A stretch of DNA of 64,000 bases from Leptothermofonsia sichuanensis E412 (GTDB lineage Bacteria > Cyanobacteriota > Cyanobacteriia > Leptolyngbyales > Leptolyngbyaceae). Within the stretch, counting starts at the first letter, position 1, and each line of letters opens with the position of its first letter. The stretch is from contig NZ_CP072600.1 of NCBI RefSeq assembly GCF_019891175.1, positions 62,001-126,000 on the forward strand. The letters are read 5' to 3'. Below are positions 1-64,000 of the stretch, in pieces. The translations under genes and the position numbers were made by a program. The notes under the pieces were generated by a model. That model worked only from the letters and a program-made list of their open reading frames with translations, did not search any database and had not been told where the DNA came from.

Positions 1-426
1 GAACTCGGTCGGCAGGCACAGAACTATGTTGAACGGGGTGAACTCGTTCCCGACGAGGTCATGATTCACTTCATTCGCCAGCGCCTGTTACGTGCCGATG
101 CAGCCAGTGGCTGGGTGCTGGATGGCTATCCCCGGACCGCCTTTCAGGCAGAAGAACTGGACTTTCTGCTGGAAGACCTGCATCAGCATTTAGACTACGC
201 GATCGCCCTGGAAGCCCCTGAATCAGTCCTGACCAGGCGCTCCCTGGCCAGAGGCAGAGAAGACGATACGCCAGAAGCCATTCAACGCCGGATTGCCCTA
301 TTTCTTGAACGGACCACGCCCCTGCTAGAATACTATGAAATGCGCCACCGGCTGATCAGAATTAATAGCGACCAGCCCATTGACCAGGTCCAGCAGGAAA
401 TTCTCAACCATTTGGGCGTCGGCTGA
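1..426 (+). CDS. adk: Adenylate kinase, 3' part (5' end outside window)
   Basis: Interconverts ATP + AMP and 2 ADP in the cytoplasm. The frame is open from base 1, and the first ATG at 61 is internal because codons 1-60 already encode conserved adenylate kinase sequence (ELVPDE, then the DGYPRT motif that binds AMP and closes on substrate). About 141 residues are present of a usual 180-195. The LID segment is the short, zinc-free type (RSLARGREDDTPEAIQRR), which supplies the conserved arginines. The stop lies 18 bp from the stop of the convergent ppk gene, so the two genes end tail to tail. A UMP/CMP kinase is possible but less likely from the motif spacing. Confidence 0.88.
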   Translation, partial: ELGRQAQNYVERGELVPDEVMIHFIRQRLLRADAASGWVLDGYPRTAFQAEELDFLLEDLHQHLDYAIALEAPESVLTRRSLARGREDDTPEAIQRRIALFLERTTPLLEYYEMRHRLIRINSDQPIDQVQQEILNHLGVG

Positions 427-444
427 AAATGGGCGGTGTTGATT

Positions 445-2583
445 TTACTGGTGCAGGGCCATTTCCATCAGGATCGTCTGGGCACTCCGTTCGGGATCGT
501 CCTCCGTGGGGTGGCGCTGCACGTAAGTCCCATCCGATCGCAACTCCCATGCCTGGCGGTTATCTGCCAGGAAAATATCTAACAATTGCTTGAGCTTGGC
601 GGCAATAGTGGGGTCATCAATCGGCGTCACGGCTTCAACCCGGCGATCAAGGTTGCGGGGCATCCAGTCAGCACTACCAATAAACACCTCCGGTTCTCCA
701 TTGTTAGAAAACCAGAAAATGCGCGAGTGTTCCAGGTAACGTCCCACAATGCTGATCACACGAATGTTCTCGCTAACGCCTGCAATACCAGGACGCAGAC
801 AACAGATTCCCCGCACAATCAGGTCAACCTGTACCCCTGCCTGGGAGGCTTCATAGAGGGTACGAATAATCTGGGGATCAACGAGCGCATTCATTTTGGC
901 AATAATGTGCCCATTTCTACCCTCAGCCATTTCACGGCGGATCAGGGCAACCAGGCGATCGCGGAGTGTCACTGGAGCCACCAGCAACTTGCGATAGGAC
1001 TTCTGCTTGGAAAACCCGGTGAGATAGTTAAACAGATCCGTCAGGTCTGCGCCCAACTCTTCCCGGCAACTGAGTAAACCCAGATCCGTATAGATGCGGG
1101 CAGTCTTGGGATTATAGTTACCGGTGCCAATGTGGACATATCGACGCAACTGACCAGCTTCCTGCCGCACCACCAGCACCACTTTGGTATGGGTCTTCAG
1201 CCCCAGCACCCCATAGACCACATGCACACCCGCATTTTCCAGCGCCCGTGCCCAGGTGATGTTGCTCTCTTCATCGAAACGCGCTTTCAGTTCAACCAGA
1301 GCCGCCACCTGCTTGCCATTTTCCGCCGCCGCAATCAACGCCTGGATAATCGGTGAATCCCCAGAGGTGCGATAGAGCGTCATTTTAATTGCCAGCACAT
1401 CCGGGTCGTGGGCAGCCTGAGTCACAAAATACTCGACCGATGCTGTAAATGACTCATAGGGATGATGGACCAGCAAATCACCCTGGCGGATGATGGTAAA
1501 GATATCCAGCCCTTCTTCTCCAACCAGATCAGTGTCAGGGAAATCTGCCAGCCGGCGTAATCGAGGGGGAATCACCGGGGTAAAGGGGGGGTCTTTCAGA
1601 TGGGGGAGTGGAATCCCGGTCAGCGCAAACAGGTCTTTTAAACCCAGTGCCCCATTCATTCTGTAAACGTCATTTTCTGACAGATTCATGCCTTTCATCA
1701 AGGTCTGCCGGACAAAATCCGAGGTGGATTCTGGGATTTGCAATCGCACAACTGACCCACCAAATCGCCGCTTGCGCAACTCCTGCTGAATTGCCAGCAG
1801 CAGATCCTCCGCTTCGTCTTCCCGCACTTCCAGATCGGCATCTCGCGTGATGCGAAAAACATGATGGTCCTGAATGGTCATCCCCGGAAATAAAGCATCC
1901 AGATTATGGGCAATCACCTCTTCCAGAAAAACCCCTGCCCAGACACAGGGTTGCCCGTTGTGGAGATGCATTTCGCAGGGAAACTGAACAAAGCGGGGTA
2001 GGGGTCCCACCGGCACCTTGACCCTGGCAAAGGATTCCTGACCTGTCACCGGATCTTTGACCACTACTGCCAGATTCAGACTCAGGTTCGACATGACGGG
2101 AAACGGATGGGAGGGGTCCACCGCCAGGGGAGTCAACACCGGAAACACCCGCTCTTCAAAATAGCGCTGCAAGAATAGCCGCTGTTCCTTGTTGAGTGCG
2201 CTGTAGCGCAGCAGGTAAATTCCTTCCGCTGCCAGTTGGGGAATCAGTTCCGTTTCAAGACAGTTCAGCACCCGCTCCACCATTGGATGAAGACACTGGC
2301 TGATTTCATCGAGCTGTTGCTGGGCGGTACGTCCATCGGGCGTCAGGGTGCTGACTTCTGCGGCAACCTGGTCTTTCAACACCGCCACGCGCACCATGAA
2401 AAATTCATCCAGGTTTGACGCAAAGATCGCCGCAAATTTGACCCGCTCCAGAAGAGGCGTGCGCGGATCCAGGGCTTCCTGTAAAACTCGACGGTTAAAC
2501 TCTAGCCAGCTCAGTTCCCGGTTGAAGTAGTATTGGGGACTGCTCAGGTCAATCTCTGAAGCGGTTGTTTTAGCTCTTGGCAT
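445..2583 (-). CDS. ppk1: Polyphosphate kinase 1
   Basis: Polymerises the terminal phosphate of ATP into inorganic polyphosphate, the main phosphate store of cyanobacteria. The 712-residue protein has the family's usual length and order: N-terminal helical domain beginning YFNRELSWLEFNRRVLQEA, head domain, then two phospholipase-D-like domains. The phospho-histidine motif RYVHIGTGNYN is present, as are the KMTLYRTSGDSP and GSADWMPRNLDRR segments of the ATP tunnel. The start at 2583 is the only plausible methionine before the conserved N-terminus. Expected to be a peripheral membrane tetramer. No co-directional partner gene is adjacent, so it is probably transcribed alone. Confidence 0.95.
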   Translation of the reverse strand: MPRAKTTASEIDLSSPQYYFNRELSWLEFNRRVLQEALDPRTPLLERVKFAAIFASNLDEFFMVRVAVLKDQVAAEVSTLTPDGRTAQQQLDEISQCLHPMVERVLNCLETELIPQLAAEGIYLLRYSALNKEQRLFLQRYFEERVFPVLTPLAVDPSHPFPVMSNLSLNLAVVVKDPVTGQESFARVKVPVGPLPRFVQFPCEMHLHNGQPCVWAGVFLEEVIAHNLDALFPGMTIQDHHVFRITRDADLEVREDEAEDLLLAIQQELRKRRFGGSVVRLQIPESTSDFVRQTLMKGMNLSENDVYRMNGALGLKDLFALTGIPLPHLKDPPFTPVIPPRLRRLADFPDTDLVGEEGLDIFTIIRQGDLLVHHPYESFTASVEYFVTQAAHDPDVLAIKMTLYRTSGDSPIIQALIAAAENGKQVAALVELKARFDEESNITWARALENAGVHVVYGVLGLKTHTKVVLVVRQEAGQLRRYVHIGTGNYNPKTARIYTDLGLLSCREELGADLTDLFNYLTGFSKQKSYRKLLVAPVTLRDRLVALIRREMAEGRNGHIIAKMNALVDPQIIRTLYEASQAGVQVDLIVRGICCLRPGIAGVSENIRVISIVGRYLEHSRIFWFSNNGEPEVFIGSADWMPRNLDRRVEAVTPIDDPTIAAKLKQLLDIFLADNRQAWELRSDGTYVQRHPTEDDPERSAQTILMEMALHQ

Positions 2584-2689
2584 AGGTTTGGCGATCGCAC
2601 ATGTTACCGAATACTCCCAAACTTAGCGGGAATTCGTAAAGTGCGCCAGAATACACCGCCTATCTCCCGAAGTTTATTTACAGCGGTTC

Positions 2690-3259
2690 TCAGATGAATA
2701 AGCCACAGTGATTGAACCAGCCAAGGGCATCGTCAGCAGAAATACACTCGTTGATAATCCTGGTTAAAGCTTGGTCGAGCGCTTCCTGCGTTCGAGCCTT
2801 GGCTGAACGCAGGAGCTGCTTGAGTTTTGACCAACATAGTTCAATCGGTGAAAGGTCTGGGGAATAAGGCGGCAGAAACACAACCTTGGCTCCAACCGAT
2901 TCAATTGCCGCTTGCACGACTGAAGCATGATGCACGGGTAGATTATCCATCAGCACGATCGCCCCTACCCACAATTGCGGAATCAGAATCTCCTGGATGT
3001 AGAACAAGAACACGTCAGTATTGACACTGCCAACAATACTCATGCTAGCAATCAACCCATCAATACTCATGCCACCAATCAACGAGATATTCTTGCCCCC
3101 ATCGCCAGGAGCCTCAGTGTCATACAAGCGTTCACCGATGGGGGCACGACCAGACAAACGAGTCATTGCCAGATGGATGCCCGTTTCATCAATGAAAACC
3201 AAGTTGCGCGGGTCGATTGTAAAACTCCACAGGCGATAAGCAAACCGCAAATCCTTCAC
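2690..3259 (-). CDS. IS630-family transposase, catalytic (second) frame
   Basis: DDE-type transposase catalytic domain. The acidic triad is visible: FIDETGIHLA (first Asp/Glu block), VLMDNLPVHHA (second Asp) and the terminal PPYSPDLSPIELCWSKLK block containing the Glu. The frame is open upstream of the nominal start at 3259 and reads KKTLIASQQDTQRVKDLRF back to the A9 run, so this is not an independent gene. It is fused to the upstream frame by a -1 shift. Together the two frames give about 315 residues, normal for IS630 transposases. Confidence 0.85.
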   Translation of the reverse strand: MKDLRFAYRLWSFTIDPRNLVFIDETGIHLAMTRLSGRAPIGERLYDTEAPGDGGKNISLIGGMSIDGLIASMSIVGSVNTDVFLFYIQEILIPQLWVGAIVLMDNLPVHHASVVQAAIESVGAKVVFLPPYSPDLSPIELCWSKLKQLLRSAKARTQEALDQALTRIINECISADDALGWFNHCGLFI

Positions 3260-3285
3260 CCTTTGAGTATCTTGCTGGGAGGCAA

Positions 3286-3645
3286 TCAGTGTTTTTTTTT
3301 GACGCTGAGCTTGAGCTTAGACACAGCCTGTTGCATGGTTGATATACTCACCTCCACTCCACTTTGTTGGGCAAAGCGTTCACACAACTCCTTGAGTAGG
3401 GCATCCGGTTGAGCCGTGACTAGGGCTTCAACGATGGGCAACTGCTCTTTGCCCAACTTGGCAATGGCTCCTCCTCCGTGCGCTTTAGGCTCCACGGTGC
3501 CTGTCTCACAATAGTGTCGCCTTAGATCTCGAATGAACGATAAGCTCACCTTGAAGCGCTCTGCCAGTTGCCGTTGTGATCCTTCTTGAGCTTCATAGGC
3601 TGCCATGATTCGTTGCCGTAGATCAACTGACAGAGGGGCGGGCAT
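3286..3645 (-). CDS. IS630-family transposase, DNA-binding (first) frame
   Basis: N-terminal helix-turn-helix part of the transposase (119 residues): SVDLRQRIMAAYEAQEGSQR followed by a recognition helix FKVSLSFIRDLRR, then a second winged-helix-like segment. It ends in VKKKH at a run of nine adenines on the coding strand (3292-3300). Re-reading one A there moves translation into the catalytic frame, the usual -1 programmed frameshift or polymerase slippage arrangement of this family. Both halves look undamaged, so the element may still be active. Confidence 0.82.
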   Translation of the reverse strand: MPAPLSVDLRQRIMAAYEAQEGSQRQLAERFKVSLSFIRDLRRHYCETGTVEPKAHGGGAIAKLGKEQLPIVEALVTAQPDALLKELCERFAQQSGVEVSISTMQQAVSKLKLSVKKKH

Positions 3646-3756
3646 AAGCAGCTAGCTCCTAGCTTTTGATAGTTGTTTTAGCCTACCAGAATGTGGCTTA
3701 CTCAATCAATAACGGCTGTAAGTTTCTCAGCCTTTCGGTGTATTGTGACAGAAGAA

Positions 3757-3865
3757 GCCTGCATCTGAGAGACGCAGTGGTGCTGAATAGCCGGATGAAT
3801 TGAACGTTTTCAATTCCTACAGCGCTAAATTCGTACCCAAAATCAGCAACACTGGGAGACGATGA
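3757..3865. repeat. Dispersed intergenic repeat (GAATTGAA...TTCAATTC / CCAGAATCAGCA type)
   Basis: Short inverted GATGAATTGAACG/TTTTCAATTC pair followed by a motif like AATTCGTACCCAAAATCAGC. Related sequence is seen at 18370-18455, inside 50262-50365, and inverted at 51745-51772. It lies between the IS element and the carbonic anhydrase gene. Confidence 0.5.
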
Positions 3866-3923
3866 TAAACAAACAAACAGTCTCGTGGCGCTCAAATGAA
3901 GCAGTCAGACAAAGGGGGAGCCG

Positions 3924-4793
3924 ATGAAAAAACTGATCCAGGGGTTGCGTGCGTTCAAAACAAACTATGTTTCGACCCATCGAGAGTTGCTGGAGCACTT
4001 GGCCCATGGGCAAAGTCCCAGAGTGTTGTTTATCACCTGCTCGGACTCTCGCATTGTGCCAAGTCTGGTAACCCAGACCGACATCGGTGATCTGTTTGTG
4101 ATTCGCAACGCGGGCAATATCATTCCACCCTATGGTGCGGCAAATGGCGGCGAAGGGGCATCCATTGAGTATGCTGTTCATGCCCTGGGAATTAATCAGA
4201 TTGTGGTCTGTGGGCACTCCCACTGCGGTGCCATGAAAGGGTTGCTCCATTTAAACAAACTTCAGGAAGAAATGCCGCTGGTCTATGACTGGCTCAAACA
4301 CGCGGAAGCAACCCGGCGATTGGTCAAGGAAAACTACAGTGGTCAATACTCAGAGGAAGAGTTGCTGGAAATCGCCATTGCCGAAAATGTCCTGATCCAG
4401 ATCGATAATCTGAAAACCTATCCCGTGATTCATTCCAGGATTCACCAGAACAAGCTGCAAATTTACGCCTGGGTTTACCACATTGAAACGGGTGAAGTCC
4501 TGGCCTATGACCCTGAAACCCACTCCTATATTCCCCCCCAGAGCCAGATTATCGATTCCTCCCCCAATGTTTCTGCCAATACCCGCACCATCGTTTCCAA
4601 TGCGCCGCCGGTCGCCTGTGAGCTTCCTCTGGCAGAAGGCATCCCGGCTGATGAGATAGAGCAGGAGTTTGCGAAGGTCAGAGAATCCCATCTATCCTCT
4701 TCCAAGACCCGTGACATAGATGCGCTGCCCTGGCTTTCTCCTGAACAGGCAGAGCGGATCTATCGGGGTTCAATTGGCAAAAACAAGTTATAA
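3924..4793 (+). CDS. ccaA: Beta-class carbonic anhydrase, carboxysomal CcaA type
   Basis: Interconverts CO2 and bicarbonate; in beta-cyanobacteria CcaA works inside the carboxysome to supply CO2 to Rubisco. The zinc ligands Cys39 (in ITCSDSR with Asp41 and Arg43), His98 and Cys101 (in VVCGHSHCGAMKG) fall at the same positions as known for Synechocystis CcaA. At 289 residues it is longer than ordinary bacterial beta enzymes (about 220); the extra C-terminal tail of about 80 residues is the feature that tethers CcaA to CcmM. The start has AGGGGGAG upstream at 3914-3921. No ccm gene is adjacent, as is common for ccaA. Confidence 0.88.
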   Translation: MKKLIQGLRAFKTNYVSTHRELLEHLAHGQSPRVLFITCSDSRIVPSLVTQTDIGDLFVIRNAGNIIPPYGAANGGEGASIEYAVHALGINQIVVCGHSHCGAMKGLLHLNKLQEEMPLVYDWLKHAEATRRLVKENYSGQYSEEELLEIAIAENVLIQIDNLKTYPVIHSRIHQNKLQIYAWVYHIETGEVLAYDPETHSYIPPQSQIIDSSPNVSANTRTIVSNAPPVACELPLAEGIPADEIEQEFAKVRESHLSSSKTRDIDALPWLSPEQAERIYRGSIGKNKL

Positions 4794-4828
4794 GCAATTA
4801 GCAGAACACATCCTCATGGGCCGAGATC

Positions 4829-5404
4829 ATGCTCGATAAACCCGGTGCTTCTTCCCCATCGCCATCCCTCCAGGATATTGCCAGAGCCTTTCGTCTTGCC
4901 GGATGGGTAGGGTTTTGGGCACAGCTTGTATTGACCGTAGTGTCGGGTATTATCCTGCTATTTGCCGGACTCAGTGGTTCCCCCGCCGGTACCAACCAAC
5001 CCAGTCCTGGCACGGGTGTTGGTGTGGTGGTAACGCTGTTTGGCATCCTGGTCCTGTTGTTCAACCTGTACTGGGCAGTGTTTCGCTACATTCCGATTGG
5101 GCGAAATCTGGAGGGTCCGCCATCGGGTCGCCCCAAACGTGCTGAGACCATCCAGGTTCTACGGACAGGGTTAATTGCCAGTCTGATTGGAATGTTTCTT
5201 TCTTTACTGGGGGCACAGGCAACCGTAGGTTTGCTGGCAGCGAAAGCATTCAGTCAGGGAGTGGGGGGCTTTGTCAACATCGACCCCTCCAGATTGATTC
5301 AACCGCTGGATATTCTGGTTGTTCAGGCCAGTGTGAATGTGATTCTGGCCCAGTTTTTTGGCATCAGTGCCGCCCTGTGGTTACTCAACCGGGTTACCCG
5401 ATGA
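4829..5404 (+). CDS. DUF3611 family membrane protein
   Basis: 191-residue integral membrane protein of the DUF3611 family, found in cyanobacteria and chloroplast-bearing eukaryotes; function not established. Four hydrophobic segments are visible: near residues 29-50 (VGFWAQLVLTVVSGIILLFAG), 65-88, 113-134 and 160-185. A soluble head (SLQDIARAFRLAGWV) precedes the first. It starts 35 bp after the carbonic anhydrase stop on the same strand, so the two may be co-transcribed, but nothing in the sequence ties it to carbon concentration. Recognition is from overall pattern and length. Confidence 0.7.
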   Translation: MLDKPGASSPSPSLQDIARAFRLAGWVGFWAQLVLTVVSGIILLFAGLSGSPAGTNQPSPGTGVGVVVTLFGILVLLFNLYWAVFRYIPIGRNLEGPPSGRPKRAETIQVLRTGLIASLIGMFLSLLGAQATVGLLAAKAFSQGVGGFVNIDPSRLIQPLDILVVQASVNVILAQFFGISAALWLLNRVTR

Positions 5405-5540
5405 TTTTGTATAGCAGAAGAATTTTAGCTGGCGATGTTTACTGTACTGTGATAGAGAGCAACGGCCTCAATGAGTCCAGTTAATGTATTTGAGGTTCAT
5501 GATTATAGTGCCAGGTTATTTCTAACCAGGTTGTTTCTGA

Positions 5541-5573
5541 CTAACTATCCGAACCACTGGTTCGGATAGTTAG
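5541..5573. terminator. Perfect 15-bp inverted repeat, possible bidirectional terminator
   Basis: CTAACTATCCGAACC, a 3-nt ACT loop, then GGTTCGGATAGTTAG: a perfect 15-bp stem. Its place between convergent genes suits a bidirectional transcript end, but there is no T-run on either side, so it may instead be a repeat or protein-binding site. Confidence 0.45.
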
Positions 5574-5586
5574 TTAGTGAACCACC

Positions 5587-5689
5587 AGAACGCCGGTACA
5601 GAAATCGAATTTCTTCTACTGGATACTCAGGTTTCATTGAATTTCTCACCAGAAATCCGATTTCCTGGAAAACTGAACCGATGCTCCAG
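5587..5689 (+). repeat. 100-bp dispersed repeat, copy 1 of 3
   Basis: Begins AGAACGCCGGTACAGAAATC and ends ACCGATGCTCCAG. It contains the self-complementary GAAATCGGATTTC core twice in opposite context. Near-identical copies lie at 17427-17508 and 43825-43927, all intergenic and in the same orientation. Confidence 0.8.
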
Positions 5690-5780
5690 TGGTTTGTCAA
5701 CTTTGCAGTTGTGAGTCTGGGATCAGGAAGAGATTCTGATTTGTGGGTTGAAAACCCACAAAATCATTCTTCACAGACTA

Positions 5781-8141
<2,361 letters not shown>

Positions 8142-8158
8142 TCACCCAGCTATCAAAG

Positions 8159-8199
8159 CCCAAACCCAGACTGAGGAAGTTTTCGGATAGGCTTTTAGC
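8159..8199 (+). repeat. CCTATCCGAAAAG/CTTTTCGGATAGG repeat, partial copy
   Basis: Reads CCCAAACCCAGACTGAGGAA then GTTTTCGGATAGGCTTTTAG. It matches the right half of the copy at 52336-52408; further copies lie at 60292-60350 (inverted) and 63586-63658. Confidence 0.65.
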
Positions 8200-8349
8200 T
8201 TCACTATTCAAAACGCTCCCCAGGCCAAACTCATTATGATTTCGACTTAGTAGATCACTATAGTGGATAGGTTTTTTCAATCACCAATCCCTATACAAAA
8301 CGTTAAAGTGGAACTGTGGTTCAGGATGTCCAGTTTTAGACTGCTTTAA

Positions 8350-8459
8350 GACAGGCGGCAATTTTCAGATGAGTATCAGATGAGTAAGCCACATTTTTAG
8401 GGCTTTGGGTACCGGGTATCGTGTATCGGGTGTGGCGCAATCAATTAACAACCGCTGTA
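8350..8459. repeat. MITE-like element with IS630-type ends
   Basis: Left end ACAGGCGGCAATTTTCAGAT, containing an 11-bp internal duplication of TCAGATGAGTA before AGCCACA. The right end read inward is TTACAGCGGTTGTTAATTGA then TTGCGCCACA. Between them is a GGGTACCGGGTATCGTGTATCGGG-like core also found at 48070-48090 and 50235-50255. No coding capacity. The ends resemble those of the IS630 copy at 2681-3718. Confidence 0.65.
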
Positions 8460-8728
8460 AGTTGCGACATTTTCAATTTGCGCTTCAGGCGGCTTTGCTT
8501 TAAGAGGATGCTTGAAAAATCCTTCTGCAAGTCACAAATTGCTCGATCTCCCGAAATTCCCCTTAGAAAGGGAGCCTCCAGAAAAAGGAGCCTCCAGAAC
8601 CCATTCCCACGCAGAGCATGGGAACGAGAACAGTCTCCAAAAACACCCTGTCGAACCTGAGCCATCGCTCAAAGCTTCTCCAGGTAAAGAATCTAAGCAT
8701 TTTTCAAAAAAATCATGAATAATGCAGG

Positions 8729-10057
8729 CTAAAAAACTTGATTGTGCAGCAGGATGTCGTAGTCTTCACGTTTACGAATCAGCCGATGGCGATGGTTTTC
8801 GAGTAAGACTTCGGCAGGACGGGGACGGTGCAGGAAGTGGGAGGACATGGCGTAGCCATAGGCACCGACATCCAGAATAGCGAGGATATCCCCAATCTGG
8901 AGGGGGGGAAGCTGGCAGTTGCGTCCCAGATAATCACGGGAGTAGGTGGTATTGCCACAGATGTCGGTGGGAGAGGGGGGAGGAGCGAGGGGAAAGGGGG
9001 AAGGAGCAATCCATGCCACAATTTCCCGGTAGCCTCCATGTACGGAGGGCACGGATAGATTAGCTACTGTGGTATCAGTCCCAACGATTTGTTTATGATC
9101 CTGCCATTTGACGGAAACTACCTGAGTGAGGAGTGTGGCACAGCCCGCGATCGCCGCTCTCCCCGGTTCAATCACTAATTCAATCGGTCGATTCAGATGG
9201 TTGAGGTGATCTGTGAGTACTCTGCCAAATTCTGCCCAGTCGAATGCCGCTTTGTGGTGGTGGTAGGGATAACCGAACCCCCCGCCAAAATCCAGGTATT
9301 CCCAGTCGGGAAGGAATTGGCCGATTTCCAGCAGGGTATCGATGACCCGGGTAAAGGCACTGGTGGCGTTAGTTCCGGTACCCCGGTAGAAGTGCAGCCC
9401 AGTGATCTTTAACCCTGCCTGGCGGGCGATCGCCACAGCGTTTGAAAATTCTGCTGGACGTACCCCAATTCGACTGTCACCCGTCAGTTCGGGATGGTTG
9501 AGGCGCAGGCCCAGACGGGGAGAGGAGGGAGGGGAGAGGGGAGAGGAAAAAGGGGTAAGGGGAGAGGAGAGAGGAGAGAGAAGGGAGAGAAAAGGGGAGG
9601 GCTGGGGTACAGGCGGTTGGCGGCTGGATTCTGTGTAGACTTCACAGAAAAGCTGCAACTGAGACAGGCTGTCCAGGTTCAGGGTTCCAATATTCCAGGC
9701 AAGGACCTGCGCCATTTCAGCTCGGTTCAAATTACTGCCGCTGTATACAATCTGCCTGGGATGAAACCCGGCGTGGAGTCCCAGGTAAATGTCGCCAGGG
9801 GTATTGGCGTGCAATCCCCAGCCTGTTTCCCGGAAGATCTGCAACAGAGAAAGATTGCCATTGGTGACACTGGCAAATCGAAACTGAGTCTGGGAATAGG
9901 GAATGGACCGGGTAATGTGGCAGATGGTCTGGCGCAGGCGATCGCCGTCATAGACATAAAGCGGTGATCCATAGGTCGCCAGGAGTTCCTGCGCCAGGTC
10001 AAAGGAAAAGGGCAACCGGGCAGCATTGTATGGTTTTTCCAGAGGTGGTTTCACCAT
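8729..10057 (-). CDS. Fold-type-III PLP decarboxylase homologue lacking the PLP lysine
   Basis: 442 residues, related to diaminopimelate/ornithine decarboxylases (LysA family). The barrel and C-terminal beta domain are recognisable: GGG in DFGGGFGYPY (258-260), EPGR (297-300) and GDILAILDVGAYGYAM. The usual YAxKAN is FASVTN (61-66), so the Schiff-base lysine is Val64. The HxG histidine that stacks on PLP is Tyr224 (HFYRGT), and the catalytic Cys of the CxSxD motif is Thr371 (TYSRD). Phosphate-binding elements remain but catalysis by the family mechanism seems impossible. A Pro/Ser-rich insert at about 145-182 comes from a purine-rich DNA tract. The start overlaps the upstream gene by 7 bp, implying translational coupling. 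The substrate is unknown; it is not a credible lysA. Confidence 0.75.
   Translation of the reverse strand: MVKPPLEKPYNAARLPFSFDLAQELLATYGSPLYVYDGDRLRQTICHITRSIPYSQTQFRFASVTNGNLSLLQIFRETGWGLHANTPGDIYLGLHAGFHPRQIVYSGSNLNRAEMAQVLAWNIGTLNLDSLSQLQLFCEVYTESSRQPPVPQPSPFLSLLSPLSSPLTPFSSPLSPPSSPRLGLRLNHPELTGDSRIGVRPAEFSNAVAIARQAGLKITGLHFYRGTGTNATSAFTRVIDTLLEIGQFLPDWEYLDFGGGFGYPYHHHKAAFDWAEFGRVLTDHLNHLNRPIELVIEPGRAAIAGCATLLTQVVSVKWQDHKQIVGTDTTVANLSVPSVHGGYREIVAWIAPSPFPLAPPPSPTDICGNTTYSRDYLGRNCQLPPLQIGDILAILDVGAYGYAMSSHFLHRPRPAEVLLENHRHRLIRKREDYDILLHNQVF
9515..9610. repeat. Purine-rich low-complexity tract inside a gene
   Basis: GGGAGAGGAGGGAGGGGAGA-like sequence for about 90 bp, on the coding strand pyrimidine-rich and encoding Ser/Pro/Leu repeats. 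Similar tracts occur between genes (for example 48428-48465), and a second smaller coding one is at 8968-9008. It looks like a repeat that expanded in frame. Confidence 0.7.
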
Positions 10058-11874
10058 TGTTCCAGGTTCCTGTGGAGTCGAAGGAAAGGCTGCCCCAGCC
10101 AGGGGGGAAGCCAGAAGGGATGATCCAACGTTGATCTGGAGTGGGACACGCCCAGAACTGCATTCCGCCAGACCTGCCAGATTAACAAAAGCCAGAGGTT
10201 TTCACCCATTCGGCGTCCCTGGAGGGTACCCAGTCCACCCGCGACGATACGAGCTGCAATATCCGGTTGCCAGATGCCTTCCTGCCGTAACCGCTCTGGG
10301 TTCAGCCAGACTCCCAGGTCATGCCACAGTTCATGCAAACACCAGGAGGTGAGGGGAACGCCCATGCCGCGCTTGGTTCGCCAGACAATTTCTGGGGGGA
10401 GCCAGGATTCTACAGCACGCTTGAGTATGTACTTTTCACAGGCTCCCCGGAGGTAAAGTTCCCCGGATAGCTGAAAAGCCAGCGTGGCCAGTGGCAGATC
10501 GCAGAAGGGCGATCGCACCTGCAACCCGTGAGCCTGCCCCAGACTCACCGCACGGGGTTGGATGTTTTGTGCTCCTTTCAACATCAGGGTTGCCCGCCGC
10601 AGACGATGGAGCAGGGAAGTGCTGAAAACAGGCTGGAGTGCCTCGCTGATCCATTCCTGGGGATGCAGTTGGCTGACCTGGGTGTAAATTTCGGGCTGAA
10701 ATATCTGACGCTCGTAGCCCCAAAGACGATGGAAGGTATGGAGATACTGGTCAGCGAAGTCCCTTCCCAGGGGATCTTCCCTGGCGTAAACCCCAGCGGC
10801 AATCAGTGGTTTATTCGTCCACCCGGCAAATAACTGGTCGCCCCCCTCCCCGTTGAAGACCACCTGAACCTCCTGGCAGGCTGCCTGTCCCAAAAGAAAC
10901 AGGGGAATGGTGACCCCATCTCCAAATGGCAGATCCAATGCCTGCACTGTAGGAATCAACGCCCGTCGGACAATGCGGGGAGTAGCATTGACCCTGATCA
11001 GGGGAATGTTGAGAAAGTCTGCAACCGTCTGGGCATAGGAATGTTCTGGAATCAGATCGCCAAAATCCAGGGTATAGGCACGGACCTGGATGCCTGCCTG
11101 CACTAATAGAGCCGCCACGATAGAAGAGTCTAACCCACCGGAAAGGAAGACACCAACGGGTTCATTGCCCAAATCGGCGATTTGCCGGTGAACGGCGTCT
11201 TTCAATCGAGTTTGCAGGTGGTCAATCGCCACAGTTTCATCCTGGATCTGGACAGGCGCTTCCTGCCACTCCAGCGATCGCGCCCAGGCTGGTTCCGTCA
11301 ATCCAGCGGCGTGGCATCTCCAGGTTTGCTCTCCACCCGCTGGAATTGCCCATAGTTGAGCAACTGGTGTCAGGGGCGTGGGGACATAGGAAAAACAACT
11401 GTAGCCATAGACGGCTGGGATACTGATTTGAGGATGCTCCAGCAGGGGCAACAACAAGCGCAGGGAAGAGGCAAACCAGACCACCTGCCCAATCTGGAGC
11501 CAGTAGAGGGGCGATCGCCCAAAGGGTTCTCGTCCCAGACACAAGGACTGTTCACCCAACCGGATCCAGGCATCGGCAGGAAACAGGCTATCCGGTGAGT
11601 CTGGTTTCACCCCGGAGCGAGACAGGGTGAGCAAAACCTCTGTCGAACCAGTGTCAACAGGCACAGTTTCTGGCTTCAGTCCTCCCCAGGCAACCCCCCA
11701 GATCACCCCGGTCTGGGGAAAGGAGCGACACTGTCGGTAGACAGATTGGGTTAGCTCCAGATGACTCAACAGGTGATTCAACCGCTTTTCCGGGTAGCCT
11801 GATTCCCCCAAACCCCAATATCCCAGGAACAATTGCGCTTTCAGGGAAACAATCATTTGCCCCACCCCGACCAT
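10051..11874 (-). CDS. Asparagine-synthetase-like ATP-dependent amide-forming protein without glutaminase Cys
   Basis: About 607 residues. The C-terminal half is a typical asparagine-synthetase domain: the pyrophosphate-loop motif GVFLSGGLDSSIVAALL, then VFNGEGGDQLFAGW, and near the end KYILKRAVESWLPPEIVWRT. This domain adenylates a carboxylate and lets an amine attack it. The N-terminal half still looks like a class II glutamine amidotransferase (CLGREPFGRSPLYW, VWFASSLRLLLPLL), but no candidate start gives the required Cys2: the open frame begins at 11895 (TTG), with ATGs at 11874 and 11856. It therefore should not use glutamine and may use a free amine or form an intramolecular amide, as beta-lactam synthetases do. 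It is sandwiched by overlaps with both neighbours. The start position is uncertain. Confidence 0.75.
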   Translation of the reverse strand: MVGVGQMIVSLKAQLFLGYWGLGESGYPEKRLNHLLSHLELTQSVYRQCRSFPQTGVIWGVAWGGLKPETVPVDTGSTEVLLTLSRSGVKPDSPDSLFPADAWIRLGEQSLCLGREPFGRSPLYWLQIGQVVWFASSLRLLLPLLEHPQISIPAVYGYSCFSYVPTPLTPVAQLWAIPAGGEQTWRCHAAGLTEPAWARSLEWQEAPVQIQDETVAIDHLQTRLKDAVHRQIADLGNEPVGVFLSGGLDSSIVAALLVQAGIQVRAYTLDFGDLIPEHSYAQTVADFLNIPLIRVNATPRIVRRALIPTVQALDLPFGDGVTIPLFLLGQAACQEVQVVFNGEGGDQLFAGWTNKPLIAAGVYAREDPLGRDFADQYLHTFHRLWGYERQIFQPEIYTQVSQLHPQEWISEALQPVFSTSLLHRLRRATLMLKGAQNIQPRAVSLGQAHGLQVRSPFCDLPLATLAFQLSGELYLRGACEKYILKRAVESWLPPEIVWRTKRGMGVPLTSWCLHELWHDLGVWLNPERLRQEGIWQPDIAARIVAGGLGTLQGRRMGENLWLLLIWQVWRNAVLGVSHSRSTLDHPFWLPPWLGQPFLRLHRNLEQW

Positions 11875-11881
11875 CGCCGGA

Positions 11882-12499
11882 CTACTTGACTTCAAAGGTG
11901 GTTTCGCTGATTGGGCGATCGCCGAGAAACATCCTTACCGTCCAGGTTCCAGCCGGTGCCGCAGAATCAATTGTATGTTTGCAGCGGGTATTCCAGACCG
12001 ATGTGGTAATTTCCTGAGTCTGGTAGCGGTTCTGATGCATCAACTGGTCCCCCAGTGCCGTCCAGTTGCAGGAAAGCCCCAGTTTCTTGCCGATGGGTGC
12101 ATTCTGCAACGTCACATAGTATGCCACCTCCGCCGGACGGGTTACAGTCGTCAGACTGCCACCGGGATTCTGTGCCAGGGTAATCCGCCCCTGCTGGGCA
12201 GAGACATTGGCGAGCCTCTGCTGACTCTGGTGTGACCAGAAAGCCCCCGCTGCGATCGTGATAATCAGAGCCGCCACCATCCCGATGGTGAGGCGGCGGC
12301 GGCGGCGCTGTTGAGTTGCCAGAACTTCCCGCCGCTTTACCTGGAGGATGGCTTCATCCAGCAATTCAAGCGGCAGGTTAAGCTCCTGCAAAATTTGCTC
12401 CACCTGTTGACGGTCCACCTCATTCTGCTGGCGTTGGGCAAGCCGCTCCACTTCACCAACAATTTGAGTCAATTGCTCCTGAGTCAGTCGTTCTGTCAT
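11882..12499 (-). CDS. Conserved single-span membrane protein, first gene of the 12.5-8.7 kb operon
   Basis: 205 residues. An N-terminal cytoplasmic helical part (LTQEQLTQIVGEVERLAQRQ to about residue 80) ends in a basic QQRRRRR stretch, then one membrane span (near 90-108, LTIGMVAALIITIAAGAFW). The outer or lumenal C-terminal domain contains two cysteines in LSCNW and NTRCKH that could form a disulfide. The C-terminal part ending FLGDRPISETTFEVK resembles a beta-sandwich domain seen in cyanobacterial hypothetical proteins. Function unknown. Its stop lies beyond the first possible start of the next gene, so the three genes are probably one transcript. Confidence 0.65.
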   Translation of the reverse strand: MTERLTQEQLTQIVGEVERLAQRQQNEVDRQQVEQILQELNLPLELLDEAILQVKRREVLATQQRRRRRLTIGMVAALIITIAAGAFWSHQSQQRLANVSAQQGRITLAQNPGGSLTTVTRPAEVAYYVTLQNAPIGKKLGLSCNWTALGDQLMHQNRYQTQEITTSVWNTRCKHTIDSAAPAGTWTVRMFLGDRPISETTFEVK

Positions 12500-12647
12500 G
12501 GGTCAACCTTTCCAGTTGATGGGTTGCCTGCATTGCCTCACCCTGATGATAGTTCCCTTCTGAAACCCCTGTGGCACCCTTAAGAATGAGGATTTTATAA
12601 CCTGAAACTTCACTCCAGAGAAGGGTACTCTCTGGTTTCTGTGCCTT

Positions 12648-12702
12648 TGGGGCAAAAATTGGGGGGCAAAAATTGGGGGGTAAAAATTGGGGGGTAAAAA
12701 TT
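12648..12702 (+). repeat. 14-bp tandem repeat, four units
   Basis: The unit GGGGGGYAAAAATT is repeated about four times (first unit shortened). It lies between the stop of the M16 gene and the start of the 205-residue membrane protein. Phase is 14 bp, so it is not helical-turn phased. Confidence 0.85.
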
Positions 12703-12733
12703 TAAAGCCTTCGGTTAATTCAATCCACGCTCC

Positions 12734-14233
12734 TTAGCTCTTGCCGGGTGGGGGAATCGTCACATCAATAGCCGTAACGGTCGCATTGGGGGTCAAACTG
12801 GTCAGGGGGGGAGTAATTGCCTGCTCGTTGCCAACTACCAGAATGACCATATTTTCTGGCTTCAAATAGGTTTGAGCAACCCGCTGCACGTCGGCAATTG
12901 TCGTCGCTTCTACCCCTCGCTGGTAACGGAAGATAAAATCTCTGGGATAGCCAAAATATTCATAGCGCAACAGGCGAACGAGTGTCTGACTGGGACTTTG
13001 AAAGTTGAAAATGAAGGAATTGAGCACGGAGTCTTTAGCATATTTTAATTCTGCCTCTGAAATGGGAGCCGTGCGAATGCGCTCAATCTCTGTCAGCAGG
13101 CTCTTGATCAGCGGAACGGTGGCATCAGAACGGGTCTGCCCGCCAGCAGTAAACAAACCAGGGTAGTCATAGCGTGGATTCCACACGCCATACACCGAAT
13201 AGGCCAGCCCCTGGCGCGATCGCACTTCATTAAACAATCGACCGCCAAAACCGTTGAGCACTCCATTCATCACAGACAGTGCCGGGTAGTCCGGGGTGTT
13301 CATTACCCCACCCAGATGCCCAATCTGAATGCTGCTTTGAGTCAGTTGCGGCTGATTGACAAAAAATACACCCCCCATTTTCGCCTGGCTGACCGATGGC
13401 AAAGGTGCCCCCTGAACTGCTTCTGCCGCTAGTTGCCAACGGCCAAATTTAGCCTCGACCTGCTTTCGCATCCTCTGACTGTCAAAATCCCCCACAATGC
13501 CCAGCATCACATTACCCGGAGCATAGTACTGGCGATAGAAATTCACTACATCATTGCGGGAAATGTTATCGAGAGTGGTGTACTCCACGGTGCGGGCATA
13601 GGGACTATCCTCACCATAGATCAACTTACGAAATTCGCGGCTGGCAATCCCATTGGGGTCATCATTGCGACGGGCAATTCCTCCCCGGATCTGGGTTTTT
13701 GCCAGGTCAATTTTATCCTGGGGAAATGCTGGCTCCTGAATTATTTCAGCAAACAGGTCAAACACTTCTTCTAGGTCTTCGCTGAGGGCATTAAAGCTGG
13801 CACTTCCAGAAACCTCCCCGACACTGGTTTCAATCGAGGCAGCCCGTTGCTCCAGGAACTCGTTAATTTCGTCGCCCGAATGGTGCTCTGTCCCCCCAGA
13901 TCGCATCACGGTACCCATAATGCTTGCCAGCCCGACTTTTTCCGCTGGTTCAAAGCGATCGCCCGTGCGAATCAGTGCCGTGCCCCCGACCAGGGGCAGT
14001 TCATGGTCTTCCATCAGGTACACAACCATCCCATTGGCAAGCTGAAACCGGGTGTATTCTGGCACTTTCACTTCCGGCAGGGGGGGAAAGGTCAGATCGG
14101 TATAGTGTTTGGGAGTATCGCTGGAAAAGGCCGGGCGAATCGCCAGAAATAGCAGAATTAACGGGATAACAAGGAAGCAGAAAACGGTGACCAAAATTTT
14201 TACGGTCTGCGTTCTACGGTTGGGCAATTGCAT
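12734..14233 (-). CDS. M16 (insulinase/pitrilysin) family protein lacking the zinc motif
   Basis: 499 residues with an N-terminal membrane anchor (ILVTVFCFLVIPLILLFLAI) and two M16 domains outside the cytoplasm. In active M16 peptidases the first domain has HxxEH after a GLA-type lead-in; here the position reads GLASIMGTVMRSGGTEH, so both histidines and the glutamate are missing. The second domain keeps the Arg/Tyr-type segment GRLFNEVRSRQGLAYSVYGV. This pattern is that of the non-catalytic partner of a heterodimeric M16B peptidase, but no active partner gene adjoins. The start is set at 14233 (MQLPNRRTQTV) behind TGGAGAA; the open frame to 14332 is unlikely to be coding. Confidence 0.8.
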   Translation of the reverse strand: MQLPNRRTQTVKILVTVFCFLVIPLILLFLAIRPAFSSDTPKHYTDLTFPPLPEVKVPEYTRFQLANGMVVYLMEDHELPLVGGTALIRTGDRFEPAEKVGLASIMGTVMRSGGTEHHSGDEINEFLEQRAASIETSVGEVSGSASFNALSEDLEEVFDLFAEIIQEPAFPQDKIDLAKTQIRGGIARRNDDPNGIASREFRKLIYGEDSPYARTVEYTTLDNISRNDVVNFYRQYYAPGNVMLGIVGDFDSQRMRKQVEAKFGRWQLAAEAVQGAPLPSVSQAKMGGVFFVNQPQLTQSSIQIGHLGGVMNTPDYPALSVMNGVLNGFGGRLFNEVRSRQGLAYSVYGVWNPRYDYPGLFTAGGQTRSDATVPLIKSLLTEIERIRTAPISEAELKYAKDSVLNSFIFNFQSPSQTLVRLLRYEYFGYPRDFIFRYQRGVEATTIADVQRVAQTYLKPENMVILVVGNEQAITPPLTSLTPNATVTAIDVTIPPPGKS

Positions 14234-14561
14234 CTGGGTTCTCCAGCCAGTGAGAATCAACGTTAGGTTACAACATCTCCCCCCATCATATGTGCGATCG
14301 CCATTAAAGTTAGTCCCAGTTAGAAGGCTCAAAACCTTGTCTCATCCTTGCTCCCCTATTCTCTATCGCCTGCCCCCAGCCATCGCGATTGCTTCATTTC
14401 TTCTCATCCATTTTGGAATAAATTCATCACGCCAGTCAGCTACGGAAATCGCGTGTATTTTTTTGAAGTTAAGTAAAAAAACACACAGTTCTGTATCCAC
14501 ACATTGCTACCTGGGAAATATAGCCACAGTTAGAGTTGCTGGAAAATTCCAGTTGAATATC
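14234..14561. other. Divergent promoter region
   Basis: 328 bp between the divergent M16 and pentapeptide-repeat genes. An open plus-strand frame runs through from 14109 but has no protein-like composition. No convincing promoter hexamers or operator were picked out. Confidence 0.5.
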
Positions 14562-15413
14562 ATGCAAGACCATGAATTCCTTGAACAGTATCTAGCGGGA
14601 CAGCGATCGTTTCCCAAAGTCTGCCTTACCCGGCTCAATCTGGCAGGAGCGACTCTGGCAGAAATCAAACTCGCAGGAGCAAATCTGGCTGCGGCAAACC
14701 TGCCCTTTGCCTATCTGGTTTCTGCCGATTTGAGTCGGGCAAATTTGATCGAAGCCAATTTGAGTCAGGCATTTTTGCGGGGAGCCGATTTGAGCTTTGC
14801 CCAATTGGGTCGCATTAATCTCACAGCCGCAGATCTGACCAAGGCAAATTTAAAAGGCGCTTTTCTGGTGAAAGCAACTCTGAGACAGGCTCAACTCAGT
14901 GGTGCCAGACTGTCAGGAGCAAATCTACGCCAGGCGAATCTGGAGACAAGCAATCTCAGTGCCACCGATTTGCGCAATGCCAATTTGCGTTCTGCCAATC
15001 TCACAAAGGCAAACTTAAGCTGGTCAAATTTGAGCCATGCCAGGCTGGTAGAAGCCACGTTTCAGGAAACTGTTTTTAACGGAAGCAAACTATTGGCTGC
15101 CCATCTGAATAGTGTAAATCTATCGGGAGCTGACCTCAGTGGGGTCAATCTGAGTCAGGCTCGAATGAGAAACGTAAATTTGGTGAATGCAACTCTGGAA
15201 GGAGCCAGTTTACAGGATGCTCAGTTACAGTTTGCAATGCTCAACGGAGCCAATTTGCGGGCGGTGAACTTAAGTGGCGCAAATCTGGGGGGTGCAAATC
15301 TGGAAGGGGCGACGTTGGAGCGATCCCTGTATACCCAGGAAACCCAATTCCCTGATGGATTTGACCCTGAGGCTCACGGTGCTTGCTTAAACGATGAATT
15401 GGCAGTCGCTTAA
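14562..15413 (+). CDS. Pentapeptide-repeat protein
   Basis: 283 residues, almost entirely A(D/N)LxX pentapeptide repeats (LNLAGATLAEIKLAGANLAA and onward), which fold as a right-handed quadrilateral beta helix. About 45 repeats span residues 20-265. The start is at 14562 (MQDHEFLEQYLAGQRSF); upstream in-frame codons back to 14109 overlap the M16 start and lack repeats. No other domain is visible. Such proteins are abundant in cyanobacteria and mostly uncharacterised. The histidine kinase gene begins 13 bp after its stop, so co-transcription is likely and the two might act together. Confidence 0.9.
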   Translation: MQDHEFLEQYLAGQRSFPKVCLTRLNLAGATLAEIKLAGANLAAANLPFAYLVSADLSRANLIEANLSQAFLRGADLSFAQLGRINLTAADLTKANLKGAFLVKATLRQAQLSGARLSGANLRQANLETSNLSATDLRNANLRSANLTKANLSWSNLSHARLVEATFQETVFNGSKLLAAHLNSVNLSGADLSGVNLSQARMRNVNLVNATLEGASLQDAQLQFAMLNGANLRAVNLSGANLGGANLEGATLERSLYTQETQFPDGFDPEAHGACLNDELAVA

Positions 15414-15426
15414 TGAGAGAGTAGCA

Positions 15427-16629
15427 ATGGCTTCTATTCAAGAAAATGAGCACGGAGTTCCCTCTGCTCTGGGTATAGCTGTGTGCCAGCAAGTGCAGGA
15501 AGGTCGAGACGACTGCTGGCAGCGTCTGGTGCAGGGACTCATGCAAGAACTGGCAGCGAATCAGAACCAGTTGCAGCAGGCGATCGCCCATAACCAGCAC
15601 CTGGAAACCCAGTGCAAAAGGCTGGAGGAAAATTTGCTAGAAAGCGAGGCAAAAAATCACGCATTGATGGAAGCCTCAACCGCTCAGGCACAGCAATTTA
15701 GTGAAACCCTCCGACAATTGAGGCAGAATCAGTCCAAAATTGTTCAAAGTGAGAAGATGGCAAGTCTGGGTCAGCTAGTCGCCGGGGTTGCCCATGAGAT
15801 TAACAATCCGGTTAATTTCATCTATGGCAACCTTACCCATGCTACAGAGTACACCCAGGAATTTGTGCGATTGCTTCAGTTATATCAACAGCATTACCCT
15901 GAGCCAACGCCAGAGATTGCTGCCGCTGCCACCGCGATTGATATTGATTTCTTAATGGCAGATTTGCCTAAGTTACTGGCATCCATGCGGGTGGGTGCAG
16001 AACGAATTCAAAAAATTGTGATGTCATTACGTAACTTTTCCCGCATGGATGAAGCTGAAATGAAAGCAGTGGATATCCATGAAGGGATTGAAAGCACCCT
16101 GATGATCTTGCAAAATCGGCTGAAAGCAAAGTCTGATCAGGCAGAAATTCATATTGTTAAGGAATATAGCAACTTGCCACGGGTGGAATGCTATGCCGGA
16201 CAACTGAATCAAGTGTTTATGAATGTTCTGGTGAATGCGATTGATGCGTTAGAAGAGAGGGATTGTGGGACAAGGGGTACACAGTGTCAGGTACCTGGCA
16301 GAAAAGATGCTCAAGCCACAGGACCCAATGCTCAGTCCACTGCACCCTGCATTCGTATTCGCACGGAAACTCTGGGCAGCGATCGCGTCCAGATTAGGAT
16401 TGCAGATAATGGATCCGGCATTCCCGAAAACATTCAACGCCAAATCTTTGACCCCTTTTTCACCACCAAACCTGTAGGTAAAGGGACTGGCATGGGGATG
16501 TCCATCAGCTATCAGATCATTACCGAAAAACATGGGGGCACCCTGGAGTTTGTTTCCACTCCCGGTCAAGGCACTGAGTTTATCATCCAGATTCCAATTC
16601 GACAAAAAGGCCAGGTTGAGGCAGCATAG
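15427..16629 (+). CDS. Sensor histidine kinase with N-terminal coiled coil, no membrane or input domain
   Basis: About 400 residues. Residues 40-110 form a coiled coil (LQQAIAHNQHLETQCKRLEE). The dimerisation/phosphoacceptor helix has the phospho-histidine in LVAGVAHEINNPVNFIYGNL, followed by the long linker typical of cyanobacterial kinases of this subgroup. The ATPase domain shows the N box (NQVFMNVLVNAIDAL), G1 (IADNGSGIP), F/G2 (GKGTGMGMSISYQI) and a terminal GTEFIIQIPI. No response regulator is adjacent. The start at 15427 follows the pentapeptide gene stop; an upstream ATG at 15394 in the same frame lies inside the previous gene. Confidence 0.88.
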   Translation: MASIQENEHGVPSALGIAVCQQVQEGRDDCWQRLVQGLMQELAANQNQLQQAIAHNQHLETQCKRLEENLLESEAKNHALMEASTAQAQQFSETLRQLRQNQSKIVQSEKMASLGQLVAGVAHEINNPVNFIYGNLTHATEYTQEFVRLLQLYQQHYPEPTPEIAAAATAIDIDFLMADLPKLLASMRVGAERIQKIVMSLRNFSRMDEAEMKAVDIHEGIESTLMILQNRLKAKSDQAEIHIVKEYSNLPRVECYAGQLNQVFMNVLVNAIDALEERDCGTRGTQCQVPGRKDAQATGPNAQSTAPCIRIRTETLGSDRVQIRIADNGSGIPENIQRQIFDPFFTTKPVGKGTGMGMSISYQIITEKHGGTLEFVSTPGQGTEFIIQIPIRQKGQVEAA

Positions 16630-16655
16630 CAGATAGAGTTTGGAAGATTCATTGC

Positions 16656-17078
16656 ATGGATGATAATCCCAGTATTCTCTCCCATGTTTCCATTGGCACA
16701 AATGATTTTGAACGGGCGATCGCATTTTATGATGCCGTTCTACCCACGCTCGGTTGCAAGCGAATTATGGAACATCCAGGTGCCATTGCCTATGGCAAAC
16801 AGTATCCAGAATTTTGGGTACAGACCCCGATCGATGGCAACCCTGCAACGGTCGGAAATGGAACCCATATCGGCTTTATTGCCCCCACCAAAGAAGCCGT
16901 CCATGCTTTCCATGAAACAGCTCTGGCGGCTGGTGGTGTGAGTGATGGCGCTCCGGGTCCCAGACCAGATTACGGCGACCCCTACTATGGCTGCTTTGTG
17001 CGTGACCCGGATGGGCATAAAGTTGAGGCATCCTATTGGGATATGCAACTCGTTCAGGAACTCTATGTAGACAGGTAA
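16656..17078 (+). CDS. VOC (glyoxalase/bleomycin-resistance) superfamily protein
   Basis: 140 residues forming the paired beta-alpha-beta-beta-beta module of the vicinal oxygen chelate fold: SHVSIGTNDFERAIAFYDAV at the start and YYGCFVRDPDGHKVEASYWD at the end. The His in HVSIG and the Glu in KVEASYW occupy the usual metal-ligand positions. The substrate cannot be told from sequence; relatives are annotated as lactoylglutathione-lyase-like or glutathione-transferase-like. It starts 26 bp after the kinase gene on the same strand. Confidence 0.85.
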   Translation: MDDNPSILSHVSIGTNDFERAIAFYDAVLPTLGCKRIMEHPGAIAYGKQYPEFWVQTPIDGNPATVGNGTHIGFIAPTKEAVHAFHETALAAGGVSDGAPGPRPDYGDPYYGCFVRDPDGHKVEASYWDMQLVQELYVDR

Positions 17079-17351
17079 GGGCTAGACAGGTAAGGGTTTC
17101 AGCTTCGTTTCAACTATTTTGTATACAGCTCAACTCCTGGTGGGGAAGCAACCAAAATTTATCTGTTGACTTGTATCTGTTGACTGGTCCCGTTAAGTGC
17201 GCATGAAATTGTCGGTTAGACACCGCATTGAAGGGGGCGATCAGGCGTTTAATCCTCAATCAGAGATGTAATCTATGGTAAGTGTCAGCAAAAGTGACTG
17301 AGATGAATTTTGCCAAAGGATTTGCTGGAAGGATAGCCCTGGCTATAGAAG

Positions 17352-17428
17352 GCAGAAGGCGAAACCCCTATAAAGTCTAAAGTTAAGCATCAAGGCACTG
17401 TATGGTTATTTCTGCCAACCTGCACTAG
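17352..17428 (+). repeat. 77-bp repeat, copy 1 of 2
   Basis: From GCAGAAGGCGAAACCCCTAT to GCCAACCTGCACTAG. The other copy is at 51651-51721, with only scattered differences and a small length change in the middle. Confidence 0.75.
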
Positions 17429-17508
17429 AACGCCGGTACAGAAATCGGATTTCTTCTACTGGCTACCCAGGTTTTGTTAAATTTCTCGCCAGAAATCCGA
17501 TTTCTTGG
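17427..17508 (+). repeat. 100-bp dispersed repeat, copy 2 of 3 (3' end lost)
   Basis: Same as 5587-5689 and 43825-43927 but lacking the ACTGAACCGATGCTCCAG tail. Confidence 0.8.
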
Positions 17509-17678
17509 TGCAATTTTTATAAGAGTGTGCAAGTCCGTACTACAGATCCAGCAACAAATGGGCCGTATTCATGGTGAAACTTTCTGGAATTCCGAAAAAG
17601 CTGTCGTATCCCCTTTGATGAGTCCCTGGCTTTCCTATTTCCACTCTCCTTCTAACCCTCCTTCCCCTCAGCTATCCC

Positions 17679-18377
17679 ATGAAGAAAACCTTCTGGCTTA
17701 TTCTTACCTGCATTTCAGTTGGGCTGATCAGTGGCCCGGTTTATTTCTGGTACCAGGCAACCCGGCTACCGGACTGGTATAGCGATCGCGCTATGGCTGC
17801 CAGTAGCATTGACCTGAGCGATCGGGCCGCGATTCAACAGGCCGCGCAGAAGGTAGAATCCAGGCTTTCCAACATTCAGCCTGCTCCAGATGGTAGGGCA
17901 GAGGTGGAACTGAATGAGGCAGAACTCAATGCCCTGGTTGCCTCCCAGGTTGCCCGCGTTGCGGATTCCCAGAATCTCGCACCTGTGGTAAAACGCATCA
18001 ATACCCAGATCGCTAAGGGCAGAATTGAGAGTGGTGCTGTGATTAACCTGGCCGATTTACCAGCCAGATCTCTGCGCCAGCATGAACAGGATTTGCTCAT
18101 GCAACTGGTACAGGCCTTTCCAGGACTCTCAGATCGGGATGTGTATGTGGGGATTGAGGGAACCCCAGCGATCGCCGATGGACGACTGAAGCTGGATGGA
18201 ACCCACCTCCGGATTGGCAACGTAAGATTTTCTGTTGCCAATGTTGCCCGTCAGTTAGGGGTTTCAGAATCTGCCTTACGGGAGCGCATTGGTCAGCAAC
18301 TACCCCTGGATCAGTTGGGTATCCGGGATGTGCAATTGGAGGATGCCTCCATCAAGATTCAGGGTGTTGTTGAATAG
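17679..18377 (+). CDS. Membrane-anchored hypothetical protein
   Basis: 232 residues. An N-terminal uncleaved signal anchor (WLILTCISVGLISGPVYFWY) leads into an extracytoplasmic domain with a helical segment (DRAAIQQAAQKVESRLSNIQ) and a beta-rich part ending LEDASIKIQGVVE. No enzymatic motif is seen. The alternation of amphipathic strands is compatible with a lipid-binding-type fold, but I cannot assign a family. It appears monocistronic. Start at 17679 is the only methionine before the hydrophobic segment. Confidence 0.65.
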   Translation: MKKTFWLILTCISVGLISGPVYFWYQATRLPDWYSDRAMAASSIDLSDRAAIQQAAQKVESRLSNIQPAPDGRAEVELNEAELNALVASQVARVADSQNLAPVVKRINTQIAKGRIESGAVINLADLPARSLRQHEQDLLMQLVQAFPGLSDRDVYVGIEGTPAIADGRLKLDGTHLRIGNVRFSVANVARQLGVSESALRERIGQQLPLDQLGIRDVQLEDASIKIQGVVE

Positions 18378-18455
18378 CACGATGAATTGTAAGAGCGTTT
18401 CAATTCATACAACCTCTAATTCATATTCATACCCGGAATCAGCAGCACTCCATCA
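18370..18455. repeat. Dispersed intergenic repeat, ATACCCGGAATCAGCA type
   Basis: GATGAATTGTAAGAGCGTTTCAATTCAT pair followed by AATTCATACCCAGAATCAGC-like sequence; same family as 3757-3865. Confidence 0.5.
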
Positions 18456-18498
18456 AGATTCAGGAAACTGTAAAAAATTGAGGGGAGTTGCCGACAGC

Positions 18499-18915
18499 TC
18501 ATGTTCGTATTGCCAGCCCGTTTGTAACAGAATTGCGCACCTGCGGAGCATCTGCCAGCACAACAATCATGCCTGTTCGTTCTGTTTCCAGCGTTGTATC
18601 ACTCAACAGATCCTCAACGGGAACTCCAGTAATCTCTTCAATTAGCGCTCTAAGCTGAGGCTGAATTGCCTCGCTTAAATCAGAATGGACTTGCTCAGCA
18701 AGCTCATCCTTCCCACTGTTTGCCAGGAGTTGCTCCGGTTGAGTCACTGCTTTTTCCATCACAATGGTTATTTTACGGTTAGAAATTTGACAATCAACCC
18801 CACCGAGCCGATGACCAAGCTGGCTACGGTAGAATGTCTGGATACGCTGGGCGAGAGTTCGCTCTAGTTGCCCCCGTGTTGGCAGGGAATCCGTCATAAA
18901 AGTTCTACTCATCAA
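18499..18915 (-). CDS. DUF2294 domain protein
   Basis: 138 residues matching the DUF2294 pattern: N-terminal helix with QLERTLAQRIQTFYRSQLGH, a central KITIVMEKAVTQPEQLL strand-helix, and the ITGVPVEDLLSDTTLETERT segment conserved in the family. It is cytoplasmic, with no signal or membrane span. Function is not established. Start at 18915 or at the next methionine at 18897; neither has a strong ribosome site. It converges with the 232-residue membrane protein and has a repeat-containing gap downstream. Confidence 0.7.
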   Translation of the reverse strand: MMSRTFMTDSLPTRGQLERTLAQRIQTFYRSQLGHRLGGVDCQISNRKITIVMEKAVTQPEQLLANSGKDELAEQVHSDLSEAIQPQLRALIEEITGVPVEDLLSDTTLETERTGMIVVLADAPQVRNSVTNGLAIRT

Positions 18916-19364
18916 TTAAAACTTTTTCATTTGATTGCTATTTAAGCGCCGGATAACTCTAAACCCTATCTATCCAGAGAGGAATTTTGCATATACCGGC
19001 GGATAGAATATCGACAAATGGCACTGCCATACTGACATGGTGTGAGAGATCTTCAACTTCTTCGAGAAGTTGGAGATCTGAACGATCCTGCTCAGATTGT
19101 CAGCTTTTCTTAAGATTAATTTATAGATTTAACCAAATATAAATTAAAGGCGTCATACTAATAAGGTCTTGAGCAGTCCCTCTACCCGCTTGAGCTAGTT
19201 GCCCTTTGATGGGCGGTGGCGCCAACCTGGTGGGGAAAGTCGAACAATCCGACGCGGTGCCAAACTTGCCACAATCGCTCCTTTGCCACCAAGTAAGGTT
19301 GTCGTCTGCTCTTTCTTCAAAAGCAGACTCAATTCGTCACTTTCCCTCTACAAGGAGCATGAAC
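18916..19364. other. Intergenic region upstream of response regulator
   Basis: 449 bp. It contains the first copy of the AGAAGTTGGAGATCT dyad (19047-19079). An AT-rich stretch around 19105-19150 could contain the promoter of the response-regulator gene, but no clear hexamers are called. The open frame from 19206 upstream of the chosen start has no protein-like character. Confidence 0.5.
19047..19079. repeat. 33-bp dyad repeat, copy 1 of 3
   Basis: AGATCTTCAACTTCT TCG AGAAGTTGGAGATCT: a near-perfect 15-bp inverted repeat. Copies at 21999-22031 and 52224-52254; copies 1 and 3 share flanking GGTGTGAGAG/GGGGTGAGAG. Confidence 0.8.
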
Positions 19365-19778
19365 ATGCTGTCCACCTGCAATGGTTCCAGCAAAGTGGTC
19401 ATTCTTGCTGTTGATGATGACCAGGATAATCTGGTGTTGTTGGGTTACCAATTATCGTTACTATTACCCTGTTCAGTGATCAGTGCATCCAATGGTCAAA
19501 CCGCTTTGTTACTGGCAAAGCAATTTCATCCAGACTTAATTTTGTTGGATATTATGTTGCCTGATATGGATGGATTTGAGATTGTTCGCCAGCTCAAGCA
19601 AGATTCACAAACCTGCAAAATTCCAGTGATTGCAGTGAGTGCGATGGCACGATCGCAGGATCAGGAAACTGCCCTTCAGGCAGGCTACGATGATTATCTG
19701 TTGAAACCCTACGAGCTTGAGAGTTTAGAAGCACTGATCTATCGCTATCTTAATTTTGCCTACCCGCTGTCAAGCTGA
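19365..19778 (+). CDS. Single-domain response regulator (CheY-like)
   Basis: About 137 residues, receiver domain only. The acidic pocket is VDDDQDN, the phospho-acceptor Asp sits in LILLDIMLPDMDGFE, and the conserved Thr/Ser-Ala and Lys are AVSAMA and LLKPYE. No output domain. The start is decided by the ribosome site AAGGAG at 19352-19357: the ATG at 19359 is only 1 nt away, whereas the in-frame ATG at 19365 (MLSTCNGSSKVV) has 7 nt spacing. No cognate kinase is adjacent; the orphan kinase at 15427 is a possible but unsupported partner. Confidence 0.85.
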   Translation: MLSTCNGSSKVVILAVDDDQDNLVLLGYQLSLLLPCSVISASNGQTALLLAKQFHPDLILLDIMLPDMDGFEIVRQLKQDSQTCKIPVIAVSAMARSQDQETALQAGYDDYLLKPYELESLEALIYRYLNFAYPLSS

Positions 19779-20276
19779 GGCAAGCAGATTGTAGGAAGAA
19801 CGCAGATTGAATCAGTCGAAAAAATGGGACCTGACCACAGAGACACAGAGGAATTGCCTATGGTCCCTGTGTCTTTTATAGTGGCGTTTCAGGTGTTGTC
19901 CTCTTTCCTTAGACATCGGGATTAATTAAGATGTAATCCTGAGATAGAACCACCAAGAAACAGCGATCGCCCAAAAGTCACTTTGTGTCCTTTGCGTCTT
20001 CGTGATTAGTTCTACAGGTTATTAAATCCTTGATTCTTCAGTGTGCCTGGTGTTTTTGTGTGAGGCATTGCTGAATTTTGCGTCTGTCCTCCAACGCCTT
20101 ATTTCCATCAGACAATTCTTAATGTGAAAAAAGTGCAGTAAATTGGGAATTTTCTGCTTAAATGCAGGTGCGATCGCCCAAAAATTTCCGGCAAATCGCA
20201 CCCGTTAGTGCGTTTGTTCTATAATTCTGTCAGGTTCTAGATCTGGCTTTCATCCACCGACTTACCGCTAATTGCC
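19779..20276. other. Intergenic region
   Basis: 498 bp without a gene. It holds a terminator-like hairpin (19842-19877) and CACAGAGACACAGAGG / TTTGTGTCCTTTGCGTC repeat fragments of a kind common in cyanobacterial spacers. HIP1 octamers are present at about 19963 and 20170. Confidence 0.55.
19842..19877 (+). terminator. Probable rho-independent terminator of the response regulator
   Basis: GACACAGAGG pairs with CCCTGTGTC across a 13-nt loop and is followed by TTTTAT, 63 bp past the response-regulator stop. Confidence 0.5.
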
Positions 20277-21944
20277 ATGTATGCTCCCCTCACATCTGGA
20301 ACTCTGCTTGATAATCGCTACCGCGTTGTTGGGATGGCAAAGCGGGGTTCCCTTGGGCAAACTTATCTGGTGCGGGATCAGAAACAACTGAATGCTCTAT
20401 GTGTGCTCAAGGAGTTTATTCCTAATCAGCAAGATCCGGCAGTGATTGAGACGCTGCTTCAGCTTTTCCATCAAGAAGCCTCTGCCCTCTATGAACTCCG
20501 CCATCCCCAACTTCCCCGTCCCCGGGCCATGCTGGTTCAAGATCAGCGCCTCTACTGGATTCGGGAATACGTTGAAGGCAAGAGCTATAACGTCATTTTA
20601 GACAGTCGCAAAGCCCGGGGGCAGGTCTTTTCCGAGGCAGATGTGCTGGATTTGATGATGAAGGTCTTACCTGTACTGAGCTATCTGCACAGCAAGGGAG
20701 TAGTACATGGAAATCTGACTCTGGATACCCTGATTCTGCGGCAGCAAGACCAGTTACCCGTGTTGATTAACTACGGGCTGGTCAGGGATCTGGTTGTGCG
20801 GCTGCAACTTCATCCCGTCCAGCCTGAAGAGGCGTTAGGGACGCCAGGCTATGTTCCACCCGAAAAGATCACGGATGGCCAGGTTTATCCCTGTAGTGAT
20901 ATTTACTCACTGGGAGTAGTGGCGATCTCGCTCCTGACGGGCAGAGCACCTGTAGAACTTTACAATCCAAAAACTAAAACCTTTGAATGGGAGTCTCTGG
21001 TCAACATTAGCCCCAGGTTTGCCCGCATTCTCAAGCAAATGGTGGAAGCACGTCCTCAAAAACGATTTGCGTCTGCCGCTCAAGTGATTCAGGCACTGGA
21101 ACCATTGCTGGACGCTGCTGCTCAGCCTCCTGTCTTGCAACCACCAGCTCCTCCTTCCGTTCCAGAACCAGTTCTGGCCTCAACGGTCCCCCCCCAACCT
21201 GAAGCAGATACCCCTCCGGTTCCTGCTCCTGACCACCCAAAGCCGCGATCCCCCTGGCAGCCAGGTGATGCTCGTGCTGCAACAGCTCTCGTCGTTGGCA
21301 TCGTCCTCTTGCTGGGTGTCATTGCCTGGCGGACACTACCTCTTTTGCGGGGCGATCGCCAATCTCCTGAATCTCAACCTTCAGAGGTATCAGGCAGTCC
21401 GGCTGACCAGCCTACCCCATCGCCTGCCCAGGCAGAAAGTGGGCAGCCTGATGCCGGAAGTCCGATTGTTCCAGCAAAACCTGCTCCAGCGGATTCTGGC
21501 AGTAATCTTCGCGATCGTGTTCAGAAGCTTGGCATCAGTCCTCAGTACTTCAATAATCTGGCGGATGAAACCTTCTATGCCAGGTATCCTAAACTCAAAG
21601 GGCAGCCAGGAGGGAGCGCTGCCCTGCAAGGAACGCAAAAAGAGGATTGGAACGAGATTGCCAGCGCTTTAGCCGATCGGTTGGAATCCATTCGCCCAGA
21701 ATCTCGCAAGAAGCTGGGTTCTTACCAGATGAGCGACTACAACCGCTGGCTGAAGGAACTGGGAGAATCGAATCGAAAAAATAGCCCTACCCTTGATGCG
21801 CTGACTGATGGGCGCTTTTATAAGCTATTTCCTGAATGGAAAGGCAGGAAACTCACTCCCAACACAATGGGGCAGGTCTGGTTTGCGATCGCTGATGAGA
21901 TGGTTGAACCTGCCAAAGCCAGAAAGGCTGGCAAGAAGAGATAA
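20277..21944 (+). CDS. Membrane-anchored Ser/Thr kinase-like protein, predicted pseudokinase
   Basis: 555 residues. A eukaryotic-type kinase fold at 10-275 retains the ATP lysine (VLKEF, Lys45) and the APE-like loop and DIYSLGV helix. However the catalytic-loop HRD is HGN (144-146) and the metal-binding DFG is NYG (165-167). Both aspartates needed for phosphotransfer are Asn, so it is probably inactive or very atypical. A Pro-rich linker (282-330), one membrane span (about 335-358) and a Pro/Ser-rich spacer follow. The C-terminal external region has two related units (DETFYARYPKLKG and DGRFYKLFPEWKG, each followed by a W-x-I/A helix). It likely senses or scaffolds rather than phosphorylates. 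Confidence 0.85.
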   Translation: MYAPLTSGTLLDNRYRVVGMAKRGSLGQTYLVRDQKQLNALCVLKEFIPNQQDPAVIETLLQLFHQEASALYELRHPQLPRPRAMLVQDQRLYWIREYVEGKSYNVILDSRKARGQVFSEADVLDLMMKVLPVLSYLHSKGVVHGNLTLDTLILRQQDQLPVLINYGLVRDLVVRLQLHPVQPEEALGTPGYVPPEKITDGQVYPCSDIYSLGVVAISLLTGRAPVELYNPKTKTFEWESLVNISPRFARILKQMVEARPQKRFASAAQVIQALEPLLDAAAQPPVLQPPAPPSVPEPVLASTVPPQPEADTPPVPAPDHPKPRSPWQPGDARAATALVVGIVLLLGVIAWRTLPLLRGDRQSPESQPSEVSGSPADQPTPSPAQAESGQPDAGSPIVPAKPAPADSGSNLRDRVQKLGISPQYFNNLADETFYARYPKLKGQPGGSAALQGTQKEDWNEIASALADRLESIRPESRKKLGSYQMSDYNRWLKELGESNRKNSPTLDALTDGRFYKLFPEWKGRKLTPNTMGQVWFAIADEMVEPAKARKAGKKR

Positions 21945-22225
21945 CTGAAGAGATAACTACAGCCGGATGTCACTGAATTAAGCCAGATGCGCTTGCTCAG
22001 ATCTCCAACTTCTCGAAGAAGTTGGAGATCTTTTCAGTGGGGTACGCTAGGATTTCCGTATTTTCACTGTACTTTATGCTTTTGTACCGCACTCACCGTA
22101 CCGCACTCAATTGAGAACGCTGTAAGGGGTTATTAAAAAATTGTAAGGGGTTATTAAAAAATAAATAAGGCATCTATCGGGATGCGGTGCGTTCGAGTGA
22201 GAGCGAAGTGGTGACAGATCAGACT
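21945..22225. other. Intergenic region with dyad and tandem repeats
   Basis: 281 bp. Holds dyad copy 2 (21999-22031), a truncated relative of the 49102/63489 hairpin element (about 22085-22124, ending CAATTGAGAACGCTGTAAGG), and two tandem copies of TGTAAGGGGTTATTAAAAAA (22121-22162). Confidence 0.65.
21999..22031. repeat. 33-bp dyad repeat, copy 2 of 3
   Basis: AGATCTCCAACTTCT CGA AGAAGTTGGAGATCT, followed by TTTT; here, 55 bp past the pseudokinase stop, it could serve as its terminator. Confidence 0.75.
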
Positions 22226-23119
22226 TCAGTCATGCCCAGAACTTTCAATCTGTCGTGGGTACTGCGCCATCAACCTTCTGACCTGTTCCGCATGGTAAGA
22301 ACTGCGAGTCAGGGGAGAAGACACCACCTGGAGAAAACCGAGGGACTCCCCATACTCTCGCCAGGAGTCAAACTGCTCTGGCGGCACAAAGGTTGTTACT
22401 CCCAGATGTTTCTGGCTGGGTTGAAGGTATTGACCAATGGTGAGGATATCACATTCCACCTGGCGCAGATCCTGCATCACCTGCCTGACTTCTTCATCTG
22501 TTTCTCCCAACCCAACCATGATGCCCGTTTTGGTATACACCCAGGGAGCCAGTTGGCGGGAACGGTGCAGCAGTTCCAGCGATCGCCCGTAGTCTCCCTC
22601 GGGACGTACCCGACGATACAGGCGGGGAATGGTTTCAGTGTTATGGTTTAACACCTCTGGCTTTGCCTGCAAAATCAGCGCCAGTGCGTCCCAGTTACCA
22701 CATAGATCAGGAATCAGAACCTCAATCGTGGTTCCGGGTGAGACGGCTCGAATGGCATGGATACAGCGATCGAACTGGGCTGCCCCCCCGTCGGGCAGAT
22801 CATCCCGGTTCACCGACGTGATGACCACATGGTTCAGCTTCATCCGGCGCACCGCCTCAGCCAAACGGTCTGGTTCAGTCGGGTCAGGCGGTTTGGGCTT
22901 CTTTTCAAAGTCAATGTCACAGTAGGGGCAGGCACGGGTACAGGCAGGACCCATGATCAGAAAAGTGGCAGTGCCATGGTTAAAGCATTCGCCAATATTG
23001 GGACAGGAAGCTTCCTCACAAACTGTGTTTAATTCCAGATCTCGCAATATTTCCTTAACATTGCCTACCCGCTCCCACTGGGGAGCCTTAACCCGTAACC
23101 AATCTGGCTTAACTACCAC
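22226..23119 (-). CDS. lipA: Lipoyl synthase
   Basis: Radical-SAM enzyme inserting two sulfur atoms into the octanoyl chain of lipoate-dependent proteins. Both iron-sulfur sites are present: the auxiliary cluster motif [12 protein letters not shown] and the radical-SAM CTRACPYC. The closing RSSYHA motif, whose Ser ligates the auxiliary cluster, is intact near the C-terminus. 297 residues is normal. The start at 23119 gives [13 protein letters not shown], the usual N-terminus of cyanobacterial LipA. Genes on both sides are unrelated; octanoyltransferase (lipB) is not in the window. Confidence 0.95.
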
Positions 23120-23206
23120 GCTTCAAGCCTACCTTATATGAGGACCACATTGACACTTGCATGAGGATTCCAGGAATCCTGGCTGCTGAGTTACACACGG
23201 CGGAGT

Positions 23207-23456
23207 TTACTCCCTTTCATCATCTCGCCTTTCCAGAGGCTGATCCACTTTGTTCTCAATCGCAGTCAACTTCCTAAAAATAGTTGGGCGATCTTTGTCC
23301 ATCTGGCTTAGAAGGCTGACAACCCTTTGCTGAAGTTCTGTAAGCTTCAAACTGTAAGCTTCAAATTGCCTGTCTCAATTCTGCCCGTTCAGCCGCGGCG
23401 GTTTCAATCACTCTGGCATTTGACGCCATCAGTTGCCTTAGCTCTTCATCGGTCAC
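23207..23456 (-). pseudogene. Frameshifted small coiled-coil protein
   Basis: Starting from a GTG at 23456 the minus strand reads VTDEELRQLMASNARVIETA and AAERAELRQ, then meets a stop. One frame over it continues FEAYSLKLTELQQRVVSLLS and runs to a stop at 23207. Removing one G in AGACAGGCAATTT joins the frames into an 82-residue helical protein of a type common in cyanobacteria (T-D-E-E-L/I-x-Q-L start). It is either a real +1 frameshift or a sequencing error. No ribosome site is obvious. Confidence 0.5.
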
Positions 23457-23548
23457 TGGTAATTTCGGGAATCATGAGCCTATTTTAGAATAGCTTTTAG
23501 ACCCTTGCTTTTGGGCGATTCCTATACTCTACTCCCAACTCTCTACCC

Positions 23549-24091
23549 ATGCTGACCTCAACTGATTTTAGAGGACTGTTTAGCGATCGCTTCTTCAAAA
23601 ACTTCTTCCCCATTCCAGCCACCAGCCCTCTGGTCAAGGGCATGTTTCCCCCTGATTTTGAATTGCCTGACATTACCAACGGGGGCAGTGTTCGACTCTC
23701 GGACTTTCGCAGACAGGTACCCGTCGTGCTCGCCTTCACCCGGATTTTTACCGAAAAGCAGTACTGCCCCCTCTGTTTCCCGCATATTGTGGCCTTAAAT
23801 GAGTCCTATGAACAGTTTCGGGAACGCGATGTGGAGGTGCTACTGATTACCAGTACAGATTACCAGCAAAGCAAAATTGTCGTTCGTGATCTGGGATTGA
23901 AAATGCCATTGCTGAGCGATCCCAGTTGCCATGTTTTCCGGGCATACCAGACGGGGCAGGCGTTGGGTGCCCCCCTCCCGGCTCAATTCGTAGTGGATGA
24001 GGAAGGTAGACTCTACTACAAACACCTGTTCTCTTTCCTGAACCATAATGCCGACGTGAAAATGCTGCTGGACATGGTGACTCAACTTTGA
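23549..24091 (+). CDS. Peroxiredoxin-like (AhpC/TSA, thioredoxin-fold) protein
   Basis: 180 residues with the redoxin fold: FPPDFELPDITNGGSVRLSD entry strand, then the active-site region FTRIFTEKQYCPLCFPHIVA, then strand-helix elements and a final LPAQFVVDEEGRLYYKH. The motif YCPLC places a Cys pair at CxxC spacing, more like a thiol:disulfide redoxin than a classical PxxxTxxC peroxiredoxin; it probably reduces peroxides or disulfides using thioredoxin. No signal peptide, so cytoplasmic. Stands alone. Confidence 0.8.
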   Translation: MLTSTDFRGLFSDRFFKNFFPIPATSPLVKGMFPPDFELPDITNGGSVRLSDFRRQVPVVLAFTRIFTEKQYCPLCFPHIVALNESYEQFRERDVEVLLITSTDYQQSKIVVRDLGLKMPLLSDPSCHVFRAYQTGQALGAPLPAQFVVDEEGRLYYKHLFSFLNHNADVKMLLDMVTQL

Positions 24092-24316
24092 GGAAAGAGG
24101 GAGGAGTCAGGTGCCATAACGTTCAACTCCTTCCCCCATTCCCCATAAACCGGACAGTTCTGAACTCCGAATGGTCAATTCTCAACTTCCAACTTTCAAT
24201 TCCCTTAATCCTGTACCCTCCACCCCATACCCTGCCCCCGCTAATTGTGTCACCATTTTCTGTGCTGGGTTTAAGATCAAGAGGCACCTTATACAACTAG
24301 GCAGTGAGTAGCACGA

Positions 24317-27013
24317 TTGGATAATTCGGGCGTGAATTCCCCTATAACATCAGGATTGGACCTGGAAAAGCTGTTCCCGTTTCAGTTAGATGACTTTCAG
24401 TTGCAGGCAATCGCGGCACTGGAAGCAGGGCGATCGGTGGTAGTGTGTGCGCCGACAGGTTCAGGCAAGACGCTGATTGGGGAGTATGCCATCCATCGGG
24501 CACTGGCAAGAAAGCGGCGAGTTTTCTACACGACTCCCCTGAAGGCCCTCTCTAACCAGAAATTACGGGATTTTCGGGAACTATTTGGAACAGAGATGGT
24601 GGGGTTGTTAACCGGGGATGTGTCCATCAACCGGGATGCTCCCATTCTGGTGATGACGACCGAAATCTTCCGCAACATGCTCTATGGGACTCCCATCGGT
24701 GAAGTAGGTACCTCATTGATAGGAGTAGAAGTGGTTGTCCTGGACGAATGCCATTACATGAACGATCGCCAGCGCGGTACCGTCTGGGAAGAATCCATCA
24801 TTTACTGTCCGCCCGAAATTCAACTACTTGCCCTGTCTGCCACGGTTGCCAACAGTGACCAGTTGACCGATTGGATCAAGCAGGTTCACGGTCCAACCGA
24901 ACTGGTTTACTCTGACTACCGCCCCGTTCCCCTTCAGTTTTACTACTGTAACCCCAAAGGTATGTTTCCCCTGCTGGACAGCAGCCAGAAGCGGATGAAC
25001 CCCCAACTCAAGCCCAAAGGGGGCAGAGGGGCAGTCAGGGGTGGCAATCGACGCGGACCCCGGCAGGAAAGCCCCAATCTGGCAGCAGTGGTGAGTCAAC
25101 TGCGTCAGGATGACATGCTGCCTGCAATTTACTTCATCTTTAGCCGCAAAGGGTGTGACCAGGCAATGGCAGAGATGGCTAAACTGCCGCTGTCGCTGGT
25201 GAATCAGGAGGAAGCGGCACGACTGAGGCAACAGGTGGATGAATTTCTGGCACGCAGCCCGGAAGTGGGACGGGCAGAGCAGATTGAACCCCTCTACCGG
25301 GGCATTGCCGCCCACCATGCTGGCATTCTGCCCGCCTGGAAGGGGTTAATTGAAGAACTTTTCCAGCAGGGGTTAATCAAGGTTGTGTTTGCCACCGAAA
25401 CCCTGGCAGCCGGGATTAACATGCCCGCCCGCACCACGGTGATTTCCAGCCTGTCCAAGCGAACCGATATGGGACATCGGCTGCTGACCGCTTCTGAGTT
25501 CTTGCAGATGGCAGGACGGGCAGGGCGACGCGGGATGGACATCATGGGGCATGTAGTGACGGTGCAAACCCCGTTTGAGGGGGCACGGGAAGCGGCTTAC
25601 CTGGCAACAGTGGGAGCGGATCCCCTGATCAGTCAATTTACGCCCAGCTACGGTATGGTGCTTAACCTGTTGCAAACCCACACCCTGGAAGAAGCCAGAG
25701 AGTTGATTGAGCGTAGTTTTGGACAGTACCTTGCAACCCTGTATCTGCGCCCCCAGCAACAGGCGATCGCCACCCTGAAAGCTGAACTTGCCCAACTGGA
25801 ATCTCAACTGGAATCGGTAGACTGGGATTTGCTGGCACAGTATGAAAAACTCCAGGAGCGACTGAAGGAAGAAAAACGACTGCTGAAGTATTTGCAAGAC
25901 CAGGCAGCCGAAGTTCATAGCCGTGATCTGCCGATCGCCCTTTCCTTTGCGGTTGCCGGAACGGCTCTCAGCCTTAAGGGCAAGCACGTTCCAGTTGCCC
26001 ATCCTCTTTCAGCGGTACTGGTTTCAAAAGTGCCGGGTTCAGGTCAGTTTCCCTACCTGGTGTGCCTGGGACAGGATAATCGCTGGTACGTGGTCACAGT
26101 CAGCGATGTGGTCAGCCTGCGAGGCGAGTTCCCCCGCCTGGCGGCTGTCGATTCCCTTCACCCACCCACTGAAATGCCGCTCAAGCCAGGACAATCCCGC
26201 AGTGGGGATGAACAGACGCGGGCGATCGCCCAGCGCATTCCAGCGATCCCCTCCCCCCTGGAAGAAGCCTCCGAAGTGGTTGACCAGTTGCAACGGTTGT
26301 CAATGGTCCAGGCGCAGATTGAAATGCACCCGGTGCACCAGTGGGGCAACCGCACCACCATCTTGAAGCGGCAGAAGCGGGTAGCGGCAATCCAGGAGGA
26401 AATTCGCGATCGGGAAGAAAAGCTGGGTCGCCAATCCCAACGCCACTGGGAAGAATTCCTGAGTCTAATCGATATCCTGCAACAGTTTGGTTGCCTGGAG
26501 GAACTGACCCCGACCATCACCGGGCAGGCAACCGCTGCCATTCGGGGAGACAATGAACTCTGGTTAGGGCTGTCCCTTATGTCTGGCGAACTGGATGATC
26601 TGGACCCTCACCACCTGGCGGCTGCCTGCGCTGCGCTGGTCACGGAAGTTTCCCGCCCTGATATCTGGACTCGTTATCACCTGTCTGCCGAAGTGGAAAA
26701 CGCCCTGGCAGGCTTACGCGGCATCCGTCGCCGCCTGTTCCAGCTTCAACGCAAGCATAATGTAGTTCTGCCTGTATGGCTGGAATATGAACTGGTGGGC
26801 CTGGTGGAACAGTGGGCAATGGGGGTTGACTGGCTGGAACTCTGCTCCAACACCAGCCTGGATGAAGGGGATGTGGTCCGTATCCTGCGCCGCACCCTCG
26901 ACTTCCTTTCCCAGATTCCCCATGTCCCCCACGTCTCAATCGAATTAAAAACCCATGCCCGCGAAGCCATTGGGCTGCTGGATCGGTTCCCGGTGAATGA
27001 GGGAGTTGAGTAA
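24317..27013 (+). CDS. Ski2-like DEAD/DEAH-box RNA helicase with DSHCT C-terminus
   Basis: 898 residues. Helicase core motifs: Q-like lead-in LDDFQLQAIAALEAG, Walker A APTGSGKT, motif II DECHYM, motif III LSATVAN, motif V TETLAAGINMPARTTVI and motif VI QMAGRAGRRGMD. A helical region at about 480-530 (QLESQLESVDWDLLAQYEKL) and a C-terminal DSHCT-type domain follow. Cyanobacterial and plastid members (ISE2-like) are implicated in RNA processing; the target here is unknown. Start is uncertain: TTG at 24317 is the first candidate and GTG at 24332 (VNSPITSGLDLEK) is equally plausible. Confidence 0.9.
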   Translation: MDNSGVNSPITSGLDLEKLFPFQLDDFQLQAIAALEAGRSVVVCAPTGSGKTLIGEYAIHRALARKRRVFYTTPLKALSNQKLRDFRELFGTEMVGLLTGDVSINRDAPILVMTTEIFRNMLYGTPIGEVGTSLIGVEVVVLDECHYMNDRQRGTVWEESIIYCPPEIQLLALSATVANSDQLTDWIKQVHGPTELVYSDYRPVPLQFYYCNPKGMFPLLDSSQKRMNPQLKPKGGRGAVRGGNRRGPRQESPNLAAVVSQLRQDDMLPAIYFIFSRKGCDQAMAEMAKLPLSLVNQEEAARLRQQVDEFLARSPEVGRAEQIEPLYRGIAAHHAGILPAWKGLIEELFQQGLIKVVFATETLAAGINMPARTTVISSLSKRTDMGHRLLTASEFLQMAGRAGRRGMDIMGHVVTVQTPFEGAREAAYLATVGADPLISQFTPSYGMVLNLLQTHTLEEARELIERSFGQYLATLYLRPQQQAIATLKAELAQLESQLESVDWDLLAQYEKLQERLKEEKRLLKYLQDQAAEVHSRDLPIALSFAVAGTALSLKGKHVPVAHPLSAVLVSKVPGSGQFPYLVCLGQDNRWYVVTVSDVVSLRGEFPRLAAVDSLHPPTEMPLKPGQSRSGDEQTRAIAQRIPAIPSPLEEASEVVDQLQRLSMVQAQIEMHPVHQWGNRTTILKRQKRVAAIQEEIRDREEKLGRQSQRHWEEFLSLIDILQQFGCLEELTPTITGQATAAIRGDNELWLGLSLMSGELDDLDPHHLAAACAALVTEVSRPDIWTRYHLSAEVENALAGLRGIRRRLFQLQRKHNVVLPVWLEYELVGLVEQWAMGVDWLELCSNTSLDEGDVVRILRRTLDFLSQIPHVPHVSIELKTHAREAIGLLDRFPVNEGVE

Positions 27014-27169
27014 GGGAGTATTGATAAGCCACCAGAACACGACCGAAATTCCATCCCATCCTGAGAATTGCTATGGAAATGTATGGTTGATGAGCGACAG
27101 GGGCAGTCTTGTGTAAAGATAAGAAATTGTTGTGAAAAAAGCGATTGAAGCTTTGTACTGGTAGAGGAG

Positions 27170-27445
27170 ATGACTGTTATTCAGGAAGCGCACGTTATGC
27201 AAGCTGGCGAGAATCTTTCGGTGGGAAGCCGTGTCCGGGTGTCCCAATCTGTCATTGTCTACCACCATCCCGAACACCGGAATTACCCCTTCGATATGAA
27301 AGGGCAGGAGGGTGAAGTTGTGGGCATTGTAAGAGAGTGGCAAGGCAGACCTGTGAGTGCCAATCTACCCTACCTGGTCAAGTTTGACGGTAAGTTCAGG
27401 GCACACTTTCAGGCAAGTGAGCTGGAACTGATTTCTGAAAACTAA
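27170..27445 (+). CDS. ftrV: Ferredoxin-thioredoxin reductase, variable chain
   Basis: Small structural subunit of the photosynthetic enzyme that passes electrons from ferredoxin to thioredoxin. 91 residues; SH3-like barrel with the signatures SVGSRVRVSQSVIVYHHPEH, DMKGQEGEVVGIV and PYLVKFDGKFRAHFQASEL. The catalytic chain (ftrC, with the Fe4S4 cluster) is not in the window. The start at 27170 has GAGGAG just upstream at 27163-27168 (very short spacing); the downstream ATG at 27197 (MQAGENLSVG) is the more usual length and may be the true start. The stop overlaps the convergent small gene by 4 bp. Confidence 0.85.
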   Translation: MTVIQEAHVMQAGENLSVGSRVRVSQSVIVYHHPEHRNYPFDMKGQEGEVVGIVREWQGRPVSANLPYLVKFDGKFRAHFQASELELISEN

Positions 27446-27666
27446 TGCAACCAACTGTTAAACCAACCCAGAATGTTAATGTCGCCCTGCATTTTTTGAA
27501 ATTCTTGTCGGTGCTTTTCAGCCGTTTCGTAATACCACTGGCAGTACCTCGCGTGCTCCTCGCGATATTTCACCTCTCGGTAAAACTCGCGAGATAAATT
27601 GTGGGCGATGATTGCCTCGATGATGTCCGGGGCCAGGTGGACAATCTGTCGTAGATCCTCAAACAT
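27442..27666 (-). CDS. Small conserved hypothetical protein downstream of hmpF
   Basis: 74 residues, highly charged and helical (LAPDIIEAIIAHNLSREFYR). Contains a YCQWYYETAEKHRQEFQK stretch rich in aromatic residues. No known family recognised. It lies 42 bp after hmpF on the same strand and so may be co-transcribed with it. It overlaps the ftrV stop by 4 bp, the tight tail-to-tail packing seen for real genes here. Confidence 0.5.
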   Translation of the reverse strand: MFEDLRQIVHLAPDIIEAIIAHNLSREFYREVKYREEHARYCQWYYETAEKHRQEFQKMQGDINILGWFNSWLH

Positions 27667-27708
27667 AAAACTGGTAATCGTAAGAGCGAAGATAAGGTAT
27701 TACAACCT

Positions 27709-29466
27709 TCAGGAAGCAGCCAGTTCAGGAGTACTGGTTAAGCCGGCAATGATCTGGCGCATTTCTGCGATCGCCTGGCGTTGATGGTTACCCGATTCCT
27801 GCATCTGGGGCAATGCACCAGCCACACCTTCCAATCGGTAGCGCAGACTATCTACAGCGTCTTGAACAGGTTGTAGCATTTCCTGGTAAAGATTCACCCG
27901 TCCCCAAAGCTCAGCAACTTCTCGGCGGCGACCCAGGAGGGTTTCTTCCTCCTGTCTTAGCCCATTGCGCTTCAGCTCTAAATCAGAGGTCTGGTTGCTA
28001 ATCATTCCCTCTGCCTGCTCAATAGCACTCTGCATCTGGGCAATCTGGCTTTCCAGCTTTTGCAACTCCTCAGACTGCTGGTGCCGATGTCCATCAATTT
28101 GTCCCAGGATGGGACCTAAATCAATCCCCACATCCTGACTGGCACTATCCACAATACCCTGGCGCTGCCGCAGAATTGCCTGGTGTCGTCCCAGGACACT
28201 CTTGCGTTCACGCAAACTGCGTCGCTGACCCACCAGCGTTTCGTTCAACATCTGGTAGCCATCCTGTTCATCTGTCAGCTCATTTTCCAGATTGAGGCGA
28301 TCGAACTCACTGGCACTCTGGATTTTTGCCTGCAATGCCTCGATTTCTTGCTGCTTGAACCGTAGCTCCTCTTCCTGGCTTTCCACAAAGCGAGACAACT
28401 TTTCAAGATCGCGTTCCAATTCCTGCACCAGCTTCTGAAGCTCATCGAGCGGCATTTTCTCCAGGGCATCGACATCCACCTGATGACCAATCGTTACATT
28501 CTCAGAGGTATCGGCGAGGCGGTACACCTGCTGGTGCAATTCTTCATGATTTTGCAACTGTAAGCTCAGCATGTGAGCATATTCCTTCTTGCTGCTCAGA
28601 GAGCTTTGCTGAACTTTCAATTCTGCCCGCGCCTGTTCTAAGGACTCCTGTGCCTGATGCCATTCCAGCCAGCGCTGGTGGAGATCTTGCGCCTGCCGGT
28701 CAACTTCCTCCTGCATTTGTTGTGCCCTCGATCGATGGTGGTCGAGGTTTTGCCAGTGCTGACTGAGCAGAGCCTGCTGCTGGTTCACAATCTCCAGGGA
28801 ACCCGCCAGTTGTTCTTGAATTCCATCTGTAGAGGGAGTAGACTCTGTTAACCGATTGAGGAGTTCCTGGATAGTTTGAGCACTTCCCTCATCCAGCACA
28901 GAAGCCTGTTGAAACTCTGCCTGCCGTTCTTCTAAGCGGCGCATCTCTCCCCGCAGATGCTCCCAGGCTCCCTCTAAATCCTGACGGCTGGTGTTAAATT
29001 CCTCCCGCAGCCGATTGACTTCCTCGCGCTGAGTTTCAATTTCCTGACGTTGCTGCTCTAGTTGCTCGAAGTCTTCCTCCATTTGTTGAAGCTGCTCCCG
29101 CCGGGCTTCCATTTCCATTTCCCGACGGTTCAGTTCCTGGCTCTGATAGGTCAAAGACTGCTTCCACTGCTCAATTTCTTCTTCCTGAGTTTTAAATTTT
29201 TCCTGTAAACGCGAGAAATTTTGCAAGATGCTTACCAACTGACGGGCAGCTTCTTGAACCCGTTGTACCTGTCGGTTAGATGTCAAGTCTACCAGCACCA
29301 GCGCTCCTGCACTGTAATTATTGGCCTCCTCGCATATGACCACTTCTTCACCGGGTACAGCACTCCAGCTTTGTTCAGAGCGTTGACACGCCAGCAACTT
29401 TAGCTCTGCTTTGCCACCGCCCAACAATCCACCTTTTCCTTTTTGTACTTCCGCTAGATACAGCAC
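27709..29466 (-). CDS. hmpF: Pilus motility taxis protein HmpF
   Basis: Coiled-coil protein required with type IV pili for gliding and phototaxis in filamentous cyanobacteria; in Nostoc it localises dynamically at cell poles. A conserved N-terminal head (VLYLAEVQKGKGGLLGGGKA to about residue 95, SILQNFSRLQEKFK) is followed by about 450 residues of heptad coiled coil (EQWKQSLTYQSQELNRREME and onward). The start is set at the GTG at 29466 behind AGAGG; the open frame to 29508 adds 14 residues not seen in the family. It is divergent from hmpA-E, the same arrangement as in Nostoc punctiforme. Confidence 0.88.
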   Translation of the reverse strand: MLYLAEVQKGKGGLLGGGKAELKLLACQRSEQSWSAVPGEEVVICEEANNYSAGALVLVDLTSNRQVQRVQEAARQLVSILQNFSRLQEKFKTQEEEIEQWKQSLTYQSQELNRREMEMEARREQLQQMEEDFEQLEQQRQEIETQREEVNRLREEFNTSRQDLEGAWEHLRGEMRRLEERQAEFQQASVLDEGSAQTIQELLNRLTESTPSTDGIQEQLAGSLEIVNQQQALLSQHWQNLDHHRSRAQQMQEEVDRQAQDLHQRWLEWHQAQESLEQARAELKVQQSSLSSKKEYAHMLSLQLQNHEELHQQVYRLADTSENVTIGHQVDVDALEKMPLDELQKLVQELERDLEKLSRFVESQEEELRFKQQEIEALQAKIQSASEFDRLNLENELTDEQDGYQMLNETLVGQRRSLRERKSVLGRHQAILRQRQGIVDSASQDVGIDLGPILGQIDGHRHQQSEELQKLESQIAQMQSAIEQAEGMISNQTSDLELKRNGLRQEEETLLGRRREVAELWGRVNLYQEMLQPVQDAVDSLRYRLEGVAGALPQMQESGNHQRQAIAEMRQIIAGLTSTPELAAS

Positions 29467-30539
29467 GCTGATAATCCTCTTGTGTGTCTGTGCCCAATTT
29501 ATTTGCACTCAACTGGTGAGCGACCTGAAGATTTGGTCTTTAATTTAGTCTGTTAGACCTAGTGTAGTGAGACAACCCTACCTAGACAATCCTCATGAAT
29601 AACAGTGATCCTATCCTGTAAATAAGCTGCACCCTGACTTCCTGACTGTCTATCCAAGGACTTACCCCAAGTCTATGCTGGTTTCACCCGGTGAGCCTCC
29701 AGTCATTTCAACCTGGTAACAACAGTGTGCATCACCCCAATAAAATCTGTGTATGGCTAGAATGCCCGCGCAAGCCTCAGATCTATCAGAACAGAGCACT
29801 CTGAACACCAGGGAAAAGTAGCAAGTGTTAGTTTTAAGTCTCAGGAGAGACTAACTGAATTGAATCTTTTTGATCAACCTTGCCTTAGAGGGGGATAGTG
29901 AAAATACTCTTCCCAATCCCTCTTTTTGTATCCAGCAATCACCCCCCTTACAAGCCTTTATGTCTCAGGTAATCGATTCTGATCAAGATTGCCCCATGCT
30001 GACTCACTTTAAATCTGTTCAAAACTTTAAATCTGTTCAAACAAGTCAGGAGTCGAAAAACAAATAGTACCATTTCCTGCGCTATACGAAATTCCCAGAC
30101 ACAGCATTTTAGTCCTTCTTTCCTAGGCTTGCTGTTCTTTAATCTAGCATCGGCACCCCTGTTTCTTGTAAAGAACTGTAAAGTGAAGGACTGACAGGTA
30201 AATTCATAGATTGTTGTTTTTGGGGAAGATCAGGCAGGGCCGTAGCGCCAGGTTGACCGGCAGGAACTCAATGATTCCAGGTGCATTAATTAGGTTGGGA
30301 AACTATTCCTGGCAACGAAAGGAAGGGTATAAAAGGTGTATTACTTAACTGGTTTCAGATGGATTCGTAAAGCGTATTTCATAATTTTTTAGATTTGGGC
30401 GTGAGCCTGAGTCATTGAGGCTGATTCAAAGGATTTCCAGGCAACGGTGGAGTGGGGTTGTCTGCAAAAACGCCCCCAGATCAACGAAATGAGCGGTTTG
30501 TGAAATCACAGAACTTTTTCAAGGGATAATCCAGGTTTC
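29467..30539. other. Long divergent control region between hmpF and hmpA
   Basis: 1,073 bp with no convincing gene. A 65-codon open frame at 29870-30067 has poor composition and a direct duplication TTTAAATCTGTTCAAA (30008-30037). AT-rich stretches lie at about 29545-29640, 30100-30200 and 30345-30400. A GGGTATAAAAGG string at 30326-30337 and TTGGGAAACTATTCC at 30295-30309 are possible promoter/operator elements. The length suits complex developmental control of both units. Confidence 0.5.
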
Positions 30540-31811
30540 ATGCAGGGTAAGTTAAGCGAGATAGATATTCGCAGTATCCTTCAATTGATTGAATTGGGGC
30601 AGCGAACGGGTGAGCTTTTTGTAGAGACTTATCCAGTGCAACCCCCAGTTGGTGGAGGATCGCCCTTTTTTCAGGAAGCGCGATCGCTACAGACGGTGCC
30701 AGTGCGCTCCTGGTTTGTCTTTTTCTTAAACGGTCGGATTGTCTATGCCTCGGATACCAATACCAGCCTGGCGCGCCTGACAGATTATTTGCGTCGGTAT
30801 AAAATTGATGTGTCTTTAGGCAGCCTGACAGTATCCTCGATCGCAGCCGTCAATGCCCCAGAATATGGTTATTTATGGACCCTGCTGGAAAATCATACAT
30901 TGACGCCCGTACAGGGGCGCAGCATCATTCAAAGCATGGTTCACGAAGTGTTATTTGATCTACTCAGTCTGCACCAGGGGTCTTTTATTTTTGAATTGAG
31001 TCCAGCCCTATCTCCCCAACTAACAACGCTGGAGATTGGTCCTTTGCTGGCAAAGATTATGACCCAGGTGCAGGAGTGGAAGCAGTTTTATCCCCACATC
31101 CAATCCCCTGATCAATGTCTGGTCATTGCGGATATGGAGGCATTACAGGCAACGGTCTCAAAAAATACGTTCAATGCCTTCAGCCGGTATGCTGATGGAA
31201 AAACCTCGATCCGTCAAATGGCGCGCTATCTTAATCGAGATATTTTGACCGTCGCACGGGCAATCTATTCCTATGTTCAGAAAGGGGTGATTCAGGTGAC
31301 TGACTTTCCGGTTTCTCAAGCAGAAGAGTCGGGTGCAGTTTCCCGTCCCGTTCGAGCAAGGGACTTTGGACTATGGCATGAGGCGAGGAAGCTTCGCATT
31401 GTTTGCATTGATGATGGCGTTACAATTCGTCAAACTGTCGAGCACATTTTGAGTCAGAACGGCTATGAGGTCACTGCCATTGCCAACCCTCTCGAAGCCC
31501 TCAGCCTGGTGTTTCAGATCAAGCCCGATCTCATTCTTTGCGATATTGCCATGCCGGAACTGGATGGCTATGAGCTTTGCGGTATGCTGCGAAAATCAAC
31601 AGCGTTTCGCCAGATTCCAATAGTTATGCTAACAGGGAAAGATGGGTTTATTGACCGGGTAAAGGCAAGAATGGTGGGTGCAACCGATTATTTGACGAAG
31701 CCATTTGGAGAAAGTGAGCTATTAATGTTAGTTGAAAAATACATAGGGCGGGGCTACGAAAATCGGCAACCCTTTGACGACTCTCTGGCACGTTCTCTCC
31801 AGGATGGATAA
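30540..31811 (+). CDS. hmpA: PatA-like response regulator, first gene of the hmp cluster
   Basis: 423 residues. An N-terminal PATAN/DUF4388-type domain (MQGKLSEIDIRSILQLIELG, about 1-270) is followed by a receiver at about 285-405: acidic pocket CIDDG, phospho-Asp in LILCDIAMPELDGYE, Lys in YLTKPFGESEL. PatA, PixG and HmpA proteins of this architecture are outputs of pilus-type chemotaxis pathways in cyanobacteria. It heads five co-directional genes. A HIP1 octamer lies within an insertion near codon 47. No strong ribosome site; ATG at 30540 fits the conserved MQGxLxEIDIRSILQL beginning. Confidence 0.88.
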   Translation: MQGKLSEIDIRSILQLIELGQRTGELFVETYPVQPPVGGGSPFFQEARSLQTVPVRSWFVFFLNGRIVYASDTNTSLARLTDYLRRYKIDVSLGSLTVSSIAAVNAPEYGYLWTLLENHTLTPVQGRSIIQSMVHEVLFDLLSLHQGSFIFELSPALSPQLTTLEIGPLLAKIMTQVQEWKQFYPHIQSPDQCLVIADMEALQATVSKNTFNAFSRYADGKTSIRQMARYLNRDILTVARAIYSYVQKGVIQVTDFPVSQAEESGAVSRPVRARDFGLWHEARKLRIVCIDDGVTIRQTVEHILSQNGYEVTAIANPLEALSLVFQIKPDLILCDIAMPELDGYELCGMLRKSTAFRQIPIVMLTGKDGFIDRVKARMVGATDYLTKPFGESELLMLVEKYIGRGYENRQPFDDSLARSLQDG

Positions 31812-31968
31812 AAGCACAATATGACTGATTTTCAGGTGCGTCTCACTTCATCGTCGAACACTCAGTAAATGAGGGTATCTTATTGACTATCAGCGTTAAG
31901 GTGAATATTAGGGTGAGGAACGTCAGGGCTTCTCAGCCGCGTTTCAACCGGCAAGCAGGTAAAACATT

Positions 31969-32334
31969 ATGAGTACAGTTCTAGTCGTAGAGGATAGCGT
32001 CACTCAGCGGGAGATGATCTCCGACCTGTTGAGGGGAAGCGGTTTGAGCGTGACTGAGGCGAGCGATGGAGTAGAAGCACTGGAACAAATTCAAGGCAAG
32101 TGCCCTGATTTAGTGGTTTTGGACATTGTAATGCCCCGCATGAATGGGTACGAGGTCTGTCGTCGGCTAAAGGCGGATCCTAAAACTCAAAATGTCCCGG
32201 TCGTAATGTGTTCATCCAAGGGCGAAGAATTTGATCGTTACTGGGGAATGAAACAGGGGGCGGATGCTTACATTGCGAAGCCATTTCAACCCACTGAACT
32301 CGTGGGTACGGTTAAACAACTATTGCGAGGTTAG
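31969..32334 (+). CDS. hmpB: CheY-like response regulator of the hmp cluster
   Basis: 121 residues, receiver only. Acidic pocket VVEDSVTQRE, phospho-Asp in LVVLDIVMPRMNGYEVC, and switch residues CSSKG and YIAKPFQPTEL. In Nostoc and in Synechocystis (PixH) the second regulator acts with the PatA-like one to balance phosphate flow from the CheA hybrid. The 157-bp gap after hmpA contains no gene or terminator-like hairpin. Confidence 0.88.
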   Translation: MSTVLVVEDSVTQREMISDLLRGSGLSVTEASDGVEALEQIQGKCPDLVVLDIVMPRMNGYEVCRRLKADPKTQNVPVVMCSSKGEEFDRYWGMKQGADAYIAKPFQPTELVGTVKQLLRG

Positions 32335-32345
32335 ATGTCAGGGGA

Positions 32346-32876
32346 ATGGTAGGTAATCCGGATTTTTTGACGGGTAGAGGACAGGATCAGGCTCCTGAGT
32401 TTCAGGAGCTGGAAAGTCCTGAAGGTGAGTTGCATCTGCGGTTCTATGTCGCATCCGGCAATGAGTTTGCGCTGCCTGCGACCGGCATTAAGGAAGTGCT
32501 TTCTCCCTCTCCAGATCGGATTACGCCCGTCCCGAATGTTTCACCGTTGCTTTTGGGTACGCTGAATGTGCGCGGCAGGGTGGTTTGGGTGGCGGACCTG
32601 GGGCAATTTTTAGGAGACCCGGTTGCCCTTAACACCGATCGCCCGGAAGTGAGTGTGATCGCCGTCGAAGATCAAGACATTATGCTTGGCCTAGCCGTGG
32701 ATCGAATTGTGGGGATGGCATGGCTCGATATTGAAGAAATTCAAATGCCCACCAATGTTCCAGACAGTGTCGCTCCTTTTCTTCGGGGTGAATGGTTATT
32801 GGACAATCAAACAAATAAGTACTTGCGCCTACTGGATCAGGTGGCAATTCTTCGCTCAGCCCGGTGGGCGGCTTAG
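32346..32876 (+). CDS. hmpC: CheW-like adaptor of the hmp cluster
   Basis: 176 residues, a single CheW domain from about residue 35: LRFYVASGNEFALPATGIKE, then LLLGTLNVRGRVVWVADLGQ and MLGLAVDRIVGMAWLD. It couples the chemoreceptor to the kinase. It begins 12 bp after hmpB. The first 30 residues (QDQAPEFQELESPEGE) are acidic and probably disordered. Confidence 0.88.
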   Translation: MVGNPDFLTGRGQDQAPEFQELESPEGELHLRFYVASGNEFALPATGIKEVLSPSPDRITPVPNVSPLLLGTLNVRGRVVWVADLGQFLGDPVALNTDRPEVSVIAVEDQDIMLGLAVDRIVGMAWLDIEEIQMPTNVPDSVAPFLRGEWLLDNQTNKYLRLLDQVAILRSARWAA

Positions 32877-32892
32877 TAAGGAGAATTTAAGG

Positions 32893-33048
32893 ATGAAAAA
32901 AAGAAGAATTGGCAGTAAAACTGAGGAACGAGTTATGAACACTGGTGTGGGGGCGATCGCTCACCCCGCATCAGGACAACCTTCCACAACACCGGGGCTA
33001 AAGTACTCAATACTCAACTGGGAGAAGGCAAATGGGGGCAGGAATTGA
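32893..33048 (+). CDS. Possible 51-residue leader peptide overlapping hmpD start
   Basis: An ATG at 32893 preceded by AAGGAGAATTTAAGG opens a frame of 51 codons ([20 protein letters not shown] to EKANGGRN) whose stop at 33046 lies just inside hmpD (start 33032) in another frame. The strong ribosome site and overlap would suit a coupling peptide. Composition is ordinary and no homologue is recognised, so it may be chance. Confidence 0.3.
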
Positions 33049-35842
33049 ACAGGGATATCAACAGGCTCAAAAAGCCTACATGCAGGGTAACTATGAAGAA
33101 GCCGCTGAGATTGTTGATCGCCTGGTAAAAGAATTTCCCGATGATCCAAGCGTCTCTCTACTGCGGGGGCACATTTATTGCTATGGCTTACAGCAGTATG
33201 ACATTGCCCGGGAGCAGTATCAGTCTGTGCTGGCGTTGACAACCAATGAAGAGTTCCAGGATTATGCCAACCAGGGGTTACAGTTCATCAACCAGTCTGA
33301 GGCGGATGCAGGTGGCGGCGGAGAAGAGGTTGCTGGATCAGAGGAAGGAGTGAACGACCTCGATGATCATGACATTAGGGACTTTCAATCTGCAACCACT
33401 TGGCAGGCACAGGATGAGTTTGCGACGGCAAGCGATTTTGGGCTGGACGAACCAGACTTCAGCCTGGGATCGGATGCTGCTGATTTCAACCAGAGTTTTG
33501 ATCTTCCTGACTTAGATTTTGAGCCGCCTGCTGGTGAATTTGGGTCAGGCGGCTTTGCGGAAGAAGCAGGCACTGTTGATACATTTAGTCCCTTCACAGA
33601 CCCCTTTGCGATTGAGGAACAGCCTGACGACAGGTTGGGAGAATCGCCATCGCCTTTCCAACAGACCACTCACATGCAGGCGGATGATTTCTCTTCCCTG
33701 GATGAACAATTTGCTGTCCATGACATGGGCCGTGCAGAGAATGATTTTGCTTCAGCCCTGGACGAATTTGATGAAGCCTTTGCCCCCCTTGATCTGCCTG
33801 AAGATCCGTCCACCCATCAGCCCTTCTCGTTAGAAAGTCATCCGTCGCCCCTGGATACGCCAACGTCGTTTCAAGCCAGTTCCAATCGCCGGACAACAGA
33901 AGATGAAACCCTGTTCATGGGTGGCACGGGTCTATACAACCAGGAAGACCAGACCTTTGGGGCACCGGATACCCCCTCATTCGATGCCCCCACCAGTTTT
34001 GATTTAGGTGCAGAGGATAGCTCCTACTATAGTTCTGAACCTGGAGATGCGGGTTCAGGTATGGTTGGGCAAAGTAATGTTGACTTTCTGGATGAGTTTG
34101 ACGAGTTTGATGACTTAGGGAACCTGTCAGACTTTGACCTGTCAGAAAACTCGGCTGGTTTTACCAGTCCTGCGGTTGGCGCAGGATTTGATTTGCCTGG
34201 CAGTGGTGCCGTTGCAGGGGGGGCGATCGCCGATCGGGGGTTTTCCCCAGATGCCGATGCACTCAATTTTGCGGACAGTGGCAGTTCCCTCATCCGTGAT
34301 GATGAAGTTTTCAGCATCTCTGGCACCTCCGATCAGGTGCCCACTTTCACCCAACTGGATCAGCAGATTGCGGAGCCGACCCCCACGGTTGAACAGGGTG
34401 CCTTCGCCTTTTTTGAAAATGCCTCGATCGCAACCAAACAATTGATTACGGCTGGCGTGGCGGGCGTCCTGTCTGCGGTTGCAGTCGCTCTGGCAGGTAA
34501 TCTGGTCGCTAACTATGGTCCTGGCAGCCAGCGGGAAGATGTGGTCAATCAGATCCGGAGTACAAGTTGGGTGATGGCAGCGGCTGCCATGGCTTTTGGG
34601 GGAGGATCTGCCTTTTTCCTGGGGCAGAGAACCGCTAAACAGGTCAAGCAGTCTACAGACGATTTGCAGAATCAGTTTCATGCGGTCTGTCAGGGAAACT
34701 TGAATGCTCGTGCAACGGTTTATGCCGAAGATGAATTTGGTCAGTTGGCAACGGGCTTCAACCAGATGGCGCGGGTTATCCTGACCACAACCAGTGAGGC
34801 GCAGCGGAAGGCAGAAGAGCAAGAACAGGCGAAGGAAGACCTGCAACGCCAGGTCATTCGGTTACTGGACGATGTGGAAGGGGCCGCCCGGGGTGACCTG
34901 ACGGTGCAGGCAGAGGTGACGGCGGATGTTCTGGGTGCGGTTGCTGACTCGTTTAACCTGACCATTCAAAACCTGCGCGAAATTGTGCAACAGGTGAAAA
35001 CGGCGGCTCGCCAGGTGAGCAAGAGTTCAACCGACAACGAGATGTTTGCTCGCAGCCTGTCGTCCGATGCGTTGCGGCAGGCCGAGGAACTGGCCGTCAC
35101 GTTGAACTCTGTGCAGGTCATGACTGAGTCGATTCAGCGGGTGGCGGAGAGTGCCCGCGAAGCGGAGGAGGTCGCCCGTTCTGCATCGGCAACGGCTCTC
35201 AAGGGTGGGGAAGCCGTAGAGCGGACGGTTGCCGGTATTCTGGAAATCCGGGAAACCGTGGCGGAAACGACCCGCAAGGTGAAGCGACTGGCAGAGTCTT
35301 CCCAGGAGATTTCCAAAATTGTAGCGTTGATTTCCCAGATTGCTTCCCGAACCAACCTGCTGGCGTTAAACGCTAGTATTGAAGCAGCCCGGGCAGGAGA
35401 GGCAGGGCGCGGTTTCGCCATTGTTGCCGATGAGGTCCGGCAGTTGGCAGACCGGGCAGCGAAAGCCTCGAAGGAAATTGAACAGATTGTGCTTCAAATC
35501 CAGAGTGAAACTGGCTCGGTCATGACCGCGATGGAAGAAGGCACCCAGCAGGTGATTGAGGGTACCAGGCTGGCAGAACAGGCGAAGCGATCGCTGGAAG
35601 ACATTATTCAGGTATCTAACCGAATTGATGTCCTGGTGCGATCAATCACAGCAGATACGGTAGAACAGACCGAAACTTCCCGCGCTGTAGCTCAGGTTAT
35701 GCAGTCAGTCGAACTGACTGCCCAGGAAACCTCTCAGGAGGCGCAGCGAGTGTCCGCCTCCCTGCAAAATCTGGTAGGAGTTGCCCGCGATCTGTTAACG
35801 TCCGTCGAACGGTTCCGAGTAGAAACGATTGAACGCAAGTAG
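33032..35842 (+). CDS. hmpD: Methyl-accepting chemotaxis protein of the hmp cluster
   Basis: 936 residues. The N-terminus is a TPR-like helical repeat ([20 protein letters not shown], 1-90). About 350 residues of acidic low-complexity sequence follow (many Asp-Phe-Asp, Ala-Pro-Ser-Phe). Two membrane spans lie close together near 467-490 and 510-532, with only a short loop outside. HAMP-like segments follow, and the signalling tip is at about 760-810 ([20 protein letters not shown] and [16 protein letters not shown]). It has no GAF domain, so it is HmpD-like rather than the phytochrome-type photoreceptor PixJ. The signal must come from the cytoplasmic head or partners. Confidence 0.9.
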
Positions 35843-35957
35843 CTGAATTCAGGGAATGGGGGCTTTCGCTATGATTGGTCTAAAGATCTGGATCGCGGGC
35901 TTGACAATACACATGTTTCCATAGCAATTCTTACTTTCCAAAGGGATGGGTACCGCC

Positions 35958-38900
35958 ATGCAGCCTGAACAGCAACAGCGAATCATGGGCTACTTCATTG
36001 AGGAGGCCAAAGACCACCTCAATACAATTGAGCAGGGATTGCTGAATTTGCAAGCCACCATCGAAGATCCGGAGATGGTGAATGAGCTGTTTCGGGCGGC
36101 GCACTCAGTCAAAGGTGGGGCGGCGATGCTAGGTATTAACAGCGTTCAGCAGGTTTCCCATCGGTTGGAAGATTTTTTCAAAATTCTGAAGGAGTCACGA
36201 GTTCAGGTTGATCAGAAGCTAGAAAGCCTCTTGCTCAGAGTTTTTGACGCCTTGCAAGAGTTGTTAGAGCAGCTTCAGGGGCCGTTTGGACTGACGGATG
36301 AAATGGCAAATGCAACCCTAGCTGGAGTTCAGCCTGCATTTGACGAACTCCAGCGCCACCTTGACATCCTGGTTGGTGAGGCTGAGCCAGTGACCTCTAT
36401 GCCAACAACAGGCTTTCTGTCTGGGGATGATCTGGTTCCTGTGCCTTTTCTGGATGCGGATCTGGCACAAACATTTGGGACAGAGGTTCCCATCCGTCTG
36501 CGAGAAATGCTGCAACTGTTTAAGCAGTCAGATGCCGATGGAGGCAGTCGTGAGCGATTAGAGGCAATCTGTCGTGAGCTGACCAGCATGGGGCAAACTT
36601 TTGATCTGTCTGCCTGGTGCAGGCTGGTTGATATGGCGCGCCAGGCGATCGCCCAGCCTCATAATTCCTATCGGATCCTGGCTCCAGTAGTCATCCGTGA
36701 TATCAAGCAAGCTCAGGATCTGGTGTTAGCCGGACGGGCGGATGAAATCACTCCCTGTGCTCAACTCCTGGAAATGGTACCAGCTCCGTCTTCAGTTGAA
36801 GTCGCTGCTGACACTGATTTTGCTGATCTTCTGGCAGTCGCCGACAATGCCGATCTGGAGTTTGATCTGACTGGTTCTTCTGAGTTGTTTGACGAAGCTT
36901 CCCCATTCCAGAGTTTAGATCTGGAACAGGGCACAGACTTGGCCTCATCCTCCTCTGACCTCGACTTTGGGGATGTTTTTGGAGAAGCCCCTCTTGCAAT
37001 GGATGTGCCTGGGCAACAGGGTCCCGAAGTTGGCATGGCAGAGTTAAACAGCCTGGCTGATCTGTTTGAAGGGGAAGTTCCTGATTTGGGGTCTACCTGG
37101 CAGGAAGAGGAAATTATCGGAGATGCATCGGGTGCTCTAATGGCTGATTCAGGGAATTTGGCCAGCGACAGGGATGAAACCGATGAACCTGTGGACTTTT
37201 CTGATCTCCTGTTTGACGAGTCTGACATGGCTCCAACGATCATTCAATCTCAAAGCGATGATTTGAGTGATTTGTTTGGTGATGACCTGCTGGAGGAAGA
37301 AGAATCGACGGCTGAATCTGAAGCCGTTGACCTTCCCTCACTCAACTCCTTTGAGGCTGATGAACTGGAGGACTGGCTGACCATGTCTGAATCGGACGAT
37401 GTCTCTGGTGCAGAGGATTGGGGCGCGATCGCGGCCCCTGCTGATGAACAAGATCCCTTTGCCGGGCTGGATCTGGAAACAGAATTGGGTCTGGGTGATG
37501 GGAGCGATAGCGAGTTTGGGCCTGAATCTAGCGGGGAACCAGATACTGAACTGGGTGAGTTGGGTGAATTGTTTGCTGGAATGGACGAAAGCGATCTCAA
37601 CTTCTCCAGCCTGGAAGCAGAGTCAGAAGCACTTTTCTCATCTGTAGGGACTGGAGAAGATGAGAATTTATTTGGAGGAGCAACGGATGAACCAGGGGAG
37701 AGCCACCCGGTTGAGAATGTCGTTGTTACCGATCCATGGGAAGAGTTCTCCGGGGAAGAGTTCTCTGGCTCATCCTCCAGCGCAGCGTCCGGTGAGCCTG
37801 ATACCCCGGTTCTAACCGACCCTGGGGAAGGGGCGTTTACCGATGTCTTTGGCGATGCGGCGGCAGTAGGAGATAATCTGCTGGAAACCGGCACAACCGA
37901 TGAGTTGATTGAAACACTCTCTGATCAGGGCGAAGCCGACTTTAGCAGTCTGTTTGAGACGACTGAAACGTTCCCAGAAACGACTGAAGATTCTGCGATC
38001 GAAGAACTGATTGATGATTCCCCTGACTTTACAGGCGATTCCTGGCTATTAGATTCTCCCGAATCCGCCAGCCCGGAGCCATTAGAAGACCTTTCAGACA
38101 GGCTTTCCCCTGAAGCATCTGCGCTTGAAAGTAGCGATGGTGGACTCGATCTTGACTTGAGTGAATTGGACTTGGGCGAATCGCTGGATCTGGGTGAATC
38201 GGAGATCACCACTCCAGCGGCAGCGGACACCATGAATCTGGACTTTGGTGAGTTCGACTTGCCGGTTGAAACCCCTGAGTCCCCTCTGGCGGCTGAGCCG
38301 TCTGCCCCAGAATCCACTCCATCTGAGTTGACGGATCTTTGGGCGGAATTGCCAGAGACGACCGATCTGGATCTGGGTTTTGATGAGTCGGTTTCTGGCA
38401 TAGAAACTCCCATCACGGAATCTCTGATTTCACAGGACACCGATCCCTTTGCTGAGGATTTGGCTGCCATCGTTGGAGTAGATGCCACAGCAACTTATGC
38501 CAATGAACCCCCGGTTGAAGCCAACTTTGATGCGGATTTGCTTGAACTTGAAAATCTGGGAATGGCTTCTGAATCAACGACTCCGGATAGCGGTCTGGCA
38601 GAGGAGCTTCCATCAGAGGGCGCGATCGAGTTTGGCGACCTTGATTTCTCTGCCGAAACGCCTACTGAACCAGTGGATTTGGGGAATTTAGGTGATGATC
38701 TAGGAGACTTGCTGGGTGAACCAAGTATCCCAACCTTAAGCGAAGCAGGGGAACTGAACAATTTCCTGGGTGAAGCGATCGCCCCGGAGACTCCTGAAGA
38801 CTTCGGAGATCTGGGAGACTTGCTGGGCGAATCCTCTGCTGCTGGGGAACCCATAGATTTTGGTGACCTGGGGGACTTGCCAGGTGAAGCAGACATTTTG

Positions 38901-41900
38901 ACGGCTGAAGAGTCAGCCAACCTGGGAGACTTGCTAGGCGAACCCACCTCTACTGAACCCACAGATTTTGGTGGTTTAGACAATCTGCCGGGTGAAGCAG
39001 ATGGTTCAATGCCTGGAGAGGCAGCCGATCTGGATAGTTTGCTGGGCGAACCTGCCGCCCCTGCGGAACCTATTGACTTTGGCGATTTAGGCGCAGGTGA
39101 CCTGCCGGGTGAAGCTATCGTTTCAACGGCTGGAGAGGCAGAAGACCTGAATGGTTTATTGGGCAAACCCGCCTCTGCTGAACCTACAGATTTTAATGAC
39201 TTGGGCGATCTGCTGGGTGAAGCAGCCGTTTCAACCGTTGAAGCGGCAACAGACCTGGATGATTTGCTGGGTGAGTCCTCTCCTGCTGAATCTGTAGACT
39301 TTGGCGACCTGGGAGATTTGCTGGGTGAAGCAACTGCCCCAATTTCCACCGGGGCAGACGACCTGGGGGATTTGCTGGGTGAAGGGACTGCCTCTGAGAC
39401 TTCTGAGGACTTTGGGGATTTGGGCGACTTGTTGGGGGCACCTTCTTTCTCCTCTGACATTCCAGACTCTGACGCTCTAGACTCTGACGCTCTAGACTTT
39501 GGGGATCTGGGCGACTTGCTTGGCGAAGCGACTGCCTCTGAACCGGAAAGGTTTGAACACTCAGACTTGTCAGGTGAATTTCCCACGTCTGGTGCAGTCA
39601 ATGAATTTGAGGAATTAGACAGTTTACTAGGGGAAGAAAACTCTGTAGCCCCAGTCGGTGATTTCACCGATCTGGATAATTTAATCGGCGAAACGGCTCC
39701 AGATGTGGCTCATTTTGCTGATTTAGACAACCTGCTCAATGAAGATTCGCCATCACCAGCGTCTGGCAGTTCTCTGGAGGACAGCAGCCGTCCACCAGAT
39801 ACCGGTTCTCAAAGCCTTACAGAAATGGAAGACTTTGCGGACCTGGAGGCTCTGTTGGAAGCGGATGAACCAGTCAGTTCCAGTGATCAACTCATAGAAC
39901 CCTCCACAGATTCTGACTTTGATGAACTGGATGATCTGCTGAAGGATGCTGAAGAAAGAATGGGCGGCTCTCCCAGCGTACCAGTCAGCCGGGGGCTTGG
40001 TGCTCAAAATCGACGGCTACCCCGCCCAGGTCGGGTATTCAGTGAACAAACAATGCGGGTTCCGGTTAAGCATCTCGATAACCTGAGCAACCTGGTCGGG
40101 GAACTGGTGGTCAACCGCAACAGTCTGGAGCAAGACCAGGAACGCCTCCGCCAGTCCCTGGATAATCTGCTCTATCAGGTTCAGCAGCTTAGCGATGTGG
40201 GTCAGCGGATGCAGGATCTGTACGAGCGATCGCTGCTGGAAAGTTCTCTCCTGGCAAGTCGTCAGAGCTATCGCCAGGGTTCTGGTAGCCCCTTGCGCGA
40301 CAGTGGGGAATCATCGATTCAGACTGCCAGTACCAGTGTTGAGTACGATCCACTGGAAATGGATCGGTTCACAGGGTTCCATAGCCTTTCCCAGGAAATG
40401 ATTGAACTGATTGTGAGAGTCCGAGAGTCTGCCTCTGACATTGAGTTCATTGTCGATGAAACGGATCAGGTGACACGCATGTTCCGTCAGGTCACCACTC
40501 AACTTCAGGAAGGGCTGACACGCTCGCGCATGGTGCCCTTTGCTCAGACGGCTGATCGGTTGCCCCGTGCTGTACGCGACATCTCAATGCGCGTTGGCAA
40601 ACAGGCAGAGCTGGTGATCGAAGGACGGGAGACCCTGATTGACAAAATGATCCTGGAGCAGCTTTATGACCCCATGACTCACCTGGTCAATAATGCCCTT
40701 ACCCACGGGATCGAGCCGCCAGATGTCCGTCGGGCGGCGGGTAAACCTGCCGCCGGGCGGATTACAATTCGTGCCTTCCACCAGGGCAACCAGACCATCA
40801 TTTCAGTATCGGATGATGGAGCCGGGATTGATGTGGAGCGGGTGAAAGCAAAGGCCATCGAAAAAGGTTTGATTACACCGGCAGAAGCCAGGAGTATGTC
40901 TCGTCTGGATGTTTATGATCTGCTTTTCCACGCTGGCTTTAGCACCAAAGACCAGGCAGACGACTTTTCTGGACGAGGGGTGGGGATGGATGTTGTGCGT
41001 ACCAGCCTGAGCGAGATTCGTGGGGTAATTAACACCGACTCAAACCCAGGGAAAGGGACAACCTTTACCATTCGCCTGCCACTGACGTTGAGTATCTCGA
41101 AGGCGTTGTGCTGTATTAGCGATCGCGCCCGGATTGCCTTCCCAATGGACGGTGTGGAAGATATGCTGGATGTCCCCAAAGAGCGGATTCAAACCAATGC
41201 GGAAGGCCAACCCTGTTTGCCCTGGCGGGATTCCCTGCTGCCGCTTCGCCCGTTGGTTGACCTCCTGGCATACAACCGCCATCTGAGTCGGGGAAATGTT
41301 TACGGTGGTAATCAGGAAGATGATATTGCTTCCATCGTCGTGTTGCGAAGCGCGGGCAACTTTCTGGCACTGCAAGTTGACCAGGTGCTGGGTGAGCAAG
41401 AAATTGTGATCAAGCAACTGGAAGGACCTGTTCCCAAGCCAGTTGGTGTAGCGGGGGCAACCGTTTTAGGGGATGGCCGCATCATGCCCATTGCAGACGT
41501 ACTGGAACTGATTGACCTGGCGATGGGTCGAATCCGCAAGGATGCCGGTGGGTCTTTGTGGGATCAAGGATCGGCCACAATTGCTCAGGAACCCCAGGTC
41601 ACCAAGACCGAACCGATGGTGCTGATTGTGGACGATTCCATCACGGTTCGTGAGTTGCTATCGATGACCTTTAACAAAGTGGGTTATCGGGTTGAGCAGG
41701 CGCGCGATGGTCAGGAAGCCTGGGAAAAACTACGCTCTGGTTTACCCTGTGATATCGTCTTCTGCGACATTGAAATGCCACGCATGGACGGATTAGAGTT
41801 GTTGTCTCGCATCCAGAAAGATCCCAACCTGACCCACCTACCGATCGCCATGCTCACCTCTCGCGGTGCGGATCGTCATCGTCAGATGGCATCCTCCCTG

Positions 41901-41990
41901 GGAGCCAGCGGCTACTTCACAAAACCCTATCTGGAAGAGGCTTTACTGGATGCAGCACAGCGGATGCTCAAGGGAGAGCGGCTGCTCTAG
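35958..41990 (+). CDS. hmpE: Giant CheA hybrid histidine kinase of the hmp cluster
   Basis: About 2,010 residues. Order: Hpt domain (phospho-His in LFRAAHSVKGGAAMLG), a second helical domain to about 280, then roughly 1,040 residues of acidic low-complexity sequence with some 20 variants of FGDLGDLLGE. Next come the dimerisation domain (EQTMRVPVKHLDNLSNLVGE), ATPase (HLVNNALTHGIEPPD; DDGAGID; GRGVGMDVVR), a CheW domain, and a receiver (LIVDDSITVRELL; CDIEMPRMDGLELL; YFTKPYLEEA). Other CheA hybrids of this class are about 1,000-1,200 residues, so the linker doubles it. ATG at 35946 abuts AAAGGG with no spacing; 35958 is preferred. Confidence 0.92.
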   Translation: MQPEQQQRIMGYFIEEAKDHLNTIEQGLLNLQATIEDPEMVNELFRAAHSVKGGAAMLGINSVQQVSHRLEDFFKILKESRVQVDQKLESLLLRVFDALQELLEQLQGPFGLTDEMANATLAGVQPAFDELQRHLDILVGEAEPVTSMPTTGFLSGDDLVPVPFLDADLAQTFGTEVPIRLREMLQLFKQSDADGGSRERLEAICRELTSMGQTFDLSAWCRLVDMARQAIAQPHNSYRILAPVVIRDIKQAQDLVLAGRADEITPCAQLLEMVPAPSSVEVAADTDFADLLAVADNADLEFDLTGSSELFDEASPFQSLDLEQGTDLASSSSDLDFGDVFGEAPLAMDVPGQQGPEVGMAELNSLADLFEGEVPDLGSTWQEEEIIGDASGALMADSGNLASDRDETDEPVDFSDLLFDESDMAPTIIQSQSDDLSDLFGDDLLEEEESTAESEAVDLPSLNSFEADELEDWLTMSESDDVSGAEDWGAIAAPADEQDPFAGLDLETELGLGDGSDSEFGPESSGEPDTELGELGELFAGMDESDLNFSSLEAESEALFSSVGTGEDENLFGGATDEPGESHPVENVVVTDPWEEFSGEEFSGSSSSAASGEPDTPVLTDPGEGAFTDVFGDAAAVGDNLLETGTTDELIETLSDQGEADFSSLFETTETFPETTEDSAIEELIDDSPDFTGDSWLLDSPESASPEPLEDLSDRLSPEASALESSDGGLDLDLSELDLGESLDLGESEITTPAAADTMNLDFGEFDLPVETPESPLAAEPSAPESTPSELTDLWAELPETTDLDLGFDESVSGIETPITESLISQDTDPFAEDLAAIVGVDATATYANEPPVEANFDADLLELENLGMASESTTPDSGLAEELPSEGAIEFGDLDFSAETPTEPVDLGNLGDDLGDLLGEPSIPTLSEAGELNNFLGEAIAPETPEDFGDLGDLLGESSAAGEPIDFGDLGDLPGEADILTAEESANLGDLLGEPTSTEPTDFGGLDNLPGEADGSMPGEAADLDSLLGEPAAPAEPIDFGDLGAGDLPGEAIVSTAGEAEDLNGLLGKPASAEPTDFNDLGDLLGEAAVSTVEAATDLDDLLGESSPAESVDFGDLGDLLGEATAPISTGADDLGDLLGEGTASETSEDFGDLGDLLGAPSFSSDIPDSDALDSDALDFGDLGDLLGEATASEPERFEHSDLSGEFPTSGAVNEFEELDSLLGEENSVAPVGDFTDLDNLIGETAPDVAHFADLDNLLNEDSPSPASGSSLEDSSRPPDTGSQSLTEMEDFADLEALLEADEPVSSSDQLIEPSTDSDFDELDDLLKDAEERMGGSPSVPVSRGLGAQNRRLPRPGRVFSEQTMRVPVKHLDNLSNLVGELVVNRNSLEQDQERLRQSLDNLLYQVQQLSDVGQRMQDLYERSLLESSLLASRQSYRQGSGSPLRDSGESSIQTASTSVEYDPLEMDRFTGFHSLSQEMIELIVRVRESASDIEFIVDETDQVTRMFRQVTTQLQEGLTRSRMVPFAQTADRLPRAVRDISMRVGKQAELVIEGRETLIDKMILEQLYDPMTHLVNNALTHGIEPPDVRRAAGKPAAGRITIRAFHQGNQTIISVSDDGAGIDVERVKAKAIEKGLITPAEARSMSRLDVYDLLFHAGFSTKDQADDFSGRGVGMDVVRTSLSEIRGVINTDSNPGKGTTFTIRLPLTLSISKALCCISDRARIAFPMDGVEDMLDVPKERIQTNAEGQPCLPWRDSLLPLRPLVDLLAYNRHLSRGNVYGGNQEDDIASIVVLRSAGNFLALQVDQVLGEQEIVIKQLEGPVPKPVGVAGATVLGDGRIMPIADVLELIDLAMGRIRKDAGGSLWDQGSATIAQEPQVTKTEPMVLIVDDSITVRELLSMTFNKVGYRVEQARDGQEAWEKLRSGLPCDIVFCDIEMPRMDGLELLSRIQKDPNLTHLPIAMLTSRGADRHRQMASSLGASGYFTKPYLEEALLDAAQRMLKGERLL

Positions 41991-42007
41991 CGGCCAGTGA
42001 TTTGACT

Positions 42008-42050
42008 GGTTTATGAAAGAGGATTCTACAGGAACCCTCTTTCACAAACC
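42008..42050. terminator. Hairpin downstream of hmpE
   Basis: GGTTTATGAAAGAGG and CCTCTTTCACAAACC form a 15-bp stem with one mismatch and a 13-nt loop, starting 18 bp after the hmpE stop. No U-tract follows, so it may be a 3'-end stabiliser. The stem resembles the hairpin at 43693-43729. Confidence 0.5.
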
Positions 42051-42105
42051 TCGTGCCTCTGGGGTAGAACCCTAAGGTTTTTTTCAGTGTATTGAATCCA
42101 TCTTC

Positions 42106-42354
42106 CTAAGGGTTAGAGGGCTTTTGTGGAATGTTAAGTTTCCACAGTTTTTCCAGCGTTTCTACCCGCTTCCGAAAAATCCAGGCTCGATATCGCCTGT
42201 ACGATAAAATCCCCACTGCCAGGGATACAGGAATACATAGCAGGCAGTACTCCGCTGGCACTGGAATATAGCGATTCAGTGTATTGGGCTGGGGAGAAGT
42301 CGCCAACTGGGTTGACAGCAATGGGTGAGAGCCATCGGCAGAGACCCCTTTCAT
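42106..42354 (-). CDS. Small single-span membrane protein with sequestered ribosome site
   Basis: 82 residues: an N-terminal polar part, then one hydrophobic segment (EYCLLCIPVSLAVGILSY) followed by a basic amphipathic tail (RRYRAWIFRKRVETLEKLWK). I cannot name a family. Support for expression: an excellent ribosome site AAGGAGG 6 nt before the ATG. That site lies in a perfect 9-bp hairpin (42357-42383), which would hide it in the mRNA. An overlapping frame to 42427 on the same strand lacks such support. Confidence 0.55.
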   Translation of the reverse strand: MKGVSADGSHPLLSTQLATSPQPNTLNRYIPVPAEYCLLCIPVSLAVGILSYRRYRAWIFRKRVETLEKLWKLNIPQKPSNP

Positions 42355-42356
42355 GA

Positions 42357-42383
42357 CAGGCCTCCTTCACTAACGGAGGCCTG
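42357..42383 (-). promoter_or_regulatory. Hairpin masking a ribosome-binding site
   Basis: On the minus strand CAGGCCTCC, a 9-nt loop GTTAGTGAA, then GGAGGCCTG, and 2 nt later the ATG of the 82-residue protein. The 3' arm contains the ribosome site, so the stem must open for translation. Confidence 0.6.
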
Positions 42384-42683
42384 CCCTTCCAACCTGAATA
42401 AATACAACCGGCCAAAAATGAGAGCATCGAGGGGGTATTGAATTAAATTCATCGAATTCACATTTTCTTTGGGGACAACCTTCAATAGAATGCCCTTGTT
42501 TCGCTCTCCATTGGGTTTAGAGGTAGTAAATCTGGTATGAAAAAGGAGTGAATTTTGTCACACATCCCCTTATCAGAAGCGTGGATTCAATCAACCAAAA
42601 AACTTAGAATCCGACCACAGAGACACAGAGGGGCACAGAGGGATTGCTCTGGGTTTTCCGTGCCTCTGTGGTACAGTCCTCAG

Positions 42684-42735
42684 GTTATAACAGCACCATT
42701 CATGGCAGGACAAATTAGAACGCTTAAACCCTGAT
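42684..42735 (+). repeat. 50-bp repeat, copy 1 of 2
   Basis: Core GGCAGGACAAATTAGAAC followed by an AAACCCTG-like end; the partner at 48815-48872 shares the core exactly and the flanks approximately. Confidence 0.65.
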
Positions 42736-42799
42736 CCGGTCTTTTTTCCCCGATACCCCGTCCCCTGTTCTCTGTCCCCTGCTATAAAATCTTCATTCC

Positions 42800-43567
42800 T
42801 CAGTAAAACCTGACCGACTTCAGGAGGGAACTGTCTCGTTTTATGAATGCCATTTCACAGAGCCATAGTACTCCGTAAGTTGGGCTGCGATTTAGATCGG
42901 TAATATCAAAGGGAACGTAGCCCAGTCGTTCCATCACTGCGATAGTTCTGGCCAGTGTATTCTCGATTCCTCTGGCACAAATCCCGGACTCCAGCAGGAA
43001 TATTTCGGTTTTTCCGATTAATTTAGACGCTCCCGAAATCACCTTCAAGTCAAAACCCTCAGCGTCTATTTTGACCATGTCAGGAATAGGAGCATTGAGG
43101 CTGTCAATAATATCGTTCAAAGGAAAAACCTCTACTTCAATCTGGTTCAGCCCATGCTCCGCGGCTTCTTGACTGGAAAATCGAAAGTTGCTGCTATCGT
43201 CGCGATCGCAAATCGTAAATTTTAGAGTTTTATGTTCACTTCCAACACCCGCTGTAATCCATTGAAGCCTGGAATTAGAGGCTAATAAATCAGCGATGTC
43301 AGCCTGAAGTTGTGCTTGAGGTTCAATCAGCGTATAGGCACAGTGTGGGAAGTAACGCAATGCCTGCCTCGTCCAACCACCTCGATTTGCTCCAACATCT
43401 AAGATATGGGTCGGCTGAAATCCAAGTTCTTGCAAGACTGAGAAAAAGCGATCAAGAAGATTGTGAGCTGGCAGTGGAGACAGGAGCGGTGGACTTTGTG
43501 AAGGAGTTCGTGTTCGTACTAACCGATAACCAAACTTTCCCAGAACTGATTGAACAAACCCTTTCAT
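42800..43567 (-). CDS. FkbM family methyltransferase
   Basis: 255 residues. SAM-binding motif I is THILDVGANRGGWTRQAL, followed by YTLIEPQAQLQADI (acidic end of the second strand). The FkbM block MVKIDAEGFDLKVISGASKL is clear. FkbM-type enzymes O-methylate sugars, polyketides or glycans; the acceptor is not predictable here. No glycosyltransferase cluster adjoins. The start at 43567 gives MKGFVQSVLGKFGYRLVRTR, a common beginning of this family in cyanobacteria. Confidence 0.85.
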   Translation of the reverse strand: MKGFVQSVLGKFGYRLVRTRTPSQSPPLLSPLPAHNLLDRFFSVLQELGFQPTHILDVGANRGGWTRQALRYFPHCAYTLIEPQAQLQADIADLLASNSRLQWITAGVGSEHKTLKFTICDRDDSSNFRFSSQEAAEHGLNQIEVEVFPLNDIIDSLNAPIPDMVKIDAEGFDLKVISGASKLIGKTEIFLLESGICARGIENTLARTIAVMERLGYVPFDITDLNRSPTYGVLWLCEMAFIKRDSSLLKSVRFY

Positions 43568-43692
43568 TTTTTTGTTAATTCAAACTAGAGATAAACTTTG
43601 CATGGAATTCAATGGCACGGCTTTCAGCCTATCATTCTTCGGATTTCCCCCAAGATATAGCAGTCCTAAATCAGTTGTGAGAGTGAGAGGCT

Positions 43693-43729
43693 TTGTGAGA
43701 AAGGATTTCTGGGGAATCCTTTCTCACAA
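43693..43729. repeat. Perfect 15-bp inverted repeat
   Basis: TTGTGAGAAAGGATT, 7-nt loop, AATCCTTTCTCACAA. No gene ends here on either strand, so it is not an obvious terminator. The stem is related to the one at 42008-42050. Confidence 0.75.
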
Positions 43730-43824
43730 TCCAGATAGGATCGCTATACCTCTCGTCCATAGCGTTTTGACCGAATTATCCGCTCAAACACCAGGGGGCT
43801 GGAGATTGTCGCATATCCGCTGCT

Positions 43825-43927
43825 AGAACGTCGGTGTAGAAATCGGATTTCTTCTACCCGATACCCAGGTTTCGTTGAATTTCTCACAAGAAATCCAATT
43901 TCCTGGAAGTCTGAACCGATGCTCCAG
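43825..43927 (+). repeat. 100-bp dispersed repeat, copy 3 of 3
   Basis: Full-length match to 5587-5689, including the terminal CTGAACCGATGCTCCAG; differences are scattered point changes. Confidence 0.8.
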
Positions 43928-44022
43928 GGCGTTTATATTCATTTACAAACAGTTTCTAAACCAGGTCCATTCAACAGGATTGCTGTATATCCTGATAGAG
44001 TGACCCATCGAGGAAAAACAAC

Positions 44023-44844
44023 GTGAAGACACAAACACAAAGTTGGTTAACCACAGTGGGACTATTTCTGGTGGCGATTCTTGCCTTCATTGGACTCAAT
44101 TCCTTCGTCATCATCAACCCTGGAGAGGCTGGCGTTTTGAGCATTCTGGGAAAGGCCCAGGACGGAGCACTGCTGGAAGGAATCCACCTGAAGCCACCAC
44201 TGATTTCCAAAGTTGATATCTACGACGTAACTGTGCAGAAGTTTGAAGTTCCGGCTCAGAGTTCTACAAAAGATTTGCAAGAACTTTCTGCCAGCTTTGC
44301 CATTAATTTCCGATTGGATCCAACTCAGGTTGTCGAGATTCGACGCAAACAGGGTACTTTACAAAACATTGTGGCAAAAATTGTGGCCCCCCAAACGCAG
44401 GAGTCTTTCAAAATTGCGGCTGCCCGCCGCACCGTAGAAGAAGCCATTACCAAACGGGATGAACTGAAGCAAGATTTTGATATTGCTCTGGGTGGACGGT
44501 TAGAAAAGTATGGCATTGTTGTGCTGGATACCAGTGTAGTTGATCTGACCTTTTCAACCGAATTCTCTAAAGCTGTAGAGGAAAAACAAATCGCCGAACA
44601 ACGGGCACAGCGAGCCGTTTACATTGCCCAGGAAGCTGCTCAGGAAGCAGAAGCGAACGTTAACCGGGCAAGAGGGCAGGCAGAAGCTCAACGGCTGGTA
44701 CGGGAAACCTTAACTCCAGAGCTATTGCAAAAACAAGCGATCGAGAAATGGGATGGCAAGTTTCCACTGGTCACTGGCGGTGGAAATGTGCTGCCTTTCA
44801 TCAACATTGATCCGGCGAAATTGCAGACAAAACCTGCGATGTAA
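44023..44844 (+). CDS. Prohibitin family (SPFH) membrane protein
   Basis: 273 residues. N-terminal anchor (TVGLFLVAILAFIGLNSFVI), then the SPFH/band-7 domain (INPGEAGVLSILGKAQDGAL to about 200) and a coiled coil (SKAVEEKQIAEQRAQRAVYI). Ends with the prohibitin-type FPLVTGGGNVLPFINID. Such proteins assemble into large rings at thylakoid and plasma membranes and are linked to membrane quality control. Start at 44023 is GTG preceded by GAGGAAAAACAAC. It seems monocistronic. Confidence 0.88.
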   Translation: MKTQTQSWLTTVGLFLVAILAFIGLNSFVIINPGEAGVLSILGKAQDGALLEGIHLKPPLISKVDIYDVTVQKFEVPAQSSTKDLQELSASFAINFRLDPTQVVEIRRKQGTLQNIVAKIVAPQTQESFKIAAARRTVEEAITKRDELKQDFDIALGGRLEKYGIVVLDTSVVDLTFSTEFSKAVEEKQIAEQRAQRAVYIAQEAAQEAEANVNRARGQAEAQRLVRETLTPELLQKQAIEKWDGKFPLVTGGGNVLPFINIDPAKLQTKPAM

Positions 44845-44950
44845 AGGTTGCTTCTGATTTTCTACTTTTCCACGTTCCCATTTTCGCTGTCTCCTGTTCC
44901 ATTTTCTCTGGGCTGATCTAGAATCATCCTGCACCGCCTATGCATTTACT

Positions 44951-46528
44951 ATGACCGCTGCCACACCGACCGTCCGAACCTACGATGTGATCGCCTTTGG
45001 AGATGAAGTTCCCGGTATTATGGCGCTGGTTGCCGCATCCAGAGAGTTTAATCGGCGCACGGGCAGAAGAATGCGGGGATTGTTGATGTTTAAGGGCAAC
45101 TCACCTGATGGAGTTGGGGGACATCTGGTGCGGGGTGGACTGGCTTACCTGGATCGGAGTTGTGTTCCTCTGGAAGTGCGGCGATCGCTCAATCTCCCCA
45201 CCTTTGGTGACCCCTCTTCCCTGTATAAAGAACTTTTGCAGCGTGTCGGGGTTGTCCAGATTGCCCTGGATCGCATCAAAGCAAATGAGGTTCTCCGCAA
45301 AATGCTGAGTGAAGCGGGTGTGGATATTCTGAGCCGGATTGAGATTGCCGCGGTCCTGAAAGAAGGGGCTAATCTGACTGGCATTGTCACATCCAGGGGA
45401 GAAACCTACCTGGCCAGACAATTTATCGATGCAACGGTTAATGCTGAACTGGCACAGGCGGCTGGAGTTCAGAAACTCCAGGGATTTGGCACCTTCGGTT
45501 TACCCGATTCAGAATTGCCTGTCACGCTGGTATTTGAGTCAGAAGGACTCAGCATTCAGCGGTTGAAAGATCTGGAACTGGCTTACCTGCGTCGCCTGAC
45601 CAACCCCAACGACTCTGAAGCTCAACGCTATATCAATATTGCGGCTGGCTCCAATCCAGATCTGGCTCAGTTTTTTAGAAGAGATCTGGTGGATGCTCAG
45701 GGCAATCTGAAAACCATGTATGTGGGGCAGGACTTCATTGACATCCGGTGTCGAGCACTCTCGATCGTTTACCACGCTTTTCGGGGCAAACGGCTGGTAC
45801 TTGCAGACAGCGGTGCTATTTTAGACCAGGCAAATATTGCCTGTTTCCCTGGCAATCGACTTTCCTGGAATGCTCTTCTTTGCTACACCACAGGTGCTGA
45901 GGCAGAAGCCCTAGCCCGAAACGCTGCCAGACCGACGGCTGCCATGCTGGAAGAAGTCTCGTTTATTGAACGGTGGCTCAAAAGTTGTGGGGCAACCAGA
46001 GTCAGACCCATGCTTGAACTCTACATTCGTCATGCAGGCAACGTCACAGAAGCTGTGGAACCCCTGAGCGGTGCCCGCATGATGGAGGGCGGGGTGTTAG
46101 CCAGTGAGGCATTGGGTACCTTTGGCTACCATCTGGATGTGCGCGGCGGCATTACGGGCCTGGGAGCCAGAGCGGCTGAAAAAGGAATTAGTAATATTAC
46201 CTTCCATACCCCACCTCTGTTTAATATTGGCATCCGTCATGCGCTGATGCAAAGTGTCCCCAATCTGGCTGTTGTGAGTCCTGCCTCCGGCTTCGATGGC
46301 TATGCCTGTGCCGCGGGCAGAATTGTTGAGTTCAACGTCGCTGTGGGGCAGGGAGTTGGCATTGCTGCTGCGATCGCCCTCAACAGCAACCGCAATCTGG
46401 CAGACATCCTCAACCGCGAAGTTCGGCAAGTGCTGGTACAGACGGGGCAACTGCCCAAGATTTATGGCAGAGGCAACGTCTTCGAAGCTTCCCGACTTCA
46501 AGCATTTGAAGGTGTGATGATTGCGTAG
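44951..46528 (+). CDS. FAD-dependent oxidoreductase
   Basis: 525 residues. The N-terminal dinucleotide-binding region is YDVIAFGDEVPGIMALVAAS, with a modified GxGxxG (GDEVPG), followed by a GGHLVRGGLAYLD segment. Further conserved blocks are EALGTFGYHLDVRGGITGLG and a C-terminal SGFDGYACAAGRI. The overall order matches the FAD-dependent oxidoreductase family of secreted or cytoplasmic enzymes with unknown substrate. No signal peptide seen. Reaction cannot be inferred. The loss of the canonical glycine triplet makes tight FAD binding uncertain. Confidence 0.7.
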   Translation: MTAATPTVRTYDVIAFGDEVPGIMALVAASREFNRRTGRRMRGLLMFKGNSPDGVGGHLVRGGLAYLDRSCVPLEVRRSLNLPTFGDPSSLYKELLQRVGVVQIALDRIKANEVLRKMLSEAGVDILSRIEIAAVLKEGANLTGIVTSRGETYLARQFIDATVNAELAQAAGVQKLQGFGTFGLPDSELPVTLVFESEGLSIQRLKDLELAYLRRLTNPNDSEAQRYINIAAGSNPDLAQFFRRDLVDAQGNLKTMYVGQDFIDIRCRALSIVYHAFRGKRLVLADSGAILDQANIACFPGNRLSWNALLCYTTGAEAEALARNAARPTAAMLEEVSFIERWLKSCGATRVRPMLELYIRHAGNVTEAVEPLSGARMMEGGVLASEALGTFGYHLDVRGGITGLGARAAEKGISNITFHTPPLFNIGIRHALMQSVPNLAVVSPASGFDGYACAAGRIVEFNVAVGQGVGIAAAIALNSNRNLADILNREVRQVLVQTGQLPKIYGRGNVFEASRLQAFEGVMIA

Positions 46529-46711
46529 GAGGTGGGAGTGAGGGATGAAGGGTGTTCGCCTCCGGCGTTTCCGCAGGGTGGAGTGAGAGAAGTTGTGAGT
46601 TGTGAGTTGTGAGTGAAGGTGGGAAGAAGGTAGAGAGAGGAGTTAACAGTTAAGAGTTCATAAGATAATCTGGATTTTGTAACAATTTAAGCAAATATTG
46701 AGGAGTCAACC
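46529..46711. repeat. TGAGTTG tandem repeat spacer upstream of ndk
   Basis: Short spacer with three to four units of AGTTGTG at about 46592-46615 and purine-rich sequence; no gene. Confidence 0.55.
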
Positions 46712-47161
46712 TTGGAACGGACATTTTTGGCAATCAAGCCGGACGGTGTGCAGCGTAAATTGGTCGGCGAAATCATCCGTCGCTTTGAAGCAAAAGGCTT
46801 TACCCTGGTTGGCTTAAAGCTGATGAACGTCAGCCGGGAGTTAGCAGAAACTCACTACGGGGTTCACCGGGAACGCCCTTTCTTTAGCAGTCTGGTTGAA
46901 TTTATTACCTCTGGTCCGGTCGTTGCAATGGTATGGGAAGGAGACGGCGTGATTGCCTCTGCCCGCAAGATCATTGGTGCAACCAATCCCCTCAATGCGG
47001 AGCCAGGAACCATTCGAGGTGACCTGGGGGTTAACGTGGGACGCAACCTGATTCACGGCTCCGATGCTCCTGAAACCGCTCAACAGGAAGTGAGCCTGTG
47101 GTTTAAGGATGAGGAACTGGTTAGCTGGCAACCTACGCTGATGCCCTGGATTCACGAGTAG
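46712..47161 (+). CDS. ndk: Nucleoside diphosphate kinase
   Basis: Transfers the terminal phosphate of ATP to other nucleoside diphosphates. 149 residues, with the phospho-histidine in [15 protein letters not shown] and the nucleotide-binding [14 protein letters not shown] at the start. The initiation codon is TTG at 46712, fixed by GAGGAG 6-7 nt upstream at 46699-46704 and by the conserved (M)[10 protein letters not shown] beginning. Confidence 0.96.
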
Positions 47162-47197
47162 GGCAGGAAGGAGGCAGGATGGACGGCTTTCCAGCTT

Positions 47198-47977
47198 TCA
47201 CTTCTTTGCTTCCACTGGCTCTTCCTGCTTGAGGCTTGTGGATTCTTCAGGATCTTCAACAAGTTCGGTTACGGTTTCTGTCTTTACGCCCGTAGCCAAC
47301 TCAATGCGTTTAGAAAATCCCCAGGCGAAGATGATTGCGATCGCGGTGACCATAACCCACTCAGGCGGAACCAGCGCAGGATAAATGACTCTGGCAAGCA
47401 GCCGCAGCCCAACCAGAGCAACGGTCACATAGCCGGCATCTTCCAGGTAAGTAAATTCATTCAACCAATGAATAAACAGTCCTGCCATAAATCGCAGGGT
47501 AACGATACCGATAGTGGCACCGAGGAGAATCAGCCAGGTTTCTTCAGAAACTGCGATCGCAGTTGTCACGCTGTCTAACGAAAATGCCAGATCGGTGATC
47601 GCCAGCATGGGAATGGCCTGCCAGAGGGAGGTAAACCGGGGTGCATGGTGCTGGTGGATGCCGTCTTCGTCTTCATCCGATGTGAAATACTGAAAAACCA
47701 GCCACAGGAGGTAGAGCGCTCCTGCCAGTTCAAACTGCCAGTAGCGAATCACCCATGTTGCCGTCAGAATTAGGATTGCCCGCAAGACATAGGCAAGCAC
47801 AAGCCCAATGTTGAGGGCACGCTTCTGCAATCTTTCATCGTGCATCCCCTGAGTCAGGGCCGCAAGGGCGATCGCATTATCGGCAGAAAGCACCGCTTCC
47901 ATCGCTACCAGCACGGGTAACAAGAGCAATGTCTCAAACCCAAAGTTTGGAGAGTCTATCAGTTGATCCAGCATCAA
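47198..47977 (-). CDS. TerC family integral membrane protein
   Basis: 259 residues with about seven membrane spans. The family signatures are MEAVLSADNAIALAALTQGM and AITDLAFSLDSVTTAIAVSE, each with an acidic residue in a membrane segment thought to bind a metal ion. Bacterial TerC/Alx proteins are linked to Mn2+ export and metal loading of secreted proteins. The C-terminal tail (ESTSLKQEEPVEAKK) is charged and cytoplasmic. A MITE-like element sits 61 bp upstream of the start, inside its promoter region. A second likely Mn2+ exporter lies 1.6 kb away on the other strand. Confidence 0.9.
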   Translation of the reverse strand: MMLDQLIDSPNFGFETLLLLPVLVAMEAVLSADNAIALAALTQGMHDERLQKRALNIGLVLAYVLRAILILTATWVIRYWQFELAGALYLLWLVFQYFTSDEDEDGIHQHHAPRFTSLWQAIPMLAITDLAFSLDSVTTAIAVSEETWLILLGATIGIVTLRFMAGLFIHWLNEFTYLEDAGYVTVALVGLRLLARVIYPALVPPEWVMVTAIAIIFAWGFSKRIELATGVKTETVTELVEDPEESTSLKQEEPVEAKK

Positions 47978-48556
47978 TTAAGGTTTATCCAAGTGAGCTT
48001 CAAGAGGGTCTTATTGAATGGAGTCCTGAATCGCCGTTACAGCGATTGTCAATTGGCATTGCCACACCCAGTACCCGGTACCCGATCCCAAAATTGTGGT
48101 TAACCCATTTGAAAATTGCTGTAAGTCAGGAATTTTCTACCCAACCTGAGGTGGTTATCGGTAAAAGAATTGACCACAATATTACTAAGCGTAACGCCTA
48201 AGCGAAGCGTTCTGCCATTTCTGGGGAAAGTCGGGAAGGTGGGGAGGAGGCTGTAGAGCCATCAACAAAGTTCTGCAACGCAGGTGGGGTAGAGCGTCAG
48301 CGAAACCCCACCTGTTTCTGAATTTGCCCAGTGCTGTCTCAATTAACCTGCTGTGGAGCATCCAATGCACCCTCACCCTGAATCTTTACGAGCAGGGACA
48401 TTAATTTAGTTGCAAGTCTCCAACAGCCTCCCTCCTCCCCCCTCTCCCCTCCCTCTTCCCCCAATAGTGTTTCATCTTGTAACAAGTTATTCCCGAAAAG
48501 CCCATTTTGACGGAAATTGAGGAACGATAGATCCTACTCAAAGGAGTTTTGAAACA
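47978..48556. other. Divergent region between terC and psaM
   Basis: 579 bp. Contains the MITE-like element 48038-48123 and a pyrimidine-rich tract (48428-48465). Upstream of psaM there is AT-rich sequence from 48466 with TTGACG at 48515-48520 as a possible -35. The open frames here look like repeat shadow. Confidence 0.5.
48038..48123. repeat. MITE-like element, intact 86-bp copy
   Basis: Flanked and ended by TA. Left terminus TACAGCGATTGTCAATTGGC then ATTGCCACA. Right terminus read inward TACAGCAATTTTCAAATGGG then TTAACCACA: about 28 bp with roughly 20 matches. Core CAGTACCCGGTACCCGATCC. Termini resemble the IS630 copy at 2681-3718. No open frame. Confidence 0.75.
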
Positions 48557-48652
48557 ATGACTTTATCTGATACGCAAGTCTTTGTTGCATTAGTCATCGC
48601 GCTGATCCCAGGGATCCTGGCATTTCGTCTGGCAACCGAGCTATACAAATAG
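48557..48652 (+). CDS. psaM: Photosystem I subunit XII
   Basis: A 31-residue single-span membrane subunit of photosystem I that helps trimer contacts. The product is [20 protein letters not shown] followed by [11 protein letters not shown], almost the canonical PsaM sequence. AAGGAG at 48541-48546 is 10 nt upstream of the ATG. It is a lone gene. Too short for most gene callers. Confidence 0.93.
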
Positions 48653-48814
48653 GCACCTTTCTTAACGTTATAGAAGGCCTGTTCCGTTGGTTTGGCGCTG
48701 TTGCTTCTCAGCAAGTTTACTTTCTAGAAGATTTCTGCTTTCTGAAGGGCTACTGTTGGGATCAGTAGAGTTTAAGCTATCGCAGCAGGCTTTCTATTTT
48801 TCTGGGATACAGAA

Positions 48815-48872
48815 TAAGGATTATAGCCGTCGCTATTAAGGGCAGGACAAATTAGAACCCTCAAAGCCTGGT
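48815..48872 (+). repeat. 50-bp repeat, copy 2 of 2
   Basis: Shares GGCAGGACAAATTAGAAC and flanks with 42684-42735. Confidence 0.65.
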
Positions 48873-49101
48873 GCAGGTTGGCAGACATGACGTCTAGAAC
48901 ATTATCCAACCCCTCTTCCCCTCCCTCCTCCCTCTTTTGCCCTGGCGCTTATTCCTTTGCCAAATTCACCCAAATGGATGAGTTGGCTGGATGAGGTATG
49001 GGGCTGCTGGCAGATTGTAGGCTGGGAATGTGTAGAGCACAAGCACATGGGGGAGCTGAATGGGGGCATTCTAGCTCCCCTCTTCTTTGAGAGGACTTCT
49101 C

Positions 49102-49201
49102 GCTATATAGCCCTTTTCAAGGGTGTGAAGTACAGTGGGGTGCAAAGCACCTCACTGCACTTCACACTCCCGTACTTTACTCAATTGAAAAACCCTATAG
49201 T
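49102..49201. repeat. 100-bp hairpin element (MITE-like), copy 1
   Basis: Starts CTATATAGCCCTTTTCAAGG and ends ACTCAATTGAAAAACCCTAT. The core forms a 21-bp stem: GTGTGAAGTACAGTGGGGTGC pairs (two mismatches or wobbles) with GCACCTCACTGCACTTCACAC. A second full copy is at 63489-63586, with a partial one near 22085-22124. Stem changes between copies are compensatory. Confidence 0.75.
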
Positions 49202-49286
49202 AAAGGACAGGGGAGGGGGGTAGGGAAAGAAGGATGACGATTAGGAGAAGTGATTAAAGAGGGATACACAGGTTGTAGAAGCCTGC

Positions 49287-49292
49287 TATAAT
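49287..49292 (+). promoter_or_regulatory. Likely -10 element of the riboswitch transcript
   Basis: Perfect TATAAT placed 13 bp upstream of the riboswitch core's first conserved bases; no good -35 at the standard spacing. Confidence 0.6.
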
Positions 49293-49302
49293 AATTCCCG
49301 TT

Positions 49303-49493
49303 TGAAGGGGAGTAGCTGCTGGTAAGTTCCAGCCCACCTGAATCAACATACTGGTGATGAGCCTGGTTCAGGTGACGAATATAGTTTTTAGTGTTTGGTT
49401 TTCAGTTTTTAGCAAGCGGCAATAAGCTTTGTGTGCTGCTCTAACAACTAATCTCTGACGACTAAGAGCCTTTCGCAAGCGAGACCTTCACTG
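49303..49493 (+). promoter_or_regulatory. yybP-ykoY manganese riboswitch
   Basis: Shows the hallmark conserved blocks: AAGGGGAGTAGC (49305-49316), ATCAACATAC (49342-49351) and the closing GCAAGCGAGACCTTCACT (49475-49492). This RNA binds Mn2+ between two docked loops and controls Mn2+ exporters. It is followed after about 95 nt by a UPF0016 Mn2+ exporter gene, the expected target. The region between aptamer and ATG (49494-49587) could form the expression platform. Confidence 0.88.
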
Positions 49494-49587
49494 AGTTCAC
49501 ATTTGATGTGAGCCTGGTGGAGTGTCTATGTCCTCATCAAGCTCACTCAGATGTGATTGAGAGAGAACCCTGAGGAGCTGAGAGGAC

Positions 49588-50199
49588 ATGTTGACTGCTT
49601 TTACTGCCGGGCTTTTGCTAATTACGATTTCTGAATTAGGCGACAAGACTTTCTTTATCGCCATGTTGCTGGCAATGCGCCACTCTCGCTGGTTGGTGTT
49701 TGTTGGTGCCGTTGGGGCATTGGCGGCCATGACCCTGTTGTCTGTATTGATGGGGCAGGTTTTAGCCCTGTTCCCCCAAAATCTGGTCGGTTTCGCTGAA
49801 ATTGCTTTGTTTATTGGGTTTGGGCTGAAGTTACTGTATGATGCCAGCAAGATGCCTGCCACTCTTTGTGGGGAAGATGTTGAAGAAGCGAAGCAGGCTG
49901 TTGAGCAATCAACTTCCAGGTTGGTTCATGGGAAGGCACACTGGGGTGTGATTTTGCAATCCTTTGGACTGACCTTCATGGCGGAATGGGGCGATCGCAC
50001 CCAGCTCACCACAGTGACGCTTTCTGCTGGGAATAACCCGGTTGGTGTGACAGCGGGGGCGATTACCGGACATGCTATCTGTGCTGCGATCGCCGTCTTA
50101 GGCGGATGCCTGATCGCTGGGCGCATCTCCGAGCGGACGATCACATTTCTGGGGGGCATTCTATTTCTAATCTTTGGAGTGGTGGCGGTAGTGAAGTGA
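49588..50199 (+). CDS. UPF0016/GDT1 family manganese exporter (Mnx-like)
   Basis: 203 residues with six membrane spans in two homologous halves. Each half has the E-x-G-D-(K/R)-(S/T) motif: ISELGDKTFFIAMLLAMRHS and MAEWGDRTQLTTVTLSAGNN. The cyanobacterial member Mnx (Synechocystis sll0615) moves Mn2+ out of the cytoplasm, protecting from Mn toxicity and loading the thylakoid lumen for photosystem II. The upstream Mn2+ riboswitch supports this assignment independently. The loop at 85-115 is long and hydrophilic. No further gene follows in the same transcript. Confidence 0.9.
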   Translation: MLTAFTAGLLLITISELGDKTFFIAMLLAMRHSRWLVFVGAVGALAAMTLLSVLMGQVLALFPQNLVGFAEIALFIGFGLKLLYDASKMPATLCGEDVEEAKQAVEQSTSRLVHGKAHWGVILQSFGLTFMAEWGDRTQLTTVTLSAGNNPVGVTAGAITGHAICAAIAVLGGCLIAGRISERTITFLGGILFLIFGVVAVVK

Positions 50200-50208
50200 A
50201 GCGTGTTG

Positions 50209-50398
50209 AAGCTCTTACCCGGTGGGTTGGCCACATCCGATACCCGGTACCCAATATCCGACAGTGCTGAATCTGGGGATGTGAATCTGGGGATGAAAAA
50301 GGTGCTGGATGAATTGAAACGAAGTTTCAATTCATCCAAGTTTTCAACAACGCCCAATAATCCAGAATTGTGGTTAACCCATTTGGAAGGCGCTGTCA
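50209..50398. repeat. Degenerate MITE-like element with an internal insertion
   Basis: Outer parts GTGGGTTGGCCACATCCGAT followed by ACCCGGTACCCAAT, and AGAATTGTGGTTAACCCATT, match the element at 48038-48123. About 100 bp of another repeat is inserted between them (GATGAATTGAAACGAAGTTT then CAATTCATC palindrome, with GTGCTGAATCTGGGG). Confidence 0.55.
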
Positions 50399-50409
50399 GT
50401 TTTGAGCAC

Positions 50410-51309
50410 CTACGGGTTCACCGGAACAGGGCTGGGGGCGGCTGATGGCGGAGGCGTTGGACTGATGGAGGTTGTGCTGCTGGCAAGCTGTTTGATCTGA
50501 TCTTTGTACTGAGCCGGAGCCAGGTTTGAAGCACTTTCAAACAGAGGCTTTGCTTCATCAGCCTTGCCCTGAGCTTTCAGCACAATCCCTTTTGCCAGCA
50601 CTGGACGAAAGTCATTCTTATCGCTTTTAGCCGCTTCGTCGTACATGGCGATCGCCTCGTCATAGCGCTTTTGATCTGCGTAAACTCGTCCCAGTAGAAG
50701 CTGTACAGAAGCAACATCCACACTACCCGGCTCAATTTGATTGGCATTGGGAGCCGTCTTGAGGGTATCCTGCAACATGCCAATGGCGGCTTCAGGACGT
50801 TCTTGCTGCAAGAGTAACGTAGTCAAGCCATCCAGGGCATTAATATTGCCAGGTTTCACTTTCAAAATATCGCGGTATGCCTGGGCAGCCCCTTCCAGAT
50901 CCTTCACCTGCTGCTTTGCCTGAGCCAGGAGTACTGCATAATCGGTTTCGTTGGGATTCAGCTTCACCAGTTTTTCCAGAGGGGCGATTGAGCCTTTCAC
51001 GTCACCCATCCCCAGACGGGCTTCCAGCAAACCACGTAATGCCGTCTGGTTATCGGGTTCTCGCTGAAGAACCAGTTCATATCCCTCTGCCTGTTTTTGT
51101 AACTGTTCCTGGTTAGGAATTGAGCTGGCAGTCTGGCTGGGAGTAGGGCTGGCAGCAGTTTGTGGCTGATTTGAGGTCAAGGCTCCCTGAATGATGGGAA
51201 CAATGGAAAATCCAGCGAAGACGATGACCGCCAAAATCAAGATCACATTGATCATCCAACGATTGCGTTTGTCAGTAGTCACAGGCTTGCCTCGAAACTC
51301 TAATGTCAT
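50410..51309 (-). CDS. TPR-repeat membrane-anchored protein
   Basis: 299 residues. N-terminal cytoplasmic stub, membrane anchor (WMINVILILAVIVFAGFSIV), a Ser/Thr/Pro/Gln-rich linker, then about five tetratricopeptide repeats at 75-280 (EGYELVLQREPDNQTALRGL; EKLVKLNPNETDYAVLLAQA; AYRDILKVKPGNINALDGLT), and a Pro-rich tail. Such proteins scaffold complexes at the membrane or in the lumen; partner unknown. It converges with the Mnx-like gene, separated by a nested repeat. Confidence 0.82.
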   Translation of the reverse strand: MTLEFRGKPVTTDKRNRWMINVILILAVIVFAGFSIVPIIQGALTSNQPQTAASPTPSQTASSIPNQEQLQKQAEGYELVLQREPDNQTALRGLLEARLGMGDVKGSIAPLEKLVKLNPNETDYAVLLAQAKQQVKDLEGAAQAYRDILKVKPGNINALDGLTTLLLQQERPEAAIGMLQDTLKTAPNANQIEPGSVDVASVQLLLGRVYADQKRYDEAIAMYDEAAKSDKNDFRPVLAKGIVLKAQGKADEAKPLFESASNLAPAQYKDQIKQLASSTTSISPTPPPSAAPSPVPVNP

Positions 51310-51514
51310 CTTAACGACAAACTCAGGGAGTTAAAGGAGAACTGTTAATAGGATCCACTGGCAGGATCTACGTCCCCCTTTAAAGCCGCATTAGACCAAA
51401 GAGGATAGCGCAAAAAAGTTGACTCAGGGTTAAAACCTCCTGATTGCTTCAAAATTGTTGCAGTTCTTTAACAACTGACAGGGATTTGGAAGCCAGGAGA
51501 CAGGGAACCACCTA

Positions 51515-51620
51515 GTGTTCCGCCAGGAAAATTTTGACGGGTCGCAGACCCTCAAAATTTAACTCCAATCAGCCTTTCAGTATTCAGTTACCTGTCAAAT
51601 TTAATTTGACAGACTACTAG
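51515..51620 (+). repeat. 110-bp repeat, copy 1 of 2
   Basis: Begins GTGTTCCGCCAGGAAAATTT and ends GTCAAATTTAATTTGACAGA then CTACTAG. The other copy is 62113-62217, next to the ftsQ stop. Confidence 0.7.
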
Positions 51621-51650
51621 TGCAGGAAGGTGAAATTATCAAGGCAGAAG

Positions 51651-51721
51651 GCAGAAGGCGAAATCCCATAAATTCTAAAGTTGAGCATCTACTGTACGGT
51701 TATATCTGCCAACCTGCATTA
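51651..51721 (+). repeat. 77-bp repeat, copy 2 of 2
   Basis: Matches 17352-17428. Confidence 0.75.
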
Positions 51722-51962
51722 GTTTCCCGATGTCTGCATCGGGGGGTACTGATTCTGGGTATGAATTACAGGTTCAGGAGGCAGGAGGAGAAAGCCGATT
51801 TACGCCGGGGTCTACTGGCCAGCAACGATGTCCCTTTCTGAACAGTGTCTTCCAGGATAAGAAAATCATTCATTAGAATGATCCAAAAGTGGGAGGCATG
51901 AGTACAATTGTCCAGCCAGAATGGCAGAACCCCAATCCACCTCTCAATAGCTGCGAACCAGA

Positions 51963-52157
51963 ATGATGCCGCTTACCAGCCAAACGCAACTGATTCACTT
52001 TCTTCAGCAAGAACTGTTAATTCCTGCGGAATCAATTGCGATGGCGCAGCGTCAGGAGGAAGTGTTTCCCGATCTGTTGCCTATGGTACTGTGGCAATAT
52101 GGATTGATTACCATAGAGCAGCTAGAACAGGTTTTTGATTGGCTGGAAACCCGATGA
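51963..52157 (+). CDS. DUF2949 family small protein
   Basis: 64 residues, all helical: LTSQTQLIHFLQQELLIPAE, then a middle part ending FPDLLPMVLWQYGLITIEQL and EQVFDWLETR. This matches the DUF2949 pattern of small cyanobacterial proteins of unknown function. The start is one of two adjacent ATGs at 51963/51966. Monocistronic. Confidence 0.75.
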   Translation: MMPLTSQTQLIHFLQQELLIPAESIAMAQRQEEVFPDLLPMVLWQYGLITIEQLEQVFDWLETR

Positions 52158-52223
52158 AGAATTGGCGATCGCGCCTAGCTTATGTCAGTTCCATTCCTTG
52201 ATAGACGAATGGAATGGGGTGAG

Positions 52224-52254
52224 AGATCTCCAACTTCTTCGAGAAGTTGGAGAT
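52224..52254. repeat. 33-bp dyad repeat, copy 3 of 3
   Basis: AGATCTCCAACTTCT TCG AGAAGTTGGAGAT; see 19047 and 21999. Confidence 0.8.
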
Positions 52255-52335
52255 GTGGGTGCTCGTGTTTGACTGAATTCACGGCCATTCCTCTATAGAC
52301 AGGTACTTTAGAGATCAATTTAGAGATCAATATTT

Positions 52336-52408
52336 AAAGCCTATCCGAAAAGCGCAACGGCCAGAGGCCAAACCCAGACTGACGAGGTTTTGGGATAAGC
52401 TTTTAGCC
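52336..52408 (+). repeat. CCTATCCGAAAAG/CTTTTCGGATAGG repeat, full copy
   Basis: AAAGCCTATCCGAAAAGCGC at the left and a related inverted end GGGATAAGCTTTTAGCC at the right, about 73 bp. The middle has GCCAAACCCAGACTGA as in 8159-8199. Confidence 0.7.
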
Positions 52409-52441
52409 AGATTGACTGCACGCTGCCAGCTTATAAATCCC

Positions 52442-53986
52442 ATGATCTACAGACTCAAAGAAGCCAGACTCCATCATGGAAATAGTTCTACGGTTCTCAA
52501 CTATCTGTGTTTAACAATCCTTTTATTTGGAATTTTTGTTCGTCTGGTTCAATACTTTTCCAACCGATCGCTGTGGGGCGATGAAACCTATTTAGCCCTT
52601 AATATTGTTAATCGTTCCTATTTAGAATTACTTCAACCCCTGGACTATAGCCAGGCAGCTCCGTTTGGGTTTTTGTGGGTAGAAAAACTGGCGATTCAAC
52701 TATTGGGGAACAGTGAGTATTCCTTGCGATTGTTTCCGCTGATTGCTGGCATCGTTTCTCTGATCGCGCTTTATAAGTTGGGGAAAGGGAGGGTATCGGC
52801 GATCGCCCTCCCGGTTGCCCTGGTTCTTTTTGCCTGTTTGCGGCATCCCCTTTACTACGCTACCGAAGTTAAACAGTACTCCAGTGATGTCATGGTGGCA
52901 TTGCTGCTCTGCCTGTTGCTGATCCCTCTACAGGATAAAATTCTTGGGAAAGGCCACACACTCCTGATTGGGCTGCTGGGGACCCTGGCAATCTGTTTAT
53001 CCCACCCGGCTATTTTTACCCTGGGTGGTGTGGCAGTTGCCAGCCTGGTTACGACTTCTGCTGAACGGCGAAAAGCGGTGTTCCTTAATCGGTTGCCCGC
53101 CTACTTCATCTGGATTGCCAGCTTTGGGGTGGTCTACTATCTGACCATTGCCAATGCCATGAGCAGTGAATCTCTGCAAAACGCCTGGGGACCCGAATAT
53201 CCAGCGTCAATGTTTGACATCGTCTGGTTACTGGATTCTCTGGGTCGATTCTTCTATAGACCGTTGGGCTTTCACGGTAAAACGGATGGTATTGCCATTG
53301 CGGCCTTTGTGATTGGTTGCATTGCCTGCTTCAGGAAGCATCGAGTCATGTTTCTCGTTTTAATTGCTCCAATGGTGGCTACGTTAACGGCAACCTATCT
53401 GCATAAATATCCCTTCCGGGGACGCCTGGTTCTATTTCTCACACCGTTTTTCATTCTGATCATGGCGGAAGGACTTGCTTTTTTACTGGCTCAATTTCAA
53501 CAGTGGCGTCGGTCCTGGGCAAATAAAGTCTGGACGATCGCCGGAGCCGTCCTTGCCTGTCTGGTGCTGCTACCAGCGATCGCCCAGGCTACCGATTTCT
53601 TAATCTCTCCCAGGAAAGTCCAGGAAATTCGCCCGGTGATTGAATACATCAAAACCCATCAGGCTCCAACGGACACAATCTATCTCAACGACGGAGTGGC
53701 GGTGCATCAGTTTCGATATTATGCCGACAGGTACGGCTATTCCAGGTCTGATTATGTGGAAGGCTACGCCGATTTCATGAATCCTGAAGCGTTTTCACTT
53801 CAGAATTGGGAAAACTTCAAGCAGCAAACCAGCCAACTTCAGGGTCAACCCCGCGTCTGGTTCCTATTTTCTGGATTAAAGGATTCCCAGGAAGTTCTGG
53901 TCAAACCTCGCCTGGACCAGATCGGGCAGGAACTGGACTTTTTCCATCAACCAGGGGCGTTTACCTATCTCTATCAACTGGAGTAA
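52442..53986 (+). CDS. Multi-span membrane glycosyltransferase (GT-C/PMT-like)
   Basis: 514 residues with about ten membrane spans. The first outer loop has SLWGDETYLALNIVNRSYLE, with the Asp-Glu pair that serves as catalytic base in GT-C transferases using polyprenyl-phosphate sugars. PLDYSQAAPFGFLWVEKLAI and the large C-terminal outer domain (from about 400) also fit the family. Donor and acceptor unknown. The start is ATG 52442 (MIYRLKEARLHHG); an earlier TTG at 52412 is inside the repeat flank. No sugar cluster adjoins. Confidence 0.75.
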   Translation: MIYRLKEARLHHGNSSTVLNYLCLTILLFGIFVRLVQYFSNRSLWGDETYLALNIVNRSYLELLQPLDYSQAAPFGFLWVEKLAIQLLGNSEYSLRLFPLIAGIVSLIALYKLGKGRVSAIALPVALVLFACLRHPLYYATEVKQYSSDVMVALLLCLLLIPLQDKILGKGHTLLIGLLGTLAICLSHPAIFTLGGVAVASLVTTSAERRKAVFLNRLPAYFIWIASFGVVYYLTIANAMSSESLQNAWGPEYPASMFDIVWLLDSLGRFFYRPLGFHGKTDGIAIAAFVIGCIACFRKHRVMFLVLIAPMVATLTATYLHKYPFRGRLVLFLTPFFILIMAEGLAFLLAQFQQWRRSWANKVWTIAGAVLACLVLLPAIAQATDFLISPRKVQEIRPVIEYIKTHQAPTDTIYLNDGVAVHQFRYYADRYGYSRSDYVEGYADFMNPEAFSLQNWENFKQQTSQLQGQPRVWFLFSGLKDSQEVLVKPRLDQIGQELDFFHQPGAFTYLYQLE

Positions 53987-54001
53987 TACCAACTGATTTG
54001 C

Positions 54002-55804
54002 TTACACTTCTCTCTTCCCGATTAACCAGTAAGTCACCATCTCTCCTTTGCCCTTGACAAAAATCCGCCCGCGCTCTTCCAGAAGGTACTGGTCTTTCAG
54101 GAGTGCATAGGTAGCTTCTGTCACCTGAATCCTGCCGGGAAGCCCCTGAGATTCCATCCGGGAGGCAACGTTGACTGTATCGCCCCAGAGATCGTAGCTA
54201 AATTTTTTAGTGCCAATTACGCCAGCAACAATGGAGCCACTGTTGATGCCAATACGAAGCTGAAACGGTTCCCCGTTGTCTGCATAGATGTGGGAAATGG
54301 ACTGTTGCATTTTCAGTGCCATTTCAGCGATCGCGGTCGCAGAGTCTGGTGTGGGCAATGGCAGCCCGCCGACTACCATATAGGCATCTCCAATGGTCTT
54401 AATCTTCTCCAATCGGTGCTGCTCAACCAGGTTGTCAAACTCAGAGAAGATTTGTCCCAGAAGTTTGACCAGATCGGTCGCCGGGACACGGGCGGCAACT
54501 TTGGTGAAATCAACCAGATCCGCAAACATAACAGTCACCTGATCAAACCGGCTGGCGATGGTCAGTTGTCCCCGCTTCAGGCGCTCAGCGATCGTCTGGG
54601 GCAGAATATTGAGCAATAGCCGTTCTGCCCGCACCCGTTGCTGGCGCAATTCTTCTTCGACCTGACGGCGCTCAGTAATGTCCTGCACCGTTCCCTCAAA
54701 GTAAAGTAAATTACCCGCTTCATCCCGCACAGACCGGACATTCTCAGAAATCCAGATGGTGCTGCCATCCTTACGAAACACCTGGGACTCGAAATCGGAA
54801 ACCACATCGAACATCCGCATATAGGCGATAAATTCATCCCGTCGTTTGGGCTGAACATAGACCTGTTTACCGATATTTTCAATACTGGTGATCAAATCCT
54901 CTGGTGAGTCATAACCGTAGATCCTTGCCAGAGCGGGATTAACAGTCAGGTAACGCCCGTCAGGCGTACTTTGAAAAATACCTTCAACAGAGTTTTCAAA
55001 AATGCTGTGATAACGGGCTTCTGCCTGCCGCAGGGCACGTTCAGCCTGTTTTAGCTCTGTGGTGTCCTTCACCATTGAGAGGATGCAGTCCTGCCCCATC
55101 AAATTCACAACCTCCGCCGAGATTAACCCGGTTCGAACCTCCCCTGCCTTTGTATAGAACTCAAACTCCCTATTGTGAACCACCCCTGTGTTTTGTAATG
55201 TCTGGACAATCTGGAATTGCTCCGCTGTATTTGCCCACAGATTCAGCTCATCTAAGGTTTTCCCCAACACCTCATTGGCGCTGTAACCCGTCATTTTGCA
55301 GAAGCTGTCATTGACTTCCAGAATGCATCCCTCTGCCCGTGTGGTCAGCATGATGGAGTCAGGGTTTGAGTGAAAAATTTTAGTAAACTTCTTCTCGGAC
55401 TCGCGCAAATCTGCCTGTTTTTGCAGGGAATCCTGCAATTGTTCGATAATCTGGTTGAATGCATGGCTGAGATCTGCCAGTTCTCGAATGGGACTGGTTC
55501 TCAAATGCACAAAATTGCCCCCCGCTATCTGCTGACTATCCCAATTCAGCTGTTGTAGCGTGCGAAACAACCAGTAGTACACCAGGATTCCCAACAGTCC
55601 AGTCAGCGCCAGAAGCACCAGCCAATGCCAAAGTATGAGGCTGTGAGGCACTTCCATCACCCCGTTGACATAGCTGAGCAGCCCTGTTGTTAAACCGAGC
55701 TGAACCAGCAAGGGTAGGCTGAGAACTAGCAGTAGCGGAATATTGCCAGACGACCTGGGGTTCACTGCGATCGCGCTCCACCTCAAGAAACGGTTCTTAC
55801 CCAA
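54002..55804 (-). CDS. Adenylate cyclase with two membrane spans, HAMP-like and PAS domains
   Basis: 600 residues. Two membrane spans (23-48 and 57-82) with almost no outer loop, a HAMP-like helix, PAS domain 1 (KFTKIFHSNPDSIMLTTRAE), PAS domain 2 with PAC motif (RYHSIFENSVEGIFQSTPDG), then a class III cyclase domain. That domain has metal-binding VTVMFADLVDFTKVA, KIKTIGDAYMVVGG (base-selecting Lys) and KFSYDLWGDTVNVASRM (Asp), the Lys/Asp pair of ATP-specific enzymes. It makes cAMP, a motility signal in cyanobacteria. It starts 3 bp after the HD gene stop and so is co-translated with it. Confidence 0.87.
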   Translation of the reverse strand: MGKNRFLRWSAIAVNPRSSGNIPLLLVLSLPLLVQLGLTTGLLSYVNGVMEVPHSLILWHWLVLLALTGLLGILVYYWLFRTLQQLNWDSQQIAGGNFVHLRTSPIRELADLSHAFNQIIEQLQDSLQKQADLRESEKKFTKIFHSNPDSIMLTTRAEGCILEVNDSFCKMTGYSANEVLGKTLDELNLWANTAEQFQIVQTLQNTGVVHNREFEFYTKAGEVRTGLISAEVVNLMGQDCILSMVKDTTELKQAERALRQAEARYHSIFENSVEGIFQSTPDGRYLTVNPALARIYGYDSPEDLITSIENIGKQVYVQPKRRDEFIAYMRMFDVVSDFESQVFRKDGSTIWISENVRSVRDEAGNLLYFEGTVQDITERRQVEEELRQQRVRAERLLLNILPQTIAERLKRGQLTIASRFDQVTVMFADLVDFTKVAARVPATDLVKLLGQIFSEFDNLVEQHRLEKIKTIGDAYMVVGGLPLPTPDSATAIAEMALKMQQSISHIYADNGEPFQLRIGINSGSIVAGVIGTKKFSYDLWGDTVNVASRMESQGLPGRIQVTEATYALLKDQYLLEERGRIFVKGKGEMVTYWLIGKREV

Positions 55805-55807
55805 TCC

Positions 55808-57046
55808 TTACCATTTTCCCTCTACCTCACGGGGATAAATCAACCATATTCGCTGGTAAGGATTGGTCAAGGTGCGAACCAGGGGAGACAGATTACTGAT
55901 TTCTTTCAGCCCTGTTGTGGTTTGGAGCTTAATTCCCTTCTGGTAGAGAGTATAACCCCGGCTAAAGGAAACTTCAATACCAGCATAGTAGGGCGCTTCT
56001 AACCTGGCTTCCGTCAGCCAGTAATGAACCTTGTGTAGCAGAGTTTTCTGTTCTTTTTCAGACAGATGGGTGACATCCAGGGCTTTGAACAGGTCGCGGT
56101 CAATAAAGCGACGACACAGATCCGCCAGAACCGGATCGGCATTCGTTTGCCAGCGTTGCATGTGGTAAAGGAAAATACCATCATCGGCAGCCAGGTAGTG
56201 CTCCAGAGATAGCTGGTCACAGTCCTGACTGAACCAGGCAGTGACGGTTTCATCCGCCTGTAATTCCCCGATTTGCAGCAACTTCCGCGCCCGGTTCATT
56301 GCCTGTGCCAGGATCCAGGAGGCCGCAATGTTCTTGGGATGGTTGTAGACCTGGGCATACATGAAGTAGCGAACAATCAAATAATGCTCAACGGCTGCCA
56401 TGCCCTTGTGCGCAACGACAAGCTGCTGGCTGACGGGGTCATAGCGGAGTGCCATCAAAATCCGATCCAGGTCAATTCTGCCGTAGGATGCCCCTGTGAA
56501 ATAGCTGTCCCGCATCAGATAGTCGAGGCGATCGCAGTCAAGCTGGCTGGTCACTAACTGCCAGACCAGGGGGACGGGATGTTTTTTCAGGTAAACCTGG
56601 ATTACCTGCTCCAGTAAATCTGGCTGAAAGCCATCCAGTTCCCGCCGGATGGGAAGGTGTTCTTGCAGAATACGGCGCGTCCAATGTTCATGATGGCTGT
56701 CAAATACCTCTTCTCCAGTATGGCTGAAGGGACCATGACCCAGGTCATGCAGCAGGGCAGCACAAAGGACTACCGGGCGATAGGGCTGAATTTGGGGATA
56801 TTGGGCAGCTATGCGATCAAAGGCCCGACGGGCGATCGCCATCACCCCCAGAGAATGGGTGAATCGGGAACTTTCAGCGCCGTGAAACGTGAGGCTGGCA
56901 GGTCCCAGTTGCCGCACTCGCCGCAACCGCTGAAAGGCTGGAGTGTCAATCAAGCGGATCAGGAGGGACTCTGTTGGGTCGCTGTTGTTGAGGGCGATCG
57001 CCCCGTGGAGAGGGTCATGGTAAATCCGCTCAGTATTAGGGAGCAC
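55808..57046 (-). CDS. HD-domain phosphohydrolase (SAMHD1/YwfO-like)
   Basis: 412 residues. The metal-binding H...HD...D set is visible: RFTHSLGVMAIARR, LLHDLGHGPFSHTGE and QLDCDRLDYLMRD. The beginning RIYHDPLHGAIALN and the segment RLRRVRQLGPASLTFHGAES are typical of bacterial dNTP triphosphohydrolase-like HD proteins. Substrate is probably a nucleotide. It overlaps the upstream protease gene by 11 bp and is followed at 3 bp by the cyclase gene, so the three form one minus-strand operon. Confidence 0.87.
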   Translation of the reverse strand: MLPNTERIYHDPLHGAIALNNSDPTESLLIRLIDTPAFQRLRRVRQLGPASLTFHGAESSRFTHSLGVMAIARRAFDRIAAQYPQIQPYRPVVLCAALLHDLGHGPFSHTGEEVFDSHHEHWTRRILQEHLPIRRELDGFQPDLLEQVIQVYLKKHPVPLVWQLVTSQLDCDRLDYLMRDSYFTGASYGRIDLDRILMALRYDPVSQQLVVAHKGMAAVEHYLIVRYFMYAQVYNHPKNIAASWILAQAMNRARKLLQIGELQADETVTAWFSQDCDQLSLEHYLAADDGIFLYHMQRWQTNADPVLADLCRRFIDRDLFKALDVTHLSEKEQKTLLHKVHYWLTEARLEAPYYAGIEVSFSRGYTLYQKGIKLQTTTGLKEISNLSPLVRTLTNPYQRIWLIYPREVEGKW

Positions 57047-58295
57047 CAGCCGCCACCATTGAATTTGTCGTCAGCAGTTCTACGGCAGTGGTATACTGAC
57101 GGTCGTCCCGGGTTCCCACCTGGTCACTCCGGATATCATCCAGGGGAACCACCACATCAGGAGTAATCCCCGACTTGTTAATATCCATATGATTGGGTGT
57201 TTCGTATCGAGCCACGGTTACTGCCAGCCCGGATCCATCCGATAAATCAAACAGGGATTGGATCAAGCCTTTGCCAAAAGTTTTTTCACCCAGAATAATG
57301 GCGCGTCCATTGTCCTTTAAGGCACCTGCCAGAATTTCACTGGCACTGGCGGTTCCCTGATTCACCAGTACAACCAGAGGATCATTGGTCAAAGCCCGAC
57401 CCAGGGCTTCAAAACTACCCAAAACGCCCTGGCGGTTTACGGTATAAACAATCGGTCCCTGCTCCAGCCAGAAACGAGCAATCTCAATGCCCGACTGCAA
57501 TAGTCCCCCTGGATTGCTCCGCAGATCCAGGATATAGGCCTCCGCTCCCTGGCGCTCCAGCCGATCAATGGCATGGGCAACTTCGGCAGTGGCATTTGCG
57601 TTAAACTGACTCAGTCGAATATAGCCAATTTTTTTAGGTTCCTGGCTACCCGTCATGGGTTCTGTCCTCAGATCCGCAATGACAGGGTTGAGGGCGATGC
57701 GATCGCGCACAACCTGAATATCCGTAGGATGCTTACCTGCCCGCTCTACAGTGAGCGTCACCTGGCTGCCAATCGCTCCCCGCATTCGGTCTGCCGCCTC
57801 ATCCAGGGATAACCCTTCCGTTGGAATACCGTCAATCTTTAAGATAGTGTCCGCTGGCTGAATGCCCGCCTTATCCGCAGGAGAACCCGCGATCGGGGCA
57901 ATGACAGTTAACTTGCCCTTCTCGCCATCCAGGGCAATTTGTAACCCAACCCCAGTCAACTCTCCAGAAGTACTGGTCTGTAGATTTCGATACTGGTCCG
58001 GCTTGAGCAGGCGAGTAAACGGGTCATCCAGACTCGCCAGCATTTGCTGAATCGCCTCGTAGGTTTGCTCCCGATTTTCCAGCGGTTTCTTTAAGAGCCG
58101 CTCCCGTACCAGCCACCAGTTCTGGTGGTTAAAGCTGTCATCAACGTAAGCGCGGTCAACAATGCGCCAAACTTCCGATAAAAATTTTTGCTCATCTGTG
58201 AGCGCGAAAGCTGGAGACGCAAACGTTCCCAACCCGATCACAGCCCACAGGAATACAAGGATGAGTTGCTTAAACCAAAAATTATGTTTTCCCAT
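57036..58295 (-). CDS. ctpA: Carboxyl-terminal processing peptidase (S41, CtpA type)
   Basis: 419 residues. Signal peptide (FLWAVIGLGTFASPAFA), N-terminal helical domain, PDZ domain (GVGLQIALDGEKGKLTVIAP) and tail-specific protease domain with catalytic Ser in NQGTASASEILAGALKDNGR and Lys in LGEKTFGKGLIQS. CtpA in the lumen trims the C-terminus of the photosystem II D1 precursor; paralogues CtpB and CtpC exist, so the letter is a best guess from length and PDZ sequence. First gene of the operon with the HD and cyclase genes, an unusual grouping. Confidence 0.85.
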   Translation of the reverse strand: MGKHNFWFKQLILVFLWAVIGLGTFASPAFALTDEQKFLSEVWRIVDRAYVDDSFNHQNWWLVRERLLKKPLENREQTYEAIQQMLASLDDPFTRLLKPDQYRNLQTSTSGELTGVGLQIALDGEKGKLTVIAPIAGSPADKAGIQPADTILKIDGIPTEGLSLDEAADRMRGAIGSQVTLTVERAGKHPTDIQVVRDRIALNPVIADLRTEPMTGSQEPKKIGYIRLSQFNANATAEVAHAIDRLERQGAEAYILDLRSNPGGLLQSGIEIARFWLEQGPIVYTVNRQGVLGSFEALGRALTNDPLVVLVNQGTASASEILAGALKDNGRAIILGEKTFGKGLIQSLFDLSDGSGLAVTVARYETPNHMDINKSGITPDVVVPLDDIRSDQVGTRDDRQYTTAVELLTTNSMVAAGAP

Positions 58296-58425
58296 AGAAA
58301 CTAATCTTAACGTCAGTTTATCAAAGTTTGCTAGGGGAACCGGAAATTGGTGCAGCTAAACTTGGTTCTGCAATTAAATGGCCCAGGCTGGTCCGGGGCG
58401 GGTGGTGTTGGATTCAAGGGTTGAC

Positions 58426-58454
58426 AAAAAGGGAAGCACCATGCATCCCTTTTT
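58426..58454 (-). terminator. Rho-independent terminator after hemB
   Basis: AAAAAGGGA, 11-nt loop, TCCCTTTTT: a 9-bp stem 21 bp past the hemB stop on the minus strand. The terminal A/U pairs supply a U-tract on both strands, so it could work in both directions. Confidence 0.7.
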
Positions 58455-58474
58455 GGTGAAGATCCTGATTAAGT

Positions 58475-59458
58475 TCAGGTGCCCAACCAGCGGGCAGCAT
58501 CCTTCGCATGGTAGGTCAGGATTAAGTCAGTCCCTGCGCGCTTAAAACTGGTCAGAGTTTCCAGCACAATTCGCTCTTCGTCAACCCAACCGTTGAGTGC
58601 CGCCGCTTTGACCATCGAGTATTCACCTGACACGTTGTAGGCGGCTACGGGCAAATTACAGGCTTGCTTTACCTGCCAGATAATATCCATGTAAGCCAGG
58701 GCAGGCTTCACCATGAGCATATCAGCCCCTTCCGCAATGTCCAGTTCGATTTCTTTGAGCGCTTCCCGGCTGTTGCCAGGATCCATCTGGTACGTGCGGC
58801 GATCGCCAAACTGAGGGGCAGACTCTGCCGCATCCCGGAAAGGACCATAGTAAGACGATGCATACTTGGCGGCATAGGACAGAATAGGGGTGTCCTGGAA
58901 TCCAGCCTCATCCAGCCCGGCCCGAATCGCCTGCACAAAGCCATCCATCATCCCCGATGGAGCAATAATGTCAGCCCCCGCCTTTGCCTGAGAAACAGCT
59001 GTTTTCTTCAGTAATTCCAGGGTGGGATCGTTTAGTACTCGTCCGGTCAGATCTCCCACCTCCAGATAGCCACAGTGGCCGTGGGTAGTGTATTCACACA
59101 GGCAGGTATCCGCAATAATAATCAGATCGGGGACTGCTTCTTTAACGGCGGTTGCAGCTTTTTGGACAATTCCGCAATCGTGCCATGCCCCCGTAGCATC
59201 CGTATCTTTGTCTGCCGGGATGCCGAACAGAATAATGGCGGGAATGCCCAGATCGTAAACTTCCTTGGCTTCCTCAACGATCTTATCTACCGACAGTTGA
59301 AACACTCCCGGCATCGATCGCACTTCATTTGCAATCCCCTGCCCTGGAACCGCAAACAGGGGGTAGATGAGATCACTGGTGGTCAAAACCGTTTCGCGCA
59401 CCATCCGACGAAGCTGGGGATGGCTGCGGAGACGACGGGGACGGTGTGTTGGAAACAT
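58475..59458 (-). CDS. hemB: Porphobilinogen synthase
   Basis: Condenses two 5-aminolevulinates into porphobilinogen for haem, chlorophyll and bilins. About 327 residues when started at 59458 ([14 protein letters not shown]), the normal length; an ATG at 59524 would add 22 atypical residues. The Schiff-base lysine is in [12 protein letters not shown] and the second lysine region in [17 protein letters not shown]. The metal loop [15 protein letters not shown] has three cysteines, i.e. a zinc-type site; many cyanobacterial and plant enzymes instead use an Asp-rich Mg site, so the metal is worth noting. Confidence 0.95.
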
Positions 59459-59563
59459 AGGGACTGATAAAGAACTTCTTAAAAGTCTAAAACGTTCTGT
59501 TACCCGCCTACTCACCTGTTTCATTACGTTCTGTTGCGAAGCAGGGGAGAGAGGAGGGGGTTG

Positions 59564-60052
59564 TTAGTTGTTATCCGGTTGTTCGGGGTTGCGCTCCCAC
59601 TCTATCGTCTGCTGCCCCAACGCCGGGGTTTGTTCATAAGTAATCCCAGGATTACGATGGGCAACTACAAAACTTCTGTGTACCTTTTGGGTTTCTTGAG
59701 CTTTCCGGGGTTCTCTTGAGCACTCATCGATATGCAACTCCACTCCTTTCTCAAGGTCACTAATTTCGTCTTTTGAAGCGGATTCCTCAAGCGTTTGTCC
59801 CAGACCAGTTAATACGTAAGAAAGTCCTTCAATCCAATGTTGAAACTCACTGCCAATCTCCCTGCGTTTTTGGAGAATGCATGGCTCAAGTACGATCGCA
59901 TTTCGAAGCAACTTTTCGGAAGCATCCTTATCCTTATTCTTCATTTCGCGATCGCTAAAATATGCTGCGATGCCGAGATTGTGTAGTAAGCCAAATGAGT
60001 AGATATAATCGGGTTTCTTTTGGCAAAAAGCATTAATGGCTTGAATGGTTTG
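59564..60052 (-). pseudogene. Decayed TPR-like gene fragment
   Basis: The minus-strand frame is open from a stop at 60053-60055 and reads QTIQAINAFCQKKPDYIYSF, then LLHNLGIAAYFSDREMKNKD, through LLRNAIVLEPCILQKRREIG, before a low-quality charged tail that ends at 59564. The first part is clearly like a tetratricopeptide unit with a P-D-Y boundary, yet there is no start codon before the internal ATG at 59944. Probably an N-terminally truncated remnant; the 126-residue ORF from 59944 alone could still be expressed. Confidence 0.42.
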
Positions 60053-60603
60053 TTAAGTTCTTCTGAATCCCATATCTGTGTTATATCCCTCTTTAATCAC
60101 ACTTGAAGCAGATCAATTCTGAAAATACCTCGTTTCCACGGTTCTGCCTGGAAACGGCAAATCTGAGGCTCTGCCTCAAGTAAACCTGAAAGGATGGAGA
60201 GCCTCTGAACCTCCGTTCCAGGCTGGAAGCCTGGAACAGGGGTTGGTTATAAATTTTTCCAGCAGAAGCGACAGAAGAGGGATATAGCGTTAAACTTCCT
60301 CAGTCTGGATTTGAGCTTTGTCCATTGGGGCTTTTCGGATAGGCTTTTAGTGTGCTTTGTGTCTTTGTGGTTCAACCTGAAACTGGCAGGTTTTTGTCGG
60401 CACCTGCACCAGGTTGATGCGATCGCCCAAGGCTTCATGCCGGTTAGCTAGAAGAATCGGGATTTTGGTGACGGGTAAACCTTTCCCGGCTGGAGCAGAC
60501 TTGTTCATCCTGCAAAAGCAAAGCAAGCCTGACCCCCATATCCACAAATATATCTGACCACTTGATGAGTGGCACCTGGCTGAAAATCGCTAACAACAAT
60601 AAC
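60053..60603. other. Intergenic region between ftsZ and the TPR remnant
   Basis: 551 bp. Holds a GTTCCAGGCTGGAAGCCTGG / TCTGAGGCTCTGCCTCAAG repeat cluster (60140-60240) common in cyanobacterial spacers, the inverted CCTATCCGAAAAG repeat (60292-60350) and a TTTGTGTCTTTGTGGTTCAA fragment. No gene seen. Confidence 0.6.
60292..60350 (-). repeat. CCTATCCGAAAAG repeat, inverted copy
   Basis: Minus strand reads AAAAGCCTATCCGAAAAGCC and later AATCCAGACTGAGGAAGTTT, matching 52336-52408. Confidence 0.68.
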
Positions 60604-61872
60604 CTACCGGGGGGGACGCCGCCGCTGAAGGAATTCCGGAATGTCAAGTCCTGGTGGTCTGCCCTTAGGTTCAGGGGTAGGGGGGGGAGGAACCGGGGTA
60701 CCCATTGGAGGGGGGGCTACTCGTCTCATACTGGTGGGTTTAGAAAGACTGGGAGCACGGGTTTCACCTGTAAAGCCTGTTGCGATCACCGTGATCCGAA
60801 TTTCCCCCTGCAAACGCTCATCTAGCACCGCACCAAAGATAATATTGGCTTCGGGATCAACCACTTCATAAATGATCTCTGCCGCTGCGTTCACCTCATG
60901 CAGGGTCAGATCATGACCGCCCGTAATGTTGAAAACAACACCCCTGGCACCCTCAATCGATGATTCCAGCAGAGGAGAGGATATAGAAGCCATTGCCGCC
61001 TCTCTTGCTCTGGACTTGCCTGAGCCAACACCGATCCCCATCAAGGCTGAACCTGCATCTGCCATCACAGCCCGGACATCCGCAAAGTCTACATTCACCA
61101 GGCCGGGGACAGTGATGATGTCTGATATACCCTGAACGCCCTGGCGCAGGATATCATCTGCAACTCGAAAGGCTTCTTGAACAGGAGTTTGCTCCGAAAT
61201 TACCGATAGCAATTTGTCGTTTGGAATAATAATCAGCGTATCCACCCGACTTTGCAGGGCAGCGATCCCCTCCTCTGCCTGACTGGTGCGCCGCCTGCCT
61301 TCAAAATTGAAAGGACGGGTCACCACACCAACGGTCAGCGCTCCAATTTCCTTAGCAACTTCTGCCACAATAGGGGCAGCTCCTGTGCCTGTTCCACCCC
61401 CCATACCGGCGGTGATGAATACCAGGTCTGAGTCCTCCAGCGCACTGGCAATTTCATCGCGGGACTCCTCTGCCGCTTTCTGCCCGATCGCCGGATTTCC
61501 GCCCGCACCCAGACCTCTGGTTAACTTCTGCCCCATCTGGAGGCGATGGGTTGCCGCAGAGTGGGTCAACGCCTGAGCGTCTGTATTAATCGACCAGAAC
61601 TCCACCCCTGACACTTCGCTGGCAACCATGCGGTTGACCGCATTGCCGCCACCGCCGCCCACACCAATCACCTTAATCTTGGCTACGCTACTTGGCACAA
61701 TTTCACCACTCCTTGATTCTTCCCCAGGCATACTTTTTGTACTTGAAGATTGACTTAAGTGTAGTCCGGAGTTGCCAAGGGGGTTAGAAGCGTTCATTGC
61801 CATTGAAAAGTCAGATTGTTCTTCAGCGTTGGAGCCGTCGTGGGCGTGATCTAAATTATTATTAAGTGTCAT
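60604..61872 (-). CDS. ftsZ: Cell division protein FtsZ
   Basis: Tubulin-like GTPase that forms the division ring. 422 residues: a 65-residue Ser-rich N-terminal extension usual in cyanobacteria, GTP-binding [17 protein letters not shown], tubulin signature [18 protein letters not shown], and synergy loop [12 protein letters not shown]. Pro-rich linker with repeated PPP/PTP, and the C-terminal peptide [13 protein letters not shown] that binds membrane tethers. Start at 61872 ([11 protein letters not shown]) is the first ATG. Follows ftsQ after 339 bp that contain a repeat, so it may have its own promoter. Confidence 0.97.
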
Positions 61873-62211
61873 GGAATAGCAGCCAGTTTACTATTAAGCG
61901 TCGTTAGCATTCAACCGTTGGCAGAAATGCAATGAGTATTTCAACCTTACCAACCCTAGACCTTGTCAACTATAGGGTAAGTCTTTCAAAAAACCAACAA
62001 TAGTGGCAGATTTGCAACAGCTTTAAACGTCTATTCTAATCTGACGGCTCAAAGGCGTTAGATCGGATTCGTCTTGTTGCCAGCCTCTAATGCTCTTAGA
62101 CCTGGAAAGCGAGTGTTCTGGCTGGAAGATTTGGCGGGTTGTAGACCCTTAGAATTTAACCAGAATCAACTTTCCAGTGCCCGGTAGTCCGTCAACATTC
62201 AATTTGATAGA
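61873..62211. other. ftsQ-ftsZ spacer
   Basis: 339 bp. Half is the 110-bp repeat (62113-62217). The AT-rich part nearer ftsZ (61880-62060) probably holds an ftsZ promoter; no hexamers called. Confidence 0.5.
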
Positions 62212-62217
62212 CTACTG
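62113..62217 (+). repeat. 110-bp repeat, copy 2 of 2, overlapping the ftsQ stop
   Basis: GTGTTCTGGCTGGAAGATTT at the left to AATTTGATAGACTACTGG at the right; the last bases include the ftsQ stop codon. Partner at 51515-51620. Confidence 0.7.
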
Positions 62218-63093
62218 GTCAGTGTCTGCTTTAACCGGGTCTTTAGGTTGGGTCATCTGGGCAACGGGGGCGTCTGGATTACGCAAATCAATATAAGTGA
62301 TTTGACTGAAGCTCGGGTGGGACTTGAGTTTTCGCATCTGGTCTAAGACACTGAGTTGATAGCTGAACTGGGAATCGTAGGAACCGAGATGCACAACCCC
62401 CAGTTCCGTCTTTAGTATCAGGTTAGTGGGATCTCGCCAGTCAATCTCGGAGATTTTAACCGGGCTGTTACCAACTTCCTGATAAAGTTTTGACCAATAA
62501 GGATGATACTGCTGAAAACTACCGATAATCTTCAGAGATGGCATCTTCAAAGACTGATTGAGAGAAGTATAAAGCTCTAACGGAATCCATAGTCCTTTCT
62601 CATCCAGCAACCCAACGGTTGGTGCAGCCCCCTTAGTCTTTGCGCCGGGCAAGGCGGCTCTATTGGGAGCCGTCAAGCGGGGATCAGGAACTGACTGGAC
62701 AGCGATCGCCACGGGGAAGCGCTCTTTCACCTGAACAATCAGACTGGGTGGAAAAAGCTGACGGCTGATGGTCACCTCTGCGATCGGTGCTTTTGCCTTC
62801 AGGGTATCCGCAATCTGCTGCGGTTCTACCCGCAGTAATGACTGTGGGTAGGGGATTGGGAGCAGAGTCTGGATGGTTTGGGCTGGCAGGTAGTGATTAC
62901 CCTGAATGATGACTTGCTCTGGGCGACGAATGACCCAGGCGGGTAGGGTTGCCACCCAAAACAACCCTCCTGCCAGGCTACTCACAGCCAGCACCCTCCA
63001 GACGGTTTGAAGAAACCTGACTCGTCGGCGAAAACGAAGTTGTTGCCGACGTTGAGCTAATTCTGTTTGCGAGACTGACACAATACCTGTCAT
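62212..63093 (-). CDS. ftsQ: Cell division protein FtsQ
   Basis: 293 residues. A basic cytoplasmic stub (ELAQRRQQLRFRRRVRFLQ), one membrane span (VWRVLAVSSLAGGLFWVATL), a POTRA domain (VIRRPEQVIIQGNHYLPAQT) and the FtsQ beta domain ending SHPSFSQITYIDLRNPDAPV. It links early ring proteins to the septal wall machinery. Upstream of ftsZ, as usual in cyanobacteria. The final codons and the stop fall at the edge of a dispersed repeat, which may have altered the C-terminus. Confidence 0.92.
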   Translation of the reverse strand: MTGIVSVSQTELAQRRQQLRFRRRVRFLQTVWRVLAVSSLAGGLFWVATLPAWVIRRPEQVIIQGNHYLPAQTIQTLLPIPYPQSLLRVEPQQIADTLKAKAPIAEVTISRQLFPPSLIVQVKERFPVAIAVQSVPDPRLTAPNRAALPGAKTKGAAPTVGLLDEKGLWIPLELYTSLNQSLKMPSLKIIGSFQQYHPYWSKLYQEVGNSPVKISEIDWRDPTNLILKTELGVVHLGSYDSQFSYQLSVLDQMRKLKSHPSFSQITYIDLRNPDAPVAQMTQPKDPVKADTDQ

Positions 63094-63236
63094 CCGGGTT
63101 TCCCAACGGTTGCCCTAAATCTATTGCCGTAAATTATTGCCCTAAATTTATTTAGGATAGTTCCTTAACATACCTGACTTTTAGGGGGGCGTCTCAGGTA
63201 TCAGCGGAATTTATAATCTTTTCTATATTCACGGGC

Positions 63237-63261
63237 AAAAAAAAGCAGCCGAATGGCTGCT
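63237..63261 (-). terminator. Strong rho-independent terminator on the minus strand
   Basis: Minus strand AGCAGCC, loop ATTC, GGCTGCT, then eight T. No protein gene ends close by: the nearest upstream stop is 390 bp away (63654), so it may end a small RNA or a long 3' UTR. Confidence 0.8.
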
Positions 63262-63478
63262 GGTCAATTAGTGCATGAGGTGCGATTTAAGCTTATAGGG
63301 ATCAACGCTCAGGGAATGCCTGGTTTCAGTTTCTGATACCACTTGCAGGGGACAATGGGGAAACCGTCACACCGATTCAGGTCAATCGTTTGAATCTCCG
63401 CCAGACTGTAGACAACTAAGCGTTTAACTGTCTCAACTGCCCCACAGAGTCTCGCCTGAGGGGCAATTTATTTTGGAA
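63262..63478. ncRNA. Candidate structured small RNA, strand and class unresolved
   Basis: A repeat-free 217-bp segment with a minus-strand terminator on one side and, on the plus strand, TGCCCC...GGGGCA (17-nt loop) followed by ATTTATTTT at 63440-63475 on the other. Contains internal hairpins such as CAGGGAATGCCTG. Length would suit 6S RNA, but I could not establish the 6S fold, so no class is assigned. Confidence 0.3.
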
Positions 63479-63488
63479 AGGTAATTGC

Positions 63489-63586
63489 TCTATAAGCCCT
63501 TTTCAAGGGTGTGGCGTACAATAGAGTGCTTCGTACCCTATTGTACGCCACACCCCCGTACCTCACTTATATCGAGAAACGCTACA
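63489..63586. repeat. 100-bp hairpin element (MITE-like), copy 2
   Basis: CTATAAGCCCTTTTCAAGGG at the left, ATCGAGAAACGCTACA at the right. The core GTGTGGCGTACAATAGAGTGC pairs with GTACCCTATTGTACGCCACAC. See 49102-49201. Confidence 0.75.
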
Positions 63587-63658
63587 AAAGCCTATCCAAA
63601 AAGCCGTAAACGGCTAAATCTGGTACTAAACTCAGAAAGGTGTCAGATAGGCTTTAAA
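63586..63658 (+). repeat. CCTATCCGAAAAG repeat copy at the DUF4870 stop
   Basis: CAAAAGCCTATCCAAAAAGC at the left and AGATAGGCTTTAAAG at the right; the right end supplies the stop codon of the DUF4870 gene and the left end touches the hairpin element. Confidence 0.65.
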
Positions 63659-64000
63659 GTAACCGGAAAATGAATGGGTAGCGGAACGCCTGGTCTGGGG
63701 TGTTCAGGCAGTGAACAATAGCCCATGCCGTCAGCCCCCAGTGAACCAGCCACCAGATTCCACCTGCCAGTCCAAACGTAATGAAAGACAGCGGAATCAA
63801 GATTACCCCATACAGCCAGACATTGAAGTGAAAGTTAATGGCTTCCCTGGCATTGTCCTTGACGACGGGATCATTGGACACGAACAAAAGAGCAATCGGA
63901 ATCCCAATGGACACCAGCAGTCCACTGAAAAAGATTGACCCGTGAGCCAGAGCAGACAACAGTTTTCGTTTGTCAGGATCAAATACCTCAGGCGTTTGCA
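63654..64000 (-). CDS. DUF4870 family membrane protein, 5' end outside window
   Basis: At least 115 residues, reading on the minus strand QTPEVFDPDKRKLLSALAHG then three hydrophobic segments (SIFFSGLLVSIGIPIALLFV; FNVWLYGVILIPLSFITFGL; GGIWWLVHWGLTAWAIVHCL). The block DPVVKDNAREAINFHFNVW is the DUF4870 signature. The frame stays open to the window edge, so the true start is beyond 64000; the TTG at 63959 is internal. Function unknown; these small proteins are widespread in bacteria. Confidence 0.85.
   Translation of the reverse strand, partial: QTPEVFDPDKRKLLSALAHGSIFFSGLLVSIGIPIALLFVSNDPVVKDNAREAINFHFNVWLYGVILIPLSFITFGLAGGIWWLVHWGLTAWAIVHCLNTPDQAFRYPFIFRLL

Follow-up and report, generated by a model that had tools for sequence, protein, structure and literature searches.

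Beta-lactam synthetase and the carbapenam synthetase CarA are AsnB-family enzymes without a working glutaminase: each forms an acyl-AMP, which is then attacked by an amine. Antizyme inhibitor, a relative of the fold-III decarboxylases, has lost catalysis and become a binding protein in eukaryotic polyamine regulation. The published account of McjC, an AsnB-type lasso cyclase in which the glutaminase domain is absent, describes formation of an acyl-AMP on a peptide carboxylate (PMC4979651). Two other reports (PMC13279940, PMC11996544) describe Cap9, a PP-loop enzyme of type IV CBASS, as conjugating a nucleobase to a protein N-terminal Gly, Cap10 as a transglycosylase-family enzyme remodeled to bind the Cap9 product, and QatB as having an unstructured N terminus with an essential Gly motif.

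The genes described here were traced from the window, meaning the whole 64,000-nucleotide stretch that was analyzed (C1:62001-126000, in a genome of one 6.43-Mb contig whose named relatives are cyanobacteria). The names Asn1, AsnB2, Dec, Top, and TM were coined in the present analysis. Three of the genes lie together in the window and two lie elsewhere in the same genome:

TM, window 12499-11882, minus strand: 205 aa, with a helical cytosolic N-terminal part, a single span, and an external Ig-like-looking domain that carries Cys144 and Cys173.
Asn1, window 11895-10051, minus strand: 614 aa when read from TTG; an asparagine-synthetase-like ATP-dependent ligase whose glutaminase domain is dead and variable.
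Dec, window 10057-8729, minus strand: 442 aa; a LysA-like barrel with the Schiff-base Lys changed to Val, His to Tyr, and the catalytic Cys to Thr, and with the PLP-phosphate-site motifs retained.
Top, C1:3113964-3115268, minus strand: a Phe-Gly-ending membrane protein encoded away from the trio.
AsnB2, about C1:2160454-2162223, plus strand: a second synthetase, also away from the trio.

The first-pass annotation of this DNA had proposed the three window genes as one overlapping unit. The three minus-strand ORFs are indeed there, and the 7-base overlap of Asn1 with Dec (ATGGTGA) can be read in the sequence. The 14-base overlap of TM with Asn1 is doubtful, since it needs the unlikely TTG start at 11895, and several Asn1 relatives have an MGQ/MGK... 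N terminus that matches GTG 11865 or ATG 11874; judged by these relatives, one of the latter two codons is the likely start. The gene neighborhood comparison that the annotation had called for found TM, Asn1, and Dec on one strand and in this order in 33 of 39 Asn1 loci, and the arrangement is therefore more than chance. Next upstream of TM lies an M16-type peptidase gene (window 12734-14332) with a YfmF-like resemblance below the cut-off, and such a gene is close to TM in 4 clustered loci only. In the window, the place downstream of Dec that Top takes in most relatives is occupied by a katG-like catalase-peroxidase gene (5781-8120), named by sequence only.

How far does the unit extend beyond these three genes? 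Clustering of the ORFs of 61 loci placed Top directly after Dec and the second synthetase, AsnB2, convergent to Top. Dec is followed by Top in 34 of 37 Dec loci, and in 19 of those 34 the order TM-Asn1-Dec-Top with a convergent AsnB2 is complete. In genome counts that come from related genomes (29 to 30 of 160 genera) and are not independent, Dec was found in 48 of 388 cyanobacterial genomes (E up to 1e-100), and Asn1 and Top were found in the same 48. The Asn1 copies of G014 and G299 are fragments, a 49th listed genome (G260) has AsnB2 only, and G327 adds a 46-residue Top fragment. AsnB2 (at least 740 bits) is present in 47 of the 48 system genomes, being missing in G330, and in G260 alone among 32 other genomes, a hand-picked, nonrandom set that included G260 since its AsnB2 was already known. 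Top is distant from the trio in G000 and G037, as is Dec from Asn1 in G017 and G380, and linkage alone is therefore insufficient to explain the co-occurrence. Gloeothece verrucosa PCC 7822 carries the whole five-gene module on its plasmid Cy782202, where the annotations read hypothetical protein, asparagine synthetase B family, decarboxylase, hypothetical protein, and asparagine synthase-related. A system of five proteins (TM, Asn1, Dec, Top, and AsnB2) to which the trio belongs is thus well supported. The unit is conserved and, as the annotation had suspected, apparently undescribed; the annotation had taken it for a three-protein one, with which Top and AsnB2 in fact co-occur almost perfectly.

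Other clusters of neighbors reached at most 9 of the 61 loci. Among the candidates for membership that were set aside, the M16 peptidase, TrkA-type, PstS-like, FtsH-like, and HPPD genes are lineage-specific neighbors, the largest nonsystem cluster is a mixture of ABC proteins, and nothing related to the leucine carboxyl methyltransferase that adjoins the Gloeothece plasmid copy of AsnB2 occurs in the other loci. Two loci have unusual structures: in G330 (L175:6103-7959), shortened versions of Asn1 and Dec are joined in a single 618-aa frame, and in G231 (L178:10362-17000), a 2,212-aa ORF stands between Asn1 and TM. G330 has neither AsnB2 nor TM, yet its Top retains the FG tail. Open-access text contained no description of the five-gene combination or of the five Gloeothece accessions, which does not prove absence in print.

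Both synthetases are recognizable members of their family, with Pfam Asn_synthase (PF00733) scores of 196.3 bits for Asn1, in which GATase_7 is under its cut-off, and 239 bits for AsnB2. Neither reached the models for glutamine-dependent asparagine synthetase (TIGR01536, cut-off 267.1; Asn1, 157.2; AsnB2 of the present genome, 236.3) or lasso peptide cyclase (NF033535, cut-off 525 bits; 54.5 and 147 bits, respectively), nor did Asn1 reach that for the XrtA/PEP-CTERM amidotransferase (TIGR03108, 153.1 bits versus 816.9). The nearest solved relatives of Asn1 score low (7ylz at 87 bits, then AsnB, CarA, Cap9, and beta-lactam synthetase), and the beta-lactam synthetase structure 1jgt matches the ligases weakly (28.4 and 69.5 bits in two PDB searches).

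The window synthetase had been described as keeping its ATP site and lacking the glutaminase Cys2 at every start, and both statements extend to its relatives. All 15 aligned Asn1 proteins contain SGG[L/I]DSS. No Asn1 candidate start provides Cys2, the sole upstream Cys codon (11931) having no start before it, and MC is absent from the first 150 residues of all 20 Asn1 proteins. Of the two outcomes that the annotation had named as refuting its idea, a trio not conserved in other genomes and an N-terminal Cys at another start, neither is observed. An MCG N terminus occurs in 0 of 20 Asn1 and 0 of 29 AsnB2 proteins; a single AsnB2 copy (L179) begins MCF, within a variable extension. Among the other AsnB-type proteins compared, 17 of 18 keep MCG, the XrtA enzyme being one of them. 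The PP-loop motif of AsnB2 (SGGxDSS) is present in 16 of 16 aligned copies. Lys508 in the KRGM segment is invariant in 15 of 15 aligned Asn1 proteins, and we take it to be the catalytic Lys of AsnB from alignment to PDB asparagine synthetases together with what is known of AsnB; this Lys and the PP-loop are retained in both Asn1 and AsnB2. By these residues, both ligases appear to have retained carboxylate activation and would be incapable of obtaining ammonia from glutamine.

In a ligase tree of 39 rows, with 10 of the 20 Asn1 and 10 of the 29 AsnB2 proteins included, Asn1, AsnB2, and a Streptomyces relative are separated from the 18 other AsnB-type proteins (branch, 100/99), and the Streptomyces ligase groups with cyanobacterial AsnB2 as its sister (100/99). 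Given this sampling and a long stem for Asn1 (1.77), the exact order near the tree root is uncertain. The simplest reading of these sequences is that a single loss of the glutaminase was followed by a duplication.

The best family of Dec is LysA (TIGR01048, 241.2 bits, not reaching the cut-off of 297.9); its score against the XrtA/PEP-CTERM decarboxylase model, TIGR03099, was 94.9 bits, short of the cut-off of 478.45. Compared with the LysA proteins of Aquifex and of the same genome, Dec has Val in place of Lys, YRGT in place of HIGS, and T-Y-S-R-D in place of C-E-S-G-D, while the GGGxG, EPGR, and GAY segments are retained. The catalytic Lys is absent, in keeping with the inactive-looking barrel reported earlier: all 19 aligned Dec copies have Val and Thr in place of the PLP-binding Lys and catalytic Cys that a diaminopimelate decarboxylase requires. 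Dec is accordingly predicted to be unable to form the internal aldimine for PLP chemistry. The replacement residues are themselves conserved in these 19 copies, which argues that Dec is a constrained protein and not a decaying one. Four hits with 26% identity to Dec (L038-L041) keep both Lys and Cys, and a true LysA (499 bits), with its Lys present, is encoded elsewhere in the present genome. Among solved structures, 2p3e is a sequence relative (E 1.7e-58), and Foldseek with a partial model of Dec (mean pLDDT 56.5) finds diaminopimelate decarboxylases first (1knw, E 6e-16). Pro/Ser/Leu-rich low-complexity inserts occur at two loop positions of Dec (window 9510-9620 and about 8960-9010), and these differ greatly in length among relatives.

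Top combines a Zn ribbon, predicted membrane spans, a degenerate Toprim-like domain, and a flexible tail. Its N-terminal CxxC...CxxC is invariant (18/18). One to four spans are predicted, an even number in 28 of 42 proteins, and we infer that the tail is likely cytosolic. Its weak Pfam matches are to the Toprim of topoisomerase VI A/Spo11 (20.5 and 18.2 bits versus a cut-off of 24.1), with the Toprim Glu and the second Asp of DxD appearing to be replaced. A PDB sequence search with Top gave no match up to E 1, and the structural model was unusable (mean pLDDT 42.9).

The most constrained feature of Top is its last two residues. FG stands at the C terminus in 42 of 42 Top cluster members, and a profile search found -FG at the stop in 52 of 52 distinct complete cyanobacterial C termini, a count that excludes 22 ends truncated by the end of a sequence stretch and damaged copies such as that of G299. 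Under a stricter motif filter, 50 of 50 end in FG; in these, S occupies position -3 in 42, an acidic residue (E or D) stands at position -4 in 45, with Q, A, or G there in the other 5, and Y or F takes position -7 in 44, whereas F and G are invariant. The preceding Gly/Ser/Asp-rich linker varies in length and letters. As background, about 9 non-Top ORFs end in FG among 3,330 from the same loci. Where Top occurs in tandem copies (one to three), the tail is retained. In the present genome, [DE]SFG-stop occurs at 7 sites, of which only that of Top ends an ORF of >30 aa. The own-genome tail pattern, which finds only tails with D/E at -4, gave 27 sites versus 28 in a reversed control; 15 of the 27 were read, and 7 of the remainder end in TGG. 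Phage records gave no match to Top. The C-terminal Gly of Top is the one invariant, exposed carboxylate of the system.

Does AsnB2 always travel with such a tail? In G260, AsnB2 is present while Top, Asn1, and Dec are all absent, and at the 37 of 40 pattern sites checked there, no ORF of at least 100 aa ends in D/E-x-FG; of the other three sites, two end in TGG and one was unread. This orphan AsnB2 is a result against strict AsnB2-tail coupling. A divergent version of the system is found on plasmid NZ_CP108509.1 of Streptomyces sp. NBC_01237 (L269:6946-12624), in the order three tandem Top-like ORFs, a 179-aa ORF, and an AsnB2 relative (42% identity, 410 bits). The 22 kb that were read there showed nothing related to Dec or TM. 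The three Top-like proteins do not end in FG. The 179-aa ORF, directly before the AsnB2 relative, has one predicted span, and its Gly/Ser/Asp-rich tail closes with SDDDFG. It overlaps an antisense ORF of equal GC3 (0.93 versus 0.91) in a record without annotation, and it is probably, not certainly, real; with one span only, it may carry its tail on the outer side. If it is real, tail and ligase travel together even when the tail is on another protein. Outside cyanobacteria, a Dec relative with 30% identity, annotated as alanine racemase, is encoded on a Mesorhizobium huakuii plasmid (L268:5962-7155). It has Met in place of Lys and a GNSTYSRD motif, and Lys-less barrels with this motif therefore exist outside the phylum. 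The radical SAM, TldD-related metallopeptidase, and DUF3050 genes next to it may make this another cluster for peptide modification.

TM had been described as a one-span membrane protein with two cysteines, and this description fits the family: 44 of 45 cluster members have one predicted span each, and Cys144 and Cys173, its only two Cys residues, are invariant in 12 of 12. Its only family resemblance is a weak one to DUF3859. TM is present in 47 of the 48 system genomes, G330 being the exception, and in 8 further genomes (5 full-length, 1 partial, 1 broken, and 1 weak). The full-length copies in G030, G029, G018, G019, and G024 (L180-L184) are kept without Asn1, Dec, or Top, and TM may therefore have a function of its own outside the system. 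Counted together, six genomes, five of them with a full-length copy, show that TM can persist when the rest is missing.

The invariant end of the membrane partner suggests that the ligases modify a protein end rather than make asparagine. By analogy with McjC and with Cap9/Cap10, we propose that the glutaminase-dead ligases adenylate the -FG carboxylate of Top and join an amine to it, with Dec as a remodeled partner, and put the probability of this reading at roughly 0.45. AsnB2 and/or Asn1 would bind the flexible tail and adenylate its C-terminal Gly carboxylate, and the activated tail would then be joined to a specific amine, which would leave Top amide-capped or conjugated. The altered pocket of Dec would hold the amine or the finished tail, and TM would couple the complex to the outside. 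The sequences show the composition of the system, its conservation, and the pattern of lost and kept residues; that the tail is the substrate, which ligase acts, what the amine would be, and the parts played by TM and the Toprim-like domain are inferred. The orphan AsnB2 of G260, the tail that Top keeps in G330 although AsnB2 and TM are missing there, the Streptomyces Top-like proteins that lack the FG end, and the TM copies that persist alone count against the proposal. A more specific form, in which AsnB2 or Asn1 joins the amine to the Phe-Gly end while the Lys-less LysA barrel, with GGGFG, EPGR, and Tyr kept, holds the amine or tail, is unlikely to be right; a ligand of the PLP site, such as a diamino acid or pyridoxamine phosphate, would be the natural candidate for the amine. 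The annotation's suggestion of ligation by a Cys-less synthetase stands as far as a glutaminase-dead ligase is concerned, and the invariant -FG favors a protein terminus as the substrate at least as much as a free small molecule.

A short invariant C-terminal motif after a flexible linker could equally be a substrate or a linear motif for binding. The tail might then be an unmodified docking or assembly motif that recruits the soluble proteins to the membrane, for example, by entering the pocket of Asn1/AsnB2 or of Dec, with the ligases acting elsewhere or the whole being a regulatory assembly of dead enzymes. Catalytic residues have been lost in Dec, in the Toprim-like domain, and in both glutaminase domains, as such an assembly would have it; the ATP site and catalytic Lys kept in both ligases make mere scaffolds unlikely, and we consider docking alone rather doubtful. 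In a small-molecule pathway of the kind that the annotation had considered, a free metabolite would be turned into an amide or lactam by Asn1 and AsnB2, Dec would hold an amino acid, and Top and TM would act in transport or sensing. Two AsnB relatives with a dead glutaminase, CarA and beta-lactam synthetase, belong to the nearest solved structures, and the LysA relative BtrK acts in butirosin biosynthesis, both of which agree with this, but the 61 clustered loci have no conserved extra biosynthetic genes or transporters, and the invariant protein terminus is left unexplained; a small-molecule product is distinctly unlikely.

The tail could also be a precursor whose end becomes a released signal after being cut off or cross-linked, for instance, by a lasso-like bond between Asp/Glu at -4 and an amine. 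In favor of such RiPP-like processing are the presence of one to three tail-bearing copies in tandem, D/E at -4 in 45 of 50 tails, and the radical SAM and TldD-related genes adjoining the Lys-less Dec relative in Mesorhizobium. It is nonetheless improbable: Q, A, or G takes the -4 position in 5 of 50 tails while F and G are invariant, the clustered cyanobacterial loci (61) have no conserved peptidase gene, and Top itself is large and membrane-bound. It is very hard to credit that the genes are a known defense system or a divergent XrtA/PEP-CTERM pair for exopolysaccharide, with Dec as the decarboxylase and Asn1 as the amidotransferase. The patchy distribution of the module and its plasmid location in Gloeothece PCC 7822 are in favor, and Asn1 and Dec do match TIGR03108 (153 bits) and TIGR03099 (95 bits), but these scores are far under the cut-offs (816.9 and 478.5), the compared XrtA enzyme retains MCG, and PADLOC, run on the five proteins, returned one weak QueC match (21.5 bits).

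Should the proposed C-terminal modification of Top hold, an AsnB-type class would join the few known routes that activate a protein C terminus outside the E1/ubiquitin-like world, and -FG would be a conserved, readable tag through which mass spectrometry could address the question directly. Even without conjugation, a five-protein set stays together in 47 to 48 of 388 cyanobacterial genomes though its genes can be scattered over a chromosome; it is a sizeable unassigned piece of cyanobacterial biology, for which current annotation offers no more than asparagine synthase, decarboxylase, and hypothetical protein.

Compared with lasso systems, the present loci have no lasso precursor or peptidase, and the NF033535 scores are below the cut-off. 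LysA and BtrK are relatives of Dec in sequence and fold, from which it differs by the changes of Lys to Val, HIGS to YRGT, and Cys-Glu to Thr-Tyr. Antizyme inhibitor is among the Dec matches in the solved-structure search and, unlike Dec, has no AsnB partner. Topoisomerase VI A/Spo11 shares a weak Toprim match with Top, in which the acidic residues appear replaced. A close parallel lies in type IV CBASS Cap9/Cap10 with CdnD and in QatC/QatB, where a PP-loop ATPase partners a protein with an unstructured terminal segment and a terminal Gly, as in the present system. CBASS adds an enzyme-family protein remodeled to bind the modified terminus, a part that Dec may play in the present system. The CBASS and Qat ligases are of the QueC family and act at the N terminus, whereas the present ligases are of the AsnB family with a C-terminal -FG, and no nucleotidyltransferase was seen. 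C-terminal conjugation of Top would mirror CBASS/Qat deazaguanylation, with the opposite protein terminus as its target and an unrelated branch of ligases, a relation of analogy and not of membership. The mechanism proposed here resembles known terminal-modification systems.
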